This document shows, in pieces, positions 1 to 64,000 of a stretch of DNA of 64,000 nt. Location: the NCBI RefSeq assembly GCF_008807415.1, contig NZ_CP043626.1, forward strand, positions 558,001 through 622,000, read 5' to 3'. Under the pieces are notes generated by a model. That model had not been told where the DNA came from. It saw only the letters and a program-made list of their open reading frames with translations, and did no database searches. Both the position numbers and the translations under genes were made by a program. Position 1 is the stretch's first letter; every line of letters starts with the position of its first letter. This DNA is from Pseudomonas denitrificans (nom. rej.) (GTDB lineage Bacteria; Pseudomonadota; Gammaproteobacteria; Pseudomonadales; Pseudomonadaceae).

Positions 1-308
1 TCCTGGATTTCTTCGATGTGGATGGTGCCACCGGAGGGCATGCGGCGCTTGAAGGTCGCGGTGACCTGTTCGGTCAGGCGGCGCACGGTCTCATGGATGC
101 GCGACGAGGCGGCGGCGGTGCCGCCTTCCACGGCGAGGAACGCCTTGGTGATGGCTACGGTGATCTTGTCATCGGTGTAGGGAACTACGGTGCCGTTGCG
201 CTTGATCACGCGCAGCTGGCCGGGCGCAGTGGCAGCCAGATCCTGAGCGGATTCGGCGGCCGTGGGCGCTGCGGCCTGCGGGTTCTCGCGAGTGGTGTCG
301 ATTTGCAT
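1..308 (-). CDS. nrdA: Ribonucleotide reductase class Ia alpha subunit (N-terminal part)
   Basis: Large subunit of aerobic ribonucleoside-diphosphate reductase, which with NrdB reduces NDPs to dNDPs in the cytoplasm. Only the first 102 codons lie in the window; the gene runs off the left edge. The start ATG is the complement of 306-308. After an Ala/Gln-rich leader of about 30 residues comes the ATP-cone domain, opening with LRVIKRNGTVVPYTDDKI and continuing past the GGTAAASSRIHETV stretch to GTIHIEEIQ at the window edge. The cone binds ATP/dATP and sets overall activity. The long leader before the cone resembles, from memory, the P. aeruginosa protein. Regulation is suggested by NrdR-like and DnaA boxes in the unusually long upstream region. 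Identity is secure; catalytic residues are outside the window. Confidence 0.95.
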   Translation of the reverse strand, partial: MQIDTTRENPQAAAPTAAESAQDLAATAPGQLRVIKRNGTVVPYTDDKITVAITKAFLAVEGGTAAASSRIHETVRRLTEQVTATFKRRMPSGGTIHIEEIQ

Positions 309-494
309 GGGTGGTTGTCTCCACGTTCTCGTAATTTGGTGTGTTGCTGACGCCGGGGCGCCGTTCCTAGATAAAAAGAGCAAAAAGAGCAGTCGCCCGC
401 GATTGCAGCCGCGAGCTGGAATTCTTCTGGAACAGGGGGAATGACCCGAAGCGCCTCCCTGGCCCATCTCGGGTGCCGGCTTTACGGGCCGGGA

Positions 495-510
495 CCACAA
501 TACCTAGTGG
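495..510. promoter_or_regulatory. NrdR-type box upstream of nrdA
   Basis: The 16-mer CCACAATACCTAGTGG has CCAC/GTGG ends and an AT-rich centre, matching the known NrdR box pattern (acaCwAtATaTwgtgt). NrdR represses ribonucleotide reductase operons. The site is 187 bp upstream of the nrdA start. A tandem partner at the usual spacing of about 31 bp is not obvious, so binding is inferred from the single site. Confidence 0.55.
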
Positions 511-770
511 TGTTGAACGTTACGTTGCAACACCCGTACCGCATTTCCATCGACATGAATCGCTCCTTGCGGGTGGGCCCGCCTGGCACATCAGTACGTC
601 TGGAATACGTTGTGGTGGAACCGGAGGAGCCGTGGAACAGGCTCGGGATTTCGACTTTCTTCTTGTGTCCGGTTCGCTGCTGCAACCCCAAGATGTAGGG
701 GTATACCGCAACGGGGATACAAGATAATGCGCTAAGGGGGTGTTTGCAAGGCGGGGAGACGGGGAAAAGC

Positions 771-779
771 TGTGGATAA
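771..779 (-). promoter_or_regulatory. DnaA box in the nrdA control region
   Basis: TGTGGATAA is the exact complement of the consensus DnaA box TTATCCACA. DnaA boxes upstream of nrdA tie reductase expression to replication initiation in E. coli. An exact 9-mer can occur by chance, but its position in the nrdA control region makes a role plausible. Confidence 0.45.
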
Positions 780-909
780 AATGTGCATGGAATGTGGGTG
801 AAGCGGGGTAACTCGCGCTATCCCTGATGCTGTCTGCCTTTCACCGTTCGTCGTGCCTGGCGACAGATTTTTCACACGCGTAGGGGGCGCTGCACGGGGA
901 GGAACACTA

Positions 910-925
910 CCACAATATGTAGTGT
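910..925. promoter_or_regulatory. Second NrdR-like box, nearer the response regulator
   Basis: CCACAATATGTAGTGT is almost the same 16-mer as the box at 495-510. It also sits inside an inverted repeat (AACACTAC at 903-910, GTAGTGTT at 919-926). It is about 155 bp upstream of the response regulator and 600 bp from nrdA. It may act on nrdA through looping, or on the divergent gene. Binding is inferred from the motif only. Confidence 0.45.
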
Positions 926-1078
926 TTCTGGCGCAGCAGCCCTTGACCTTTTTGCGTAATGCCTGTTTACGCCGTTGGCGTGCGGCGGCGCTGGCAATCT
1001 GGCTACAATGCCGGCCGCTTTTGCGGGCTCTCTATAGTTAGGGGGCCCGTGCTCGCTCATGGCGCATCAGGAGGCAAG

Positions 1079-1783
1079 GTGGAACAAGAAGCGCGCATTC
1101 TCATCGTCGAGGACGACCAGCGACTGGCCGAGTTGACCCAGGATTACCTGGAGAGCAACGGCCTGGCGGTGTCCATCGAGTCCCATGGCGGCAAGGCGGT
1201 GGAGCGGGTGCTGGCCGAACGGCCGGACCTGGTGGTGCTCGACCTGATGCTGCCGGGTGAGGATGGGCTGTCCATCTGCAAGCGCCTGCGCCCGGACTAT
1301 GACGGGCCGATCCTGATGCTCACCGCGCGTACCGACGACATGGACCAGGTGCAGGGCCTGGAGATGGGCGCCGACGACTACGTGTGCAAGCCGGTGCGCC
1401 CGCGCGTGCTGCTGGCGCGCATCCGCGCCCTGCTGCGCCGCAGCGAGCCGGCCGAAGCCGCGCCTGTGGTGGGCGGCAAGCGCCTGACCTTCGGCAAGCT
1501 GGTGATCGACAACGCCATGCGCGAGGCCTGGCTGGACGAGCAGACCATCGAGCTGACCAGCGCCGAGTTCGACCTGCTCTGGCTGCTGGCGGCCAACGCC
1601 GGGCGCATCCTCTCCCGCGAGGAAATCTTCAACTCCCTGCGCGGCATCGAGTACGACGGCCAGGACCGCTCCATCGACGTGCGTATCTCGCGCATCCGCC
1701 CGAAGATCGGCGACGACCCGATGCACCCGCGCCTGATCAAGACGGTGCGCAGCAAGGGCTACCTGTTCGTCGGGGAACTCTGA
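1079..1783 (+). CDS. OmpR-family response regulator (RstA-like)
   Basis: Transcription factor of a two-component system. Residues 5-120 form the receiver domain: acidic pair E11/D12/D13, phospho-acceptor D55 in VVLDLMLPG, and the conserved Lys in DDYVCKPVRP. The C-terminal 95 residues are an OmpR/PhoB winged helix (LTSAEFDLLWLLAANAGR ... DVRISRIRPKIGDD). At 234 aa the length is normal. I chose the GTG at 1079 because an AGGAGG Shine-Dalgarno at about 1069-1074 precedes it by a few bases; upstream in-frame starts would add a non-homologous leader. It resembles E. coli RstA and, from memory, PAO1 PA1157. Its cognate kinase at 2568 is separated from it by a GNAT gene. The signal and regulon are unknown. 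Confidence 0.9.
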   Translation: MEQEARILIVEDDQRLAELTQDYLESNGLAVSIESHGGKAVERVLAERPDLVVLDLMLPGEDGLSICKRLRPDYDGPILMLTARTDDMDQVQGLEMGADDYVCKPVRPRVLLARIRALLRRSEPAEAAPVVGGKRLTFGKLVIDNAMREAWLDEQTIELTSAEFDLLWLLAANAGRILSREEIFNSLRGIEYDGQDRSIDVRISRIRPKIGDDPMHPRLIKTVRSKGYLFVGEL

Positions 1784-1786
1784 GCC

Positions 1787-2341
1787 GTGAGCGCCGTGCC
1801 ACCGTTCCCCGAGCTGCACGGCGAACGCTTCCGCCTGCGGGCTTTCACCGATGCTGACCAGCCGGCGGTGTTCCGCGCGCTGTCGCATCCCGAGGTGATC
1901 CGCTACTACGGCGTCTCCTACGCGACGCTGGAAGCCACCCGCGAGCAGATGGAATGGTTCGAGCGCATCTATAAGGAAAGCAGCGGCATCTGGTGGGCGA
2001 TCTGCCGGCCGGATGCGCCCGAGGACATCCTCGGCGGCTGCGGCTTCAACAACTGGCAGCAGGAACATCGGCGCCTGGAACTGGGCTATTGGCTGCTGCC
2101 CGAGCACTGGGGACAGGGCGTGATGGGCGAGTGCTTGCCGCTGATCTTCCGCCACGCCTTCCGCGAAATGAACGTGCACCGCATCGAGGCCGAGGTGGAA
2201 ACGGAGAACCTTGCCAGCGGCCGCCTGCTGCTGCGCCAGGGGTTCACGCTGGAAGGCCGGCGCCGTGAGTGCGAGGTGAAGGACGGGGCGTTCCTCAGCC
2301 TGGACAACTATGGGTTGCTCAACTCGGAGGAGGCAGGGTGA
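1787..2341 (+). CDS. GNAT acetyltransferase, RimJ/RimL type
   Basis: Predicted acetyl-CoA-dependent N-acetyltransferase of the Acetyltransf_3 (RimJ/RimL/SpeG-like) family, 184 aa. It begins like the family (ERFRLRAFTDADQPAVFRAL) and carries the acetyl-CoA pyrophosphate loop GYWLLPEHWGQGVMGE followed by the helix MNVHRIEAEVETEN and the terminal GFTLEGRRRE. It may acetylate a protein N-terminus, an amino acid or a small amine; nothing visible fixes the substrate. The GTG start lies 3 bp after the response regulator stop, so it is probably cotranscribed and translationally coupled. It sits inside a two-component operon whose kinase follows after a REP-containing gap, which is unusual. Confidence 0.85.
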   Translation: MSAVPPFPELHGERFRLRAFTDADQPAVFRALSHPEVIRYYGVSYATLEATREQMEWFERIYKESSGIWWAICRPDAPEDILGGCGFNNWQQEHRRLELGYWLLPEHWGQGVMGECLPLIFRHAFREMNVHRIEAEVETENLASGRLLLRQGFTLEGRRRECEVKDGAFLSLDNYGLLNSEEAG

Positions 2342-2359
2342 GTCCGGTGCTCGGGCCTG

Positions 2360-2527
2360 CCCTCACCCCAACCCTCTCCCAGGGGGAGAGGGGGCCGTCC
2401 GTGCGAGCTGCCGATTCGGTGTTGTCCTGTCGTGATCGATGCCAGCCGAGCCATTCGAGCAGGGCGCCAATCTTCACGCGGACTCCGCACAGTCCCCTCT
2501 CCCTCTGGAAGAGGGCTAGGGTGAGGG
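2360..2527. repeat. REP-type inverted repeat pair (CCCTCACCC...GGGAGAGGG family)
   Basis: Two opposed copies of a Pseudomonas intergenic palindrome lie at 2360-2395 (starting CCCTCACCCCAACCCTCT) and 2494-2527 (ending CTAGGGTGAGGG). Each folds on itself through the CTCTCCC/GGGAGAG core and the two copies pair with each other. They fill the gap between the GNAT gene and the sensor kinase. A second pair of the same family is at 39970-40137. Confidence 0.8.
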
Positions 2528-2567
2528 TGCTCCCAGCCTGCACCGTGTCACCCCGGAACAGCCCTCA

Positions 2568-4193
2568 ATGAAATCCATCTTCCTGCGCATCTACGGCGGC
2601 ATGCTGCTGACCCTGGTGGCGGTCGCCGCGCTGGCGGTTTTGACGTTGCACCTGGTCAACGACGTGCGTGGTGAGCGCTACCGCGAGGACCTGGCGCGCG
2701 GCACCTTCCGCCTGATGGCGGATGAGCTGCTGCCCATGAGCGAGGTGGACCGCAAGCGTGCGCTGAGCCAGTGGAGCCGCCTGCTGGGCATCCCGCTGAA
2801 GCTCACCAGCCTGGACGCGCTGGGCATGGAAGGGCGCAGCCGGGCGCGGCTGATGAACGACCAGGTGCTGGTGCAGGCCGGTGCGCCCCATGAAGTGAAG
2901 GTGATGACCCAGGTGAGCGCAGCGGAAGGGCTGGTCCTCACCGGCGAGGTGGAGCAGGTCAGCGAGCAGCTGGCGCGCGCCACCATCTACCTGCTGATGG
3001 ACGAGCTCAAGCGCTACCCGGCCAGCGAGCAGCCCTATCACCTGGCGCGCATCGTCCGCGACAAGCGTTTCGGCTTCGAGGTGCACCTGCTGCGTCTGAA
3101 GGAAGTCGATCTGGACGACGACCAGAGCCGTCGTGTGGAGGAGGGCGACACGGTGATGGCGCTGGGCAAGGGCGGCGATTCGATCCGCGTGCTCTCCGGC
3201 ATCCTCGATACGCCCTGGGTGCTGGAACTGGGGCCGATCTACCAGATGAACCCGTACCCGCCGCAGTTGCTGACGATCATCGTGGTCGTCGCGCTGACCC
3301 TGATCGGCCTGACCCTGTACCTGCTGATCAGCGGCCTGGAGCAGCGCCTGCGCGGCCTCGAATCCGCCGCCACGCGCATCGCCCGCGGCAGCCTGGATAC
3401 CCGCGTGGAGGTACGCGGCGCGGACTCGGTGGGGCGCCTCGCCGGGGCCTTCAACCACATGGCCGAGCAATTGCACCTGCTGCTGACGGTGCAGCGCGAA
3501 CTGGTGCGCGCGGTGTCCCACGAGCTGCGCACGCCGGTGGCGCGGTTGCGCTTCGGGCTGGAGATGATCGAGTCCGCCGAGACCGACAAGGCGCGGCGCA
3601 AGTACATGGAAGGCATGGATGGCGACATCCAGGACCTCGACCAGCTGGTGGACGAGATGCTCACCTACGCGCGGCTGGAGCAGGGCTCGCCGGCGCTGAG
3701 CTACCAGCGTATAGAGCTGGGTGCGCTGGTGGAGCAGGTGGTGTCGGAGATCGCTCCATTGCGCCGGGAAATCACCGTCACCTGCGAGGCGGGTGCGCTG
3801 GTGCCGTTCGACCAGGGCAGCTGGATCGAGGCGGAGCCGCGCTACCTGCATCGCGCGCTGCAGAACCTGATGACCAACGCGCTGCGCTACGCCGAAGGGC
3901 GAGTGCGCATCAGTTACCGGGTGAGCGTGGACCGCTGCCAGGTGGACGTGGAGGACGACGGCCCCGGCGTCCCGGAAGCGCAGTGGCACCGGCTGTTCCA
4001 GCCGTTCTTCCGCGCCGACGACAGCCGCGCGCGGGTTACCGGCGGGCATGGGCTGGGGCTGTCCATCGTGCGGCGGATCATCCACTGGCACGGCGGCCGC
4101 GCGCAGATCGCCAAAAGCGAAGTGCTGGGCGGCGCGTGCTTCACGCTGATGTGGCCACGCCGCCAGGCGCCGAAGGTCGAAGACAGTATTTGA
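2568..4193 (+). CDS. Sensor histidine kinase (RstB-like)
   Basis: Inner-membrane sensor kinase, 541 aa, partner of the response regulator at 1079. Transmembrane helix 1 spans about residues 8-30 and helix 2 about 231-252 (LLTIIVVVALTLIGLTLYLL), leaving a periplasmic sensor domain of about 200 residues. A HAMP linker (about 253-305) leads to the HisKA domain with phospho-acceptor H318 in VSHELRTPVARLRFGLEM. The ATPase domain shows the N box (LQNLMTNALRYA), G1 (DDGPGVPEA), the F box and G2 (GHGLGLSIVRRI). All catalytic boxes are present. The start ATG at 2568 gives a normal N-terminal anchor. The sensor domain has no recognisable ligand motif; E. coli RstB is PhoP-linked, but no PhoP box is visible here. 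Confidence 0.9.
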   Translation: MKSIFLRIYGGMLLTLVAVAALAVLTLHLVNDVRGERYREDLARGTFRLMADELLPMSEVDRKRALSQWSRLLGIPLKLTSLDALGMEGRSRARLMNDQVLVQAGAPHEVKVMTQVSAAEGLVLTGEVEQVSEQLARATIYLLMDELKRYPASEQPYHLARIVRDKRFGFEVHLLRLKEVDLDDDQSRRVEEGDTVMALGKGGDSIRVLSGILDTPWVLELGPIYQMNPYPPQLLTIIVVVALTLIGLTLYLLISGLEQRLRGLESAATRIARGSLDTRVEVRGADSVGRLAGAFNHMAEQLHLLLTVQRELVRAVSHELRTPVARLRFGLEMIESAETDKARRKYMEGMDGDIQDLDQLVDEMLTYARLEQGSPALSYQRIELGALVEQVVSEIAPLRREITVTCEAGALVPFDQGSWIEAEPRYLHRALQNLMTNALRYAEGRVRISYRVSVDRCQVDVEDDGPGVPEAQWHRLFQPFFRADDSRARVTGGHGLGLSIVRRIIHWHGGRAQIAKSEVLGGACFTLMWPRRQAPKVEDSI

Positions 4194-4411
4194 CCTTGAA
4201 GTCAAAAAATGCAGAATGCTGCGGTGCCATCACGGGTGGATGGCAGTCGCCGCGTCACTCTGCATGCCTTCCCTACGGTAAATAGCCCTTCCGGGATCAC
4301 TCTCTCTTAGGGGGTATTGCAGAGTCACCGGTATCGTTATGTAATTTTTGCTATAACGATCGCTTGCAGGCACGGCAGGCGGACCTGTCAGCGACAGGCC
4401 CGCACAGGGTT
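4194..4411. other. Convergent intergenic region with ModE-like palindrome and hairpin
   Basis: This is the gap between the convergent sensor kinase and mop genes. It contains the ModE-like inverted repeat at 4333-4360 and a small hairpin near 4381-4400 (CCTGTC AGC GACAGG) that could end mop transcription leftward. No open frame looks coding. Confidence 0.5.
4333..4360. promoter_or_regulatory. ModE-like operator in a convergent gap
   Basis: ATCGTTAT (4333-4340) and ATAACGAT (4353-4360) form perfect 8-bp arms around a 12-bp AT-rich spacer, resembling the molybdate-responsive ModE operator known from E. coli. The site lies beyond the 3' end of mop rather than in front of modA. It may act on an unseen transcript, or be a relic of an older gene order. 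Confidence 0.45.
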
Positions 4412-4840
4412 TCAGGCAGGAACACCGAGGATCACATGGGACGCTTTGATCACTGCAGTCGCCTTCACGCCGGCCGCCAGGCCCAGCTCGCTGACCGCAT
4501 CGCGGGTGACCACGGCCACCACTTCGGTGCCGCCCGGCAGGCTCAGCACGACTTCGGCGTTCACCGCGCCGTCGGTGACCGATTTCACCGTGCCGGCCAG
4601 GCAGTTGCGCGCGGACAGGCGGATGCCGTCGGCCTCGGTCATCAGCATCACCCAGGGCGCCTTGACCAGCGCGATGACTTCCTTGCCCTGGGCAAGACTC
4701 AGGCTCTTCACGCTTTCCTCGGTGACGATCGCCACCAGCTCGCTGCCGCCGGGCAGGGCAACCACGACTTCCGCGTTGACCGCACCGTTGCGCAGTTGCT
4801 TGACGCTGCCCTTGAACACGTTGCGTGCACTGACCTTCAT
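4412..4840 (-). CDS. Molbindin with two Mop domains
   Basis: Small cytoplasmic molybdate/tungstate-binding protein, 142 aa, made of two Mop domains (about residues 1-70 and 73-142) that are clear duplicates: KVSARNVFKGSVKQL / RLSARNCLAGTVKSV and GAVNAEVVVALPGGSELVAIV / GAVNAEVVLSLPGGTEVVAVV without gaps. Such ModG/Mop proteins store or buffer oxyanions in oligomers. The ATG at 4840 was chosen because it starts the first Mop domain exactly and has a GGAG Shine-Dalgarno; the frame stays open upstream but adds an unrelated leader. It is divergent from modABC with 126 bp between, so the promoters probably overlap. No DNA-binding helix is present, so this is not ModE. Confidence 0.9.
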   Translation of the reverse strand: MKVSARNVFKGSVKQLRNGAVNAEVVVALPGGSELVAIVTEESVKSLSLAQGKEVIALVKAPWVMLMTEADGIRLSARNCLAGTVKSVTDGAVNAEVVLSLPGGTEVVAVVTRDAVSELGLAAGVKATAVIKASHVILGVPA

Positions 4841-4942
4841 GAACTGACTCTCCTTGAACGTTTTGAATGGCCGACTTATCGCCGGACGTAACACGGGGCT
4901 GAACCGAGTTTATAGACCAGTCCTGACAGATCGAAGTTTTAA

Positions 4943-5722
<780 letters not shown>

Positions 5723-5739
5723 GCCTTCAAGGAATAGTG

Positions 5740-6420
5740 ATGCCCCTCACGCAGGAGGATTTCCTGGCCATCCGGCTCACCATCGAGCTGGCCGCCCTGA
5801 GCACTTTGATCCTCCTGCTGATCGGCACGCCGATCGCCTGGTGGCTGTCGCGCACCCGCTCCTGGCTGAAAGGTCCGCTGGGAGCGGTGGTGGCGCTGCC
5901 GCTGGTGCTGCCGCCGACGGTGATCGGCTTCTACCTGCTGATCACCATGGGGCCTCACGGCGTCATCGGCCAGGCGACCGAGAGCCTGGGGCTGGGGCGT
6001 CTGCCGTTCACCTTCGCCGGGCTTGTGGTGGGCTCGGTGTTCTATTCGCTGCCCTTCGTGGTGCAGCCGTTGCAGAACGCCTTCGAGGCCATCGGCAACA
6101 AGCCGCTGGAGGCCGCCGCGACCTTGCGCGCGAGCCCGCTGGATACCTTCTTTTCCGTGGTCCTGCCGCTGGCGCGGCCGGGCTTCATCACCGCCAGCAT
6201 CCTCGGCTTTGCCCACACGGTAGGCGAGTTCGGGGTGGTGCTGATGATCGGTGGCAACATCCCGGGCAAGACCCGCGTGGTGTCGGTGCAGATATTCGAT
6301 CACGTCGAGGCCATGGAGTACGCCCAGGCGCACTGGCTGGCCGGCGGCATGGTGATCTTCTCCTTCTTCGTCCTGCTGGCGCTCTACGCGAGTCGCCGCA
6401 GCCGGTCGGCCTGGGCCTGA
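5740..6420 (+). CDS. modB: Molybdate ABC transporter permease
   Basis: Inner-membrane permease of the ModABC importer, 226 aa with about five or six membrane helices. The EAA loop that contacts ModC is visible as [20 protein letters not shown], followed by [21 protein letters not shown], typical of ModB/CysT permeases. I took the ATG at 5740, preceded by AAGGAA, rather than the in-frame GTG three bases earlier. It lies 17 bp after modA and 7 bp before modC, so the three form one operon. Confidence 0.95.
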
Positions 6421-6427
6421 GGTGGGC

Positions 6428-7531
6428 ATGTCGCAAGAGCTTTCCGCGCGTGCCATAGAGGCCCGCTTCCAGATCGCCTATCCGGGCTTCAGCCTCGACG
6501 TCGACCTGCAGCTGCCGGGCAAGGGTGTGACTGCACTGTTCGGCCATTCCGGCTCCGGCAAGACCACCTGCCTGCGCTGCGTGGCGGGCCTGGAGCGCGC
6601 GCCGCTCGGCCGGCTGGTGGTCAACGGCGAGGTCTGGCAGGACAGCGCCAGCGGCGTGTTCCTGCCGCCGCACAAACGGGCACTGGGCTATGTGTTCCAG
6701 GACGCCAATCTGTTCGAGCACCTGTCGGTGAAGCGCAACCTCACCTACGGCATGAAGCGCGTGCCGCGCGACCAGCACCGAGTCGAGCTGGAGCAGGCCA
6801 CCGAGTTGCTGGGCATCGGTCATCTGCTGGAGCGCATGCCGGGGCACCTCTCCGGCGGCGAGCGCCAGCGTGTCGGCATGGCCCGCGCGTTGCTGACCAG
6901 CCCGCGCCTGCTGCTGATGGACGAGCCGCTGGCGGCGCTGGACCTCAAGCGCAAGGCGGAAATCCTGCCGTACCTGGAGCGCCTGCACGACGAGCTGGAT
7001 ATCCCGATTCTCTACGTCAGCCACTCGCCGGATGAAGTGGCGCGGCTGGCCGATCACCTGGTGCTGCTGGACCAGGGCAAGGCCATCGCCAGTGGCCCGG
7101 TGGTGGAAACCCTGGCGCGCACCGACCTGCCCATCTCCCATCTGGAAGACGCCGGCGTGGTAATCGACGGCCAGGTGCTGGGGCACAACGCCGACTACGG
7201 GTTGCTGACCCTGGCGCTGCCCCACTGCGAGCAGCGCATCCGCCTGGCCCACGCGCCGATGGACAAGGGCAGGGCGCTGCGCATCAAGGTGCAGGCGCGG
7301 GATGTCAGCCTGAGCCTGGAGCCGGCGGCCCACAGCAGCATCCTCAACGTGCTGCCGGCGACGGTGGTCGAGATAGTGCCGACGGACAACCCGGCGCACC
7401 TGCTGGTGAAGCTGGATGTGGCCGGCACGCCGCTGCTGGCGCGGATCACCCGCTACTCCCACGACCAGCTCGGCTTGCACGCCGGGCAGGAAGTTTGGGC
7501 GCAGATCAAATCGGTGGCGTTGCTGGCCTGA
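6428..7531 (+). CDS. modC: Molybdate ABC transporter ATPase
   Basis: ATPase of the molybdate importer, 367 aa. Walker A is GHSGSGKT, the ABC signature is [15 protein letters not shown], Walker B is [12 protein letters not shown], and the H loop is YVSHSPDEV. The last 110 residues form the C-terminal Mop-like regulatory domain typical of ModC (about 255-367, [20 protein letters not shown]), which senses molybdate. The ATG at 6428 was preferred over a GTG at 6422; AGGTGG sits just ahead of it. This is the last gene of modABC; a strong bidirectional terminator follows at 7626-7654. Confidence 0.95.
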
Positions 7532-7548
7532 GACTGCGCCTGCCTCTC

Positions 7549-7586
7549 GTAGGATGGGTATCGCTGCGCTCCACGCCATCCTGCAG
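7549..7586. repeat. REP-type element (GTAGGATGGGTATCGC family)
   Basis: A short imperfect palindrome, GTAGGATGGGTATCGC ... CGCCATCCTGC, lies between modC and its terminator. Longer versions of this Pseudomonas repeat occur at 43064-43148 and 47661-47691. Confidence 0.65.
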
Positions 7587-7625
7587 ATGCCTCCTGACGT
7601 CCAGCTTTGCGGATAGATCAGAAAC

Positions 7626-7654
7626 AAAAAGGGCGGCCAGTGGCCGCCCTTTTT
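7626..7654. terminator. Bidirectional rho-independent terminator, modC / porin gene
   Basis: AAAAAGGGCGGCCA pairs with TGGCCGCCCTTTTT, giving a GC-rich stem with an A run on one side and a T run on the other. It serves modABC rightward and the OprD-family gene leftward. Confidence 0.9.
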
Positions 7655-7670
7655 CGTTTCACTCCACGCC

Positions 7671-9044
7671 TTACAGCAGCGGAATGGTGTAGCTGACGAT
7701 CAGGCGGTTCTCGTCCTGATCGCGCTGGCTCGGCACGCCCGCGGTGCTGGTTGCCGGCAGGCCGCTGCGCATGGCGGCGTTCTTCCAGGCCAGGCCCAGG
7801 CCCTTGAAAGTGCCTTCCGGGACCACGTAGCCCAGGGCGATATCGCGTTCCCACTCACCCTTGTCGCCTTGCTTGGTGTCGATGTTGTCGGCGTTCAGGT
7901 AGAGCACGCTGAAGGTCAGGCCGGGCATGCCGAGCTCGGCGAAGTCATAGGCGTAGCGACCGATCCAGGTGCGCTCGCCGGCACGGTTGAACTTCAGCAG
8001 TTGGGCGTCGGAGATCAGGTAGGTGCTGGTGCCTTCGCCGTCGCCGCGGTTGAGGTAGGGGAAGTCGCTGTCGCCGGTCATGGTCTGGTAACCGGCGCCG
8101 ATGCTGTGGCCGCCCAGGGAGTAGGTGAACATGCCGCTGTAGACGTTGTTGTCCACTTCGCCCTTCAGGCTGTTGCCGCCGTAGTAACCGCTGCTGACGT
8201 AGCCGTCGGCGCGGCCGGAAGCGCTGCCGTTCTTGCCGTCGGAATCGCTGATGAAGACGCGGATGTCGGACTTCAGGGTACCCGTTCCTACAGCCAAGCT
8301 ATGGACGAGGCCGAGGTAGTTCTGCTTGTAGAAGTTGTCCAGCTCGCCGTAGTAGTACGACAGGGTCAGGTTCTTGCTGGCCTTGTAGTCGCCGCCGGCG
8401 AAGTAGAACTTGTTGCTGTCGCGCGAAGAGGCGCTGCTGCCGTTGGCGCCGGCGATGGACATGCTGCGCCAGTCGGTGGAGTTGCGGCCCTTGGTGTGGG
8501 TCAGCTGGCCGCCGGTCAGGGTCAGGTTGTCGATGTCGGTGGAGGTGACCTGGCCACCTTCGTAGGTCATCGGCAGCAGGCGGGCGTCGTTGTAGACCAC
8601 CACCGGCAGCTTGGGCTGCAGGGTGCCGTAGCGGAATTCGGTCTTGGAGATCTTCGCCTTGGCAGTCATGCCGAGGCTGCTGAATTCGTCGACGGCGCTG
8701 CCATCGCTCTCCAGCGGGAAGATGGTGCCGGGCTGGCGATCCACGCCGGCCTTGCCGGACTTGCCGCCGCCGTCCAGGCGCACGCCGAGCAGGCCCAGGG
8801 CGTCGACGCCGAAGCCCACGGTGCCCTGGGTGAAGCCCGAGGAATAGTTGAGCATGAAGCCCTGGCCCCATTCTTCCTGCTTGCTGGGCGAGGCGGGGCC
8901 GTTGCGGTTGTCGGTGTTGATGTAGAAGTTGCGCAGGGTCAGGCTGGCCTTGCTGTCTTCGATGAAGCCACCGGCGTGTGCCGATTGCGCGATGAGGCCG
9001 AGCGAGCTGGCGGCAATGGCGAGCGCCAGGGTGTTTCTGGTCAT
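7671..9044 (-). CDS. OprD-family outer-membrane porin
   Basis: Substrate-specific 18-stranded porin of the OprD/OccD-OccK family in the outer membrane, 457-aa precursor. The signal peptide is about residues 1-24 (ALAIAASSLGLIAQSAHA). The mature protein begins GGFIEDSKASLTLRNFYIN, the family's usual opening, and ends in an aromatic/hydrophobic strand (NRLIVSYTIPLL) for Bam recognition. The ATG at 9044 was chosen because GGAGC lies 8 bases ahead; another in-frame ATG at 9065 would lengthen the signal peptide. It is monocistronic, ending at the shared terminator. The substrate cannot be read from sequence; OprD relatives carry basic amino acids, peptides or carboxylates. Confidence 0.92.
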   Translation of the reverse strand: MTRNTLALAIAASSLGLIAQSAHAGGFIEDSKASLTLRNFYINTDNRNGPASPSKQEEWGQGFMLNYSSGFTQGTVGFGVDALGLLGVRLDGGGKSGKAGVDRQPGTIFPLESDGSAVDEFSSLGMTAKAKISKTEFRYGTLQPKLPVVVYNDARLLPMTYEGGQVTSTDIDNLTLTGGQLTHTKGRNSTDWRSMSIAGANGSSASSRDSNKFYFAGGDYKASKNLTLSYYYGELDNFYKQNYLGLVHSLAVGTGTLKSDIRVFISDSDGKNGSASGRADGYVSSGYYGGNSLKGEVDNNVYSGMFTYSLGGHSIGAGYQTMTGDSDFPYLNRGDGEGTSTYLISDAQLLKFNRAGERTWIGRYAYDFAELGMPGLTFSVLYLNADNIDTKQGDKGEWERDIALGYVVPEGTFKGLGLAWKNAAMRSGLPATSTAGVPSQRDQDENRLIVSYTIPLL

Positions 9045-9264
9045 TACGTTTGCTCCGATGGTCATTTCTTTTTGTGGGGACCCCAAGAACCAGACGTTGC
9101 CGTTTGGCTGTATAGGATTCTATATACCGATAGGCCTGCTGACGATTCCTCTGAAGGCAAAATCTGAGGATCAAAAGAGGTACGGGGACGTCTGGATGGC
9201 GTGCATGACGCCAAATTCTGACTTTTAAGTCAAGGCTTTCAGATGTGTCTGTCAGTCGCGGCGG
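9045..9264. other. Upstream region of the porin gene
   Basis: This 220-bp stretch must hold the leftward porin promoter. The only notable structure is a perfect palindrome TGACTTTTAAGTCA at 9219-9232. It has no coding frame of note. The palindrome might be a regulator site, but I cannot name one. Confidence 0.4.
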
Positions 9265-9987
9265 TCAGGCGCTGCCCTTGACCGAAGGAATGGCCACCAG
9301 GCTCAGTAGGCGTTCATCGAACAGGCTGAACTGCCCGTCGATCTCCTTGCCGTGGTGCCATTCCTCCGACAGGTCGGTGAGCAGACGCAGGCGCGCATGG
9401 CCCCCGGCGGACCAGCTCAGCAGCTCGGCGTGCTCGAAGTAGAAGCGCTTGCGTACCAGCGGGAAGAGCGCCTTGAACAGGCTTTCCTTGAGGGAAAAGG
9501 TCAGGGTGACCTGCAGCGCCGCCTGCCGTGGGTCGAGGCGCGCCAGTTCGTCCGGCGTGAGGATTTCAGCGGCCAGTCGCTCCGCTCGTGCGGTTTCCAG
9601 GCGGTTCTCCACGTCCAGGCCGAGCCCGCGCCAGCAACTGTCACGGGCGACAATGGCCGCCGCCCAGCCGTCACCGTGGGTGATCGAGCCGCAGAAGCCC
9701 GTCGGCCAGACCGGCGCACGTTCCTCGTCGGTGCCCGGTACCCAGGCCGTCGAGCCTGCGGCCAGCAATGCCGCGCGGGCGCAGATGCGCCCCGCCAGGT
9801 ATTCGGCCTGGCGCTTGGCGACGGAGCGCTGGATGTTGGCCGGCGCCTCGACCTGGCTCAGGGAAAAGTCCCCGGCCTGCAGGCGCTGGCGGTCGAAGCG
9901 GGTGCTGCGCAATTGAATGCCTGCCAGCGGGGTGGGCAGGGGCCAGTCGGCATCGAGGGGGGTGCAGAAGTCGGGGAGGGCAGTCAT
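9265..9987 (-). CDS. pcpS: 4'-phosphopantetheinyl transferase PcpS
   Basis: Transfers the phosphopantetheine arm of CoA to carrier proteins of fatty-acid, siderophore and other synthases. The 240-aa protein is the Sfp/EntD type: the Mg-binding GLDVEN motif near the middle, the upstream SITHGDGWAAAIVA, and FSLKESLFKALFPLVRKRFYF near the end with the conserved KES. It looks very like P. aeruginosa PcpS (from memory PA1165), which serves both primary and secondary metabolism as the only such enzyme. I chose the ATG at 9987, where homology begins (MTALPDFCTPLDADWPLP); a GTG at 10020 in frame is the alternative, and neither has a strong Shine-Dalgarno. It is transcribed alone. Confidence 0.93.
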   Translation of the reverse strand: MTALPDFCTPLDADWPLPTPLAGIQLRSTRFDRQRLQAGDFSLSQVEAPANIQRSVAKRQAEYLAGRICARAALLAAGSTAWVPGTDEERAPVWPTGFCGSITHGDGWAAAIVARDSCWRGLGLDVENRLETARAERLAAEILTPDELARLDPRQAALQVTLTFSLKESLFKALFPLVRKRFYFEHAELLSWSAGGHARLRLLTDLSEEWHHGKEIDGQFSLFDERLLSLVAIPSVKGSA

Positions 9988-10078
9988 GGGAGCATTCTGC
10001 CGCGCCAGAACGTGGCTCACCAGTCACGCGGCACTTACATTCGTTTGCAAACCTTCACCAAAGGCGTACGGATTCGTC

Positions 10079-10212
10079 TGACAAGCTTTGTCACACTGCA
10101 CGCCGCGTTCCCTAGGGGACGCAGGTGAGGTTGTTGTTGGAGTGCCGCCAAGGCGGGCTCTGACCTTAGACACTTGATTGAGTGCGGGAGCCCGAATGGG
10201 CTCCCGTTTTTT
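10079..10212 (+). ncRNA. Candidate small RNA between pcpS and the DLH gene
   Basis: A strong rightward terminator (10185-10212) stands where no rightward protein gene exists: both neighbours run leftward. Upstream of it lie a perfect palindrome TGACAA-GCT-TTGTCA (10079-10093), a hairpin GCGTTCCC-TA-GGGGACGC (10105-10122) and a short CCGCC/GGCGG stem near 10144-10156. A weak promoter (TTGCAA at 10045-10050 with TACGGA about 16 bp on) could start a transcript of roughly 130-140 nt. The 5' end is only approximate. No open frame with a ribosome site is present. Confidence 0.45.
10185..10212 (+). terminator. Orphan rho-independent terminator
   Basis: CGGGAGCCC-GAAT-GGGCTCCCG is a perfect 9-bp stem with a tetraloop followed by six T residues on the plus strand. 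The minus strand has no T run after the stem, so it does not suit the leftward genes on either side. It is the main evidence for a plus-strand transcript here. Confidence 0.85.
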
Positions 10213-10224
10213 ATTGCCTGCGAT

Positions 10225-11025
10225 TTATGACGCGTCCGGTTTGACGTCGAAGATTTCCTTGAAGAACGCCTGCAGGTCCGCCCAGGACTTCTGGTCGGCG
10301 GTCTTGTCGTAGCCCACGTCCAGGCCGTGCCCCTTGTGCTTGTCGGCGTCCGGGCTGGTGAAGCTGTGCTTGGCGCCAGGCTGGATCACCAGCTTGTAGT
10401 CGGCCTTGGCGTTGTCCATTTCTGTCTTGAATGCCGCAACGCTCTCGGCCGGTACCAGGGTGTCGGCGCCGCCGTGCTCGACCAGTATCTTCGCCTTGAT
10501 CTGCCCCGGCTGCGCCGGCGTCTGGGTCGCCAGCACGCCGTGGAAGCTGGCCACGCCGGCCAGCGGCAGGCCGGCGCGGGCCATGTCCAGTACCACCTTG
10601 CCGCCGAAGCAGTAACCGATGGCGGCAATCTTGCTCGGGTCGGTCTGCGGCTGTTTCTTCAACAGCTCCAGGCCGGCCTGGAAGCGCGCCTTGGCGGCAT
10701 CGGCATTCTTCAGCGCCTCGGCCATGAAGGCCTTGGCATCGTTGGGATGGTCGGTGTGCTTGCCTTCGCCGTACATGTCGATGGCCAGGGCGCTGTAGCC
10801 CAGTTCGGCGAGCTGCCGCGCGCGGCTTTTCGCGTAGTCGTTCAGACCCCAGAATTCGTGGACGACGATGACGCCGGGACGGATGCCGGACTTGGCGTCG
10901 TCGTAGGCGAAGTAACCGATCATCTTCGTGCCGTCAGTGGATTCGTAGGGGATTTCCTGAGTCTTGATCGCGGCTGAAGCGCTGGCCGCGAAGGCGAACA
11001 GCAGCAGGGCAGTGAGCAGGCGCAT
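10225..11025 (-). CDS. Secreted dienelactone hydrolase family protein
   Basis: Alpha/beta hydrolase of the dienelactone hydrolase (DLH) family, 266 aa with a signal peptide (about residues 1-18, ending ASA), so probably periplasmic. The catalytic triad is visible: Cys in IGYCFGGKV, Asp in HGGADTLVP, His in AKHSF. The VIVVHEFWGLNDYAKSRA segment is the family's oxyanion-side strand. True DLH acts on dienelactone in chloroaromatic breakdown, but there is no such pathway nearby and exported members have unknown substrates. It is transcribed leftward from a 207-bp gap shared with the PL7 lyase. Confidence 0.88.
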   Translation of the reverse strand: MRLLTALLLFAFAASASAAIKTQEIPYESTDGTKMIGYFAYDDAKSGIRPGVIVVHEFWGLNDYAKSRARQLAELGYSALAIDMYGEGKHTDHPNDAKAFMAEALKNADAAKARFQAGLELLKKQPQTDPSKIAAIGYCFGGKVVLDMARAGLPLAGVASFHGVLATQTPAQPGQIKAKILVEHGGADTLVPAESVAAFKTEMDNAKADYKLVIQPGAKHSFTSPDADKHKGHGLDVGYDKTADQKSWADLQAFFKEIFDVKPDAS

Positions 11026-11232
11026 GAGGTTTCTCCGGGGCGTTGGCCGTGGCGATGGCGGATGGCGGAAACCATGACGATAGCCGCTGATGCGGAAAAC
11101 GCCCGTGCAGCCTGTGCGCGGCCGCTCAAGGGCGCGGTTGTCCGCCAGAAGATGGGGAAGCCGTATGGATGAAAAGTCCGACAGCCTCGTCTACCCTTGC
11201 GCCCATGTCCTGACCCGCGAAGCGATAGGCCG

Positions 11233-11904
11233 ATGTTGGACCTGAGCACCTGGAATCTGACCATTCCCCAACGCGGCCCGGCCGCGACCATTTCCACGGC
11301 GAAACTCGGCCGTGACTACGAGAGCCCGTATTTCCGCCGCAGCACCGATGGCGTGGAGTTCTGGGTGCCGGTGAACGGCGCCCACACCAGCGGCAGCGAA
11401 TATCCCCGTACCGAATTGCGTGAGACCAAGCCCGACGGCCGCCTGGTGACCTGGCGTTATCCGCTGGCGGAGAACCTGATGGTCGCCACCCTGCGCGTGG
11501 AATCCGTGCCCTCCAGCCGGCGCATGGTCATCGGGCAGATCCACAGCAACGGCAGCGGCAGCGCCGAGGCCCTGCCGCTGGTCAAGCTGGTCTACCAGCA
11601 GCGCCTGGACAAGGCGCGGGTACAGGCGCTGGTTCGCGATCGGCCGGACGACATCACCACGCGCACCTATACCGTCTATGACGGCATTGCGCTGGGCGAT
11701 ACCTTTACCTACCGGCTGGGCGTGTCCAGCAGCGGGGTGCTGAGCGTGCAGGTCGAGGGCGGCCAGGTCAGCCAGCAACTGGATACGAAATGGGCCTACC
11801 AGGGCCTGTACTTCAAGGCAGGGCTCTACCTGCAGGACAATCGCGGGCCCGCCAGCGAGGGCGGGCGCGCCACCTTCACCGATCTGAGCATTCGACACCA
11901 ATGA
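11233..11904 (+). CDS. Polysaccharide lyase family 7 (alginate lyase type)
   Basis: Beta-jelly-roll lyase that splits uronate polymers by beta-elimination, 223 aa. The three PL7 signature segments are all present: SEYPRTELRE (catalytic Arg), VIGQIHSNGS (catalytic Gln/His) and YFKAGLYLQDN (catalytic Tyr). Start ATG at 11233 was chosen because it begins with LDLSTWNLTIP, the usual PL7 opening; the frame stays open upstream without homology. No signal peptide is visible, which is odd for an enzyme acting on an exported polymer; from memory PAO1 PA1167 is the same. Its stop overlaps the start of the lytic transglycosylase gene by ATGA, implying coupled translation. Confidence 0.9.
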   Translation: MLDLSTWNLTIPQRGPAATISTAKLGRDYESPYFRRSTDGVEFWVPVNGAHTSGSEYPRTELRETKPDGRLVTWRYPLAENLMVATLRVESVPSSRRMVIGQIHSNGSGSAEALPLVKLVYQQRLDKARVQALVRDRPDDITTRTYTVYDGIALGDTFTYRLGVSSSGVLSVQVEGGQVSQQLDTKWAYQGLYFKAGLYLQDNRGPASEGGRATFTDLSIRHQ

Positions 11905-13109
11905 AGACTTCCTCCATCGCGCGCCGCGCGTCCCTGGCCTTGTCCCTGCTGCTCCCGGCGGCACTGGCGCAGGCAGCGCCGGGCGACGATTTCGGCTCCT
12001 GCCTGAACCGCTTGCAGGGCGCAGCCCAGGCCAAGGGCGTCAGCGCCGCCAGCTTCGCGCAGTTCACCAAAGGCCTGCAGCCGGACATGAGCGTGCTGCC
12101 GCTGCTGGACGCCCAGCCCGAGTTCACCACGCCGATCTGGGACTACCTGGCCGGGCTGGTGGACGAGCAGCGCGTTGCCGACGGCAAGGCGCGGATGACC
12201 GAGCATGCCGAGCTGCTGCGCAAGATCGCCGCGCGCTACCAGGTCGACCCGGCCACGGTGGTCGCCGTGTGGGGCGTGGAGAGCGATTATGGCCGCATCA
12301 CCGGCAAGCGCCCGCTGCTGGTGTCGTTGGCGACGCTGTCCTGTTATGGACGGCGCCAGTCGTTCTTCCAGGGCGAGTTCTACGCCACCCTCAAGCTGCT
12401 GCAGCAGGGCGATATCCGCGACAGCGGCATCACCGGTTCCTGGGCGGGCGCCTTTGGCCAGACGCAGTTCATGCCCTCGACCTACGCGCGCATCGCCGAG
12501 GACTTCGACGGCGACGGTCACCGTGACCTGGTGGGCAGCACCGCCGATGCCCTGGCGTCCACCGCCAACTACCTGCGCAAGGCCGGCTGGCGCGAAGGGC
12601 AGCCGTGGGGCTACGAAGTGAAACTGCCGGCGGGCTTCGACGCCTCGCTGGCCGGGCGCACCAAGCGCCGTGCGCTGTCCGACTGGACCAGCCGTGGCGT
12701 GAAGCGCGTCGACGGCAAGCCGATCCCGAGCATCGATTCCAAGGCCGCCATCCTGCTGCCGGCGGGCGCCAACGGCCCGGCTTTCCTGGTGCTGCGCAAC
12801 TACGACGCGATCTATTCCTACAACGCGGCGGAAAGCTACGCGCTGGCCATTGCCTTGCTGTCCGATCGCCTGCGTGGCGAGCAGGGCCTGCGCACGCCCT
12901 GGCCGACCGATGATCCGGGCCTGAGCCGGGCGCAGCGCAAGGAGCTGCAGGAGTTGCTGATCCAGCGTGGCTACGACATCGGCCAGCCCGACGGCATGAT
13001 CGGCGACGTGACGCGCAAGGCGATCCAGCAGGAGCAGAACAAGCGCGGTATGAAGCCAGCGGACGGTCGCGCGGGGCAGAAGATCCTCAAGGCGTTGCAG
13101 GGCGGCTGA
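11901..13109 (+). CDS. Lytic murein transglycosylase, MltB family
   Basis: Cleaves the glycan strands of peptidoglycan in the periplasm with formation of 1,6-anhydro ends. The 402-aa precursor has a signal peptide (about 1-24, ending AQAA); no lipobox, so this is a soluble MltB type (SLT_2 domain, about residues 30-325). The catalytic Glu is in VWGVESDYGRITG, followed by the GAFGQTQFMPSTY and YLRKAGW motifs. A C-terminal peptidoglycan-binding domain (about 340-400) reads SRAQRKELQELLIQRGYDIG. It overlaps the lyase gene by 4 bp; the two may be cotranscribed, but no shared pathway is evident. A terminator follows at 13129. Confidence 0.93.
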   Translation: MKTSSIARRASLALSLLLPAALAQAAPGDDFGSCLNRLQGAAQAKGVSAASFAQFTKGLQPDMSVLPLLDAQPEFTTPIWDYLAGLVDEQRVADGKARMTEHAELLRKIAARYQVDPATVVAVWGVESDYGRITGKRPLLVSLATLSCYGRRQSFFQGEFYATLKLLQQGDIRDSGITGSWAGAFGQTQFMPSTYARIAEDFDGDGHRDLVGSTADALASTANYLRKAGWREGQPWGYEVKLPAGFDASLAGRTKRRALSDWTSRGVKRVDGKPIPSIDSKAAILLPAGANGPAFLVLRNYDAIYSYNAAESYALAIALLSDRLRGEQGLRTPWPTDDPGLSRAQRKELQELLIQRGYDIGQPDGMIGDVTRKAIQQEQNKRGMKPADGRAGQKILKALQGG

Positions 13110-13128
13110 GCATCCCGTCAGCTCCAGC

Positions 13129-13154
13129 AAAGCCCCGGCCTGTGCCGGGGCTTT
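13129..13154 (+). terminator. Rho-independent terminator after mltB-like gene
   Basis: AAAGCCCCGG pairs with CCGGGGCTTT around a short loop. It separates the lyase/transglycosylase unit from oprH-phoPQ. The T run is short. Confidence 0.75.
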
Positions 13155-13191
13155 GCATTTCTGTAGGAGCGAAATTTCCTTCAGCCAGGTC

Positions 13192-13230
13192 GTTCAGCAT
13201 TGGTTCAGCAGTCCGACAGGTTCGGTTCAG
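13192..13230 (+). promoter_or_regulatory. PhoP box with three GTTCAG half-sites
   Basis: GTTCAG at 13192-13197 and 13203-13208 are spaced by 5 bp, the exact direct-repeat PhoP box. A third GTTCAG at 13225-13230 lies 22 bp further, on the same helix face. It precedes oprH by about 60-100 bp, so Mg2+-limited PhoPQ autoregulation of oprH-phoPQ is expected, as known in P. aeruginosa. Confidence 0.85.
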
Positions 13231-13291
13231 TGCCCCCTCGTAACCTACTCCCCGTCAACACATTACAGACATCCTTGACGGGAGAATCCCC

Positions 13292-13903
13292 ATGAAAACC
13301 ATGAAGAAAATCGCCCTCGCCACCGCCATTCTCGGTGCCAGTGTCGCCGCTACCGCAGCCAATGCCGCCGACACTTTCGTCGGTATGACCTGGGGTGAAA
13401 CCAGCAACAACATCCAGAAGTCCGATGCGCTGAACCGCAACCTCGGCAACCCGAAATTCGACAGCGTGATCAACAACAGCGGCACCTGGGGCGTACGCGC
13501 CGGCCAGCAGATGGAGCAGGGTCGCTACTACGTCACCTATGAAAACGTCTCCGACACCGAGAACGGCCTGAAGCTGCGCCAGCAGAACCTGCTCGGCAGC
13601 TACGACGCCTTCCTGCCGCTGGGCGACCAGGGCACCAAGCTGTTCGGCGGTGGCACCGCCGGCCTGGTCAAGCTGGAGCAGGACTCCAAGGGCTATAGCC
13701 GCGACAGCGATGTGGGTTACGCCATCGGCGCCCAAGCCGGTATCCTCCAGGAACTCGGCAAGAACGCATCCGTAGAAGGCGGCTACCGTTACCTGCGTAC
13801 CAACGCGAGTACCGAGATGAGCCCGCACGGCGGCGGCAAGGTGGGATCCCTTGACCTGCACAGCAGCTCCCAGTTCTACCTGGGTGCCAACTACAAGTTC
13901 TGA
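13292..13903 (+). CDS. oprH: Outer-membrane protein OprH
   Basis: Eight-stranded beta-barrel that binds lipopolysaccharide and replaces Mg2+ as a cross-bridge under Mg2+ starvation. The 203-aa precursor has a signal peptide (about 1-24, ending ANA before ADTFVGMTWGETSNN). The mature protein alternates short polar/aromatic strands and ends in FYLGANYKF, a terminal-Phe Bam signal. It is the first gene of oprH-phoP-phoQ, behind a PhoP box, with GGGAG ahead of its ATG. The 55-bp gap to phoP and the shared promoter fit the known operon. Confidence 0.93.
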   Translation: MKTMKKIALATAILGASVAATAANAADTFVGMTWGETSNNIQKSDALNRNLGNPKFDSVINNSGTWGVRAGQQMEQGRYYVTYENVSDTENGLKLRQQNLLGSYDAFLPLGDQGTKLFGGGTAGLVKLEQDSKGYSRDSDVGYAIGAQAGILQELGKNASVEGGYRYLRTNASTEMSPHGGGKVGSLDLHSSSQFYLGANYKF

Positions 13904-13958
13904 CCGGTACCGCAACCGGGCCCGCGTGGCCCGGTTGCCTGACTCAGGGAGCACGCGC

Positions 13959-14636
13959 ATGAAACTGCTGGTGGTGGAAGACGAGGCGCTGTTGCGCCAT
14001 CACCTGTATACCCGGCTCGGCGAGCAAGGCCATGTGGTCGATGCCGTCGCCAATGCCGAAGAGGCGCTGTACCGCGCCAGCGAATACCATCACGACCTGG
14101 CGATGATCGACCTCGGGTTACCGGGCATGAGCGGCCTGGACCTGATCCGCGAATTCCGCAGCCAGGGCAAGACCTTCCCCATTCTCATCCTCACCGCTCG
14201 CGGCAACTGGCAGGACAAGGTCGAAGGCCTGGCCGCCGGCGCCGACGACTACGTGGTCAAGCCCTTCCAGTTCGAAGAGCTGGAGGCCCGACTGAACGCG
14301 CTGCTGCGCCGTTCCAGCGGCTTCGCCCAGTCGAGTATCGAGGCCGGCCCGCTGGTGCTGGACACTAACCGCAAGCAGGCGCTGGTCAACGGTGAGTCGC
14401 TGCAGCTGACGGCCTTCGAGTACCGCATCCTTGAATACCTCATGCGCCATCACCAGCAGGTGGTGGCCAAGGAGCGCCTGATCGAGCAGCTCTACCCGGA
14501 CGACGACGAGCGCGATCCGAACGTCATTGAAGTGCTGGTCGGCCGCCTGCGCCGCAAGCTGGAGAGTGCCGCGGGCTTCAAGCCGATCGATACCGTGCGC
14601 GGCCAGGGCTATATCTTCAACGAGCTGTGTAAATGA
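13959..14636 (+). CDS. phoP: Response regulator PhoP
   Basis: OmpR-family regulator of the Mg2+/cationic-peptide response, 225 aa, the usual PhoP length. The receiver domain has acidic residues E7/D8/E9, phospho-acceptor D51 in AMIDLGLPGMSG and the Lys in DDYVVKPFQFEE. The winged helix (about 130-225) includes LTAFEYRILEYLMRHHQQ and DPNVIEVLVGRLRRKL. The ATG at 13959 has a CAGGGAG Shine-Dalgarno; the frame is open upstream but runs into oprH. It overlaps phoQ by 4 bp (ATGA). It should bind the GTTCAG repeats upstream of oprH. Confidence 0.96.
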   Translation: MKLLVVEDEALLRHHLYTRLGEQGHVVDAVANAEEALYRASEYHHDLAMIDLGLPGMSGLDLIREFRSQGKTFPILILTARGNWQDKVEGLAAGADDYVVKPFQFEELEARLNALLRRSSGFAQSSIEAGPLVLDTNRKQALVNGESLQLTAFEYRILEYLMRHHQQVVAKERLIEQLYPDDDERDPNVIEVLVGRLRRKLESAAGFKPIDTVRGQGYIFNELCK

Positions 14637-15976
14637 TCCGCTCGCTACGGCTGCGGCTGATGATCGGTGCGGCGATTCTCGCCGTGCTGTTCATGGCGGC
14701 GCTGCTGCCGGCTCTCCAGCGTGCGTTCAGCATCGCCCTGGAGAACGCCATCCAGCAGCGCCTGGCGGCGGACGTGGCGACCCTGGTGTCCTCGGCGCGC
14801 ATCGAGGGCAATGTCCTGAGCATGCCCGAGCACCTGCCGGTGGAGGACTTCAACCTCCCCGAGTCCAAGTTGCTGGGCTTCATCTACGACCAGTCCGGCA
14901 GGCTGGTGTGGCGCTCCACCTCGGCCCAGGACGAGAGCGTCAGTTACTCGCCCAAGTACGACGGCCTGATCGACGAGTTCACCCGCATCCGCGACGCCAC
15001 CGGCCAGGAGTTCTTCGTCTACGACGTGGAGATCGACCTGCTCGGTGGCAAGCGTGCGGCCTACAGCATCGTCACCATGCAGCCGGAAAGCGAGTTCCGC
15101 GAGCTGGTCAGCGGTTTCCGCGACCAGCTCTACCTCTGGCTGGGTGGCGCGCTGCTGCTGTTGCTGGGCCTGTTGTGGCTCGGCCTCGGCTGGGGCTTCC
15201 GCTCCATGCGCGGCCTGCGTTCGGAACTGGACCAGATCGAGACCGGCGACCGCGAGCGCCTGAGTGACGATCACCCCGCCGAGATGCTGCGCCTGACCGA
15301 CTCGGTGAACCGCCTGCTGGAAAGCGAGCGCGCCCAGCGCGAGCGCTATCGCAACTCCCTGGGCGACCTTGCCCACAGCCTAAAGACGCCGCTGGCGGTG
15401 CTGCAGGGCGTCAGCGAAACCCTCGCCGACGAGCCGAAGAACCGCGAGCAGGTGCAGGTGCTGCAGACCCAGATCGAGCGCATGAGCCAGCAGATCGGCT
15501 ACCAGTTGCAGCGCGCAACGATGCGCAAGAGCGGCCTGATCCGCCACCGTGCGGAACTCGATCCACTGCTGGACACCATCGGCGGCGCGCTGGACAAGGT
15601 CTACCGCGACAAGCGTGTGAAGCTGGAGCGGGAGATTCCGCCGGGCTTTTCCCTGCCGCTGGAGAAGGGCGCCCTGCTGGAGATGCTCGGCAACCTGCTG
15701 GAGAACGCCTACCGCCTGTGCCTGACCACGGTAAAGGTCAGCGCACGCAAGAACGGCCGGCTGTTCGAGCTGATCATCGAGGACGACGGCCCCGGCGTGC
15801 CGGCCAGCCAGCGCGAACGCATCCTCAAGCGCGGCGAGCGCCTGGACACCCAGCACCCCGGCCAGGGCATCGGCACGGCGGTGGTGAAGGACATCATCGA
15901 CAGCTACGACGGCGAGCTGGCGCTGGAGGATTCCGCGCTGGGCGGGGCGTGTTTCCGCATTCGCCTGCCGGGGTGA
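14633..15976 (+). CDS. phoQ: Sensor histidine kinase PhoQ
   Basis: Inner-membrane kinase/phosphatase that senses low Mg2+ and cationic peptides and acts on PhoP. It has 447 aa, with one transmembrane helix near residues 8-30, a periplasmic PAS-like sensor, a second helix near 168-188 (LWLGGALLLLLGLLWLGLGW), HAMP, then HisKA with H248 in LAHSLKTPLAVLQG. The ATPase boxes are NLLENAYR, EDDGPGVPASQ and GQGIGTAVVKDI. The acidic sensor patch includes several Glu/Asp in QDESVSYSPKYDGLIDEF. The start overlaps the phoP stop. It is the last gene of the operon; a REP region follows. Confidence 0.95.
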   Translation: MIRSLRLRLMIGAAILAVLFMAALLPALQRAFSIALENAIQQRLAADVATLVSSARIEGNVLSMPEHLPVEDFNLPESKLLGFIYDQSGRLVWRSTSAQDESVSYSPKYDGLIDEFTRIRDATGQEFFVYDVEIDLLGGKRAAYSIVTMQPESEFRELVSGFRDQLYLWLGGALLLLLGLLWLGLGWGFRSMRGLRSELDQIETGDRERLSDDHPAEMLRLTDSVNRLLESERAQRERYRNSLGDLAHSLKTPLAVLQGVSETLADEPKNREQVQVLQTQIERMSQQIGYQLQRATMRKSGLIRHRAELDPLLDTIGGALDKVYRDKRVKLEREIPPGFSLPLEKGALLEMLGNLLENAYRLCLTTVKVSARKNGRLFELIIEDDGPGVPASQRERILKRGERLDTQHPGQGIGTAVVKDIIDSYDGELALEDSALGGACFRIRLPG

Positions 15977-15984
15977 TCGGGAGC

Positions 15985-16145
15985 CGGTTCGGGTTCGCGA
16001 GCTTGCTCGCGAACGCCCACGCACCGGAATCTCGTTTTAGGTCGTAGGGCGCATAATGCGCCAGCGTTATCCGCCGCGAGAGCAATCGGCGGATAACCCG
16101 TTCCGGGTTATGCGCCCTACGGCCTGGGCGCCGGCGCTCCTACAG
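15985..16145. repeat. REP region downstream of phoQ
   Basis: Two palindromes lie here. GTTCGCGAGCTTGCTCGCGAAC (15990-16012 region) is the common Pseudomonas GCGAGC element. A larger inverted repeat has arms starting CGTAGGGCGCATAATGCGCC (from about 16044) and ending GGGTTATGCGCCCTACG (about 16121), with a second internal pairing TTATCCGCCG / CGGCGGATAA. It lies between the convergent phoQ and AraC genes, where such repeats often sit. Confidence 0.75.
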
Positions 16146-16157
16146 GTTGAAACCGAG

Positions 16158-17159
16158 CTATTCCCCCTGCTGCGCCCGGTAGGCCCCCGGCGTCAGCCCC
16201 GTCCATTTCTTGAACGCCCGGTGGAACGCCGAAGGTTCGGAGAAGCCGAGCTGGTCGGCGATGTCCTGGATCGAGAGCTCAGCGCGCCCCAGATAGTAGA
16301 TCGCCAGGTCGCGGCGCAGCTGGTCCTTCAGCTCCTGAAAGTTCGGCCCTTCCTCGCGCAGGTGCCGGCGCAGGGTCTGCGGGCTCATGTGCAGTTGCGC
16401 GGCGACCTGTTCCAGGTCCGGCCAGCTGCGGCAGTCGCGGCCGAGCAGGCGGCGGATCTGGCTGGTCAGGCTGTCGCCGCCATCGGGGCGGGCGAGCAGG
16501 TCGGCGGGGGAATCCTTGAGGAAGTGCTTGAGCGTGCGCTCGTCCTGCAGCAGCGGCATGTCCAGGTAGCGCGCCTGCAGGAGCAGGCTGGTGCTGCCGG
16601 CGGAAAAGCGGCGAGGGCAGGGGAACAGCAGGTCGTACTCGGCCTGATGCTCGGGCGCCGGGTAGCTGAAGGTAGCTTCCTCCAGGCGGATGCGCTGGCC
16701 GATCAGCCAGCTGGCCAGGCGGTGCCAGATGAGCAGCAGGCTCTCGGCGAGGAAGTGGTCCGGGTCGCGCAGGTGCGTTTCGTCCAGGGTCAGGCGGGCG
16801 CGGTCGCCGTCGCGCACCAACTCGATCCGTGGCGCCTCGGGAAACAGTCCGTAGAACAGCGCGCCGCGTCCCAGAGCCTTTTCCAGCGTGCGGCAGTGGA
16901 TGATCGCGTTGCACATCATGGCGAAGGTGCCGCGCTTGCTGGGCATGGCGCCGAAGCCCATGTACTCGTCGTCGAGGACTTCCCACAGGCGTTGCATCAG
17001 GCAGGTGAACTGCGACGGATCGATGCGTGCGCGGGGCTCGTCGAGGATGGCCGGGGCGATACCGGCGTCACGTAGCAGGACTTGGACATCCAGCCCCTTG
17101 CGCTGGGCCCCGTGGACGGCGGCGCGGACGAAATGGCTGGCAATGGTGCGTTCACGCAT
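16158..17159 (-). CDS. AraC-family transcriptional regulator
   Basis: Transcription activator, 333 aa. The N-terminal 200 residues are of the Arabinose_bd type found in OruR/ArgR-like Pseudomonas regulators, and the C-terminal 100 residues carry the two AraC helix-turn-helices: VAAQLHMSPQTLRRHLREEG and then ISIQDIADQLGFSEPSAFHRA split by the linker. It ends WTGLTPGAYRAQ, the family signature. Start ATG at 17159 has AAGGA a few bases ahead and begins MRERTIASHFVRAAV, the family opening. It is divergent from dctA across a 365-bp gap and may or may not control it; from memory the same pair is adjacent in PAO1. Confidence 0.9.
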   Translation of the reverse strand: MRERTIASHFVRAAVHGAQRKGLDVQVLLRDAGIAPAILDEPRARIDPSQFTCLMQRLWEVLDDEYMGFGAMPSKRGTFAMMCNAIIHCRTLEKALGRGALFYGLFPEAPRIELVRDGDRARLTLDETHLRDPDHFLAESLLLIWHRLASWLIGQRIRLEEATFSYPAPEHQAEYDLLFPCPRRFSAGSTSLLLQARYLDMPLLQDERTLKHFLKDSPADLLARPDGGDSLTSQIRRLLGRDCRSWPDLEQVAAQLHMSPQTLRRHLREEGPNFQELKDQLRRDLAIYYLGRAELSIQDIADQLGFSEPSAFHRAFKKWTGLTPGAYRAQQGE

Positions 17160-17524
17160 GAGCGGTCCTTGTTGTTCTGGCCGCACGTCCAACAGCCGCG
17201 CGGTTAACCCGATCGAACCTGATCGGAGTTCTACAATCTACGGTACGAAGGCCGTGGCGGATACCCGCCAGAGGGCGGGAAACCCGCCAGTACGGAGGCG
17301 GGTTTCCGCCATTTCTGAGGCCTTCCGTGCCGCGACTTTTTACGGAAGCTATTGAATTTAAAGGGATTACATATTTTTTAAAGGTCTGGCACAGCACTTG
17401 CCATATGCGATCAAGGCCTGCCTTCTGGCATGCCCTGAAAACAAATTCTCCCATTGCAGGGAGATAACGCGTTCGGTCTTGTGTTTCCTCCCAGGGAGCA
17501 CTCGCCCGTGAGGACAGAGCTGCC
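17160..17524. promoter_or_regulatory. dctA upstream region
   Basis: This 365-bp gap holds a cluster of GGCGGGT/ACCCGCC hairpins (about 17255-17315), an AT-rich stretch (17345-17385) and a sigma54 promoter (17387-17402). DctD-type enhancer sites would be expected in the upstream part, but I could not define them. No gene is seen. Confidence 0.6.
17387..17402 (+). promoter_or_regulatory. Sigma54 promoter of dctA
   Basis: TGGCACAGCACTTGCC has the invariant GG and GC exactly 10 bp apart and fits the consensus TGGCAC-N5-TTGC. It is 123 bp upstream of dctA. RpoN with the DctB/DctD two-component system is known to drive dctA in P. aeruginosa. Confidence 0.8.
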
Positions 17525-18826
17525 ATGACCAAGCAACCCTTCTACAAAAGCCTGTACGTGCAGGTACTGATCGCCATCGCCATCGGTATCGCACTCGGCC
17601 ACTTCTACCCCGACACCGCCAAACTGATGAAGCCGCTGGGCGATGGCTTCGTCAAACTGATCAAGATGGCCATCGCGCCGATCATCTTCTGCACCGTGGT
17701 TACCGGCATCGCCGGCATGCAGAGCATGAAGGCCGTGGGCAAGACGGGCGGTATGGCGCTGCTGTACTTCGAAATCGTTTCCACCGTCGCGCTGATCATC
17801 GGCCTGGTCGTGGTCAACGTCGTCCAGCCGGGTGCCGGCATGCACGCCGACGTCGCCACGCTGACCGCCGAAATGAACAAGAACGCGGCGCTCACCGGCT
17901 TCATCGCTTCGGGCGAGAAGCAGAGCACCATCGACTTCTTCATGAACGTCATCCCCAGCACCGTGGTCGGCGCCTTCGCCAACGGTGACATCCTCCAGGT
18001 GCTGTTCTTCTCCGTGCTGTTCGGCTACGCGCTGCACCGCCTGGGTGACTACGGCAAGCCGGTGTTCGAGTTCATCGATCGCATCACCCACGTGATGTTC
18101 AACATCATCAACGTGATCATGAAGGTCGCTCCCATCGGTGCCTTCGGTGCCATGGCCTTCACCATTGGCGCCTATGGCCTCGGCTCGCTGGTGCAGTTGG
18201 GTCAGCTGATGCTGTGCTTCTACATCACCTGCCTGCTGTTCGTGCTGATCGTGCTGGGTGGCATCGCCCGCGCCCACGGCTTCAGCATCCTGCGCTTCAT
18301 CTCCTACATCCGCGAAGAACTGCTGATCGTGCTGGGCACCTCGTCCTCCGAATCGGCCCTGCCGCGCATGATCGCCAAGATGGAGAAGCTGGGCGCCGAC
18401 AAGAGCGTTGTCGGCCTGGTGATCCCCACCGGCTACTCGTTCAACCTGGACGGCACCTCGATCTACCTGACCATGGCCGCGGTGTTCATCGCCCAGGCCA
18501 CCGATACCCCGATGGACATCACCCACCAGCTGACCCTGCTGGTCGTGCTGCTGATCGCCTCCAAGGGCGCTGCCGGCGTCACCGGTTCGGGCTTCATCGT
18601 GCTGGCCGCCACCCTGTCCGCCGTCGGCCACCTGCCGGTTGCCGGCCTGGCGCTGATCCTGGGTATCGACCGCTTCATGTCCGAGGCCCGCGCCCTGACC
18701 AACCTGGTCGGCAACGGCGTGGCCACCATCGTGGTCGCCAAGTGGTGCAAGCAGCTGGACGAGAAGACCCTGTCCACCGAACTGGCCGCCGGCCCGGGCA
18801 ACTCCGCGGAGCTTCAGCCCTCCTGA
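17525..18826 (+). CDS. dctA: C4-dicarboxylate transporter DctA
   Basis: Inner-membrane symporter taking up succinate, fumarate and malate with H+ or Na+, DAACS family, 433 aa. It begins with [20 protein letters not shown] and has the family's substrate-binding features: the serine-rich hairpin [14 protein letters not shown], the [12 protein letters not shown] segment, and the [15 protein letters not shown] helix near the end. Eight membrane helices plus two re-entrant loops are expected. A sigma54 promoter lies upstream and a terminator immediately downstream, so it is a single-gene unit. Confidence 0.96.
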
Positions 18827-18881
18827 CGAGTTCCTCAACGAGCAATTCGGCCCGGTGAACGTGAAGCGCCGGAGCCTTTCC

Positions 18882-18908
18882 AGCCCGCTCGATTGAGCGG
18901 GCTTTTTT
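18882..18908 (+). terminator. Rho-independent terminator of dctA
   Basis: AGCCCGCTC-GATTGA-GCGGGCT followed by TTTTT. It lies 56 bp after the dctA stop. Confidence 0.88.
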
Positions 18909-18929
18909 ATGGGCGGGTGAAAGACGGCG

Positions 18930-19215
18930 GCTCTTCGTAGGAGCGAGGGGGCGCCAGCTCTTGCTCGCGAAGCCTTTCCCGGCAATTGCGGAGTGGGGCG
19001 GGTTCGCAAGCAAGGCCACGGCGGCGCGCTTGGCCCAGCAGTTGTGGTTGGGATGGCCGTCGCCAGGCGACGGATCGCGGGCATGGCCCGCTCCTGCAGG
19101 GGGGCTGGCGCGGGGCTATCCGGTGTGGTGTAGGAGCGGGCCATGCCCGCGACGCAAGGCGTCAGCCTTGCCGGACGGCAGATGGCACCCGGCGAGCGCA
19201 GGAGCGGTCTCCATC
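18930..19215. repeat. Cluster of GTAGGAGCG-type REP elements
   Basis: Several partial copies of the Pseudomonas REP family occupy the 460-bp gap between dctA and cyaB: TCGTAGGAGCGAG...CTTGCTCGCGAAG (about 18936-18972), GGGTTCGCAAGCAAGGCC (about 19000-19018), GCGGGCATGGCCCGCTCCTGCAGG (about 19076-19099) and TGTAGGAGCGGGCCATGCCCGCG (about 19130-19152). They are mixed in orientation, as in a BIME. No gene is seen in this gap. Confidence 0.7.
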
Positions 19216-19288
19216 CGCGATAGGGGAGGCGTCAGCGAAGGGAGAACAATTCTGCGAATTCGAGCTGCCGGCGAGGAAATCGGGACGA

Positions 19289-20680
19289 TCAAAGAATGAT
19301 CTTGTCCTTGAGCTTCTCCGCCGCCTGCTGCAGCGCCTGGATGACCCGTTCCTTGTCGTAGTTCTGCACGTTGTTGGTGTCCAGGTACATGGAGAACCCC
19401 GGCACCTCGTGCTCGACGAAGCTGGGGTTGGAGCCCAGGTCGCGGCGGAAGTCGACCACCTGGTAGATCTGCACCGGCTTGCTGAAGCCCTTCACCGCGA
19501 TCTGGCCCTTGTCGCGGCACATCAGCACGTCCTTGACCAGCGAGTAGGTCTCGTGGCTGATGAGGATCTCGCCGGCTTCGGCGGCGCTTTCCAGGCGGCT
19601 GGCGAGGTTCACTTCGCGGCCGATGATGGTGTAGTCCATGCGCGTGTCAGCGCCGAAGTTACCCACGGTGCAGTAGCCGGTGTTCAGGCCCATGCGCACT
19701 TCCAGCGGCTTGGTGATGCCCTGGGCGCGCCACTGCTGGCGCATGACCTTCATGTGCTTGCGCATGGCCACGGCCATGGACACGGCGGCCACGGCGTCTT
19801 TCTTCGCGCCCTGGGTGGCCGGGTCGCCGAAGAACACCATCACGCAGTCGCCGACGAACTTGTCGATGGTGCCGCCGTACTTCAGGGCGATCTTCGACAT
19901 CTCGTTGAGGTAGTTGTTGAGCATGTCGGTAAGGGCTTCGGCTTCGAGCTCTTCGGACAGTTCGGTGAAGCCCTTGATGTCGGAGAAGAACACCGTGAGC
20001 TTCTTGCGCTGGGTCTCCAGGCGCACCGTGCGCTTGCCGCTGAAGATCGATTCCCACACCTGTGGCGACAGGTACTTGGCCAGGTTGCTGGCCAGGCGCG
20101 CGGCCTTTTCCTGCTCCAGGGTGATGTCCGAGCGGGCCTGGGCCAGGCGCAGGCCCTGCTGGTGCACGAAGAAGGCGGTGATGCAGATGTACAGGGTGGA
20201 GAACAGCACGCTGACCAGCGCGACGATGCTCGGCGTCTGGCCCTTGTAGGCCGGGGCGATCAGCGCGGCGCTGAGGACCGCGGCGCTCAGCGCCACCAGC
20301 AGTGCCAGGCCCAGGGAGCGCAGGCCGCCGATGATCAGCGCGGAGAAGGCGAGGATCAGCACCAGCATCAGGCTGGGTACTTCGGAGAAGCCCAGCAGCG
20401 TGGTGGCGATGCCGGCGTGCAGGGCGTCGATGAACAGCAGTACCAGGCGGGTGCGTTGCGGGTTGTCGCGCTTGAAGCGGCGGCTGACCTGCTGGGCGAG
20501 GTGCGGGTAGAGCAGGGCGTACGGGATCATCCAGAGGATCTCGTAGCCGAAGTACCTGGCGAAGGTGCCGGCGGTGATGGTCGCGGCGACGGCGATATAC
20601 GCCAGCACGCGGGAATGGTATTCGCGCAGAGGGGCGGGGGTGAGCGGACTGCTGGAACGCTCAAGAACGTTAGGCTTCAT
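19289..20680 (-). CDS. cyaB: Membrane-bound class III adenylate cyclase, CyaB-like (MASE2)
   Basis: Makes cAMP from ATP at the inner membrane. The 463-aa protein has an N-terminal MASE2 sensor with about six transmembrane helices (residues about 25-180), a short coiled linker (SDITLEQEKAARLASNLAKYL), and a class III cyclase domain (about 225-400). Catalytic features: metal Asp in FFSDIKGFTELSEEL, second metal Asp in KFVGDCVMVFFGDP, and the substrate/transition-state residues in MDYTIIGREVNLASRLE. It strongly resembles P. aeruginosa CyaB, the main source of cAMP for the Vfr virulence regulon, though its location differs from PAO1 as I remember it. The ATG at 20680 was preferred to a TTG six bases upstream; GGGAAG lies ahead. 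Confidence 0.9.
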   Translation of the reverse strand: MKPNVLERSSSPLTPAPLREYHSRVLAYIAVAATITAGTFARYFGYEILWMIPYALLYPHLAQQVSRRFKRDNPQRTRLVLLFIDALHAGIATTLLGFSEVPSLMLVLILAFSALIIGGLRSLGLALLVALSAAVLSAALIAPAYKGQTPSIVALVSVLFSTLYICITAFFVHQQGLRLAQARSDITLEQEKAARLASNLAKYLSPQVWESIFSGKRTVRLETQRKKLTVFFSDIKGFTELSEELEAEALTDMLNNYLNEMSKIALKYGGTIDKFVGDCVMVFFGDPATQGAKKDAVAAVSMAVAMRKHMKVMRQQWRAQGITKPLEVRMGLNTGYCTVGNFGADTRMDYTIIGREVNLASRLESAAEAGEILISHETYSLVKDVLMCRDKGQIAVKGFSKPVQIYQVVDFRRDLGSNPSFVEHEVPGFSMYLDTNNVQNYDKERVIQALQQAAEKLKDKIIL

Positions 20681-20821
20681 GCGCAAGAAACTTCCCTGGT
20701 GCGCGTAGGCTCGTGGCCAATTGCGCGTCTGATTTTGGGAGGAATCTTATTCCATGCGCAGCCCCCGGGCCAGCGGCGGTTCGCCACTCTTCGTCGCGGA
20801 CCGCCGGTCACCACGGGACCC

Positions 20822-21406
20822 TCAGGCCATCGTGCCGTCGGGCTTCTGGTAGATCGAACGGCGGGGCTGGGCGAAGACCCGGCGCAGCATGGGTTCGAAG
20901 AACTCCAGGGGCAGCACTTCGCCGTCCGGATCGAAGGCGGCGGCGTCGTAGCGCGCGCAGAATTCGATGGTCTGCTCGAACTGTGGGTGGCCCTTGAACT
21001 GCTCGCGCAGGTGCCGGTCCAGGCCCAGGTGATGGAAGAAGTAGTAACCCTGGAAGATCGCGTGCTTCTCGATCATCCACAGGTTGGCCTCGCTGACGAA
21101 CGGCTTGAGGATGGCCGCGGCGATGTCGGCGTGGTTGAACGAACCGAGCGTGTCGCCGATATCGTGGAGCAGGGCGCAGACCACGTACTCCTCGTCGCGA
21201 CCGTCGCGGTGGGCCAGGGTGGCGGTCTGCAGCGAGTGGGTCAGGCGGTCCACCGGGAAGCCGCCGAAGTCGCCGTCGAGCAGGCGCAGGTGGGTCATGA
21301 TCCGGTCGGGCAGAAGCGCGGCGTACTGGCCGAAGTCCTTGGCGATGATCGCCCAGTCCTCGGCGCTGCCGTCTTCCATGTGGGTGAAGTTGGCGCGTGC
21401 GTTCAT
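20822..21406 (-). CDS. HD-domain phosphohydrolase-like protein
   Basis: Soluble HD-superfamily protein, 194 aa. The metal-binding pattern is visible: His in LTHSLQTATLAHRDGRDEE, the HD doublet in CALLHDIGDTLGSFNHAD, and later His and Asp residues (MIEKHAIFQGYYFFHHLG, FCARYDAAAFDP). The family covers nucleotide phosphohydrolases and mixed-valent di-iron oxygenases of the PhnZ/MIOX type; the spacing and the aromatic-rich C-terminal half make the oxygenase branch possible. I cannot assign a substrate. The start MNARANFTHMEDG at 21406 was taken because upstream codons lack conservation. It lies 141 bp left of cyaB's start and is not clearly in an operon. Confidence 0.75.
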   Translation of the reverse strand: MNARANFTHMEDGSAEDWAIIAKDFGQYAALLPDRIMTHLRLLDGDFGGFPVDRLTHSLQTATLAHRDGRDEEYVVCALLHDIGDTLGSFNHADIAAAILKPFVSEANLWMIEKHAIFQGYYFFHHLGLDRHLREQFKGHPQFEQTIEFCARYDAAAFDPDGEVLPLEFFEPMLRRVFAQPRRSIYQKPDGTMA

Positions 21407-21577
21407 CAGGCTGTGCTCTCTTGTGATTGTCGTGGCGTGTCTGGATGGCACGGGTCCAGTCTAGAAGCCTGACGGGCACGCGGTAGTGTCCGTGCAGCGC
21501 CAGCAGGGTGTCCCGGTGGGCGCGAATGGCTTGGCATCAGCCGCGCGGATGGCGGCTGCTCTGGCCTGAGGCGACGC

Positions 21578-22423
21578 TCAGGGATTCTGCGGGTCGTGCC
21601 CCAGCGACTGCAGGAACAGCGAGAACAGCTCCGGCTGCGAGGAGATGTCGAGCTTGTTGTACAGGTGGCGGCGGTGGACCTTGATGGTCTCCGGCGAGAT
21701 CGCCAGGCGCTCGGCCATGGCCTTGGAGGAGTAACCCCGCAGGATCAGCCGGGCGATCTCCAGCTCACGCTCGGAAAGCACGCCGGCACCGAAGTGGCTC
21801 AGGGCGTCGCGCACCTGCACCGCCACACCGTCGGTTGTGCCCGGCAGCAGGCGCTGGCTGCGCTGTTGCCAGTGCTGCTGCATCAGTGCCAGCACCCAGG
21901 GGCAGAGCATCGCCAGCAGACCGGTCTGCTCGCCATCGAACAGCCGGCGCATACCCAGTGACAGCGACAGCGCGCCCTGGCCGGGAAGCTGGAGGATGAA
22001 CTGCACCTCGTCCTCCAGCACGTTGTCGTGGAAGTAGCTGAGGAAGTACTCGCTCTGGCGGAACTGGTCCGGGGAGATTTCCTCCAGCCGGTACAGCCCG
22101 CTGGGCACGCCCTCGCGGCAGGCCTGGTAGAACGGGTCGAGCTGGAACAGGCCGTCGAGGTAGATGGCCATGGCGGCCGGGCCGGCGGTGGGCTCGGCGT
22201 CGTACTCCTCCAGCGCCACCGGGGTGCCGCTGGCCGGGTAGAACATCGCCAGGGCGTTATCGAACGGCAACCACTGGTGCAGCAGCAGGACCAGTTGCTT
22301 CCAGAAGCGCGGCTGGCCGATCTGCTCGATGGCGCGGCCGAGGTTGGCGTGCATGCCGACCTCGCGGAACAGGGTGTGCATCGGCGGCGTTTCTCCGAAA
22401 GAGGCGGCGTGGGTTCGGCCCAC
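21578..22423 (-). CDS. LuxR-family transcriptional regulator
   Basis: 281-aa regulator with a C-terminal LuxR/GerE helix-turn-helix (about 210-275): LSERELEIARLILRGYSSKA followed by ETIKVHRRHLYNKLDI. The first 200 residues resemble no autoinducer domain I know and lack the conserved Trp/Tyr/Asp set of LuxR-type AHL pockets, so it is probably not a quorum sensor. The GTG start at 22423 is supported by a near-ideal AAGGAGG 7 bases ahead. It is divergent from the APC permease and beta-aminopeptidase genes across 170 bp and is the obvious candidate to control them. Confidence 0.85.
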   Translation of the reverse strand: MGRTHAASFGETPPMHTLFREVGMHANLGRAIEQIGQPRFWKQLVLLLHQWLPFDNALAMFYPASGTPVALEEYDAEPTAGPAAMAIYLDGLFQLDPFYQACREGVPSGLYRLEEISPDQFRQSEYFLSYFHDNVLEDEVQFILQLPGQGALSLSLGMRRLFDGEQTGLLAMLCPWVLALMQQHWQQRSQRLLPGTTDGVAVQVRDALSHFGAGVLSERELEIARLILRGYSSKAMAERLAISPETIKVHRRHLYNKLDISSQPELFSLFLQSLGHDPQNP

Positions 22424-22593
22424 GGTTTCCTCCTTTTACCGGTTCGCCGTCAAGGGGGCGTAACCCCAAATGGTGATTGGCCGCTTTGCCTGCCACGCAC
22501 AGACTCAGCGCCACCTGACGCCCCGAGCAAGAGGGCGCAACAAGGTTTTCGTTCCTGCCTCAGCCACCAATAACAACACGAGGAAACAACGAT

Positions 22594-23958
22594 ATGAGCG
22601 CTTCCCCTGCGCCAGCGAGCGCGCTCAAGCCCAGCCTGGGCGTGCTCGACGTAGTCGCGATCACCGTCTCGGCGGTCACCCCCGCCAGCTCCGTTTTCGT
22701 CATCGCCCCCTTCGCCATCCAGCAGGCCGGCAGCGGCGCCTTCCTGGCCTTCGTCTTCGCCGGCTTCCTGGCCCTGATGTTCGCCTGGTGCTATGCCGAA
22801 CTCGGCCGCGCGCACAGCTCCGCTGGTGGCGAGTATGTCTACGCCAAGCGCGTGTTCGGTGGTCTCGCCGGCTACGCCACCTTCCTTACTGTGCTGGTCT
22901 CGCTGCTGTTCATCCCGCCGGTACTAGCGACGGGCGCGGCGACCTACCTGAACAACGCCCTGGGGACGAGCTTCGACACCCAGACCGTCGCCCTGGTGAT
23001 AGTCGCCGCCAGCTACGTGCTGGGCATCCTCAACATCCGCGTGAACGCCTGGATCACCGGCGTGTTCCTGCTCTGCGAAGTGGCGGCGCTGCTGGTGATC
23101 GTGGTGCTCGGCTTCGGCCACGTCAGCCAGCCGGTGAGCGTGCTGGTGCAGCCGCAGCACATCGACGGCGGGATACTGGCCGCTGCGCCCTGGGCGCTGG
23201 TGATCGGCGCCGTGGGCACCGCGCTGTTCTCCTACAACGGCTTCGGCGGCGCAGTGCTGCTGGCCGAGGACATGAAGTGCGGCGGGCGCAATGTGCACCG
23301 CGCGGTGATCTGGTCGCTGGTACTGGTGGTGGCGATCGAGATCGTCCCGCTGACCGCGCTGCTGCTGGGCGCGCCTTCTCTGCAGGAGATGATCGCCAGC
23401 CCCGATCCGGTCGGCTACCTGCTCACCGCCCACGGCAATGCAACGCTGTCGCGGCTGGTCAGCGCCGGCATCTTCCTCTCGGTGTTCAACGCCATCGTCG
23501 CCATCGTCATCCAGGTCGGTCGGGTGATCTTCAGCAGCGGCCGCGACGAGCTGTGGACGCCATTGATGAACCGCGCCTTCACCCGCATCCACCCGCGCTG
23601 GGAGTCGCCGTGGATCGCCACGCTGTTCCTCGGCGTGCCCTCGGCGGCGCTGAGCTTCAGCTCGAACCTGGAGGAGCTGACCTCCTTCACTGTGCTGCTG
23701 CTGGTGATGGTCTACCTGGTGGTGGCGCTCTGCGCGCTGTTCAGCCGCGTACTGCGCCGCGACCGTGAACACCCTTACCGCATGCCGCTGTGGCCGCTGC
23801 CGGCGATGCTGGCGGTGGTCGGCGCCGGCTACCTGTTGCTCAACCTGCTACTGGACGCCTCTTCGCGGGACGTCATGATCATTGTCGGGATACTGGCCGT
23901 GTCGGTGATTCTCTACAGCACCTACGGCAAGCTCAGTCCGGCCTTCCAGAAGCTCTGA
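22594..23958 (+). CDS. APC-family amino acid permease
   Basis: Inner-membrane amino acid/amine transporter of the APC superfamily, 454 aa, about 12 helices. It opens with SLGVLDVVAITVSAVTPASS and the glycine-rich first re-entrant helix, then CYAELGRAHSSAGGEYVYAK, the classic APC helix 2-3 signature. The substrate cannot be deduced. The gene is 20 bp from bapF and would feed it: an operon of uptake plus beta-aminopeptidase suggests import of a peptide or amide that the peptidase splits. The GAGGA ahead of the ATG is well placed. Confidence 0.88.
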   Translation: MSASPAPASALKPSLGVLDVVAITVSAVTPASSVFVIAPFAIQQAGSGAFLAFVFAGFLALMFAWCYAELGRAHSSAGGEYVYAKRVFGGLAGYATFLTVLVSLLFIPPVLATGAATYLNNALGTSFDTQTVALVIVAASYVLGILNIRVNAWITGVFLLCEVAALLVIVVLGFGHVSQPVSVLVQPQHIDGGILAAAPWALVIGAVGTALFSYNGFGGAVLLAEDMKCGGRNVHRAVIWSLVLVVAIEIVPLTALLLGAPSLQEMIASPDPVGYLLTAHGNATLSRLVSAGIFLSVFNAIVAIVIQVGRVIFSSGRDELWTPLMNRAFTRIHPRWESPWIATLFLGVPSAALSFSSNLEELTSFTVLLLVMVYLVVALCALFSRVLRRDREHPYRMPLWPLPAMLAVVGAGYLLLNLLLDASSRDVMIIVGILAVSVILYSTYGKLSPAFQKL

Positions 23959-23978
23959 TACCCCTCCAAGGAGACAGC

Positions 23979-25076
23979 ATGCGCGCTCGTCAACTCGGCA
24001 TCACCCTCGGCCTGGGCACTCCCGGCGAGTTCAACGCCATCACCGATGTTCCCGGCATCCGCGTCGGCCACAGCACCCTGATCGGCGAGCATGACGGCAA
24101 GGCCGTGCGCACCGGCGTCACGGTAGTGCAACCCCGTGACGGCGCAGCGCGCCAGCAACCCTGCTTCGCCGGCTGCCACGTGCTCAATGGCAACGGCGAC
24201 GCCACCGGGCTTGAGTGGATTCGCGAGGCAGGGCTGCTGACCACGCCCATCGCCATCACCAACACCCACAGCGTGGGCACGGTGCGCGATGCGCTGATCG
24301 CCGCCGAACATGCCGAACTGGCGGACCCGTCGATCTACTGGTGCATGCCGGTGGTGATGGAAACCTACGACGGGCTGCTCAACGACATCTGGGGCCAGCA
24401 CATCGGCGCCGAACAGGTGCGCGAGGCGCTGGCCGCGGCTGAATCCGGTCCGGTGCGGGAGGGGCCGGTGGGCGGCGGCACGGGGATGATCTGCCACGAG
24501 TTCAAGGGCGGCATTGGCACCTCCTCGCGCAAGCTGCCGATGGAGCAGGGCGGCTGGACCGTGGGCGCGCTGGTACAGGCCAACCATGGCCAGCGTCGCG
24601 AGTTGCGGGTGGATGGTTACCCGGTCGGCCGCCAGCTGGGCGACCTGCCGTCACCCTTCGCCGAGCAGGGCACGCCGGGCATGGGCTCCATCGTGGTGAT
24701 CCTCGCCACTGACGCGCCGCTGTTGCCGCACCAGTGCCAGCGCCTGGCGCAGCGTGCTTCGCTGGGGATCGCCCGCACGGGGGGCGGCACCGACGACTCC
24801 AGCGGCGACATCTTCCTCGCCTTCGCCACCGGTAACCGCGACCTGCCGCCGGCAGACTATGGGCGCAAGGACCTGCCTTTCGCCACGGCGCTGGAAATGC
24901 TCAACAACGACCACATCTCGCCGCTGTTCTCCGCCGCCGCCGAGGCAGTGGAGGAAGCCATCGTCAACGTGCTGCTGGCCGGCAAGGACATGCGCACCGA
25001 TGACGGCGTGCTGGTGCCGGCGTTGAGTGGGGAGCGCCTGCTGGCCGCGCTGCGCGAGGTCGGTTGGAAGGGATGA
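23979..25076 (+). CDS. bapF: DmpA/BapF-type beta-aminopeptidase (P1 family)
   Basis: N-terminal nucleophile hydrolase of family P1/S58 that removes N-terminal beta-amino acids (and in DmpA some L/D-alpha residues). The 365-aa precursor should cut itself between G236 and S237 in GTPGMGSIVVILATDAPLLP, giving alpha (1-236) and beta (237-365) chains with S237 as nucleophile. Supporting motifs are ITDVPGIRVGHSTL near the start, GGGTGMICHEFKGGIGTSSR, and ARTGGGTDDSSGDIFLAF. Start ATG at 23979 has AAGGAGA ahead; the reading frame stays open upstream inside the permease gene. From memory PAO1 PA1486 is BapF in the same gene order. No signal peptide, so cytoplasmic. Confidence 0.9.
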   Translation: MRARQLGITLGLGTPGEFNAITDVPGIRVGHSTLIGEHDGKAVRTGVTVVQPRDGAARQQPCFAGCHVLNGNGDATGLEWIREAGLLTTPIAITNTHSVGTVRDALIAAEHAELADPSIYWCMPVVMETYDGLLNDIWGQHIGAEQVREALAAAESGPVREGPVGGGTGMICHEFKGGIGTSSRKLPMEQGGWTVGALVQANHGQRRELRVDGYPVGRQLGDLPSPFAEQGTPGMGSIVVILATDAPLLPHQCQRLAQRASLGIARTGGGTDDSSGDIFLAFATGNRDLPPADYGRKDLPFATALEMLNNDHISPLFSAAAEAVEEAIVNVLLAGKDMRTDDGVLVPALSGERLLAALREVGWKG

Positions 25077-25130
25077 CGTGATGCATTTGCAGGATGTGTA
25101 GGAGCGAGCTTGCTCGCGATCGCGCGCATG

Positions 25131-25196
25131 GCGCGCTCCTGCAGGGGAATGCCGTGCCATGAAAAAAGCCGGAGCTGCTGGGCAGCTCCGGCTTTC
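25131..25196 (+). repeat. 66-bp direct repeat, copy 1
   Basis: This 66-bp stretch matches 32310-32375 in the same orientation with three mismatches (positions 6, 19 and 25). It includes a GCTCCTGCAGG REP-like end and a complete terminator hairpin. The two copies bound the 25.2-32.2 kb gene cluster. Confidence 0.85.
25165..25195. terminator. Terminator between bapF and the FGGY kinase gene
   Basis: AAAGCCGGAGCTGC pairs perfectly with GCAGCTCCGGCTTT around TGG, with an A run before and T residues after, so it can serve both converging transcripts. Confidence 0.85.
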
Positions 25197-25208
25197 ATTT
25201 TCGCGCCG

Positions 25209-26624
25209 TCAGCGCCAACCGCGGCTACGGCCGATGGCATCGCTGAAGCGCGCCTGCCATTGCTCCGCGGTCGCCTTGTCGATCTTCGGGCGGAACTCGG
25301 TGCAGGTGTTGCGCGGAGCTTTCAGCTCAACGCCCAGGCCGCGCGCCGCCAGCGCAGCACAGCCGAACGCGGTGAGCTCGTCGAAGCGTTGCGTGGTGAT
25401 GTGGCGCTGCAGAATATCGGCGAGGAACTGTGCGAAGTAGGGACTCCGGGCCAGGCCGCCGTCGATGGAGAGGCGGTCGGTGACGGTCAGGAAACCATCC
25501 ATCGAGCGGATCACCTCCGCGCTGCGCAGGGCGACGCCCTCCAGCAGTGCCTGGCACATGTCCTCGCGGGTGGTGGCGGCGTTCATGCCCAGCCAGAGTG
25601 CTCCGGCGCTGCGGTCCCAGTGCGGACAGGCGAGCCCGGACAACGCAGGGACAAACGCCAGCCCGCGACTGATGGCTGCCGGCTGGTCGAATCCGGCGAG
25701 CTCGGAGACATCGCTGAACAACCCCAGCCGCCCGGCCCACTCGACGGCGGCGCTGGCGTCGTACACGCCGCCATCCATGGCATAGACGGGTTTGCCGTCG
25801 AGCTGCCAGGCGATGGTGGCGAGCAGGCCGTTTTCCGGCGAACGAATGATGCGGTCGCCGCTGAGCGTCAGAGCGAAGGCGCCGGTGCCGAAGGTGATCT
25901 TGGCATCGCCGGGCTGGCGGCAGCCATGCCCGTAAAGGGACGCTTGCTGGTCGACCACCGAGGCGGTCACCGGCGTCACACCGATGTCGCCGAAGTACCC
26001 GACGGTATCGCGGATTTCCGGCAGCGCCTCGATCGGCACGCCGAACAGGGCGCACAAGTCCGGGTCCCATTGCCCGCTGGAGAGATTCATCAGCGAGGTG
26101 CGTGAAGCAGTGGTGACGTCCGTGGCGTAAACCCCGGTCAGGCGGTCGAGGAACCAGGCATCGCTGGTGCCCAGGCGCAGTCGCCCTGTCGCCAGCGCAT
26201 CACGCGCGGCGGGCAGATGCTCGATGATCCAGGCCAGCTTGCTGGCCGAGAAGTAGGCGTCCAGCGGCAGGCCTGCTCGTTCCAGCGTCAGTGCTTCGCC
26301 GCCCTGGGCGCGCAGCTCCTCGATGCGCCCGGTGGTGCGGTTGTCCTGCCAGACGATCAGGGGCGAAAGCGGCTCACCGCTGCGAGCATCCCAGGCCATG
26401 CAGCTTTCGCCCTGGTTGGCCAGGCCGATGGCGTCGATCGGGCCTGCAGCCTCCAGACAGCTCTGCAGATTGGCCAGCAGCTCCAGCGGGTCGTGCTCGA
26501 CCCAGCCGGACTGCGGGTGGTGCTGCCGATGCCGCAAGGCCAGATGAATGTCGGCCGAGCCATCCTGGCCGGTGACCAGAACGCGGGTACTGGTGGTTCC
26601 CTGGTCGAGTGCTGCAATGCGCAT
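25209..26624 (-). CDS. FGGY-family carbohydrate kinase, glycerol-kinase-like
   Basis: ATP-dependent kinase of a polyol-like substrate, 471 aa. The two FGGY domains start with IAALDQGTTSTRVLVTG (phosphate-1 loop) and contain the catalytic Asp in SVVDQQASLYGHG and the ATP loop FGTGAFALTLSGD. Against E. coli glycerol kinase the pocket keeps the Glu (E73), Trp (VWQDNRT), Tyr (LDAYFSASK) and catalytic Asp, but the glycerol-binding Arg is replaced by Gly (G72 in ANQGES). That argues for a substrate other than glycerol. It lies 22 bp downstream of the flavoprotein gene and closes the leftward operon. From memory it corresponds to PAO1 PA1487. Confidence 0.85.
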   Translation of the reverse strand: MRIAALDQGTTSTRVLVTGQDGSADIHLALRHRQHHPQSGWVEHDPLELLANLQSCLEAAGPIDAIGLANQGESCMAWDARSGEPLSPLIVWQDNRTTGRIEELRAQGGEALTLERAGLPLDAYFSASKLAWIIEHLPAARDALATGRLRLGTSDAWFLDRLTGVYATDVTTASRTSLMNLSSGQWDPDLCALFGVPIEALPEIRDTVGYFGDIGVTPVTASVVDQQASLYGHGCRQPGDAKITFGTGAFALTLSGDRIIRSPENGLLATIAWQLDGKPVYAMDGGVYDASAAVEWAGRLGLFSDVSELAGFDQPAAISRGLAFVPALSGLACPHWDRSAGALWLGMNAATTREDMCQALLEGVALRSAEVIRSMDGFLTVTDRLSIDGGLARSPYFAQFLADILQRHITTQRFDELTAFGCAALAARGLGVELKAPRNTCTEFRPKIDKATAEQWQARFSDAIGRSRGWR

Positions 26625-26646
26625 GGCGTGCTCTCTTGGACGATGT

Positions 26647-27879
26647 TCAGCGTGGCAGGAAGGCGATGTCGAGGCGTTGGGCGCTCGCGCTCAGCGGAAG
26701 CTCGCCCAGCGGGATCAGCAGGCGTCGCTCGGGCAGGCAGGAGGTCTGGCGACTCCAGACCTCGCGGCCGTCGAGGCAGACCTGCAAGCGGCCGCTGACG
26801 GCCTGGTCCACGCGCAATTGCAACTGCTGCAGGCCGATCCTGTCGCTGTACACCAGGCGTTGCGGCACACAGAGTTTCAGCGGCGCCGAGCACTTCACGG
26901 TAATGAAGGCATTGGGGGCGGGGAGCGAGTGGCCGAGGTCCTCTGCGATCAGGCCGGCGATCCGCTTGCCTTCGCGGAACGACCAGCCAGCCGTCTCGAT
27001 AGGGCGCAGCAGGTTGCCGGCGGCGAAGTAGCTGGTGTCGGAACAACGGCCGAACTGATCGATGCTCGGGCCGCCGCTGGCCGGGTCCAGGTGCAGGTGG
27101 CTCAGGCGCACCAGGCTGGACTCCGGGGTGAAGCGTCCGGTGAGCAGCACACCATCGCAGTCGAACTCGCGGATACTGCCGTCGGCCTGCCGTACCCGCG
27201 CGGACTCCACGCGGCCGGCTCCCTGGATGTCCAGCAGCTCGCAGCCGAAGTGCATCGGCACGCCGCAGAGTTTCGGGAACAGGCTCAGCGGCCAGCGTGC
27301 GGTGGCGCGCTCACGTTCCTCGATCATCGCCACCGGGCGGATGCCGGCGCGCCGGCAGCTGAGGACCGATGACAGGCTGACCAGTTCGGTGCCGACGATC
27401 AGCGGGCGTTCGAAAGGCTTGAGCCCTTGCAGGTAGAGGTAGGATTGCAGGGCGCCGGTATTGATCACGCCCAAGGGGCGGTCACCGCCGACCAGGCGTG
27501 CCGAGCGGGGCGTCTCCCGCGCGCCGGTGGCCAGCAGGACGCGCCTGGCCTCCACCTTCAGCGGGCCCTCGGGGGTGGCGACTTCCAGATGCCCCAGCAG
27601 CCCCAGGCTGACGACGTTGTGGCGCAGGCGGATGTCCACTCCGGCATTTCGGGCGGTCTCGGCATTGAAACGGGCATAGGCGGGGCCGGTCAGCAACCGG
27701 CCGTATTCGCGAAAACCGAAGGGCGGATGAGCGCAGTGGCGTGGAATGCCGCCGGCTTCGCTCTCGCGCTCCAGTACCATGACCCGGGCAACACCCAGGC
27801 GCTTGAGTTCGATGGCGGCAGCCAGGCCCGCCGGGCCGGAGCCGATGATGGCGACGTCGGTGGTCTCAGTGCGGTTCAT
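26647..27879 (-). CDS. FAD-dependent oxidoreductase, GlpB/HcnB-like subunit
   Basis: Flavoprotein of the Pyr_redox_2 fold, 410 aa. The FAD-binding GxGxxG is near the start (VAIIGSGPAGLAAAIELKRL), the second dinucleotide region is PLIVGTELVSLSSVLSCRR, and the late FAD motif is DTSYFAAGNLLRP. The last 90 residues (from about 320) form an extra beta-rich tail that I cannot assign. In Firmicutes a similar flavoprotein pairs with a GlpA-like dehydrogenase and a DUF1667 protein; here the tail may replace that third piece. The ATG at 27879 overlaps the end of the upstream dehydrogenase by 14 bp, so the two are coupled and probably form one enzyme. Confidence 0.82.
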   Translation of the reverse strand: MNRTETTDVAIIGSGPAGLAAAIELKRLGVARVMVLERESEAGGIPRHCAHPPFGFREYGRLLTGPAYARFNAETARNAGVDIRLRHNVVSLGLLGHLEVATPEGPLKVEARRVLLATGARETPRSARLVGGDRPLGVINTGALQSYLYLQGLKPFERPLIVGTELVSLSSVLSCRRAGIRPVAMIEERERATARWPLSLFPKLCGVPMHFGCELLDIQGAGRVESARVRQADGSIREFDCDGVLLTGRFTPESSLVRLSHLHLDPASGGPSIDQFGRCSDTSYFAAGNLLRPIETAGWSFREGKRIAGLIAEDLGHSLPAPNAFITVKCSAPLKLCVPQRLVYSDRIGLQQLQLRVDQAVSGRLQVCLDGREVWSRQTSCLPERRLLIPLGELPLSASAQRLDIAFLPR

Positions 27880-29275
27880 GGCAGGCCCCGGTGGCAAGTG
27901 GCAGGGCCAGTCGGCCCGCGCTCAGTTCGGCAACCCGCGCGCCGCAGTAGAAGCCCTGGCAACGCCCCATGCAGGCACGGGTGCGCCGTTTCAGTCCGCC
28001 GAAGTCTCCCGGAGGCAGCGGGGCGTCGAGCGCCTCGCGGATCTCCCGTTCGGTGACCATTTCGCAGTGGCAGACAATTTCCCCATAGCCGGCTCGCTGC
28101 CAGTCGCGCGGCAGGTGTTCGGCGAGGTTGGGCAGCTGCGGCCACTGGAGGTCGCCCGGCGGTAAATGGGTTTGCCGCTGGGCATAGAGTCGATGGACAT
28201 GCCGGGCGATACCCAGCGCCGCCGTGAGCCCGGTCGAGCGAATGCCGCCGACGGTGATCCAGTGGCGCTCGGGCAGATCACGAATGCGGTACTCCTTCTT
28301 GTCGCTGGCGGGGCGCAGCCCGGCGTAGGTCGCGGTGACCGGCATGCCGACGAGACCGGGAATGCGCTGCTCGGCGGCCTCCATCAGGTGCTGCAGGGTT
28401 GGCGTTTCCAGGCCAGCGTGTACGCGATCGTCCTGCTCCTCGGCGGTCGGCCCGACCAGCAGGTTGCCGAAGATGGTGCGGGTGAACACGATGCCTTTGG
28501 TGCGCTCGTTGGGCACCGGCAGGATGATGTGGTTGATCAGGCTTGAGGCCGCCTTGTCGTACACCACGAATTGACCCTTGCGGGGATGGATGCGGAAGGC
28601 TGCCTCGCCCAGCAGGCGCTCTTCGAGTACGTCACCGAACAGGCCGGCGCAGTTGATCACGGTGCGGGCCTTCAGCGTGCTGTCGGCCGAACGCAGGGAC
28701 CAGCACTCGCCATCGAACTCGCCGCCGAGGATTTCCGTGCCCAGGCGAACCTCGGCGCCATGCAAAACGGCTTGGCGCAGGTAGGCCAGCGGTGCGGACC
28801 AGGGGTCGATGAGGTGTTCGCCGGGAACCCGCACGGCAGCCAGCGCGCTGCGCGCCAGCGCGGGTTCATAGGTGAGCAGTTCCCTGCCGTCGACCCTGAC
28901 CGTGTCCATGACGCCATTGGCGTGGGCCTGGGCGACTATGCCGTCGAGCCGGGCGAGGTCTTCTTCGCTCCAGGCCACCACCAGGGCTCCGGTTTCCAGC
29001 AGGGGCAGATTCATCTTGCGGTGAATCTCCAGGTACTCCTGGTAACCCTCCTGCATGCAGGCCAGTTCGACGCTGCCCGGCGGCGCATCGAAGCCGGTGT
29101 GGAGGATCGCGCTGTTGCCTTTGCTGGCCCCTGAGAGGATATCGGCGCCACGCTCCAGCAGCACCACTCGCGCACCCTCGAGGGTGAAGCGGCGCGCCAT
29201 GGCGCAGCCCACTACACCGCCACCTATGACGGCGATGTCGAAGGCCGTTTCGGCCTTCGCGGTATGATCGGTCAT
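27866..29275 (-). CDS. GlpA-like FAD dehydrogenase with BFD-type [2Fe-2S] domain
   Basis: Flavin dehydrogenase of the DAO / anaerobic glycerol-3-phosphate dehydrogenase class, 469 aa. FAD-binding starts with FDIAVIGGGVVGCAMARRF; the mid-region SGASKGNSAILHTGFDA and IHPRKGQFVVYDK are typical of GlpA-like and L-2-hydroxyglutarate-type enzymes. The C-terminal BFD-like iron-sulfur domain has four Cys in IVCHCEMVT and ACMGRCQGFYC. It would oxidise the phosphorylated product of the FGGY kinase and pass electrons on through the second flavoprotein. It is the first gene of the leftward operon; two inverted repeats at 29295-29382 lie just upstream. Whether the substrate is glycerol-3-phosphate itself is doubtful, given the kinase pocket. 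Confidence 0.85.
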   Translation of the reverse strand: MTDHTAKAETAFDIAVIGGGVVGCAMARRFTLEGARVVLLERGADILSGASKGNSAILHTGFDAPPGSVELACMQEGYQEYLEIHRKMNLPLLETGALVVAWSEEDLARLDGIVAQAHANGVMDTVRVDGRELLTYEPALARSALAAVRVPGEHLIDPWSAPLAYLRQAVLHGAEVRLGTEILGGEFDGECWSLRSADSTLKARTVINCAGLFGDVLEERLLGEAAFRIHPRKGQFVVYDKAASSLINHIILPVPNERTKGIVFTRTIFGNLLVGPTAEEQDDRVHAGLETPTLQHLMEAAEQRIPGLVGMPVTATYAGLRPASDKKEYRIRDLPERHWITVGGIRSTGLTAALGIARHVHRLYAQRQTHLPPGDLQWPQLPNLAEHLPRDWQRAGYGEIVCHCEMVTEREIREALDAPLPPGDFGGLKRRTRACMGRCQGFYCGARVAELSAGRLALPLATGACHEPH

Positions 29276-29294
29276 TTTATTGACTGTTTCCTGT

Positions 29295-29382
29295 GGTAAC
29301 GCTCCATTTTAGGAGGTTTTGTTACCGTATTGGCGGAGTGGTGTTGAAATTATGTTGTTTTAATGTGGCTTTTAATTTCAAC
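29295..29382. promoter_or_regulatory. Inverted repeats upstream of the GlpA-like gene (candidate DeoR operators)
   Basis: Two palindromes lie between the dehydrogenase and the DeoR regulator. GGTAAC (29295-29300) pairs with GTTACC (29321-29326). GTTGAAATTA (29343-29352) pairs perfectly with TAATTTCAAC (29373-29382), with a centre-to-centre distance of 30 bp, about three helical turns. Their place in front of the operon and next to a DeoR gene makes them likely operators. Binding is inferred. Confidence 0.55.
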
Positions 29383-29422
29383 TCAGTCAACAGCCGATCA
29401 TTCCCTTCGCCTCAGGCTCCGC

Positions 29423-30198
29423 TCAGCTGATCGGGTTGCGAACGGGCGGCACGTGGATCTCGACACCCGCTTCCTGCAAGGCTTCGAGCAGCGCGCCAGT
29501 CGGCGAGCGGTCCACTACCAGGCGGTCGATCCGGTTCAGGGGAAACACCTTGAACAGTGCGCGACGTCCCATTTTCGAGGAGTCGGCAATCACCGTCAGG
29601 GTACGCACCTGGGCAATCATGGCGCGCGCCACTTCGGCCTCCTCGATGGAGAAGTCCATGGCGCCGTCACAGTCCAGGGCGCCGATGGTGATCACCGCGT
29701 GCTCGGCGTTGAACCGGCTGATCTGCTCCAGCGCCAGGGCGCCGACGTTCTGCTGCGATTCGCTGCGGAATTCGCCGCCGATCATGAACACCCGATTGCC
29801 GGACGCCGCCGCCTCGTTGGCGATCAGCAGCGAGTTGGTGATGACCGTCAGGCGATTGAGCCGCGCGAGTTCCCGCCCAGCAGCAGTGTGGTGGTGCCGG
29901 TATCGACGAAGATGCTGTCGCCGGGAGCGAACAGGCCGGCCGTGTAGCGCGCCACCGCGCGCTTTTCCTGGGCATGCTCGTTCAGTCGGGTCTGGAAGGC
30001 GTTCTCGTGCTCGCCACTGGGAGGCAGCGAGGCGCCGCCATGGAACTTGGTGACGTGGCCACCGGCGGCGAGTTCGGCGAGGTCGCGGCGAATGGTTTCC
30101 TGGGATGTGGCGAGCAGGTGCGCCAGTTCATCCACCGACACGCGTTCGCGTTGGCGGAGCAGTTCGAGAATCTGTTGCCGTCTTTCATTGGGGCGCAT
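29423..30198 (-). pseudogene. DeoR-family regulator, frameshifted as sequenced
   Basis: GlpR-like repressor. The N-terminal part (from ATG at 30198) is a clear DeoR helix-turn-helix: RRQQILELLRQRERVSVDEL, then TSQETIRRDLAELAAGG. The sensor domain begins (GDSIFVDTGTTTLLLG) and then runs into a stop; the same domain continues in another frame (ELARLNRLTVITNS ... VFMIGGEFRSES) to the stop at 29423. Adding one base near 29871-29877, inside TCCCGCCC, restores a 258-aa protein of family length. It is divergent from the EutH-like gene and is the likely regulator of the cluster. A real mutation and a sequencing error are both possible; pheS shows the same kind of lesion, which favours error. Confidence 0.85.
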
Positions 30199-30574
30199 GC
30201 GCCGTTCTCCGGATCATTGTCTTGCCACCCACTGGGGCCGTGACTGTTACCAAGGCACACCATTGGGGCGCCCGGCCAGCCGCGCTTTGCACCAGGTGGG
30301 GTGTGCAAGACATGTCTTCTGTACGTTTGGAAAAAATCTCCCACAGCTCTGTAAGGCTTTTCCCTGCTCAGACACGGAAGTCGCTGGCTGTGGTTTTTCC
30401 ATTAATTTAGGCAGTTTAAAACCTCAAATCAACATTAAAACCAAGCGTTGGCACGCTGCGTGCGAGAGAGCATTCGAAGCAACCACAGCCAGAACGACCA
30501 TTCGCCTGACTGGTCGGCAAGCAGCGACGCTGAACGCGTCCATTACAAGACTCGATGAGGGGAGTGCACGGCAG
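30199..30574. promoter_or_regulatory. Regulatory gap between DeoR and EutH-like genes
   Basis: A 376-bp divergent control region. It holds a sigma54-type promoter at 30449-30463 and a direct repeat TTAAAACC at 30416-30423 and 30435-30442 just upstream of it. The middle is AT-rich compared with its surroundings. No gene is seen. Confidence 0.55.
30449..30463 (+). promoter_or_regulatory. Sigma54 promoter of the EutH-like gene
   Basis: TGGCACGCTGCGTGC has GG and GC 10 bp apart and matches the consensus TGGCACG-N4-TTGC except for one base. It is 112 bp upstream of the ATG. It implies RpoN control and therefore an enhancer-binding activator that is not encoded in the cluster. Confidence 0.65.
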
Positions 30575-31807
30575 ATGGCCGAGTTCGGAAATTACGTGAT
30601 CTATCTGATCATGCTGGGGGCCGTCATCGGCGCGCTGGCATCGATACTGCGGCCCGACAGCGGGCTGGGGCGCGAATTCGTCAATGGCATTCACTCCATT
30701 GGCCCGGTGTTCCTGGCCCAGGCCGGGATCATGGTGGCGATCCCTTACCTGTCGAAGCTGATTTCCCATGTGCTGGGGCCGTTCTTCCACGCCCTGGGCT
30801 CGGACGTATCCATTGCGGCGCTATCGATCATCGCGGTCGACATGGGCGGTTATCAGCTGGCTGATGCCCTGACGGCCAATCGTGACATGTGGATCACGGC
30901 GATGCTGGTGGGCTACACCTCGGGCGCCACCATCGTCTATCTCATCCCGGTCGGATTGACGATGCTCGAGCGCAAGGATCACAAGTACCTGGCGCTGGGA
31001 GCGATGGCCGGGCTGATCAGCATTCCCTTCGCGGTGCTGGCGGCGCTGCTGCTGATCACCCTGGGCGAGCTGCCGGTCCGCGAGCTGGTCTCCACCTCTT
31101 CGCCGGCCACGCATTATCTGGCGCTGGACTTCATCGGCATGCTCAAGCTGCTGGCGCCGCTGTTCGTCTTCTGCTTCCTGCTGGCGGCGGGGCTGAAGTA
31201 CCGCGCCAACATGATGGTTTCGGGGTTCCTGGTGTTCGGCAAGATCATGGATGCCTTCATCAAGATCGCCCTGGCCCTGTCCATCGTCGAGCACTTCACC
31301 GGGGTATTCGCCAAGGTCTTCGGCAGCTGGGGGCTCGACCCGATGTTCGCCGACGAGAAGGAACTGATCCGCGCCATCGAGATCGCCGGCTACATCGGCA
31401 TCATGCTCGCCGGTACCTTCCCCATCTGCTACCTGTTCCAGCGTTACTGCAGGAAGCCCATGGAGCTGCTTGGCCGTCAGCTGAACCTGACGCGCATCGG
31501 CGCCACGGCCTTCGTCATGGTGCTGGCGAACATCATCGCCACCTACCACCTGTTCAAGTACATGAACGCGCGCGACAAGGTGCTGTGCGTGGCGCTGGGA
31601 GTCTGCGCCCAGGCCACCATCGGCGATCACCTGGCCTTTACCGCCAACTTCCAGCCCACGCTGATTCTGCCGATCCTGCTCGGCAAGTTGTTTGGTGGTC
31701 TGTTCGCCGTCTTCATCGCCATCAAGATCTCGGTCCCTGCCGCTGAGCGTTTTGCCCTGCAGGACCCGCAGCCCGAGGAACAGGACGGCGCACTGCGCAC
31801 CGCCTGA
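30575..31807 (+). CDS. EutH-like ethanolamine-type permease
   Basis: Inner-membrane transporter of the EutH family (PF04346-like), 410 aa, about ten helices. The family blocks are clear: AVDMGGYQLADALTANRD, the GYTSGATIVYLIPVGLTMLE segment, HKYLALGAMAGLISIPFA and CAQATIGDHLAFTANFQPT. Known EutH proteins admit ethanolamine. No ethanolamine ammonia-lyase or microcompartment gene is nearby; instead it sits with a kinase and dehydrogenase, so the substrate may be another small amino-alcohol or alcohol. The ATG at 30575 was chosen at the start of homology, with AGGGGAG about 12 bases upstream. A sigma54 promoter precedes it. Longer in-frame starts reach into the promoter and were rejected. Confidence 0.85.
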   Translation: MAEFGNYVIYLIMLGAVIGALASILRPDSGLGREFVNGIHSIGPVFLAQAGIMVAIPYLSKLISHVLGPFFHALGSDVSIAALSIIAVDMGGYQLADALTANRDMWITAMLVGYTSGATIVYLIPVGLTMLERKDHKYLALGAMAGLISIPFAVLAALLLITLGELPVRELVSTSSPATHYLALDFIGMLKLLAPLFVFCFLLAAGLKYRANMMVSGFLVFGKIMDAFIKIALALSIVEHFTGVFAKVFGSWGLDPMFADEKELIRAIEIAGYIGIMLAGTFPICYLFQRYCRKPMELLGRQLNLTRIGATAFVMVLANIIATYHLFKYMNARDKVLCVALGVCAQATIGDHLAFTANFQPTLILPILLGKLFGGLFAVFIAIKISVPAAERFALQDPQPEEQDGALRTA

Positions 31808-31873
31808 TCCAACCCTTCCCATAGCCCCGCGCCGGTGATGCCGGCCGGGCGTTTTTCTCTGCAAGAGGTATTC

Positions 31874-32230
31874 ATGCGCAAGATATTCCTGGCCTGCCCC
31901 TACAGCCATGCGGACGCCGCAGTGGTCGAGCAACGCTTCGCGGCCTGCAATCAGGTAGCTGCCGAAATCGTCAAGTCAGGCCATGCGGTCTACAGCCAGG
32001 TGTCCATGTCCCACCCGATCAATCGCTGCCTGCCGGAACTGGACCGGGCGGCCATCGGCAAGATGTGGGGGCCGGTGGATGCGTTCTTCATGGAAGCGCT
32101 GGAGGAATTGGTGGTGCTGGACCTGGAGGGCTGGGACCAGAGCGCCGGTATTCGCCGCGAGATCGAGTTCTTCGAGGCACGTGGGTTGCGGGTCAGTCTG
32201 TGGAGCGAGGTGAAGCACGAGTTTCACTGA
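31874..32230 (+). CDS. DUF1937-family protein
   Basis: Small soluble protein, 118 aa. It starts RKIFLACPYSHADAAVVEQR and continues QVSMSHPINR and VVLDLEGWDQSAGIRREIEF, the pattern of DUF1937 proteins, which share the nucleoside 2-deoxyribosyltransferase-like fold. The GWDQSAGIRREIE segment corresponds to the nucleotide/glycoside-binding and catalytic-Glu region of that fold. The reaction is unknown. It is 66 bp after the EutH-like gene and likely cotranscribed, so it may act on the imported compound or on a derivative of it. The 66-bp repeat and terminator follow. Confidence 0.75.
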   Translation: MRKIFLACPYSHADAAVVEQRFAACNQVAAEIVKSGHAVYSQVSMSHPINRCLPELDRAAIGKMWGPVDAFFMEALEELVVLDLEGWDQSAGIRREIEFFEARGLRVSLWSEVKHEFH

Positions 32231-32309
32231 GCCGACGCGAGCGAGCCAGTGGCTTCTTGCAGGAGCGGGCGACGCCCGCGGGTGCGCCCCAAATGCCTTC
32301 TAAAAAGCG

Positions 32310-32375
32310 GCGCGTTCCTGCAGGGGATTGCCGAGCCATGAAAAAAGCCGGAGCTGCTGGGCAGCTCCGGCTTTC
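32310..32375 (+). repeat. 66-bp direct repeat, copy 2 (contains terminator)
   Basis: The same 66 bp as 25131-25196 with three mismatches, same orientation. The enclosed hairpin at 32344-32374 (AAAGCCGGAGCTGC / GCAGCTCCGGCTTT) terminates the EutH-like unit rightward and the cysP gene leftward. A REP fragment (GGAGCGGGCGACGCCCGCG, about 32262-32280) lies just before it. Confidence 0.85.
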
Positions 32376-32395
32376 ACATTTTAGCGGGAGCGGAA

Positions 32396-33394
32396 TCAGT
32401 TCGGAGTGTAGATCTGGTCGAACACGCCGCCGTCGGCGAAGTGGGTCTTCTGTACGGTGCGCCAGTCGCCGAAGGTCTTCACCACGGAGAAGAAGTCCAC
32501 TTTCGGGAAGCGGTCGGAGAACTTGGCCAGCACTTCCGGGTTGCGCGGGCGCAGGTAGTTGTTCGCGGCGATGGTCTGGCCTTCGTCGGACCACAGGTAC
32601 TTCAGGTAGGCCTCGGCCTCGGCGCGGGTGCCTTTCTTGTCGACCACCTTGTCGACCACGGTCACCGGCGGCTCGGCTTCGGCGGAGACGGTCGGGTAGA
32701 CCACTTCGAAGCCACCACGGCCGAATTCGCGGGCGATCATCTCGGCTTCGTTCTCGAAGGTCACCAGCACGTCGCCGATCTGGTTCTGCATGAAGGTGGT
32801 GGTCGCTGCGCGGCCGCCGGTATCCAGCACCGGGACGTTCTTGAACAGCTGGGCGACGAATTCCTTGGCCTTGGCTTCATCGGCGCCGTGCTTCTGCGCG
32901 TAGCCCCAGGCGGATAGGTAGGTGTAGCGGCCATTGCCCGAGGTCTTCGGGTTCGGCACCACGACCTGCACGCCCGGCTTCACCAGGTCGTTCCAGTCCT
33001 TCAGGCCCTTGGGGTTGCCCTTGCGCACGATGAACACGGTGGCGGAAGTGAAGGGTGCGCTGTCGTTGGGCAGGCGGGTGGCCCAGTCCTTGGGCACCAG
33101 GCCGCCGTTGTCGGCCAGGGCGTCGATGTCGGTGGCCTGGTTCATGGTGATGACGTCGGCCGGCAGGCCGTCGATCACTGCGCGGGCCTGTTTGCTGGAA
33201 CCGCCGTGGGACATCTGGATGGTGATCTTCTCGCCTTTCTCGGCCTGCCAGTGTTTCTGGAAGGCGGCGTTGTAGTCCTTGTAGAAGTCGCGCATCACGT
33301 CGTAGGAGACGTTGAGCAGGGGCTGGGCGGCCTGGGCGGTGGAGGCCAGGGCGAGGCCGGCGGCCAGCAGCGAGGCGCTGAACAGACGTTTCAC
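32396..33394 (-). CDS. cysP: Sulfate/thiosulfate-binding periplasmic protein
   Basis: Periplasmic receptor for sulfate or thiosulfate uptake, 332 aa with signal peptide (about 1-22, ending AQA before AQPLLNVSYDVMRDFYKDYN). Sbp/CysP blocks are clear: MSHGGSSKQARAVIDGLPAD, YTYLSAWGYA, and FENEAEMIAREFG. The GTG start at 33394 has AAGGAA in front. There is no permease or ATPase beside it, so it must work with a CysTWA transporter elsewhere. From memory PAO1 PA1493 (cysP) has the same neighbours; sequence alone cannot separate CysP from Sbp. Confidence 0.9.
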   Translation of the reverse strand: MKRLFSASLLAAGLALASTAQAAQPLLNVSYDVMRDFYKDYNAAFQKHWQAEKGEKITIQMSHGGSSKQARAVIDGLPADVITMNQATDIDALADNGGLVPKDWATRLPNDSAPFTSATVFIVRKGNPKGLKDWNDLVKPGVQVVVPNPKTSGNGRYTYLSAWGYAQKHGADEAKAKEFVAQLFKNVPVLDTGGRAATTTFMQNQIGDVLVTFENEAEMIAREFGRGGFEVVYPTVSAEAEPPVTVVDKVVDKKGTRAEAEAYLKYLWSDEGQTIAANNYLRPRNPEVLAKFSDRFPKVDFFSVVKTFGDWRTVQKTHFADGGVFDQIYTPN

Positions 33395-33533
33395 GAGCAG
33401 TTCCTTTTGGCAGTGTTGTTGGGTGTCGATTATGCCGACAGGTTATATGGCACTTAAATACTTAAAGGCTATTTGCTTATGCGGGGACCCGGTTCGCGGT
33501 TCCGCGAATTCCGCACCCAACGAAGGGGAAGCT

Positions 33534-33563
33534 TGCCCGGCAGCCTAGCAGGCCTGCCGGGCA
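33534..33563 (-). terminator. Hairpin after muiA
   Basis: TGCCCGGCAG and CTGCCGGGCA form perfect 10-bp arms around a 10-base loop, 20 bp beyond the muiA stop. The T run is poor, so termination may be partial. Confidence 0.55.
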
Positions 33564-33582
33564 ATGACTGCCCCGACGGACG

Positions 33583-35238
33583 TCAGTCCAGCCCGCTGAC
33601 TTCCAGCTCCTTCGGATACTCCACGCTGAACTTGAAGGTGGTGCTGCGTTTCTCGCCCGGCTTCAGTTGCCAGTCCCACAGCAGCTTGCCGTCGTCCTCG
33701 CGGGTCGCGGACTGGTCTTCGGGCGCCAGCAGGGCCACCTTGATCTGCTCGTTGCGCGAGACCGGCAACTGGTCCTTGAACTGCAGGCGCTGCTCCGTCT
33801 TGTGGTTGTTCTGCGCGTCGATGCGGAACTCGTAGGTGACGCGCTTGCGGCCGCCGGTGAGGCCGGTGTAGTCGGTGTAGCGGTTGACCAGCTTGCGTTT
33901 GATCGACATCGCCTCGTCGCCGCCCAGGGCCAGCTCGAAGGTCTCGCCCGGCATCACTGCACGCAGCTGGCCGCTGGCGACGAAGGTGTTGCCCAGGTAG
34001 GTGTTGAGTGTGCCCGGCAGCAGCGGATAGTCGCTGGCGTTGCGGGTGTCGGCCTGCAGGTAGGCGGCTTCGCGCAGCGACGGCGTGGCCAGGTAGCGGA
34101 AGGTCGCCGGCAGCTTGAACTGGGCGATGGAGACCTTCTGCGAGCTGCCGTCGCTGTTCAGTGTGGCACGGGTCGGGATATGGAAGGAGGCGCTGGTGGT
34201 GGCGCCACTGACTTCGGCGACCGCGACCGGCATCTCTTCCAGCGAACCGGCAACGGCCATCTCGTCGGCGGCGAAGCGCTGGGCCTTCTTCGCCTCCAGC
34301 GCCATCATCGGCGCGGCTGGCGCCGGGGCGGGGCGGGCGGCCATCACCGTGCGCGGGTCGAAGGTATCGACGAACCACGGCGAGAGTGCCGGTACGCTGC
34401 TGCCCAGATTGGGGCGGGCGGTGGACAGGGTAAGGTCGACGTCGGTCCAGTCTTCGCCGCTGCTCTGCCGGACGATGCCCTGGTAGGTCATCTCGATCTG
34501 CTCTTCGCCATCGCGCAGGCGGGCGTCGTAGGCCGGGCGCCAGGAGGCGTCATACAGCGTGTAGCTGAGCTGCAGTTGGACCTGCGCGTGCTTCTCCAGC
34601 GCTACGCGCAGGATCGCGCGCTTGTAGTGGGTGCCGTCGCCAGCCAGGTGGCTGCGCTGGTTCTCCAGCTCCTGCTTGCGCTGCTGCAACTCCTCGCCCT
34701 GCTGGTCGAGCTTGCGCTGCTCGTCGAGGATGCGGCCGAGGTTGCCCTCGCTCATCTGCAGCAGGTTCTTCAGTTCTTCGATGCTCGGCAGTGCCTGGTT
34801 CTTGCCCGGCTTGGTGCTGCTGGCCTGGATGTCGGCGAGAAACTGCTTCTGGTTCTCCAGCACGCTGCCTCGGTCGCTGATCTCACGCTCCTGCCGCTCG
34901 ATGTCGCGCAGTTGTGCGTCCAGTTGTTGCAAGCGGTTGTCCGCGGAGGGCGGCGACACCTGCGGCGCGCTGCTGACATCGAGCAGGGTCGCGGCGGCGC
35001 TGGCGCTGAGCGAGGCCTGCAGGCTGTTGTCGTCGATGCGCAGGGGCAACTGCTCCAGGGCGATTTCATGCTGGCCGGCCGGTAATTGCAGGGTGGCGGT
35101 GCGGGTGACGATGGCGCGGTCGGTGTAGACGGTGACCGCGCTGATTCGGCTGTCGGCCACCTGCGGTGCGGCCAGCAGCGAAGGGCTGGCCAGCGCGCCG
35201 GCCATGGCGAGGATCAGTGGGTGGAATCGAAAGGGCAT
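33583..35238 (-). CDS. muiA: DUF4139/MuiA-family protein
   Basis: 551-aa protein with signal peptide (about 1-24, ending LLA), a DUF4140 N-terminal strand-rich domain (TVYTDRAIVTRTATLQLPAG), a coiled coil (about 100-200, rich in Gln, Glu and Leu) and a DUF4139 C-terminal domain (DASWRPAYDARLRDGEEQIE ... KLVNRYTDYTGLTGGRKRV). It probably resides in the periplasm or envelope. From memory P. aeruginosa PA1494 (MuiA, mucoidy inhibitor) reduces alginate overproduction and swarming; the biochemical role is unknown. The ATG at 35238 has GAGG about 7 bases ahead; the frame is open far upstream, but that part is out-of-frame shadow of the channel gene. Confidence 0.85.
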   Translation of the reverse strand: MPFRFHPLILAMAGALASPSLLAAPQVADSRISAVTVYTDRAIVTRTATLQLPAGQHEIALEQLPLRIDDNSLQASLSASAAATLLDVSSAPQVSPPSADNRLQQLDAQLRDIERQEREISDRGSVLENQKQFLADIQASSTKPGKNQALPSIEELKNLLQMSEGNLGRILDEQRKLDQQGEELQQRKQELENQRSHLAGDGTHYKRAILRVALEKHAQVQLQLSYTLYDASWRPAYDARLRDGEEQIEMTYQGIVRQSSGEDWTDVDLTLSTARPNLGSSVPALSPWFVDTFDPRTVMAARPAPAPAAPMMALEAKKAQRFAADEMAVAGSLEEMPVAVAEVSGATTSASFHIPTRATLNSDGSSQKVSIAQFKLPATFRYLATPSLREAAYLQADTRNASDYPLLPGTLNTYLGNTFVASGQLRAVMPGETFELALGGDEAMSIKRKLVNRYTDYTGLTGGRKRVTYEFRIDAQNNHKTEQRLQFKDQLPVSRNEQIKVALLAPEDQSATREDDGKLLWDWQLKPGEKRSTTFKFSVEYPKELEVSGLD

Positions 35239-35384
35239 GTGCTCACCTCGCGGCCTGGAAGGCGGCCTGCACTGCGGAACGCCACCACGGCGTCCGTCCA
35301 TGCAGCGTGTGACGAAGAGGGCGGTGGAAACGGGTTGAGCACGGGGAGGCCATGCCGTCATGGACGACGAGCGGTCATCGGCCG

Positions 35385-36236
35385 TCAGCGTTGGGTGGCG
35401 TCGTCCGCTCGAGGAAACAGCGGGTTTCCGCAGCGCGAGCAGAACGCCGCCTCGGCCTCGTGGCTGGCCTTGGCGCAGGCGGGGCAAGGCTTGTCCAGCG
35501 CGCCCGCTGGGCGTTCCTGGCGCATGGCGTAGTGCAGTTCGGCGCTGAAGATGCCGGTGGGTACGGCGATGATCGAGTAGCCGGTGAGCATCACCAGGCT
35601 GGCGATGGCCTGGCCCAGCGGCGTCTTCGGCGTGATGTCGCCGAAGCCCACGGTGGTGAGGGTGACGATGGCCCAGTAGATACCTCGCGGGATGCTGGTG
35701 AAGCCGTGCTCGGGGCCTTCGACCACGTACATGAGCGAGCCGAACACCGTCACCAGGCTCATCACCGAGACGAAGAACACCGTGATCTTCTGCCGGCTGC
35801 CGCGCAGCGCGGTGAGCAGGAAGTCGGCCTGGCGCAGGTACTGGCGCAGCTTGAGGATGCGGAAGATGCGCAGCACGCGGATCACCCGTACCGCCAGCAG
35901 GTACTGCGCGTCGGGATAGAAGATGGCGATCACTCCCGGCAGCACTGCCAGCAGGTCGACCAGCCCGTAGAAGCTCAGCGCGTAGCGCAGCGGTTTGGGC
36001 GAGCAGTACAGGCGCAGCAGGTATTCGATGAGGAAGAGGCCGTTGATCACCCACTCGATGTCGCTGAGCAGGCCGCCGTAGGCGTGGCTGATGTCGTCGA
36101 CGCTGTCGAGGATCACTACCAGCAGGCTGGCGAGGATGACTATCAGCAGCGCACTGTCGAAGCGCCGGCCGGCAATGGTGTCGGACTGGAAGATGACGAC
36201 GTAGAGACGCTGGCGCCAGCTGGGTGAGTCGGCCAT
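35385..36236 (-). CDS. Voltage-gated-type K+ channel with C-terminal zinc ribbon
   Basis: Six-helix ion channel in the inner membrane, 283 aa. The S4 segment has regularly spaced Arg (RVIRVLRIFRILKLRQYL), and the selectivity filter is TLTTVGFGDITP, a K+-selective sequence. S5-S6 flank it. Unusually the cytoplasmic tail ends in a four-Cys zinc ribbon, CPACAKASHE ... CSRCGNPLF (about 256-280). Start ATG at 36236 (MADSPSWRQRLYVV) was chosen; a GTG 12 bases upstream is possible. It would set membrane potential; from memory PAO1 has an equivalent K+ channel next to muiA. Confidence 0.88.
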   Translation of the reverse strand: MADSPSWRQRLYVVIFQSDTIAGRRFDSALLIVILASLLVVILDSVDDISHAYGGLLSDIEWVINGLFLIEYLLRLYCSPKPLRYALSFYGLVDLLAVLPGVIAIFYPDAQYLLAVRVIRVLRIFRILKLRQYLRQADFLLTALRGSRQKITVFFVSVMSLVTVFGSLMYVVEGPEHGFTSIPRGIYWAIVTLTTVGFGDITPKTPLGQAIASLVMLTGYSIIAVPTGIFSAELHYAMRQERPAGALDKPCPACAKASHEAEAAFCSRCGNPLFPRADDATQR

Positions 36237-36325
36237 GGGGGAATCCACGGAAGGGATTCAGACACCTTAGCCGAGATGCACCGGGGCGGCCGCAGCCGCC
36301 CCGGTTCACATCCGGGAAAGCAGGT

Positions 36326-37570
36326 TCAGGCGCGCTCGCCTTCCTGCGGCTCGTCCACGTCGCCTTCGGCGATGCACGCCGCGGCGGTGAACAGCACGTC
36401 GGTGGAGGAGTTCAGCGCGGTCTCGGCCGAATCCTGGAGGATGCCGATGATGAAGCCGACCGCCACCACCTGCATCGCCACTTCGCTGGAGATGCCGAAC
36501 AGGCCGCAGGCCAGCGGGATCAGCAGCAGCGAGCCGCCGGCCACGCCGGAGGCGCCACAGGCGCAGACCGAGGCGACCACGCTGAGCAGGATGGCGGTGG
36601 GCAGGTCGACCGCGATGCCGAGGGTATGCACCGCCGCCAGGGTCAGCACGCTGATGGTGATTGCCGCGCCGGCCATGTTGATGGTCGCGCCCAGCGGGAT
36701 TGACACCGAGTAGGTGTCCTCGTGCAGGCCCAGGCGTTCACAGAGTTGCAGGTTGACCGGGATGTTGGCCGCCGAGCTGCGGGTGAAGAAAGCGGTGATG
36801 CCGCTCTCGCGCAGGCACAGCAGGACCAGCGGGTAGGGGTTGCGGCGGATCTTGGCGAAGACGATCAGCGGGTTGACCACCAGCGCCACGAACAGCATGC
36901 AGCCCAGCAGCACGGCCAGCAGGTGCAGGTAGCCCAGCAGTGCATCGAAGCCGGATTCGGCGATGGTGCCGGCCACCAGGCCGAAGATGCCCAGCGGGGC
37001 GAAGGCGATCACCACGCGGACGATCAGGGTCACGCCGCCCGCCATGTCATCGAGCAGGTCGCGGGTGCTCTGGCGCGCGTGGCGCAGGGCGATGCCCAGA
37101 CCGATGGCCCAGGCCAGGATGGCGATGAAGTCCGCCTCCAGCAGCGCCTTCACCGGGTTGGTGGTGACACTGAACAGCAGCGAGCGCATGACTTCGCCGA
37201 TACCGCCGGGCGGCGCCAGTTCGCTGGTGGGGGCGCTGAGCACCAGGGTCGAGGGGAAGGTGAAGCTGGCGATCACCGCGACCACGGCAGCCGAGAAGGT
37301 GCCAATCAGGTACAGCAGCAGGATCGGCCGGATGTGGGTGCGCTGGCCTTGCTTGTGGTTGGCGATGGAGGCCATCACCAGCACCAGGACGAGCACTGGC
37401 GCCACGGCCTTCAGGGCGGAAATGAACAGCTTGCCGAGCAGGCTGACCGCCGCCGCGCCCTGCGGCCAGAGTACGGCGAGGGCGATGCCGCAGAGCATGC
37501 CGATGAAGATCCGCAGGACCAGGCTGGTGCCCTTGAGGCGCTGCAGGAGGGTGGGAGTTGGAAGCGTCAT
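36326..37570 (-). CDS. sstT: Na+/serine-threonine symporter SstT
   Basis: DAACS-family importer of L-serine and L-threonine with Na+, 414 aa. Family segments: the [20 protein letters not shown] region, the serine-rich [37 protein letters not shown] and the terminal [20 protein letters not shown], all typical of SstT rather than DctA/GltP. Nine helices are expected. It is expressed leftward; the next gene left is the K+ channel 89 bp away. The gene has a weak Shine-Dalgarno. No regulator site was recognised. Confidence 0.92.
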
Positions 37571-37787
37571 GACGTCTTTCGCTGCTGGAAGTGGGATCGC
37601 CCCGGCGGGCCGGGTGCGAAAGGTCGCGGATTATGCCGTCTGATGCCGGGAAATGCGCGGTTACCCGTCGATTGATCGGTCAGGCTTTGCTTCGGCAGGT
37701 GTCAGGTCGCAGTCTGGACGGGCGCGAGCGGACCGGCATTGATCCATGCCGGTCGTGTCGGCAATTCCCGAGGAACCAGCCGGTGGG

Positions 37788-38624
37788 TCAGCCGAGGTCG
37801 GCGAAGGCTTCCGGGTCCAGGTCGATGCCGGCGACCCGCTGTACGGCGCCGCGCATGGTCACCTGGAAGTCGTCTTCGACGCGGATTTTCAGCAGGCCGC
37901 CGGCCAGGTGCAGGTCGATGTGCCCGTCACGCAGGCCGAGCCGGCGCGCCACCGCAGCGGCGGCGCAGCTGCTGGTGCCCGAGGACAGCGTGTAGCCGGC
38001 GCCGCGCTCCCAGATTTCCACGCGCAGCGCATCGCGGGATAGCCACTGGACGAACTGCACGTTGGTGCGGCGGGGGAACAGCGGGTGGTTTTCCAGCAGC
38101 GGGCCGAGGCGGCAGGCCAGCTCGCGGCTGGTCTGTTCGACGAACACCACGCAGTGCGGGTTGCCCATGGAGACGGCGTTGATCTTCAGCGCCACGCCGT
38201 CGACTTCCAGCGCAAAGTCCAGCGCCTCGGGAGCATCGATCAGCACCGGGATCTTCGCGCAGGCGAACTCGGCGCGCCCCATGGACACCTCCACGGTGCG
38301 GCCCTCGTCGGACACCTGGCTGGTGACGGTGCCGCCGGCGGTGACGATGTCGAACGGCTGCCCGGCGACCAGCCCGCAGTCCCACAGGTAGCGGGAGAAG
38401 ATGCGCAGGCCGTTGCCGCTTTTCTCCGCCTCGGAGCCGTCGGGGTTGAGGATGCGCAGGCCAAAGGCGGCGTCGCTGTGGTTCGCCACCAGGATGCCGT
38501 CGGAGCCGATGCCGTGGTGGCGGTCGCAGACGCGGCCGATCTGCGCAGCGGTCAGGGCAAAAGGTGCGTCGCTGGCATAGACGAGGTAGTCGTTGCCCAG
38601 GGCCTGGTATTTCACGAAGTTCAT
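37788..38624 (-). CDS. Diaminopimelate-epimerase-like protein without catalytic cysteines
   Basis: DapF-fold protein, 278 aa, with the two symmetrical halves. Substrate-binding residues of DapF are mostly kept: Asn in ALGNDYLVY, Asn in NPDGSEAEK, Asn in MGNPHCVV, RTNVQF, and Glu in WERGAGYT. Both catalytic Cys are Ser: S69 in EKSGNG (normally QCGNG) and S215 in LSSGTSSC (normally ACGTGAC). The conserved Gln of GVGFDQ is Gly (GIGSDG). True cofactor-free epimerisation by two thiols is therefore unlikely, and this is presumably a paralogue with another role; the genome's real dapF should be elsewhere. It is 33 bp from the urea transporter gene upstream and may be cotranscribed with it. Confidence 0.85.
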   Translation of the reverse strand: MNFVKYQALGNDYLVYASDAPFALTAAQIGRVCDRHHGIGSDGILVANHSDAAFGLRILNPDGSEAEKSGNGLRIFSRYLWDCGLVAGQPFDIVTAGGTVTSQVSDEGRTVEVSMGRAEFACAKIPVLIDAPEALDFALEVDGVALKINAVSMGNPHCVVFVEQTSRELACRLGPLLENHPLFPRRTNVQFVQWLSRDALRVEIWERGAGYTLSSGTSSCAAAAVARRLGLRDGHIDLHLAGGLLKIRVEDDFQVTMRGAVQRVAGIDLDPEAFADLG

Positions 38625-38657
38625 CGGTGCGATCCGTCGCCGGAAGAAGGCTCCTGA

Positions 38658-39575
38658 CTATACACGCGGGCCGCTGTTTTCCCTTCGCGGATCGTGCAGC
38701 AGCGCTTCCAGCGCGCGCTGGCCGAGGATCACCAGCCAGCAGGCGAGGATGAACGGCGCGGTGAACGCGGGCAGGCCGACGAGGGCGAAGCCGGGTTGCA
38801 GCAGCACCGCCAGGACGATGCCGCACAGCGGCGCCAGCGGGCTGCGGAAACGCAGCGACAGGGCGATACCGGCCAGCGCGCCGTTCAAGCCGAGCAGGCC
38901 GGCCTGCGCCGAGGCGGCCGGCAGGTCGAACAGCGGCGCCATGGCCAGCGCACCGGCGGCGCCGGCCAGTGCCCAGAACGCGGCGCGACGCTCCACCAGC
39001 AGCAGGCTGAGTGCGATGGTCAGGCCGGCCAGTGGTTCACCGAGGAAGATCACTTCGCCGAAGCCCAGTGCGGTCGAATCCAGCAGCGGATTGGCTGCAC
39101 CGCAGGACAGGCAGGCGACGCCGCTGGCCGGCGCGAAACCGAGCGCCTTGCCCAGCGCCACCGAGACCCAGCCCAGCAGCACGAAGGCCGAGGTGTAGGC
39201 CGGCAGGCCGAAGCGCCGGCGCGACTGGCGCAGCAGCACGGCCTGCACGGCGACGCTGGTGAGGATGGCGGCAACGGTCAGCATCACCAGCCCCAGCGAC
39301 CACTGGAACTGGAAGGGCAGCAGCAGGCCGATGAGGATCGGGTTGTAGTCGTGCAGGCCGGCGTCGATGTCCGCCTGCGGCTCGCGCACGAAGCGCGCGG
39401 TGAGCGGGCCGAGCAGTGCGCCGAGCAGGGCACCGGGCAGCAGTTGCGGCGCGGACCAGGCGATGGTCAGCAGCAGGATCAGGCCGAAGCGGGCGTCGGC
39501 CTGCAGGTAGATCTGGCCGAAGCCGATCAGCCGGTTGGGGAGGAGTCGTTTCTGCGAGAAGAGAGTCAGGGGCAT
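38658..39575 (-). CDS. Urea transporter (UT family)
   Basis: Inner-membrane urea channel of the PF03253 type, 305 aa, with the internal duplication usual in UT proteins. The family segments GFGQIYLQADARFGLILLL, DYNPILIGLLLPFQF, FLGEPLAGLTIALSLLLVE and GLNGALAGIALSLRF are visible, with pore-lining repeats near NPI and NGAL. No urease or urea-catabolic gene is close. The ATG at 39575 starts the homology; the open frame continues upstream without similarity. No strong ribosome site. It ends with TAG 33 bp before the DapF-like gene. Confidence 0.85.
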   Translation of the reverse strand: MPLTLFSQKRLLPNRLIGFGQIYLQADARFGLILLLTIAWSAPQLLPGALLGALLGPLTARFVREPQADIDAGLHDYNPILIGLLLPFQFQWSLGLVMLTVAAILTSVAVQAVLLRQSRRRFGLPAYTSAFVLLGWVSVALGKALGFAPASGVACLSCGAANPLLDSTALGFGEVIFLGEPLAGLTIALSLLLVERRAAFWALAGAAGALAMAPLFDLPAASAQAGLLGLNGALAGIALSLRFRSPLAPLCGIVLAVLLQPGFALVGLPAFTAPFILACWLVILGQRALEALLHDPRRENSGPRV

Positions 39576-40151
39576 CTTGGTTCTGGGCAGTTGGAAGTGA
39601 CTCCGCAGCGCCTCGTTGGGTGTGGGGCATCGAGGCCCCATCGGCGGGCGCTGCGTGAGAATCTTGTGACGCCGCCATACGGGGCTGCGCCACGGGTCTG
39701 GAAAAAGAAAAGAGGCTGCCGGCGGGATCACCGCAGGCAACCTCGAAATTCCATGGCCAGCATTGGGAGTTGCTGCGTGGGGGCCATGGACCGACAAGCA
39801 TTCGGTACGCATGTTGCTGGTGCGCAAGCACTCAGAACAAAGGTCAATCCCGGACGGACGGGGACGCGGCCCCGTATTCCCGGCCCCGTCCGTCCGGGAG
39901 TGACTCGGTGCGGAGGCACGCGCTTGGGCGTGGCTCCTGAACTTGGTGTTTCTGCTGTCAGCCTGCTTTCCCTCACCCCAGCCCTCTCCCAGAGGGAGAG
40001 GGGGCCGTTCGGCGTGGCTTTCAGTCCGGTGCTGCCCGATAGCATCTGGCCGCACCATGGTTTCAAGGAGCGCCACTCTGGCCGGCGACTCCGATCAGCT
40101 CCCTCTCCCGCTTGCGGGAGAGGGTTGGGGAGAGGGGCTTTCAGCCGTGCA
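39576..40151. repeat. 576-bp gap with a long inverted repeat and REP pair
   Basis: Upstream of the urea transporter. CCCGGACGGACGGGG (39849-39863) pairs perfectly over 15 bp with CCCCGTCCGTCCGGG (39884-39898), with GGCCCCG repeated inside the loop. REP-type copies follow at 39970-40005 (CCCTCACCCCAGCCCTCT) and 40101-40137 (reverse orientation). No gene-like frame is seen; the transporter promoter must lie near the left end. Confidence 0.75.
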
Positions 40152-41578
40152 TCAAACTTCCAGTGCCGGCGCCACCGTCTCGATCCGCAGCATGTTGGTG
40201 CTGCCCGGCTGGCCGAAGGGCACGCCGGCGGTGATCACCACGGTGTCGCCACGGCGCGCCATGCGCTGGGCCAGGGCGATGTCCAGGGCGGTGGAGCAGA
40301 TCTCGTCGACGTGGGCGAGCTGCGCGTTGACCACCGAGTGGACGCCCCAGGCCACGGTCAGGCGGCGGGCGGACTTGAGTTGCGGCGTCAGGCTGAGGAT
40401 CGGTGCCTTGGGCCGCTCGCGGGAAGCGCGCAGGGTCGAGGCACCGGACTCGGTGTAGTTCACCAGCACCGCCACCGGCAGGATGCGGCTGATCCGGCGG
40501 ATCGCGCAGCTGATGGCGTCGGAGACGGTGGCGTCCGGTTCCGGGCGGTTGATTTCCAGCGTGGCCTGGTAGTCCGGCTCGGCTTCGACCTGGCGGATGA
40601 TCTTCGCCATCATCTCCACCGCTTCACGCGGGTACTGGCCCGAGGCGCTCTCGGCGCTGAGCATCACGCAGTCGGCGCCTTCGCTGACGGCGTTGGCGAC
40701 GTCGGTCACCTCGGCGCGGGTCGGCGCCGGGGAGAAACGCATGGATTCGAGCATTTGGGTTGCGACCACCACCGGGCGGCCGAGCTGGCGGCAGACCTGG
40801 ATGATGCGCTTCTGGATGCCCGGCACGCTCTCGGCCGGCATCTCCACGCCCAGGTCGCCACGGGCAACCATGATCGCGTCGGACAGCCTGGCGATAGCTT
40901 CGATGGACTGCACCGCCGAGGGCTTCTCGATCTTGGCCATGAGGAAGGCCTTGTCGCCGATCAGCTCGCGGGCTTCCACGATGTCTTCGGGGCGCTGCAC
41001 GAAGGACAGGGCGACCCAGTCCACGCCCAGCTCCAGGCCGAAGGTCAGGTCGCGGCGGTCCTTGGCGGTCAGCGGGCTGAGCTTGAGCACCGCTTCGGGG
41101 ACGTTGACGCCCTTGCGGTCGGACAGCTCGCCGCTGTTCATCACGCGGGTCTCGATGGCGTCGCTATGGGCGTTGAGTACCTGCAGGCGAATCTTGCCGT
41201 CGTCCAGCAGCAGGCTCATGCCCGGCTCCAGCGCCTGGATGATTTCCGGGTGGGGCAGGGTGACGCGCTTGTCGTCGCCCGGTGCGTCGTTCAGGTCGAG
41301 GGTGAAGGTCTGGCCCTTCTGCAGCTGGACCGCACCGTCGGCGAAACGACCCACGCGCAGCTTCGGCCCTTGCAGGTCCATGAGGATGCCGATGGGGTAG
41401 TTCAGTTCGGCTTCCACTTCGCGCACCCAGGCGAAACGCTGGGCGTGGTCGTCGTATTCGCCGTGGCTGAAGTTCAGGCGGAACAGGTTGGCGCCGGCTT
41501 CCACCAGGGCGCGGATGTCGTCGCGGCTTTTGATCGCCGGGCCCAGGGTGGCGAGGATCTTTACTTTTTTATCCGGAG

Positions 41579-41582
<4 letters not shown>
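40152..41582 (-). CDS. pyk: Pyruvate kinase
   Basis: Transfers phosphate from phosphoenolpyruvate to ADP, giving pyruvate and ATP. At 476 aa it has the standard barrel: KILATLGPAIKSRDDIRALV, NFSHGEYDDH (K+/Mg2+ site), the active-site Lys loop FLMAKIEKPSAVQSIEAI, and MVARGDLGVEMP (metal Glu/Asp), with the C-terminal domain ending LRIETVAPALEV. The short allosteric C-domain matches PykF-type enzymes of Pseudomonas (from memory PA1498). It overlaps the glycerate kinase gene by ATGA, so its product follows directly: glycerate to phosphoglycerate, then on to PEP and pyruvate. It is the last gene of the gcl unit. Confidence 0.95.
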
Positions 41583-42850
<1,268 letters not shown>

Positions 42851-43157
42851 GACAGGCTCCGATGATTCTTGTTGTGGTGTTCCATGGCTCAGGCTTCTGT
42901 CTTGCAGAAGGCTCAGCGATGGAATCGAACACCCCGGCCGGCGAGGCCGTATTCCCTACGGCCGGGTGTTCGAGTCGCTTTGCAGCGTGGCGGGCGAGGC
43001 CACTCCCATAACTTCGCCCGTCACTTTGCTCTGTCTGGCGTTATCCGCCGTACAACTTGCTCTTCGTAGGATGGCGTGGAGCGAAGCGATACCCATCGAT
43101 CCCGGTACCGCTGAATGATGGGTATCGCAAGCGCCACCCATCCTACGAATGCCTTTC
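42851..43157. other. 307-bp gap between ttuD and glxR
   Basis: It contains a GGCCGG hairpin near 42930-42965 and a large REP-type inverted repeat at 43064-43148. No gene. The REP lies directly behind glxR and may stabilise the upstream mRNA. Confidence 0.6.
43064..43148. repeat. Large REP-type inverted repeat
   Basis: TTCGTAGGATGGCGTGGAGC at the left pairs with the CGCCACCCATCCTACGAA end at the right; the inner arms GCGATACCCAT and ATGGGTATCGC also pair. It is the full-length version of the single copies at 7549-7586 and 47661-47691. Confidence 0.85.
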
Positions 43158-44048
43158 TCAATCCTTGCGGATGGAGAAGTTGGCCATGTGCTCCAGGCCC
43201 TTGATCAGGCCGGAGTGGTCCCAGTTGCTGCCGCCGATGGCCGCGCAGGTGCTGAACACCTGTTGGGCGTTGGCGGTGTTGGGCAGGTTCAGGCCCAGTT
43301 CGCGAGCACCGGCCAGGGCCAGGTTGAGGTCCTTCTGGTGCAGGCTGATGCGGAAGCCCGGATCGAAGGTGCCCTTGACCATGCGGTCGCCGTGCACTTC
43401 GAGAATGCGCGAGGAGGCGAAGCCGCCCATCAGCGCTTCACGTACCTTGGCCGGGTCGGCGCCATTCTTCGCAGCGAACAGCAGGGCTTCGGCAACAGCC
43501 TGGATGTTCAGGGCGACGATGATCTGGTTGGCTACCTTGGCGGTCTGGCCATCGCCATTGCCGCCGACGCGGGTGATGTTCTTGCCCATGGCCTGGAACA
43601 GCGGCAGGGCGCGTTCGAAGGTGTTCGGGCAGCCGCCGACCATGATGCTCAGGGAAGCAGCCTTGGCGCCGACTTCACCGCCGGATACCGGGGCGTCCAG
43701 GTACTGCGCGCCGGTGGCCTTGATCTTCTCGGCGAAGGTCTTGGTGGCGGTGGGGGAGATCGAACTCATGTCGATCACCACCTTGTTCGGGCCCACGCCT
43801 TCGGCGATGCCGTCCTTGCGGAAAAGCACGTCTTCGACCTGCGGGGTGTCCGGGACCATCACGATGATGAACTCGGCTTCCTGGGCGACTTCCTTGGGGT
43901 TGGCCAGGCCGATGGCGCCGGCTTCGACCAGGGCCGCCGGGGCTGCGTCGTGGTGGGTGGAAACGAAGATCTGGTGACCGGCTTTCTGCAGGTTCTGCGC
44001 CATGGGCAGGCCCATGATGCCGGTGCCGATGAATCCGATTTTGGCCAT
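43158..44048 (-). CDS. glxR: Tartronate semialdehyde reductase (2-hydroxy-3-oxopropionate reductase)
   Basis: Reduces tartronate semialdehyde to D-glycerate with NAD(P)H, 296 aa. The Rossmann opening is KIGFIGTGIMGLPMAQNLQ; the 3-hydroxyisobutyrate-type signature is VIDMSSISPTATKTFAEK with YLDAPVSGGEVGA, and the catalytic Lys lies in TAKVANQIIVALNIQA. AGGAG is well placed before the ATG. Third in the order gcl-hyi-glxR, 69 bp after hyi. Known role: removal of the product of glyoxylate carboligase. Confidence 0.94.
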   Translation of the reverse strand: MAKIGFIGTGIMGLPMAQNLQKAGHQIFVSTHHDAAPAALVEAGAIGLANPKEVAQEAEFIIVMVPDTPQVEDVLFRKDGIAEGVGPNKVVIDMSSISPTATKTFAEKIKATGAQYLDAPVSGGEVGAKAASLSIMVGGCPNTFERALPLFQAMGKNITRVGGNGDGQTAKVANQIIVALNIQAVAEALLFAAKNGADPAKVREALMGGFASSRILEVHGDRMVKGTFDPGFRISLHQKDLNLALAGARELGLNLPNTANAQQVFSTCAAIGGSNWDHSGLIKGLEHMANFSIRKD

Positions 44049-44117
44049 GAGGAGTTCTCCTGGTTGTTCTTGTTAGGCTGGCTGGCGCAGTGCGTACCCA
44101 CCGCGCCGGCCGGCGAA

Positions 44118-44900
44118 TCAGATGACGTTGTGGCTTTTGAGCCAGCCGAGGCCGGCTTCGGTGGTGGTCTTGGGCTTGTATTCGCAGCCGATCCAGCCGC
44201 GGTAGCCGATGCGGTCCAGGTGATCGAACAGGAAGCGGTAGTTGATCTCGCCGGTGCCCGGCTCGTGGCGGCCGGGGTTGTCGGCCAACTGCACGTGGTT
44301 GATCGAGGCGAGGTTCTTCTCGATGGTCCGCGCCAGGTCACCTTCCATGATCTGCATGTGGTAGATGTCGTACTGCAGGAACAGGTTGGCGCTGCCGACC
44401 TTCTCGCGGATGTCCTGGGCCTGCTTGGTGGTCTGCAGGTAGAAGCCGGGAATGTCGAGGGTGTTGATCATTTCCATGACCAGCTTGATGCCCGCGGCTT
44501 CGAGCTTGCCCGCCGCGTACTCCAGGTTGTTCAGGAAGGTGTTCTCGATGGTCGCGCAGTCGTGGCCCTGCGGGCGGATGCCGGCCAGGCAGTTGACCTG
44601 GGTGTTGCCCAGCACCTTGGCGTAGGCGATGGCCTTGTCGACGCCGGCGCGGAATTCCTCGACGCGGTCCGGGTGGCAGGCGATGCCGCGCTCGCCTTTC
44701 GACCAGTCGCCGGCCGGCAGGTTGAACAGCACTTGTTCGAGCTTGTTGGCGTCCAGGCGGGCCTTGATCACCTCGGCCTCGACGTCATACGGAAAGAGGT
44801 ACTCGACACCGCTGAAACCGGCGCGCGCGGCGGCTTCGAAGCGGTCGAGGAAGTCCACCTCGGTGAACAGCATGGACAGGTTGGCGCAGAAACGGGGCAT
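44118..44900 (-). CDS. hyi: Hydroxypyruvate isomerase
   Basis: Interconverts hydroxypyruvate and tartronate semialdehyde, 260 aa TIM barrel of the xylose-isomerase-like (AP endonuclease 2) fold. It begins FCANLSMLFTEVDFLDRFEA and carries the metal-binding Glu in KLVMEMINTLDIPGFYL, Asp/His in LQYDIYHMQIMEGD, HVQLADNPGRHEPGTG and the terminal Glu in YRGWIGCEYKPKTTTEAGL. The ATG at 44900 has AGGAGTG ahead. It is 132 bp after gcl and belongs to the same unit. Confidence 0.94.
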   Translation of the reverse strand: MPRFCANLSMLFTEVDFLDRFEAAARAGFSGVEYLFPYDVEAEVIKARLDANKLEQVLFNLPAGDWSKGERGIACHPDRVEEFRAGVDKAIAYAKVLGNTQVNCLAGIRPQGHDCATIENTFLNNLEYAAGKLEAAGIKLVMEMINTLDIPGFYLQTTKQAQDIREKVGSANLFLQYDIYHMQIMEGDLARTIEKNLASINHVQLADNPGRHEPGTGEINYRFLFDHLDRIGYRGWIGCEYKPKTTTEAGLGWLKSHNVI

Positions 44901-45032
44901 GGGGTCACTCCTGTTGAACGGGTGGTGCGTGGCGCTCGGCTTCCTGATGAAAGAGAGCAGGGGGTGGGGGACTCTCCGCCAGGAAATATCCACCCCCTGC
45001 TCCTCCCCGAAGGGAGGAGTCGTTCGGATCTA

Positions 45033-46808
<1,776 letters not shown>

Positions 46809-47165
46809 ATTTTGTTCCTCGGTTCTTATACTGATTGTGTACAAAAGTTGAGGCGATTCTAGGCAGGCAATTCGACGAAGGTCAAGACGGGTTGTATACG
46901 AGGGACTGAGTGGTCATTTTTCGCTGTGGGCCTTGTATTCCGGGGATTTCGAGAAAAAGCTGAACGCTGGGTCAAACTGTCGTTTGAAAAAATGTATACA
47001 AAAATAGATGTGAATTGTCCTTTTCAGTTGCTTTGGTTGAGACCTTCGGCTACTAGATTGCGTACAGATTTCTGATACGCGTGTGCGCAGCATTCACCTC
47101 TGCGCATGGCGTGGCCCCGGCTTGTCGACCTTGAACCGCCTTATCAACTTGAAGAGGAAAACCTC
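46809..47165. promoter_or_regulatory. Divergent gcl / glcG-like control region with repeated operators
   Basis: Four near-palindromes share the pattern TTGTRTACAA: TTGTGTACAA at 46835-46844, TTGTATACGA at 46892-46901, ATGTATACAA at 46992-47001 and a weaker TTGCGTACAG at 47058-47067. The first is 26 bp upstream of gcl, over its ribosome/promoter region; the others spread toward the divergent gene. A related TGTGTACA lies upstream of the RutR-like regulator gene at 48504-48511. The pattern also fits FCD-GntR repressors in general. Confidence 0.65.
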
Positions 47166-47597
47166 ATGAGCACCCTGAGTCTGGAAACCGCACTGGACAT
47201 CACCCGTCACGCCCTGGTCGCCAGCCGCGAGCTGTCCACCGCTCCGCTGACCATCGCCGTGCTGGATGCCGGCGGGCACCTGTTGAGCCTGCAGCGCGAG
47301 GACGGCGCGAGCATGCTTCGTCCGCAGATCGCCATCGGCAAGGCGTGGGGCGCGGTGGCGCTGGGCAAGTCGTCGCGCGTGCTGGCGGCGGACGCTCAGC
47401 AGCGGCCGTCGTTCATCGCCGCGGTGAACACCCTGGCGCAAGGCAATGTGGTGCCCGCGCCCGGCGGCGTGCTGATCCGCAATTCGGCCAATGAAGTGAT
47501 TGGTGCCATCGGCATCAGCGGCGACGTCTCGGACATCGACGAGCAATGCGCGATCCGTGGCGTGCAGGCGCTGGGCCTGGTCGCTGACGCGGGCTGA
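47166..47597 (+). CDS. GlcG/HbpS-like protein
   Basis: Small protein of the GlcG/HbpS family (DUF336), 143 aa. Typical segments: LTIAVLDAGGHLLSLQREDG, RPQIAIGKAWGAVALGKSS, and PAPGGVLIRNSANEVIGAIG ending in the ISGDVSDIDEQCA turn. Members bind haem or cobalamin or have unknown functions; in E. coli glcG sits in the glycolate operon. Its place opposite gcl suggests a role in glyoxylate or hydroxy-acid metabolism. The ATG at 47166 has GAAGAGG ahead. It is likely controlled from the same operators as gcl. Confidence 0.85.
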   Translation: MSTLSLETALDITRHALVASRELSTAPLTIAVLDAGGHLLSLQREDGASMLRPQIAIGKAWGAVALGKSSRVLAADAQQRPSFIAAVNTLAQGNVVPAPGGVLIRNSANEVIGAIGISGDVSDIDEQCAIRGVQALGLVADAG

Positions 47598-47660
47598 TCG
47601 AAGAAGGGCAGGGCGCGCGGTTCATCGCGCGCCTCGCTCCTACGCGTTTCCGGGGCATCC

Positions 47661-47691
47661 GTAGGATGGGTGGAGCGAAGCGATACCCATG
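47661..47691. repeat. REP-type element (GTAGGATGGGTGGAGCG family)
   Basis: GTAGGATGGGTGGAGCGAAGCGATACCCAT, an imperfect palindrome between the convergent GlcG-like and TetR genes. Same family as 43064-43148. Given in two parts: GTAGGATGGGTGGAGC then GAAGCGATACCCAT. Confidence 0.7.
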
Positions 47692-47710
47692 CCGCAGCGG
47701 TTGATAACCG

Positions 47711-48364
47711 TCAGATCGACAACGGCCGCAAACGCCCCTGCGGCTTGTGTTCGGCGCCATTGTCCGGCGCGGTGCCGCGCAGCACCAGGCGGGTGATAGT
47801 CTCGGTGGCCGCTTCGAAGTCTGCCTCGCTGAGGCTGGTCTTGCCGGTGACCATGGAGATCTGCCAGTCGAAGTCGGCGTAGGTCTGGGTCGCCGCCCAG
47901 ATGGTGAACAGCAGGTGATGCGGGTCCACCGGCGCCAGCAGGCCGCGGTCGATCCAGCTCTGCAGGCAGGCGATGTTGCGCTGTGCCTGGGCGTTCAACT
48001 CATCCAGGTATTCCCTGGGCAAGTGCGGCGCACCGTGCATCAGCTCGCTGGCGAACACCTTGGAGGCGTGCGGCAGCTCCTGGGAAATCTTCACCTTGGA
48101 ACGGATGTAGGCGCGCAGCGCCTCGCTCGGTTCGTCATCCTCGCGGAACGGCGCGGAGGCCTGCAGCAGCGGCTCCACCACGCTTTCCAGCACGCAGCGG
48201 TAGAGGTTTTCCTTGGACTGGAAGTAGTAGTAGACGTTGGGCTTGGGCAGCCCGGCGCGAGCGGCGATGTCGCTGGTCTTGGTCGCCGCGAAACCCTTTT
48301 CGGCGAATTCTTCGCTGGCGGCGCGAAGGATGAGGCGACGGTTACGCTCGCGGATGCTGGTCAT
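47711..48364 (-). CDS. TetR-family regulator, RutR-like
   Basis: 217-aa repressor. The N-terminal helix-turn-helix is clear (FAEKGFAATKTSDIAARAGL, then PKPNVYYYFQSKENLYRC). The C-terminal half (FTIWAATQTYADFDWQISMV) matches the YcdC/RutR-type TetR_C domain, whose members sense uracil or related purine/pyrimidine breakdown products. Glyoxylate arises from allantoin, so a sensor of this class next to gcl is sensible. A TGTGTACA site upstream of its own start resembles the sites in the gcl promoter, pointing to autoregulation. The ATG at 48364 begins the homology. Target and ligand are inferred. Confidence 0.85.
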   Translation of the reverse strand: MTSIRERNRRLILRAASEEFAEKGFAATKTSDIAARAGLPKPNVYYYFQSKENLYRCVLESVVEPLLQASAPFREDDEPSEALRAYIRSKVKISQELPHASKVFASELMHGAPHLPREYLDELNAQAQRNIACLQSWIDRGLLAPVDPHHLLFTIWAATQTYADFDWQISMVTGKTSLSEADFEAATETITRLVLRGTAPDNGAEHKPQGRLRPLSI

Positions 48365-48503
48365 TGGCTGGTCTTCTTTTCTTTTATTGCTGTTATAGCT
48401 GTTGTCACCGAGCCGGGCATGGTAGCACCGGGCTCTTGAGCCCCTCAACTCGGCCCCGTCGCGGGTACTTGCGTGCAATTTCCTGACTCGCGGGTCGGTT
48501 TTG

Positions 48504-48511
48504 TGTGTACA
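48504..48511. promoter_or_regulatory. TGTGTACA site upstream of the RutR-like gene
   Basis: GTGTGTACAG at 48503-48512 shares the TGTGTACA core with the gcl-promoter sites. It is 140 bp upstream of the regulator start and 63 bp upstream of moaA. It could be an autoregulatory operator; the single copy is weak evidence. Confidence 0.4.
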
Positions 48512-48574
48512 GCGATGACGTTCTAAGGTATTTCTAGCGCACTTTCGTTCGGCACCTGCCATCCGGAACCCCCC

Positions 48575-49570
48575 ATGTCCGATTCCCAGTTGGTCGACCC
48601 CTTCGGTCGACGCATCACCTACCTGCGCCTGTCGGTCACCGACCGCTGCGACTTCCGCTGCACCTACTGCATGAGCGAAGACATGCAGTTCCTGCCGCGC
48701 GACCAGGTATTGAGCCTGGAGGAACTCGAAGCCGTCGCCGACGCCTTCATCGGCCTGGGCGTGAAGCGCATCCGCATCACCGGCGGCGAGCCGCTGGTGC
48801 GCAAGGGCCTGACCGGTCTGCTGGCAAGACTGGGCGCACGTTCGGAGCTGGACGATCTCTCCATCACCACCAACGGCTCGCAACTGCGTGAGCGTGCAGC
48901 AGAGCTGCGCGCGGCCGGCGTGCGTCGGCTGAATATCAGCCTCGACTCGCTGCGCCGCGAACGCTTCGCCGCCTTCACCCGCTCCGACAAGCTGGAGCAG
49001 GTGCTCGACGGAATCGACGCCGCCCGCGAGGCCGGCTTCGAGCGCATCAAGCTCAATGCCGTGGTGCAGAAGGGCCGCAACGACGACGAAGTCTGCGACC
49101 TGGTGGCCTTCGCCCTGGAGAAGGGTATCGACATCAGCTTCATTGAGGAGATGCCGCTGGGCAGCGTCAGCAGCCACGAGCGCAAGCAGACTCTGTGCAG
49201 CAGCGACGAAGTCCGTGCGCAGCTCGCCGAGCGCTGGCAACTGTTGCCGACGCCGGAGCGCAGTGGTGGCCCGTCGCGTTACTACCGCATCGACGGCTAC
49301 GCCAGCCGCATCGGCTTCATTTCCCCGCACAGTCACAACTTCTGCGGCGACTGCAACCGGGTGCGGGTGACCGCCGAAGGCAAGCTGGTGCTCTGCCTGG
49401 GTCACGAGGGCGCGCTGGACCTGCGCCAACTGCTGCGCGAGCACCCCGGCGACGGCGCGCGCCTGCGCGAAGCGCTGATGCAGGCGCTGCAGCTCAAGCC
49501 CGAACGCCATCATTTCGAAGCCGACCAGCAGGTGCAGGTGTTGCGCTTCATGAGCATGACCGGCGGCTGA
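48575..49570 (+). CDS. moaA: GTP 3',8-cyclase MoaA
   Basis: Radical-SAM enzyme of molybdenum cofactor synthesis; with MoaC it converts GTP to cyclic pyranopterin monophosphate. It has 331 aa. The SAM cluster Cys are C25, C29 and C32 (TDRCDFRCTYC). The C-terminal second [4Fe-4S] cluster is in NFCGDCNRVRVTAEGKLVLC. The GG doublet at the very C-terminus (MTGG) is the activity-required tail. No moaC or other moa gene is next to it, so this may be a second copy (from memory PAO1 has moaA1 and moaA2, the latter here). No Moco riboswitch was recognised in the 210-bp upstream gap. Confidence 0.95.
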   Translation: MSDSQLVDPFGRRITYLRLSVTDRCDFRCTYCMSEDMQFLPRDQVLSLEELEAVADAFIGLGVKRIRITGGEPLVRKGLTGLLARLGARSELDDLSITTNGSQLRERAAELRAAGVRRLNISLDSLRRERFAAFTRSDKLEQVLDGIDAAREAGFERIKLNAVVQKGRNDDEVCDLVAFALEKGIDISFIEEMPLGSVSSHERKQTLCSSDEVRAQLAERWQLLPTPERSGGPSRYYRIDGYASRIGFISPHSHNFCGDCNRVRVTAEGKLVLCLGHEGALDLRQLLREHPGDGARLREALMQALQLKPERHHFEADQQVQVLRFMSMTGG

Positions 49571-49635
49571 GTCCGCCACGGCAGGCGCCCGGCCCGCCGG
49601 ACAGAACAAAAACAACAGGCAACAAGGAGAGTCGT

Positions 49636-50465
49636 TTGAAGCTCAAGGCATTCTGCTGCGCGCTCGCCAGCATTTTTTCCAGCGGTGTTTCAAGTGCCGC
49701 CATGGCGCAGACCTACGTCGTCGGCGTCGAGAACCTGGCGTTCGCCCCCCATTACAGCACCGATGCGCAGGGCAGTTACCAGGGCTTCGCCCGCGAGGTG
49801 CTGGACCTGTTCGCCAGTACCAGCGGCATCACCCTGGAATATCGCCCGCTGCCGGTGGATGAGTTGCTGCCGGCGCTGCTGTCGGGCCAGATCGATCTCA
49901 AGTACCCGGACAACCCGAACTGGGCGCCCGAGCAGAAAGCCGGGAAAACCTTGCGCTACAGCCAGCCGGTGACCGAGTACGTCGACGGCGTGCTGGTGGC
50001 GCCGGAGCGGCTGGGGCAAGGCGTTGGCGCCTTGAAGCGGCTGGCGCTGGTCGACGGCTGGACGCCGCGTGGCTACGAGCAGTCGGTGCAGGCCGGGCAG
50101 ATTGCCCTCACGCCCAGCGCCGACCTCAAGCAGATGATCCATGCCGCGCTGAAGAAGCAGGCCGATGGCGTCTACTTCAACGTGGTGGTCGCCACTTTCT
50201 ACCTGGACAACATCCGTGCGAAGCCGGGGCGCTGGTGTTCGATCCTTCGCTGCCACACACGCGCAGCGCCTTCCGCCTGTCCACGGTGAAGCAGGGCGAG
50301 CTGATCGAGCGCTTCGACCGCTTCCTCGTCGACCATTCCGGGGAGGTGGCCGTGCTCAAGGCCAAGTACGGCGTCGAGGCGAGCCTGGATTCCGAGCACC
50401 TGGGCGTCGAGCAGTGGAAAGTGGATTTCCTCGAGCGCCAGAAAGCGAAACAGAAGTCGCCGTGA
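49636..50465 (+). pseudogene. Periplasmic solute-binding protein (SBP_bac_3), frameshifted as sequenced
   Basis: Amino-acid-type periplasmic receptor. A TTG start at 49636 with AAGGAGA a few bases ahead gives a signal peptide (about 1-24, ending AAMA), then YVVGVENLAFAPHYSTDAQG and GFAREVLDLFASTSGITLEY of the SBP_bac_3 fold. The frame breaks at the G run 50226-50229 and continues in another frame as FDPSLPHTRSAFRLSTVKQG to the stop at 50465. Restoring one G gives PGALVFDPSLP and a 276-aa protein. No ABC permease is adjacent. A sequencing error in a homopolymer is as likely as a true mutation. Confidence 0.82.
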
Positions 50466-50524
50466 GCCGCCTTCTTCCCTAGAATCGCCGCTGCCGTTTG
50501 CGCGCCAGCCGTAGGGAGGATGAA

Positions 50525-50860
50525 GTGCGCCGCGCTTTGTTCATCTGCAGCCGCAACCGTCTGCGCAGCCCCACCGCCGAAACCGTCTTCGCCAGCTGGC
50601 CGGAGGTCGAGACTGACTCCGCCGGGCTGGCGCCGGATGCGGAAGTCCTGCTGAGCGCCGAGCAACTGGAGTGGGCCGACCTGGTCTTCGTCATGGAGCG
50701 CCGCCATCGGCAGGCACTGCTGCGCCGCTTCCCCGTGGCGATGCGCGGCAAGCGTCTGGTGTGCCTGGATATCCCTGACGATTACGTCTATCTGCAGCCC
50801 GAGCTGGTACTCCTGCTGGAGCGCAAGGTCGGACCTCTCCTGCGGCAGGAGAGTGCATGA
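50525..50860 (+). CDS. Small CX5R protein-tyrosine-phosphatase-like protein
   Basis: 111-aa protein resembling low-molecular-weight phosphatases. The nucleophile loop is C8-SRNRL-R14-S (FICSRNRLRSPTAE), and the general-acid region is DIPDDYVYL. It is much shorter than LMW-PTP (about 150 aa) and lacks part of the usual fold, so the substrate is uncertain (phosphotyrosine, arsenate-like or other). The GTG at 50525 was chosen because GGAGG sits 5 bases before it. It overlaps the next gene by ATGA and lies 59 bp after the solute-binding gene. Confidence 0.75.
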   Translation: MRRALFICSRNRLRSPTAETVFASWPEVETDSAGLAPDAEVLLSAEQLEWADLVFVMERRHRQALLRRFPVAMRGKRLVCLDIPDDYVYLQPELVLLLERKVGPLLRQESA

Positions 50861-51342
50861 GCGAGCTCCATATTCCCCTGCGCGAAGGCACGCTGGTCTG
50901 CCCCGGTTTCCGCATCCAGTCCCAGCCCGAACCCTCGCTGGCCATCGACGGCGATCTGCTCTGGGCGCTGGAGCAGCCGCAGTGGTGCCCGCTGGCCGTG
51001 TCGCTCGAGGAGCGTGACGGCGCACAGTGGATCACGCCGCTGCCGCTGGCCCAGCAAGTCGGATTCGACCCGCAGCGGGTGATCGGTTGGCGCGACGAGC
51101 CGGTGCGTATCGAGCAGCCCGAAGGCGTCGAGGACGCCGAGGCCGCCATCCACTGGTGGCGTGGCGGCGCGGTCGACGATGTGCGCGGGCGCATCAGCCA
51201 CCATCCCTGGGGGCGTCTGCTGCGTCTCGAAGGTCCGGGCATCGGCCCGGAGCACATCCTCTTTCCCCGTGGCCATGCCTGCCTCTACCTGGGGCATCTG
51301 GACGCCGACTGGCGCCAAATACGCTTCGAACTCTTTTCCTGA
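50857..51342 (+). CDS. Hypothetical protein coupled to the small phosphatase
   Basis: 161-aa soluble protein that I do not recognise. It has many Trp/Pro/Gly residues (LLWALEQPQWCPLAVSLEER; IHWWRGGAVDDVRG; GHACLYLGHLDADWRQIRFE) and no membrane segment or signal peptide. The ATGA overlap with the phosphatase gene implies coupled translation and a joint role. Sequence composition is like its neighbours, so no sign of transfer. Confidence 0.7.
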   Translation: MSELHIPLREGTLVCPGFRIQSQPEPSLAIDGDLLWALEQPQWCPLAVSLEERDGAQWITPLPLAQQVGFDPQRVIGWRDEPVRIEQPEGVEDAEAAIHWWRGGAVDDVRGRISHHPWGRLLRLEGPGIGPEHILFPRGHACLYLGHLDADWRQIRFELFS

Positions 51343-51473
51343 GCCGGCATCACACTAGATAGCGGCCCTGCGGTTGCCGCCGATATGGCGGGAGCGTCGT
51401 GGTCGGTCGTCTCGCGTGCGAGCGGCCTGCACCTCCTGCCCAGTGCATGCAGTCCATGATGAGGTGACCCAGA

Positions 51474-51869
51474 ATGACCATAACAAGACGGGTAAAGAGC
51501 CTTGCAGCAGTCCTGGTGTTCGCGCAGTTGGGTGTCGTTGCGGAAGTCCCGTTGGCTCAGGCCGCCATGGTTGGCACCGGCGAAGTGCTGCAGGCACAGC
51601 AGCAACAGGTCGATCGCGAACAGTTATTGAAAATGCTCGATGACCAGGGCGTGCAGAAAAAACTGCAGTCCATGGGCGTCGAGCGCAGCAAGGTCGAGCA
51701 GCGCATCAAGAGCCTGTCCAATGAAGAGCTGGCGCAGTTCAACCAGCAACTGGACGAGGCCCCCGCTGGCGGCATCATCGGCATCATCCTGTTGTTCCTG
51801 CTGATCTTCGTGATCACCGACCTGCTCTGTATCACCCACATCTTCACCTTTGTGAGGTGCCAGCGTTGA
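51474..51869 (+). CDS. DUF6627 (PA2779-type) membrane-tail protein with GG motif
   Basis: 131-aa protein conserved with an adjacent C39 peptidase in Pseudomonas (from memory PA2779/PA2778). It has a signal-like N-terminus (about 1-30, ending AQAAM), a charged helical middle (REQLLKMLDDQGVQKKLQSM), and a C-terminal hydrophobic helix GIILLFLLIFVITDLLCITH after a double glycine at 99-100 (EAPAGGIIG). C39 peptidases cut after double glycine, so this may be the substrate of the next gene's product. The genes overlap as TTGA. GAGGTGA precedes the ATG. Function unproven. Confidence 0.8.
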   Translation: MTITRRVKSLAAVLVFAQLGVVAEVPLAQAAMVGTGEVLQAQQQQVDREQLLKMLDDQGVQKKLQSMGVERSKVEQRIKSLSNEELAQFNQQLDEAPAGGIIGIILLFLLIFVITDLLCITHIFTFVRCQR

Positions 51870-52825
51870 GACGCTGGGCCATGGCCGTCGCGTTTGCGGC
51901 GGCCGTGGCACTCGGCGGCTGCTCGCAGTCGCCGACGTTGCCAGCCAGCGTGGAGGCGTTGCCGGAGCGAGTGGAACTGAGTGATGTGCAGTTCTTCCCG
52001 CAGCAGGAGTTCCAGTGCGGCCCGGCCGCGCTGGCGACCATGCTTAACCAGCGCGGCGTGCGGGTGACGCCGCGCGAACTGAAGGATCGGGTGTTCATCC
52101 CCGGACGCGAGGGCAGCTTGCAGGTGGAGCTGGTAGCGGCGGCGCGGGAGAAGGGCATGCTGGTCTATCCGCTCAAGCCGCGCCTGGAGAACATCCTGAC
52201 CGAAGTGGCGGCGGGCAATCCGGTGCTGATCCTGCAGAATCAGGGGCTGGACTGGCTGCCTGTCTGGCACTTCGCGGTGGTGGTCGGCTTCGATCGCAAT
52301 CGGCACGAACTGATCCTCCGCTCGGGCATCACCGAGCGCCTGGTGATCGACTTCACTGCCTTCGACGTGACCTGGAAGCGCAGCCAGCGCTGGGCTGTGC
52401 TGACCGTGCCGGCGAATCGGCTACCGGCGACGGCGGAGCCGACGGCCTGGTTGAGGGCGGCCCACGATCTGGAGGAAACCGGTCAGCCGGCATTGGCGGA
52501 GCAGGCCTACCGCACCGCGACCAGGGCCTGGCCGCAGGAGTCGCTCGGCTGGTTCGCCCTGGCCAATGCGCGCTACAGCGACGGAAATCTCGGCGATGCC
52601 GAGGATGCGCTGCGCCACAGCGTCGGCGCGAAGCCGGGGTTTGCGGCGGGCTGGTTCAACCTGGCCAACGTATTGGGCGAGCGTGGTTGTCCGCAGCAGG
52701 CTGGCGCAGCGGCGAGTTGTGCGCGGCACCTCGCGCCGGACGATGCGCGCTTCTCGCAGAAGATCGGCAGTACGGCCGCGGCAGGTGGCAGTTGCCAGGC
52801 GGTTCCGGCCTGCCCGGCGAACTGA
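51866..52825 (+). CDS. C39-like cysteine peptidase with lipoprotein signal and TPR tail
   Basis: 319-aa exported protein. The lipobox ALGGC places a lipid on C19. The papain-like C39 domain has catalytic C51 in EFQCGPAALATMLNQRG and H135 in LPVWHFAVVVGFD, with a downstream Asp possibly in DFTAFDVTW. The C-terminal 110 residues look like two TPR repeats (EQAYRTATRAWPQESLGWFA; ALRHSVGAKPGFAAGWFNLA). I took the TTG at 51866 because GAGGTG is 7 bases ahead and the frame overlaps the previous stop; the ATG at 51881 would also keep the lipobox. It belongs with the GG-motif gene just before it. Confidence 0.82.
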   Translation: MRRWAMAVAFAAAVALGGCSQSPTLPASVEALPERVELSDVQFFPQQEFQCGPAALATMLNQRGVRVTPRELKDRVFIPGREGSLQVELVAAAREKGMLVYPLKPRLENILTEVAAGNPVLILQNQGLDWLPVWHFAVVVGFDRNRHELILRSGITERLVIDFTAFDVTWKRSQRWAVLTVPANRLPATAEPTAWLRAAHDLEETGQPALAEQAYRTATRAWPQESLGWFALANARYSDGNLGDAEDALRHSVGAKPGFAAGWFNLANVLGERGCPQQAGAAASCARHLAPDDARFSQKIGSTAAAGGSCQAVPACPAN

Positions 52826-52898
52826 GGCGCGAAGGTTTCTGGAACCGAAGCGGGAAGGGCACAGCCTAAACCTGCAATGTCCCAGCGAGGTGCTTGGC

Positions 52899-53858
52899 AT
52901 GGCCAGCGAAAAACCACCGGCACGCGGCGGCGCGCGTGCCAAGGAGAGCGCGTCGACTGCCAAGAAGGCGGCGCCTCGCAATCCTTCCCGCAGCTCGAAA
53001 GCCGGAAGTGACACGGCCGACGATCTCTCCGCCGAGGAGCGCCGCAAGGTCGAGAAAAGCCAGCCGCCCCGCGCGCTGGTGCTGCATGAAGTCATCCGCC
53101 TGCAGGGCAATCATGAACTGGACCGCACCCTTGCGGCGCTCTGGTGGTCGGCGCTGGCGGCCGGGCTGACCATCGGCCTGTCGCTGATGGCCATGGGGTT
53201 GTTCCGTGCTCGGCTGCCGGATCACGACATGGCGGTGATCACCACCAGCCTGGGTTATCCGGTGGGCTTCCTGGCGATCATTCTCGCGCGCCAGCAGCTG
53301 TTCACCGAGAACACCCTGACGGCAGTGCTGCCGGTGATGAGCGAACCAACGCTGGAAAAGTTCGGCCAGTTGCTGCGGCTGTGGTCGGTGGTCTTGGCGG
53401 GCAATGTCGTCGGCGCGCTGCTGTTCGCCTACGGCATGCTGCATCTGCCGATCTTCGACACGAAGGCCGACCAGGCCTTCCTCGACATAGGCCGCGAGGT
53501 GATGGAGAACGACCACTGGCAGATGTTCTCCAAGGGCATCGTTTCCGGCTGGATGATCGCCACCATGGTCTGGCTGGTGCCGGCGGCGGAAAACGCCAAG
53601 GTGTGGATCATCTTCCTGGTTACCTACCTGATGGCGTTGGGCAGCTTCAGCCACATCGTGGTCGGCACCTGCGAGGTGGGTTACCTGATGTTTGCCGGCG
53701 AAGTGGGGCTGGCGGCGTTCGTCGTCGATTTCGCCTTGCCGACGCTGGTGGGCAATATCGTCGGTGGCAGCCTGATCTTCGCTTTGATGAGCCATGCCCA
53801 GGTGCGCAGCGATACGTCGCCACCGGAGAAGTCCCCGAAAAGAAAAACGGCGCCCTGA
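52899..53858 (+). CDS. Formate/nitrite transporter (FNT) family protein
   Basis: 319-aa inner-membrane channel of the FNT family, YfdC-like, with six helices. The first 65 residues are a Lys/Ser/Ala-rich hydrophilic extension (AKESASTAKKAAPRNPSRSS) unusual for FocA/NirC. FNT segments are present: LSLMAMGLFRARLPDH, SLGYPVGFLAIILARQQLFT with ENTLTAVLPV, the loop region with NVVGALLFAYG, and FSHIVVGTCEVGYLMFAGE with the conserved His. The ion (formate, nitrite or other anion) is not predictable. GAGGTG precedes the ATG. A strong terminator follows. Confidence 0.88.
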   Translation: MASEKPPARGGARAKESASTAKKAAPRNPSRSSKAGSDTADDLSAEERRKVEKSQPPRALVLHEVIRLQGNHELDRTLAALWWSALAAGLTIGLSLMAMGLFRARLPDHDMAVITTSLGYPVGFLAIILARQQLFTENTLTAVLPVMSEPTLEKFGQLLRLWSVVLAGNVVGALLFAYGMLHLPIFDTKADQAFLDIGREVMENDHWQMFSKGIVSGWMIATMVWLVPAAENAKVWIIFLVTYLMALGSFSHIVVGTCEVGYLMFAGEVGLAAFVVDFALPTLVGNIVGGSLIFALMSHAQVRSDTSPPEKSPKRKTAP

Positions 53859-53871
53859 GGCGCCGTTTTTT
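53843..53871. terminator. Bidirectional terminator, FNT gene / oxidase gene
   Basis: AAAAACGGCGCC-CTGA-GGCGCCGTTTTTT is a perfect 12-bp stem with A and T runs. It overlaps the FNT stop region and serves the convergent oxidase gene. Confidence 0.9.
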
Positions 53872-53892
53872 CGTGCGGTGAGAAGCGAGGCG

Positions 53893-55176
53893 TCAGATGC
53901 CCAGCTTGTCGCGCATGGTGTAGTACCAGGCGCCGATCGCGGAGAACGGAACCTGGAACATGCGGCCGCCCGGGAAGGGGTAGTGCGGCAGGGTGGCGAA
54001 GGCGTCGAAACGCTCGGCCTGGCCGCGCAGCACTTCGGCCAGCAGCTTGCCCGCGAGGTGGGTGTAGGTCACACCGTGGCCCGAGCAGCCCTGGGAGTAG
54101 TAGATATTGTCGCCGATGCGACCAACCTGCGGCAGGCGCGAGAGGGTCAGCAGGAAGTTGCCGGTCCAGGCGAAATCGATCTTCACGTCCTTCAGCTGCG
54201 GGAACACCTTGAGCATCTTCGGACGAATGATCGCTTCGATGTTCGACGGGTCGCGTGCACCGTAGACCACGCCACCGCCGAAGATCAGGCGGTTGTCGCC
54301 GGTCAGGCGGTAGTAGTCGAGCAGGTAGTTGCAGTCCTCGACGCAGTAGTCGGTCGGCAGCAGGGACTTGGCCAGGTCGGCGCTCAGCGGCTCGGTGGTG
54401 ATCACCTGGGTACCGCACGGCATGGACTTGGAAGCCAGTTCCGGCACCAGGCCGCCGAGGTAGGCGTTACCGGCCACCACGATGAACTTGGCCTTCACGC
54501 GGCCCTTCGGGGTGTGCACTACCGGGTTGGCGCCGCGATCAATCTTCACGGCAGGGGACTGCTCGTGGATCACGCCGCCGAGCGACTCAACGGCGGCGGC
54601 TTCGCCCAGGGCGAGGTTCAGCGGGTGGATGTGGCCGCCGCTCATGTCGAGCATGCCGCCGACATAGCTGTCGGTGCCGACGACTTCACGGATGCGCTTG
54701 GCGTCCATCAGTTCCAGCTGGGTGTGGCCGAAGCGCTCCCACAGCTTCTTCTGCGACTCCAGGTGGCCCATCTGCTTGGCGCTGAGGGCAGCGAACACGC
54801 CACCGTCCTTCAGGTCGCACTGGATGTTGTACTTGGCGATGCGCTCGCGAATGATTCGGCCGCCTTCGAAGGCCATGTCGCCCAGCAGTTTGGCCTGCTT
54901 GGCGCCGACGGTGCGTTCGATGACGTCGATGTCGCGGCTATAGCTGTTGACGATCTGACCGCCGTTGCGGCCCGAGGCACCGAAGCCAACCTTGGCGGCT
55001 TCCAGTACGGTGACCTTGAAACCGTTTTCCAGCAGGAACAGGGCGGTCGACAGGCCGGTGTAGCCTGCGCCGATCACGCAGACATCGGTTTCCACCTCGC
55101 CTTGCAGTTCAGGACGGGCCGGGACCGGGTTGGCCGAAGCTGCGTAATAGGAGGAGGGGTAGGAGGTGTGCGGCAT
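53893..55176 (-). CDS. FAD-dependent amine oxidase, PuuB/PauB-like
   Basis: 427-aa flavoprotein of the DAO family, similar to gamma-glutamylputrescine oxidase (PuuB) and the Pseudomonas PauB enzymes. The GxGxxG is VCVIGAGYTGLSTALFLLE, followed by VGFGASGRNGGQIVNSYSRD, and near the end YYSQGCSGHGVTYTHLAGK, the second FAD site. It begins YPSSYYAASANPVPARPELQ, typical of the group. Likely oxidises gamma-glutamylated polyamines, although no other puu/pau gene is close. It is transcribed leftward from the region next to the tRNA gene, with the inverted repeat 55289-55318 upstream. Confidence 0.88.
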   Translation of the reverse strand: MPHTSYPSSYYAASANPVPARPELQGEVETDVCVIGAGYTGLSTALFLLENGFKVTVLEAAKVGFGASGRNGGQIVNSYSRDIDVIERTVGAKQAKLLGDMAFEGGRIIRERIAKYNIQCDLKDGGVFAALSAKQMGHLESQKKLWERFGHTQLELMDAKRIREVVGTDSYVGGMLDMSGGHIHPLNLALGEAAAVESLGGVIHEQSPAVKIDRGANPVVHTPKGRVKAKFIVVAGNAYLGGLVPELASKSMPCGTQVITTEPLSADLAKSLLPTDYCVEDCNYLLDYYRLTGDNRLIFGGGVVYGARDPSNIEAIIRPKMLKVFPQLKDVKIDFAWTGNFLLTLSRLPQVGRIGDNIYYSQGCSGHGVTYTHLAGKLLAEVLRGQAERFDAFATLPHYPFPGGRMFQVPFSAIGAWYYTMRDKLGI

Positions 55177-55288
55177 AATGCACCTGTGTTTGTTATTTTT
55201 TACGAGATGTGCGGATGCTACCTGAGTCGAATCAGACCGGCTAGTGCCCGTGCAAAATAATTTACGGACGGTCGAACATAAAAAAATT

Positions 55289-55318
55289 CACTTTTTCAGT
55301 GGCTTAGCTGAAAAAGTG
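55289..55318. repeat. Perfect 11-bp inverted repeat before tRNA-Val promoter
   Basis: CACTTTTTCAG (55289-55299) pairs exactly with CTGAAAAAGTG (55308-55318) around an 8-base spacer. It ends two bases before the -35 box of the tRNA promoter and also lies about 113 bp upstream of the oxidase gene. Repressor operator for the oxidase, or a structural element for the tRNA promoter, are both possible. Confidence 0.6.
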
Positions 55319-55319
55319 C

Positions 55320-55347
55320 TTGACGCTCTAAAACGATCGCGTAGAAT
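55320..55347 (+). promoter_or_regulatory. Sigma70 promoter of tRNA-Val
   Basis: TTGACG (55320-55325) and TAGAAT (55342-55347) are 16 bp apart, 15 bp ahead of the mature tRNA 5' end. A GC-rich GCGCCCC discriminator follows, as in stringently controlled stable-RNA promoters. Confidence 0.85.
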
Positions 55348-55361
55348 GCGCCCCACACGAC

Positions 55362-55438
55362 AGGCACATAGCTCAGTTGGTTAGAGCACCACCTTGACAT
55401 GGTGGGGGTCGTTGGTTCGAGTCCAATTGTGCCTACCA
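55362..55438 (+). tRNA. tRNA-Val (GAC)
   Basis: 77-nt tRNA. The acceptor stem AGGCACA pairs with TGTGCCT, followed by ACCA with encoded CCA. The anticodon stem is CCACC/GGTGG with loop TTGACAT, giving anticodon GAC (valine, reads GUC/GUU). D-arm GCTC/GAGC and T-arm GTTGG/CCAAT (with one wobble-type pair) with the TTCGAGT loop are normal. It has its own promoter and a terminator 26 bp downstream. Confidence 0.97.
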
Positions 55439-55463
55439 AACATAATCGCTTCGGCGATTTCAG

Positions 55464-55493
55464 AAAGGGCGATCCGAAAGGGTCGCCCTTTTT
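55464..55493 (+). terminator. Terminator of tRNA-Val
   Basis: AAAGGGCGATCC-GAAA-GGGTCGCCCTTTTT forms a long stem with a GAAA tetraloop and a T run. Confidence 0.88.
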
Positions 55494-55726
55494 GTTTTGC
55501 GCGTTTCTTTTCTGAGTCGGGAAGCGCCCGCATGCTCCGTTGCTTCGGCTTGGTGCGCCTGCTGCTTCTGATTTGGGTTGGCACGGCCTGGCGGAGCTTG
55601 TGTCTGTTTGCTCGGCAAGCCTTCCTTATATGGAGAGCCTGAATTCATTCGCGTGCAGTTCGTGTGTGTGCCCGTGTTGCTCTTCGGCAGTAGGGGCGTG
55701 GGGCGAGGGCTATAAAGGTGCTGGCC
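55494..55726. other. Gap between tRNA-Val terminator and small secreted protein gene
   Basis: About 230 bp with no clear promoter, repeat or coding frame. Base composition is slightly lower in GC than the flanking genes. Confidence 0.5.
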
Positions 55727-56041
55727 CTAGTTCATGGCGTTCCTGCGTTCGCTGGAGGCTTCGTACTGTCGGCACTTCTGTTCGGCGTTGGCGGACGCCT
55801 GATCGGGAGTCTGGTTGCCGTGGTAGCCGAAGCGCACGAAGTACCTGACGATCACCTGCGTATCAGCGTCAAGCTTGGCGCTACCCTCGTGAATGGCTGC
55901 GATGGCCTGCTGTTCGGTTTTCCCCTCGTTTCGGTACAGCGCTCCCGCGCGTGCAAACAAGCCGATGCCGGTGCAGAAGTCAGACGCTTGAGCGCTGCTG
56001 GCGAGGGTCATGAGCAGGAGCATCGCTGTGAGCTTGTTCAT
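55727..56041 (-). CDS. Small secreted protein of unknown function
   Basis: 104-aa precursor with a clear signal peptide (about 1-20, LTAMLLLMTLASSAQA) and a mature part of about 84 aa with two Cys (SDFCTGIG near the start and EQKCRQYEA near the end) that may form a disulfide. The middle is helical (ARAGALYRNEGKTEQQAIAA). GTGAGG lies before the ATG. I cannot assign it to a family with confidence. It ends with TAG and stands alone. Confidence 0.7.
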   Translation of the reverse strand: MNKLTAMLLLMTLASSAQASDFCTGIGLFARAGALYRNEGKTEQQAIAAIHEGSAKLDADTQVIVRYFVRFGYHGNQTPDQASANAEQKCRQYEASSERRNAMN

Positions 56042-56161
56042 TTGGCCTCACTGAGCCTGCAATTTGGTTCTGCCTGTCAGTATGGAGCCTGCTGTGGTCT
56101 TCTGCTCGTCCGGTGGGGCTCATCTTCAGGGGGATCGGGCGGGTTACCCGGGTCGTAAGCA

Positions 56162-56192
56162 AAAAAACGCCCGATGCTGTGCATCGGGCGTC
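56162..56192 (-). terminator. Leftward terminator of the glycine-rich lipoprotein gene
   Basis: GACGCCCGATGC and GCATCGGGCGTT pair around ACA on the minus strand, followed by a T run there (complement of AAAAAA at 56160-56166). It lies directly after the stop of the small lipoprotein gene. Confidence 0.75.
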
Positions 56193-56195
56193 GTC

Positions 56196-56363
56196 TTATC
56201 GGTGGTTTTCAAAGCCGGGGCCGCCGCCGTGACCGCCACCTCCATGGTTGCTTCCGCCTCCTGGGCCGCCGCCCGGGCCGCCGAAGGGTGGGAAGAACGG
56301 CCAGCAGCCGGAGAGCAATACTAAGGTGGTGAGCAGAGCGGCTTTGGTCAGCTTGGACAGCAT
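56196..56363 (-). CDS. Small glycine/histidine-rich lipoprotein
   Basis: 55-aa lipoprotein. The signal peptide LTKAALLTTLVLLSG is followed by the lipid-acceptor Cys in LLSGCWPFFPP. The mature 35 residues are almost only Pro, Gly, His, Asn and Phe (GGPGGGPGGGSNHGGGGHGG), a metal-binding-looking tail. The ATG at 56363 is the only one that gives a sensible signal peptide. The usual ribosome site is missing; the 9 bases before the ATG (GGTGTCTCG) are complementary to an upstream CGAGACACC, suggesting a hairpin around the start. A terminator follows. Confidence 0.65.
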   Translation of the reverse strand: MLSKLTKAALLTTLVLLSGCWPFFPPFGGPGGGPGGGSNHGGGGHGGGPGFENHR

Positions 56364-56780
56364 CGAGACACCATGGGGCAGGAAAAACGGCGCAAAGTAG
56401 ACCCGCAGGCGGCGCGGGTGTCTCGAAGAATTTGGTATCGGCAAGGTAAGTATTGTGTCGGCACCGATGCATGACCGGCGGGCGATGGAAGGGATTGTGC
56501 CGGCGGCACTAACGAGAAGCCCCGCACCTGGAGAGAGCGGGGCTTCAAGACGGCAACTCAGGGGATTGCGGGCTGGCCGGTCCTTCGGCTGCACTGTGGA
56601 CTGTAGCTCCGGCCTGGCGTCCTTCCAGTGGTTGGCTCGTCAGGCGTCGTCAGTGGCACTTGGCGCTGGATGGGCGGTTCGGTAGGGTCGCCCTTCCGTT
56701 GGTTCTCGGAGGGGCGGCTGGCCCGCGAAATGACAGGGGAGCCTGCTATGGTGTCCGTTGAGGTGTGCCCGGAGGTAGTG
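56364..56780. other. 417-bp gap, inverted repeats only
   Basis: It holds the CGAGACACC/GGTGTCTCG inverted repeat (56364-56372 and 56417-56425) and a GAAGCCCCGC / GCGGGGCTTC stem near 56516-56548 without a T run. Short open frames are shadows or lack ribosome sites. The DUF4946-like gene begins at its right end. Confidence 0.5.
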
Positions 56781-57302
56781 ATGAGCGGTCTGCGATCCTG
56801 GTTGTTGCTCGGCGTGTTGTGGGTACCGCTACCGGCGTTGGCGGAAATGCAGGTGATCTGGCCGCAGGGTTGGGAAGTTTCGCGCTCGCCAATGGATGCG
56901 GCAGCTGATGCGCCCGTGGTTCGTCAGCGTGGGGTCCGCATGGCGGAGGATGGCTCCCAGGACCTGGTCATGGAGGTTACCCGCAGTCGACTTGGCTCTG
57001 CCGCCCAGGTCAGTGTCGAGAATGTCATCGTCGAGATGCGCAAGGCGCTCCAGAAGGACTTCATGCGCCAGGGGTTCCAGGCAGCGTGCAGCAAGCCTCT
57101 GGATGCAAAGCTGGGTGGGCTGGCGGGGCTGGAAGTGCATTGCGGCATCAGCCAGAACGGCACCGAGGTGCTCAAGCAGACCGTTCAGGTCGCATTGGGT
57201 GATGGGGCGGCGTACTCGCTGACCTATGCGGCACCATCGGAGCGCTATGCGGCACTGATGGCGGAGATCGAAGCGGTGAAGGCGGGCATCAGTCTGAATT
57301 GA
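56781..57302 (+). CDS. Secreted protein, DUF4946-like
   Basis: 173-aa precursor with a signal peptide (about 1-23, LLLGVLWVPLPALA). The mature part begins EMQVIWPQGWEVSRSPMDAA and has two Cys (FQAACSKPLDAKL; EVHCGISQNG). It resembles Pseudomonas proteins labelled DUF4946, of unknown function; I am not certain. GGAGG is 5-10 bases ahead of the ATG at 56781. A good terminator follows, so it is a single gene. Confidence 0.65.
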   Translation: MSGLRSWLLLGVLWVPLPALAEMQVIWPQGWEVSRSPMDAAADAPVVRQRGVRMAEDGSQDLVMEVTRSRLGSAAQVSVENVIVEMRKALQKDFMRQGFQAACSKPLDAKLGGLAGLEVHCGISQNGTEVLKQTVQVALGDGAAYSLTYAAPSERYAALMAEIEAVKAGISLN

Positions 57303-57333
57303 GGTGCTGCCTTTATAGGAGAGGCAGAAAAGC

Positions 57334-57361
57334 AAAAGCCCCGCTCATGCGGGGCTTTTTT
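57334..57361. terminator. Bidirectional terminator
   Basis: AAAAGCCCCGC-TCAT-GCGGGGCTTTTTT lies between the convergent DUF4946-like and DUF3509-like genes. Confidence 0.88.
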
Positions 57362-57372
57362 CGTTTTCAGGC

Positions 57373-57597
57373 TCAGGCAGCGATAGTGGCTTGCACTCGC
57401 TGAATCACCGCGCTCAGCGGTGCCTCGCCCTGGTACTGCTGAGGGTAGAGGCGTTCGGTGTGCTTGGCGATGCCATGCTCGTTCACCAGGGTGAAGCTGA
57501 AGCCGTGCTTGCGCTTGGCCTGGATGACGCAGTTCAGAGGGGCGAAAGCCGCCGAGAGGGTGCGAATCGCCTCCTGGATTTGCAGGGAGGTTTTCAT
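57373..57597 (-). CDS. Small DUF3509-like protein
   Basis: 74-aa soluble protein. AAFAPLNCVIQAKRKHGFSF and the later LSAVIQRVQATI are like the DUF3509 proteins common in Pseudomonas, whose role is unknown. The ATG at 57597 begins MKTSLQIQEAIRTL with GGGAGG ahead, a good site. No partner gene is evident. Confidence 0.7.
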   Translation of the reverse strand: MKTSLQIQEAIRTLSAAFAPLNCVIQAKRKHGFSFTLVNEHGIAKHTERLYPQQYQGEAPLSAVIQRVQATIAA

Positions 57598-58004
57598 TGT
57601 CTTGTCTTTCCAAATAGGTAACGGTCCTATGACCGTCGAAATCGTCAAAAGCTCCGGGTGCGATCTGAGAATGCAGAAAACGTATGACCGGAATATGGCA
57701 GCGATTGGAAACTTGAGGGTCTGTTCGCGTCAGGCTGCGATGTTGGGTGAAAGCAGAGGATCTGACGTGGGGCGCTGATCGCTCGGGCAAATGTTCCTGG
57801 CGCGGTTGGCGTGCTCTGGAATCGATGCGGAGGATGCGCTGGCCGTTGCCCTGTAGAGCCCAGCTTCTGCCCTGGATCAGGTAGGGAGTGCTGGGAGGGG
57901 CGACCTTGGGTTTGGTGCTCGCTGTCGGCCAGTATAAGGATTTCTTCTAACGATGGCTAGTTTTTATACAGCCGTCTGTCAGAAGTCGCCGAGCGAGGGA
58001 GAGA
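57598..58004. other. Gap of about 400 bp before mvaU
   Basis: I see no coding frame, promoter pair or repeat with support. Its right end contains an AT-rich stretch (57940-57975) and then the mvaU hairpin. Confidence 0.45.
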
Positions 58005-58032
58005 TTCCGCGGAGCGGGAGCGCTCCGCGGAA
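58005..58032 (-). terminator. Hairpin downstream of mvaU
   Basis: TTCCGCGGAGCG-GGAG-CGCTCCGCGGAA: perfect 12-bp arms and a tetraloop, 9 bp beyond the stop. It has no T run, so it may act as an mRNA stabiliser or a weak terminator. Confidence 0.6.
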
Positions 58033-58040
58033 CATCAGCA

Positions 58041-58394
58041 TTACTGCAGCCAGGATTCCACGGTGTCGCCACCGTATTGTTGTTTCCAGGCTTTCAGGGT
58101 CTTGTGGTTGCCGCCCTTGGTCTCGATGGTCTCGCCGTTGTGCGGGTTCTTGTAGACCTTCAGTTGGCGGGTGCGGCGCGGCTGTTGTGCGGCAGCCGGC
58201 TCGGTGGAATTCTGCGGGTCGAGAATGTTGATGACGTTGCGCAGGTTCATGCCGTACTGGTCCATCAAGGCTTGCAGTTGATCCTTGAACTCCAGTTCTT
58301 TCTTCAGGCCGCCATCGCTCTTGAGTTTCTCGAGCAGGGCGAGTTGTTCCTGGAGTTTGCGCTCGGCTTCGCGGAATTCCGCAAGTTTGGACAT
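58041..58394 (-). CDS. mvaU: H-NS-type silencer MvaU/MvaT
   Basis: Nucleoid protein that binds AT-rich DNA and silences transcription, 117 aa. Residues 1-60 form the dimerisation coiled coil (MSKLAEFREAERKLQEQLAL); a flexible linker (DPQNSTEPAAAQQPRR) leads to the DNA-binding domain with VYKNPHNGETIETKGGNHKT and LKAWKQQYGG, the MvaT AT-pincer region (KGGNHK). The C-terminal ESWLQ and N-terminus favour MvaU over MvaT. The ATG at 58394 has GGGAG ahead; a promoter is at 58433-58462. Confidence 0.9.
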   Translation of the reverse strand: MSKLAEFREAERKLQEQLALLEKLKSDGGLKKELEFKDQLQALMDQYGMNLRNVINILDPQNSTEPAAAQQPRRTRQLKVYKNPHNGETIETKGGNHKTLKAWKQQYGGDTVESWLQ

Positions 58395-58432
58395 CTGGGT
58401 GCTCCCGTATGCAGGGTGATTAGTACGGCGCG

Positions 58433-58462
58433 ATTCTGTGTTCTTGTGATTGTTCGCGTCAA
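58433..58462 (-). promoter_or_regulatory. Candidate sigma70 promoter of mvaU
   Basis: On the minus strand TTGACG (58457-58462) and CAGAAT (58433-58438) are 18 bp apart. The start point would give a short leader of about 35-40 nt. The region to the right is AT-rich, as expected if MvaU represses itself. Confidence 0.5.
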
Positions 58463-58648
58463 CTGAATATATGAATTGTTGCGATTGGGAGGCACGCTTT
58501 AAATGTTAAGGGCGCATGAAGGGTTGGTCGATTAATTGATCAATGAGGGATAATGCCCAGGCTAAAGGGTGTGGCGGTATTTTTCGTCGATCAATAACCC
58601 CTGCGAAATCTGTGTGCTTTATTGTGGTGCGTTGCGTGCGAGTGCTGG

Positions 58649-59482
58649 ATGAATAACGAGATAGTGCAATACCGGGTCAATGATTATGAACTGACGTGCC
58701 AGGTCGTCGGGCAGGGCGTGCCGCTGCTGCTTGTGCATGGGTCACTCTGTGACTACCGCTACTGGCAGGGGCAGGTTCAGGCGTTGTCTGCCCGTTATCG
58801 TGTGTTGGTGCCCAGCCTGCGCCACTATTTTCCCGAGCAGTGGGATGGCGCGGGGCCGGGTTTTACAACGCAGCAGCATGTCGATGATCTGTTGGCGTTG
58901 CTCGATCAGTTGCCCGGTCCGGTTCATCTGCTGGGGCATTCGCGGGGCGGTAATATCTGTCTGCGTGTGGCGCTGGCGGCTCCGCAGAAATTGCTCTCGT
59001 TGACGCTCGCCGATCCCGGCGGGGACTTTGCCGATGATGTTTTTGCGGGGGTAAATATCGAAGCGCCAGTATCTCCCGTGGCGCGTAATCAGTTTCGTCA
59101 GCAGGCGCTGGAGATGATTCGAGCAGGGGCGGTGGAAGAGGGGCTGCAACTCTTCGTCGATACTGTCAGTGGTGCGGGAGTCTGGTCGCGGTCTTCCCGG
59201 CAATTCCGCGAAATGGCGACAGCTAATGCCATGACATTGGTTGGGCAGGTCGCCGATCATCCCGTGCCTATAAGACATGAGCAGATCCTGCAATTGCAGT
59301 TGCCGGTATTGCTGATCGGCGGGGCAAAAAGTCCGGAGCCGTTTCCGCGAATCATCCAGGCATTGCAATCGACACTGGTGGATGCGCGCTCGGTGACGAT
59401 TCCTGGTGCGTCCCACGGCATGAATGTGATCCGCCCTGCGTCGTTCAATCGCAGCGTGCTGGAATTTGTCGAGCAGTACTGA
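58649..59482 (+). CDS. Alpha/beta hydrolase
   Basis: 277-aa cytoplasmic hydrolase of the alpha/beta fold. HGSLCDYRYWQGQVQAL is the oxyanion-hole segment (HGS), the nucleophile elbow is LLGHSRGGNICLRV (GHSRG), and the terminal His is in GASHGMNVIRP; the acid probably lies in LLIGGAKSPEP or near it. The substrate is unknown. Base composition is lower in GC than the window average and the 254-bp upstream gap is AT-rich, so it may be a recent acquisition or an MvaU target. No good ribosome site precedes the ATG at 58649, which begins the homology. Confidence 0.8.
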   Translation: MNNEIVQYRVNDYELTCQVVGQGVPLLLVHGSLCDYRYWQGQVQALSARYRVLVPSLRHYFPEQWDGAGPGFTTQQHVDDLLALLDQLPGPVHLLGHSRGGNICLRVALAAPQKLLSLTLADPGGDFADDVFAGVNIEAPVSPVARNQFRQQALEMIRAGAVEEGLQLFVDTVSGAGVWSRSSRQFREMATANAMTLVGQVADHPVPIRHEQILQLQLPVLLIGGAKSPEPFPRIIQALQSTLVDARSVTIPGASHGMNVIRPASFNRSVLEFVEQY

Positions 59483-59723
59483 GCGAAGTCAGGCTTGCCG
59501 CTCGTCAGCTTCCTTAACTTGCAGTAACATCCCACGCCTTGCCCGCTATCGTTTGCGGGCAGGTTTTCGATTTCTTCCAGTGATCTACGTCCGCGCGCGA
59601 ATGCGCAGGGTGCCGACAAGGCGCCTGCCACTGTGAGGCAGGCTTACCCGGCGGGCGACGCTTACTGGCACATCCCAACCCATGTGGCCTTTCGTAGGGG
59701 TCACCACTAGGAGAGGAGGCGCC
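59483..59723 (+). promoter_or_regulatory. thrS upstream/leader region
   Basis: This 241-bp gap has a hairpin TGCCCGC / GCGGGCA with a short T run (about 59537-59563), perhaps ending the hydrolase transcript, and a second hairpin GCCTGCC / GGCAGGC (about 59623-59644). E. coli thrS has a tRNA-mimic leader for autoregulation; I cannot show the same here. Confidence 0.45.
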
Positions 59724-61646
59724 ATGCCCATCATTACTCTTCCCGACGGTAGTCAGCGTTCCTTCGATCATCCGGTCAGTGTGACCGAGGTGGCGCAATC
59801 CATTGGCGCGGGACTGGCGAAAGCCACCCTGGCCGGCAAGGTCAACGGCCGCCTGGTCGATGCCTGCGACATCATCGACAGCGACGCGACCCTGCAGATC
59901 ATTACCCCGAAGGACGAGGATGGGCTGGAAATCATCCGCCACTCCTGCGCTCACCTGGTGGGCCATGCGGTCAAGCAGCTGTACCCGACCGCCAAGATGG
60001 TTATCGGCCCGGTGATCGACGAAGGCTTCTATTACGACATCGCCTTCGAGCGCCCCTTCACGCCGGAAGACATGGCTGCGATCGAAAAGCGCATGGCCGA
60101 GCTGATCGAGAAGGACTACGACGTCATCAAGAAGATGACGCCGCGTGCCGAAGTCATCGAGACCTTCAAGGCTCGTGGTGAGGAATACAAGCTGCGCCTC
60201 ATCGACGACATGCCGGACGAGAAGGCCATGGGCCTGTACTTCCACGAGGAGTACGTGGACATGTGCCGCGGCCCGCACGTGCCGAACACTCGTTTCCTGA
60301 AGGCCTTCAAGCTGACCAAGATTTCCGGTGCCTACTGGCGTGGCGACTCGAAGAACGAGCAACTGCAGCGCGTCTACGGCACCGCCTGGGCGGACAAGAA
60401 GCAACTGGCTGCCTACATCCAGCGCATCGAGGAAGCCGAGAAGCGCGATCACCGCCGCATCGGCAAGCAACTCGACCTCTTCCACCTCCAGGAGGAAGCG
60501 CCGGGCATGGTCTTCTGGCACCCGAACGGCTGGACCGTTTACCAGGTGCTCGAGCAGTACATGCGCAAGGTGCAGCGCGACCACGGTTATGTGGAAGTCC
60601 GCACCCCGCAGGTCGTCGACCGCATCCTCTGGGAGCGCTCCGGCCACTGGACCAACTACGCCGAGAACATGTTCACCACTTCGTCGGAAAGCCGTGACTT
60701 CGCGGTCAAGCCGATGAACTGCCCATGTCACGTGCAGATATTCAATCAGGGCCTGAAATCCTACCGCGACCTGCCGCTGCGTCTCGCCGAGTTCGGTGCC
60801 TGCCACCGCAATGAGCCGTCCGGCGCGCTGCACGGCATCATGCGCGTGCGTGGCTTCACCCAGGACGACGCCCACATCTTCTGCACCGAAGAACAGGTGA
60901 AGAAGGAAGCGGCCGACTTCATCAAGCTGACCCTGCAGGTCTACTCGGACTTCGGCTTCACCGATGTTTCCATGAAGTTGTCCACTCGTCCGGCCAAGCG
61001 AGTCGGTTCCGAAGAATTGTGGGATCGCGCCGAAAGTGCGCTGGCCGACGCTCTGAACGAATCCGGCCTGGAGTGGGAATACCAGCCGGGGGAGGGGGCT
61101 TTCTACGGTCCGAAGATCGAGTTCACCCTGAAGGACTGCCTCGGCCGTAACTGGCAGTGCGGCACCCTGCAGTACGACCCGAACCTGCCGGAGCGTCTGG
61201 ATGCCAGCTATATCGCCGAAGATAACAGCCGTACCCGCCCGGTCATGCTGCACCGCGCGATCCTCGGCTCCTTCGAGCGCTTCATCGGCATGCTCATCGA
61301 GCACTATGCCGGCCTGTTCCCGGCGTGGCTCGCACCGACCCAGGCAGTAGTGATGAATATCACTGACAAGCAGGGCGAATGGGCTGAAGAAGTGGTGCGT
61401 CAGCTCGAGCAAAGCGGATTCCGTGCCAAGTCTGACTTGAGAAACGAGAAAATTGGCTTTAAAATCCGCGAGCATACTTTGCTCAAGGTTCCCTATCTGC
61501 TGGTTATCGGCGATAGAGAAGTTGAATCGCAGGCCGTCGCCGTACGTACGCGCGAAGGGGCAGACCTCGGCTCGATGCCGGTCGCCCAGTTCGCTGAGCT
61601 GCTCGCTCAGGCGGTTTCCCGGCGTGGTCGCCAAGACTCGGAGTAA
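59724..61646 (+). CDS. thrS: Threonyl-tRNA synthetase
   Basis: Class II synthetase, 640 aa, which charges tRNA-Thr. Order: TGS domain ([20 protein letters not shown], about 1-62), the second N-terminal editing domain (about 70-230: [15 protein letters not shown] with the HxxxH zinc site), class II motif 1, motif 2 ([20 protein letters not shown]), catalytic zinc Cys ([13 protein letters not shown]), motif 3 ([20 protein letters not shown]) and the anticodon-binding domain ([17 protein letters not shown]...). The ATG at 59724 has AGGAGAGGAGG ahead; another in-frame start 42 bases upstream lacks homology. First gene of thrS-infC-rpmI-rplT-pheS-pheT. Confidence 0.97.
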
Positions 61647-61651
61647 TCATT

Positions 61652-62197
61652 ATTAAGCGTGAAATGAGACAGGATAAGCGGGCTGTCCCGAAACCGCCGA
61701 TCAACGAGAACATCACCGCCCGTGAGGTTCGCCTGATTGGTGCTGACGGTCAGCAGATTGGTGTGGTCTCCCTCGATGAGGCTCTCCGTCTGGCTGACGA
61801 AGCCAAGCTGGACCTGGTGGAAATTTCTGCTGATGCGGTGCCCCCTGTCTGCCGCATCATGGACTACGGCAAGCACCTCTTCGAGAAGAAGAAGCAAGCC
61901 GCTGCTGCGAAGAAGAACCAGCACCAGCAACAGATCAAAGAAATCAAGTTTCGTCCAGGGACGGAAGAAGGGGATTACCAGGTAAAACTACGCAACCTGG
62001 TACGTTTCCTTAATGAAGGGGACAAGGCCAAGGTATCGCTTCGATTCCGTGGTCGTGAGATGGCCCACCAGGAGCTGGGCATGGAGCTGCTGAAGCGAGT
62101 CGAAACCGACCTCGCCGAAGTCGGCACCGTGGAACAGCATCCTAAGCTGGAAGGACGCCAGCTGATGATGGTCATCGCTCCCAAGAAGCGTAAATAA
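61652..62197 (+). CDS. infC: Translation initiation factor IF-3 (non-AUG start)
   Basis: Binds the 30S subunit and enforces correct start codons, about 181 aa. N-domain: [20 protein letters not shown]; linker [21 protein letters not shown]-domain: [37 protein letters not shown]. An ATT at 61652 (ATT AAG CGT GAA ATG) aligns with the AUU start of E. coli infC and lies 8 bases after GGAG (61640-61643); 61649 (ATT) and 61646 (ATC) are also possible, as is the internal ATG at 61664. The rare start is the basis of IF-3 autorepression, since the factor rejects it. The GGAG lies within the end of thrS, so the two genes are coupled. Confidence 0.92.
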
Positions 62198-62257
62198 CCT
62201 CCCGGGCACTGGCAGGCCTGATGGTTATCAGTTGTTAACGAATGCGGAGTACCAAAC

Positions 62258-62452
62258 ATGCCAAAGATGAAAACCAAGAGTGGCGCCAAAAAGCGCTTCA
62301 AAGTGACTGCTGGTGGTATCAAGCACAAGCACGCTTTCAAGAGCCACATCCTGACCAAAATGACCACCAAGCGTAAGCGTCAGCTGCGCGGCACTTCGAT
62401 GCTCGCTGCTTCCGACGTTCGCCGTGTAGCGCGCTCCCTGCGTCTGCGTTGA
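62258..62452 (+). CDS. rpmI: 50S ribosomal protein bL35
   Basis: 64-aa basic protein of the large ribosomal subunit: [20 protein letters not shown], then [15 protein letters not shown] and [11 protein letters not shown], all standard. GCGGAGT lies ahead of the ATG. It is between infC (60 bp) and rplT (21 bp). In E. coli, L20 represses this gene through an mRNA structure, which I cannot show here. Confidence 0.97.
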
Positions 62453-62473
62453 TTTCTGGTAGAGGATAAATAA

Positions 62474-62830
62474 ATGGCTCGTGTTAAGCGTGGCGTGATT
62501 GCCCGTCGTCGTCACAAAAAGATTCTGAAGCTCGCAAAAGGCTACTACGGCGCGCGTTCGCGCGTGTTCCGTGTTGCCAAGCAGGCGGTAATCAAGGCCG
62601 GCCAATACGCCTACCGTGACCGTCGTCAGCGCAAGCGTCAGTTCCGCGCCCTGTGGATCGCCCGTATCAACGCTGGTGCTCGTCAGAACGGTCTGTCCTA
62701 CAGCCGTCTGATCGCTGGCCTGAAAAAGGCGGCCATCGAGATCGACCGTAAAGTCCTGGCCGATCTGGCTGTGAACGAAAAAGCGGCGTTTACCGCGATT
62801 GTCGAGAAAGCGAAGGCCAGCCTGGCTTAA
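62474..62830 (+). CDS. rplT: 50S ribosomal protein bL20
   Basis: 118-aa basic protein that binds 23S rRNA early in assembly. [20 protein letters not shown] at the start and [20 protein letters not shown] in the middle are diagnostic. AGAGGA is ahead of the ATG. It is in the middle of the operon; the hairpin at 62876-62907 separates it from pheS. Confidence 0.97.
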
Positions 62831-62875
62831 GCCCCACGACAGTTACCGGATCTCGGTCCGGACGTAACGTCACCG

Positions 62876-63943
<1,068 letters not shown>

Positions 63944-63977
63944 CCCGCACGACCGTCAACGCATTCAGGAGAGCAGG

Positions 63978-64000
63978 ATGAAATTCAGTGAACAGTGGCT
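63978..64000 (+). CDS. pheT: Phenylalanyl-tRNA synthetase beta subunit (first codons)
   Basis: Only seven codons and part of an eighth are inside the window: MKFSEQW, the usual start of PheT. AGGAGAG lies about 6 bases before the ATG, 34 bp after pheS. The rest is beyond the right edge. Confidence 0.9.

Follow-up and report, generated by a model that had tools for sequence, protein, structure and literature searches.

The window, that is, the whole 64,000-nucleotide stretch of DNA analysed here, contains a glycerol-looking block of six genes that includes an EutH-family permease, which raises the question of which compound the block serves. Ethanolamine, which derives from membrane lipids, is a common nutrient in the gut, in soil, and in the sea. 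The block may be an undescribed route for ethanolamine or a close relative and not a second glycerol system, because it lies beside genes for ethanolamine uptake or breakdown in a number of other bacteria. The observations that bear on the question are its gene content, its conserved core, the repeated co-location with ethanolamine genes, the replacement of Arg83 by Gly in the kinase, and the signature of the flavoprotein. The ethanolamine link of the block is supported, and we infer the substrate and products.

Gene content and distribution of the block

All six genes are present at 25209..32230, and open reading frames and profile matches bear out the original prediction, including its set of uptake, kinase, and flavin dehydrogenase genes (Table 1). 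The core set comprises the DeoR regulator, the GlpA-like flavoprotein, the NOX-like flavoprotein, and the FGGY kinase. All 19 Pseudomonas-type loci contain these four genes as a group, so the arrangement is beyond chance. EutH adjoins the core in 16 of these loci, and the window copy exceeds the NF011668 cut-off of 575 bits. The DeoR gene is present as predicted, but a one-base frameshift, missed earlier, splits it into a helix-turn-helix part (29848-30198, 116 aa) and a sensor part (29423-29791, 122 aa). In each of the 19 Pseudomonas-type loci, one of which was aligned, the gene is a single open frame.

Table 1. Features of the six-gene block in the window
Feature	Position	Strand	Evidence
FGGY-family kinase, 471 aa	25209-26624	-	PF00370/PF02782; GlpK relative, below the TIGR01311 cut-off
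FAD/NAD(P)-binding flavoprotein, NOX-like partner, 410 aa	26647-27879	-	PF07992
GlpA/GlpO/GlpTk-like flavoprotein with C-terminal BFD [2Fe-2S] domain, 469 aa	27866-29275	-	DAO PF01266 and Fer2_BFD PF04324
DeoR/GlpR-type regulator, frameshifted	29423-30198	-	PF08220 and PF00455 on separate ORFs
Divergent promoter region	30199-30574	.	Weak candidate operator TGTGGTTTT at 30389-30397
EutH-family permease, 410 aa	30575-31807	+	PF04346, 378 bits; NF011668, 677 bits
DUF1937 protein, 118 aa, N-ribosyltransferase-like clan	31874-32230	+	PF09152, 139 bits

The distribution within the family is patchy, as the GlpA-like gene was found in 11 of 398 Pseudomonadaceae genomes, including that of the window. 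The block had been put forward as a possibly conserved, uncharacterised Pseudomonas pathway. It is found in Pseudomonas, but it is not confined there; it extends to Alphaproteobacteria, Deltaproteobacteria, and Streptomyces, and in other taxa the core lies beside ethanolamine genes. The expected similar block exists in P. aeruginosa, where an annotated plasmid record has the same gene order as the window and the kinase falls into a sequence cluster that has 1327 members at 85% identity. Plasmid matches numbered 18, and the analysis covered all of them except H2, H15, H16, and H17; of these 14, 10 carried full or partial annotation and 4 were interpreted by comparison. PA1490 is named as a transcriptional regulator in the accessible part of its source. 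In line with the original prediction, no paper on the cluster was found in the open-access library searched by gene names, family names, and related themes.

The DUF1937 protein carries an S-x-G-x3-E motif with Glu96 in 21 of 21 cluster copies, and we take this motif to be the glutamate motif of the N-ribosyltransferase clan. Its sole PDB match is 1T1J (E 6e-61), which is the structure of PA1492 according to the available text. PMC7308715, in its accessible part, assigns PA1492 to the N-ribosyltransferase superfamily.

A DmpA-type peptidase and an APC permease (22594-25076) adjoin the core in the window, in locus L028, and in P. aeruginosa. The remaining 18 Pseudomonas-type loci, some of which are cut, showed neither gene, so the two were left out of the system.

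The FGGY kinase

The kinase shares the FGGY family and most pocket residues with GlpK, but it scores 418.5 bits against the TIGR01311 (GlpK) cut-off of 590.35. Cluster kinases from the 26 genomes with matched kinase coordinates scored 349-456 bits against this cut-off of 590. Pocket residue roles and numbering are taken from E. coli GlpK, where Arg83 is presumably a glycerol-binding position. All 74 cluster kinases have Gly at this position and all 16 canonical GlpKs (that of the window genome and 15 of the 24 found) have Arg, which supports the predicted difference in the pocket. In 58 of 58 cluster kinases compared, Arg83 is replaced by Gly, Gly241 by Ala, and Gly244 by Val. In contrast, E84, W103, Y135, D245, Q246, and F270 are kept, so that Glu84 and the aromatic pocket are retained. 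The NQGE motif is found in the same 58 of 58 kinases and in 16 of 16 additional ones. A canonical GlpK is additionally present in 24 of 28 genomes, while no kinase exceeds the GlpK cut-off in the remaining 4. Judged by its sequence, the cluster kinase is not a canonical GlpK.

Several sources name the cluster kinase "glycerol kinase". In the part of PMC8151288 that is accessible, PA1487, an FGGY kinase, is among the possible glycerol kinases listed. Kinases with Gly in place of Arg83 should not be labelled glycerol kinase without a test, even if their substrate proves to be some relative of ethanolamine or glycerol.

In Mesorhizobium, a choline/ethanolamine-kinase-family gene occupies the place of the kinase, which counts in favour of an ethanolamine route. 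However, the flavoprotein paired with it shows no more than 39% identity and carries Thr at the position of His 59, so it may use another substrate. No further choline/ethanolamine-kinase variant was found in 398 genomes of the phylum, where the flavoprotein occurs in 4 (own genome included) and the other 3 have an FGGY kinase.

The flavoprotein pair

The GlpA-like flavoprotein is 26.5% identical to E. coli GlpA and scores 121.8 bits against the TIGR03377 (GlpA) cut-off of 552.8. Its best PDB sequence match is GlpO (4X9M). Four cysteines (402, 404, 439, and 444) are conserved in 85 of 85 aligned sequences, and the invariant positions 153, 329, 346, and 348 differ from those of three clostridial relatives. 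Two features speak against ethanolamine. His 59 aligns with GlpO and L2HGDH and is missing in the two glycine oxidases shown, and the protein retains the residues aligned with what we take to be the contacts of GlpO with the phosphate of glycerol-3-phosphate (G3P).

The second flavoprotein, with its start set at ATG 27879, overlaps the GlpA-like gene by 14 bases. It had been called GlpB/HcnB-like, but it matches the NOX-like partner of the R. albus DUF1667 trio over its full length (26% over 408 residues), and BLAST gave no significant match to E. coli GlpB. The HcnB-like label was set aside in favour of the R. albus match. A plain GlpABC system was excluded by the cut-offs and by the partner flavoprotein. 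GlpABC likewise pairs a DAO and BFD subunit with a second flavoprotein, but the block has no GlpC-like gene, no GlpB match, and a GlpA-like protein below the cut-off.

The arrangement also resembles that of the GlpTk-NOX-MOX glycerol-3-phosphate dehydrogenases (described in the accessible part of PMC11962113), in which a DAO flavoprotein with BFD-type cysteines also neighbours a NOX-like flavoprotein. The R. albus trio with DUF1667 (locus L151) was taken as this type, and the block flavoproteins are 31% and 26% identical to it. In contrast to this type, the block has no third gene (DUF1667/MOX) adjoining or separating its flavoprotein genes, differs at residues 153, 329, 346, and 348, and combines the pair with a non-canonical kinase and EutH.

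Ethanolamine genes beside the core

Of 80 genome loci, 7 carry an orthologue of the ethanolamine-binding TRAP protein Csal_0678, as do 5 plasmid loci. Against Csal_0678 (4UAB), the protein beside the core scores 443 bits in Chelatococcus (next PDB match 63) and 468 bits in Desulfuromusa (next PDB match 55), and at 12 further places the proteins are 70-88% identical (14 loci, two places counted twice). According to the accessible parts of the sources, Csal_0678 binds ethanolamine in the crystal, and Phaeobacter EtoX binds it with a Kd of 7.9 uM and does not bind phosphoethanolamine, G1P, G3P, or phosphocholine.

EutB lies near the core in five species, namely Thioclava, Salipiger, Chelatococcus (annotated), Desulfuromusa kysingii, and the delta MAG LH_M62. 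The EutA, EutB, and EutC proteins of D. kysingii exceed the NCBIfam cut-offs. EutB was not found in 35 of 65 genomes searched and lies near the core in 5 of the 30 that have it; these five genomes represent 4 species, two of which were known before the test. The survey joined 28 genomes (4 near the core) with 37 (one more, Salipiger bermudensis again, by coordinates), and so covered all but 15 of the 80 loci. With eut systems (EutBC, EutH, and a microcompartment), the block shares the EutH-family permease, and the core has EutB nearby in the five species, but the window block lacks the lyase, and its kinase and flavoproteins are not eut genes.

In Paracoccus, the core is flanked by the orthologous TRAP genes together with a gene of the glutamine-synthetase family, an aldehyde dehydrogenase, and an iron alcohol dehydrogenase. 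The same set makes up the gamma-glutamylation operon known from the literature (EtoVWX/ETAGA, PMC10132767; GlnA4, PMC6529630; both in their accessible parts), with the same TRAP binding protein family and a similar gene set in Paracoccus albus. In contrast, the window block has no gamma-glutamylase, and the best match in its genome is 34%. None of the six block genes is a PLP phospho-lyase, as the route through ethanolamine kinase and phosphoethanolamine phospho-lyase would have.

The original prediction noted EutH without a lyase. The lyase is absent from the block, but EutB is present elsewhere in the same genome, with an apparent Eat-type permease and EutC beside it by look. The observation is partly answered because other species carry the lyase or ethanolamine-type uptake genes beside the core. 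An ethanolamine marker (EutH, TRAP protein, EutB, or gamma-glutamylase) is present in 26 of 80 genome loci and absent from 54; among loci of at least 15 kb, 23 of 55 have one. APC-type permeases near the core best match other APC subfamilies.

Proposed function and alternatives

We tentatively read the block as a module for the catabolism of an amino alcohol of the ethanolamine type, with ethanolamine as the likeliest substrate. A possible, somewhat doubtful form of this reading is a cobalamin-independent, phosphorylating route derived from the glycerol pathway, with an FGGY-family ethanolamine kinase and a two-flavin iron-sulfur phosphoethanolamine dehydrogenase. It would operate alone or beside lyase or gamma-glutamylation routes, fed by ethanolamine transporters or glycerophosphodiester import. 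Uptake would occur through EutH or, in other lineages, through a TRAP transporter of the ethanolamine type and possibly a permease of the APC type. The kinase would phosphorylate the hydroxyl to give O-phosphoethanolamine, and the GlpA-like flavoprotein, with its [2Fe-2S] domain and its NOX-like electron partner, would oxidize the carbon next to CH2-O-phosphate, yielding glycolaldehyde phosphate and ammonia. DeoR would repress the module, and DUF1937 would be accessory. Where ABC genes and a calcineurin-type phosphoesterase adjoin the core, the phosphomonoester could derive from imported glycerophosphodiester, which is our proposal for why the kinase is missing from some loci. If true, a gene set that now carries the labels "glycerol kinase" and "oxidoreductase" provides one more way to use ethanolamine, and PA1487-PA1492 gains a testable function.

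Further points stand against ethanolamine, besides the 54 of 80 loci that show no marker and the EutB found near the core in only 5 of 30 genomes. The loci share no regular enzyme for glycolaldehyde phosphate, and a lyase (EutBC) next to the core would duplicate its role. PAO1 also has the block, yet according to the accessible part of a review it fails to induce eut and to use ethanolamine once eatR is lost; under those conditions, the block alone is thus not enough for PAO1 to grow on ethanolamine.

An unlikely alternative is that the core is a glycerol/G3P branch, with the kinase acting on glycerol and the flavoproteins converting G3P to DHAP, that lies beside ethanolamine genes; it would be kept there because glycerophosphoethanolamine and its lipid release both compounds. 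The similarity of the flavoprotein to GlpO among solved structures agrees with this, as do the UgpB-like ABC genes that adjoin the core in L096 (354 bits, below the cut-off of 411) and L101. At both loci, an ExaC-type acetaldehyde dehydrogenase above the cut-off lies within about 12 kb of the kinase, which also counts in favour of the ethanolamine reading. A calcineurin-type phosphoesterase occurs in 9 of 80 loci, mostly with ABC genes, and among the 55 loci that span 15 kb or more, 7 gave no kinase at the threshold used. Of these 7, four (L065, L077, L100, and L104) carry the phosphoesterase, L104 having a divergent FGGY kinase (38%); a PhoU-type gene adjoins the core in L065, and related genes occur in L071, L077, and L092. 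However, the replacement of Arg83 is invariant even though a canonical GlpK exists in 24 of 28 genomes, and the four invariant flavoprotein positions are unlike those of the clostridial relatives. In addition, the TRAP transporter accompanies the core without EutB or gamma-glutamylase in the DNA read in L075, L083, L094, L099, L134, L142, L147, and L154. For the first four, all MAGs having the GlpA-like gene with the TRAP protein, the genomes gave no EutB and no close gamma-glutamylase (best 33-35%).

It is improbable that the substrate is an amino-diol, such as serinol (2-amino-1,3-propanediol) or 3-amino-1,2-propanediol, that is phosphorylated and then oxidized. Such a compound unites the structures of glycerol and ethanolamine and would suit glycerol-type enzymes with ethanolamine-type uptake; from serinol, the route would yield DHAP and ammonia and would need no further enzyme. 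We know of no abundant natural source of amino-diols, which counts against them. This reading is consistent with the eatR result in PAO1, and an ethanolamine receptor also binds serinol, according to the accessible part of the source. On the other hand, the phosphoesterase and ABC contexts are left unexplained, and the co-located enzymes act on ethanolamine itself.

There is a slim chance that the module is decaying in the window genome, with a real DeoR frameshift and the rest under weak constraint. A second EutB copy elsewhere in this genome is likewise split into two frames; however, both splits could be sequencing errors, and the other five block genes are full-length and 83-93% identical to those of P. 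pseudonitroreducens. A second, ordinary glycerol system is highly improbable: the kinase name in several sources, the PA1487 listing, the otherwise kept glycerol pocket, and the 4 of 28 genomes where the cluster kinase could act as glycerol kinase because none passes the GlpK cut-off are outweighed by the sub-cut-off scores, the invariant Gly83, and the ethanolamine transporters and lyases beside the core in part of the loci.

Regulatory region and minor observations

The module may be constitutive in the window strain because DeoR is broken (or misread) there. The 9-mer TGTGGTTTT is common to 11 of 17 EutH and 7 of 20 GlpA-like upstream regions (window included; raw counts), and its copy in the window is a weak candidate for an operator in the divergent promoter region.

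A glycolate/glyoxylate fate of the product was dropped as too sparse: an FAD_oxidase_C protein neighbours DeoR in L105, L136 has FBA and FBPase, hydroxy-acid oxidases occur in L138 and L141, and genes of the gcl type lie near the window block, with 1, 1, and 1 loci at the thresholds for the three kinds searched. Gamma-glutamyltranspeptidase occurs in 6 of 80 loci by score thresholds and 7 by clustering, and it is too inconsistent to use, as are penicillin amidase (L087) and RraA-like, ALDH, and AsnC/CtaG neighbours.

Core gene set and its distribution

The core is made up of four genes, encoding a DeoR regulator, a GlpA-like flavoprotein, a NOX-like flavoprotein, and an FGGY kinase. The GlpA-like gene was present in 11 of 398 genomes of the family, two of them from the own genus (the window genome and P. 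pseudonitroreducens, G013), and a relative of it occurred in 4 of 398 genomes sampled across the phylum; both counts include the window genome. A scan with one genome per species gave 281 places, of which the best 80 were used as genome loci. Nineteen of these 80 are Pseudomonas-type, and the rest belong to Halotalea, Paraburkholderia, many Alphaproteobacteria, Deltaproteobacteria, and MAGs. One of the 19 (L045, kinase 79%) lies in a record titled Pantoea sp. Ap-967. At set thresholds, the best 80 of the 281 loci, many of them cut by contig ends, contain the flavoprotein partner in 77 cases, the FGGY kinase in 57, and DeoR in 54; the kinase is present in 48 of the 55 loci of at least 15 kb in this subset. 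Plasmid occurrences (14 of 18 matches examined, unannotated ones by comparison) include Tistrella, Roseomonas, Agrobacterium, Chelatococcus, Paracoccus, Rhizobium, Mesorhizobium, Streptomyces, and others. The genome loci and plasmid records therefore define these four genes as the core, which is not a Pseudomonas invention. The original prediction of a Pseudomonas pathway was too narrow, as the core also reaches Alpha- and Deltaproteobacteria, Paraburkholderia, Halotalea, and Streptomyces. Two P. aeruginosa plasmid records, L133 (NZ_CP131792.1) and NZ_CP133752.1, contain a chromosomal-looking region with the block; their GlpA-like protein is 73% identical to that of the window, and the P. aeruginosa kinase is 85% identical.

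The block in the window

The window covers bases 558001-622000 of a single-contig genome of 6.88 Mb. Its kinase shares 99% identity with one from Pseudomonas sp. PDM20 and 92% with that of P. pseudonitroreducens, and by sequence the genome is near P. nitroreducens-type species. All six predicted genes were found by gene calls and domain and family profiles, with EutH and DUF1937 divergent from the others.

Coordinates of the block and of related features in the same genome
Feature	Position	Strand	Remark
Six-gene block	window 25209-32230		
FGGY kinase		minus	
NOX-like flavoprotein		minus	
GlpA-like flavoprotein		minus	
DeoR regulator	window 29423-30198	minus	two ORFs through a frameshift
EutH permease		plus	
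DUF1937 protein	window 31874-32230	plus	
Apparent glyoxylate carboligase, Hyi, tartronate semialdehyde reductase, glycerate kinase, pyruvate kinase	window 40152-46769		about 8 kb from the block
Intact EutB	genome 2941812		
Second EutB copy (L112, L113)	G000:C1:6288225-6289513		outside the window; split into two frames
Third FGGY kinase (L110)	G000:C1:3039345		apparent GlpD-like gene adjoining

DeoR is a single frame in 19 of 19 Pseudomonas-type loci, and its split in the window may be either a genuine mutation or an error in the sequence. The same regulator, PA1490, appears in a list of genes with G/C repeats in an extract of a hypermutable P. aeruginosa study (PMC4199492). The split EutB copy is adjoined by an apparent permease and EutC, named by look.

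The cluster was suggested to be uncharacterised, and this holds in the mainly open-access literature searched, where queries by gene or family name and theme found no paper on it. In the source portions available, PA1487 is named a possible glycerol kinase (PMC8151288), PA1490 is named as a regulator, and PA1489 is mentioned once as a slightly changed protein and once in a figure title.

Kinase and flavoproteins

The cluster kinase aligns with GlpK over its whole length, and the window copy is under the GlpK cut-off. Cluster kinases matched by coordinates score 349-456 bits, under this cut-off, in 26 of 28 genomes (the L077 and L083 loci are without one), and another kinase exceeds it in 24 of the 28. 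Fifty-eight cluster kinases were compared with 16 canonical GlpKs (the own one and 15 of the 24). The position of Arg83, whose numbering and role we take to be those of E. coli GlpK, is Gly in 58/58 cluster kinases and Arg in 16/16 GlpKs; near the catalytic Asp, Gly241 is replaced by Ala and Gly244 by Val in all 58. These changes bear out the proposal of a kinase pocket different from that of GlpK. Gly also occupies the Arg83 position in every one of sixteen additional cluster kinases, which include two Streptomyces sequences. Glu84, Trp103, Tyr135, Asp245, Gln246, and Phe270 are kept. Loss of a positive charge with an acidic residue and aromatic walls retained would, by inference, meet the needs of a small amino alcohol. 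In part of PMC12410723, the sites at which Csal_0678 and CqsR hold ethanolamine are described as an acidic platform with aromatic side chains.

For the GlpA-like protein, GlpO is the closest solved structure by sequence, and the closest NCBIfam model is type 2 glycerol-3-phosphate oxidase (184.6 bits, far under the cut-off of 460). The His aligned with GlpO and L2HGDH is kept in 84 of 85 GlpA-like sequences and is absent from two glycine oxidases compared, and the four BFD-domain Cys are present in all 85. Glu153, Tyr329, Arg346, and Thr348 are invariant; three clostridial relatives (a DUF1667 neighbour is annotated for one and assumed for the other two) have Ser/Ala, Phe, Glu/Lys/Asp, and Pro, respectively. 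Together with the partner's resemblance to a NOX-like protein, these features give the flavoprotein the look of a G3P-type dehydrogenase that acts on a phosphomonoester and has an altered pocket.

Transporters and ethanolamine enzymes near the core

EutH adjoins the core in 16 of the 19 Pseudomonas-type loci and an APC-type permease in the other three. APC-type permeases also adjoin it in Hyphomicrobium, Acidisoma, Rhizobiaceae-type plasmids, and Streptomyces. L023, L024, and L025 (G004, G003, and G001) carry a different paralogue of EutH, 49% identical and flanked by an apparent short-chain dehydrogenase and a LuxR-type regulator, and a third type (32%) lies within apparent eut microcompartment operons in L026 and L027.

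A TRAP transporter stands beside the core in 7 of the best 80 of 281 loci, on plasmids of Tistrella, Chelatococcus, Paracoccus, Rhizobium, and Neorhizobium, and in one further genome. Its binding protein, 70-88% identical between places, matches Csal_0678 (PDB 4UAB/4XF5) at 443 bits in Chelatococcus and 468 bits in Desulfuromusa, the next PDB matches being 63 and 55 bits. According to the parts of the sources available, Csal_0678 was crystallized with ethanolamine bound (PMC12410723), and Phaeobacter EtoX binds ethanolamine with a Kd of 7.9 uM and does not bind phosphoethanolamine, G1P, G3P, or phosphocholine (PMC10132767). In four MAG loci (L075, L083, L094, and L099), the TRAP protein adjoins the GlpA-like gene; a search of these genomes did not find EutB, and the best gamma-glutamylase match was 33-35%.

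EutB and EutC lie near the core in Thioclava, Salipiger, and Chelatococcus (the last by annotation). In Desulfuromusa kysingii and the delta MAG LH_M62, a longer eut operon beginning with TRAP genes diverges from DeoR and the core. EutA, EutB, and EutC of D. kysingii exceed NCBIfam cut-offs, and its acetaldehyde dehydrogenase (601.5 bits) is just under the cut-off of 620.1; in D. kysingii the remaining eut genes, and in the MAG all but EutB, were named by look. EutB was present in 30 of 65 genomes searched and lay no more than 14 kb from the kinase in five genomes of four species, two of which were already known beforehand; about 0.2 is expected by simple arithmetic, taking 30 kb of ~4 Mb as near. 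In Paracoccus albus, the orthologous TRAP genes are accompanied by a gene of the glutamine synthetase family, an aldehyde dehydrogenase, and an iron alcohol dehydrogenase, the content, matched by genes and not by sequence, of the ethanolamine gamma-glutamylation operon described in part of PMC10132767. In one further genome, an APC permease lies upstream of the core together with a GS-like gene (distant, 30%) and an aldehyde dehydrogenase (related, 55%). In L096 (Poseidonocella) and L101 (Mangrovicoccus), a UgpB-like ABC operon adjoins the core divergently, and the sole ExaC above cut-off in each genome lies ~12 kb from the kinase.

Candidate substrates

Phosphoethanolamine is the candidate that agrees at once with the ethanolamine transporters, with the change in the kinase, and with the phosphoesterase loci, in which a calcineurin-type phosphoesterase stands beside the core, mostly with ABC genes. 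A Mesorhizobium operon with a choline/ethanolamine-kinase-family gene in place of the FGGY kinase is a suggestive pointer to ethanolamine, weakened by a flavoprotein just 39% identical and without the conserved His; a second such variant was not found in 398 genomes sampled from the phylum. None of four ethanolamine markers (EutH, TRAP protein, EutB, and gamma-glutamylase) occurs in the available DNA of 54 of the best 80 of 281 loci, which counts against ethanolamine. So does PAO1, which has the block and in which eatR loss abolishes ethanolamine use, according to an extract of a review. The loci compared did not consistently encode a downstream enzyme for glycolaldehyde phosphate. Serinol phosphate would suit both the flavoprotein fold and the transporters, but the phosphoesterase loci do not fit it. 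Of the three, G3P agrees best with the fold and least with the kinase.

DUF1937 and neighbouring genes

DUF1937 is present in 18 of the 19 Pseudomonas-type loci, with EutH or the APC-type permease alike; the remaining one (L035) ends with EutH. It may have an enzymatic role in the pathway, because all 21 cluster copies keep the glutamate of its S-x-G-x3-E motif and it accompanies the core in Pseudomonas and Rhizobiaceae-type plasmids. Part of PMC7308715 lists the PA1492 structure as uncharacterised and places it in the N-ribosyltransferase superfamily. On the Agrobacterium HAMBI 105 plasmid (L136), creatininase- and nitrilase-family genes precede the core, DUF1937, and a permease, and fructose-bisphosphate aldolase and fructose-bisphosphatase follow. 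In the window, the apparent glyoxylate carboligase group was named by look and from the available part of a paper on PA1498-PA1502.
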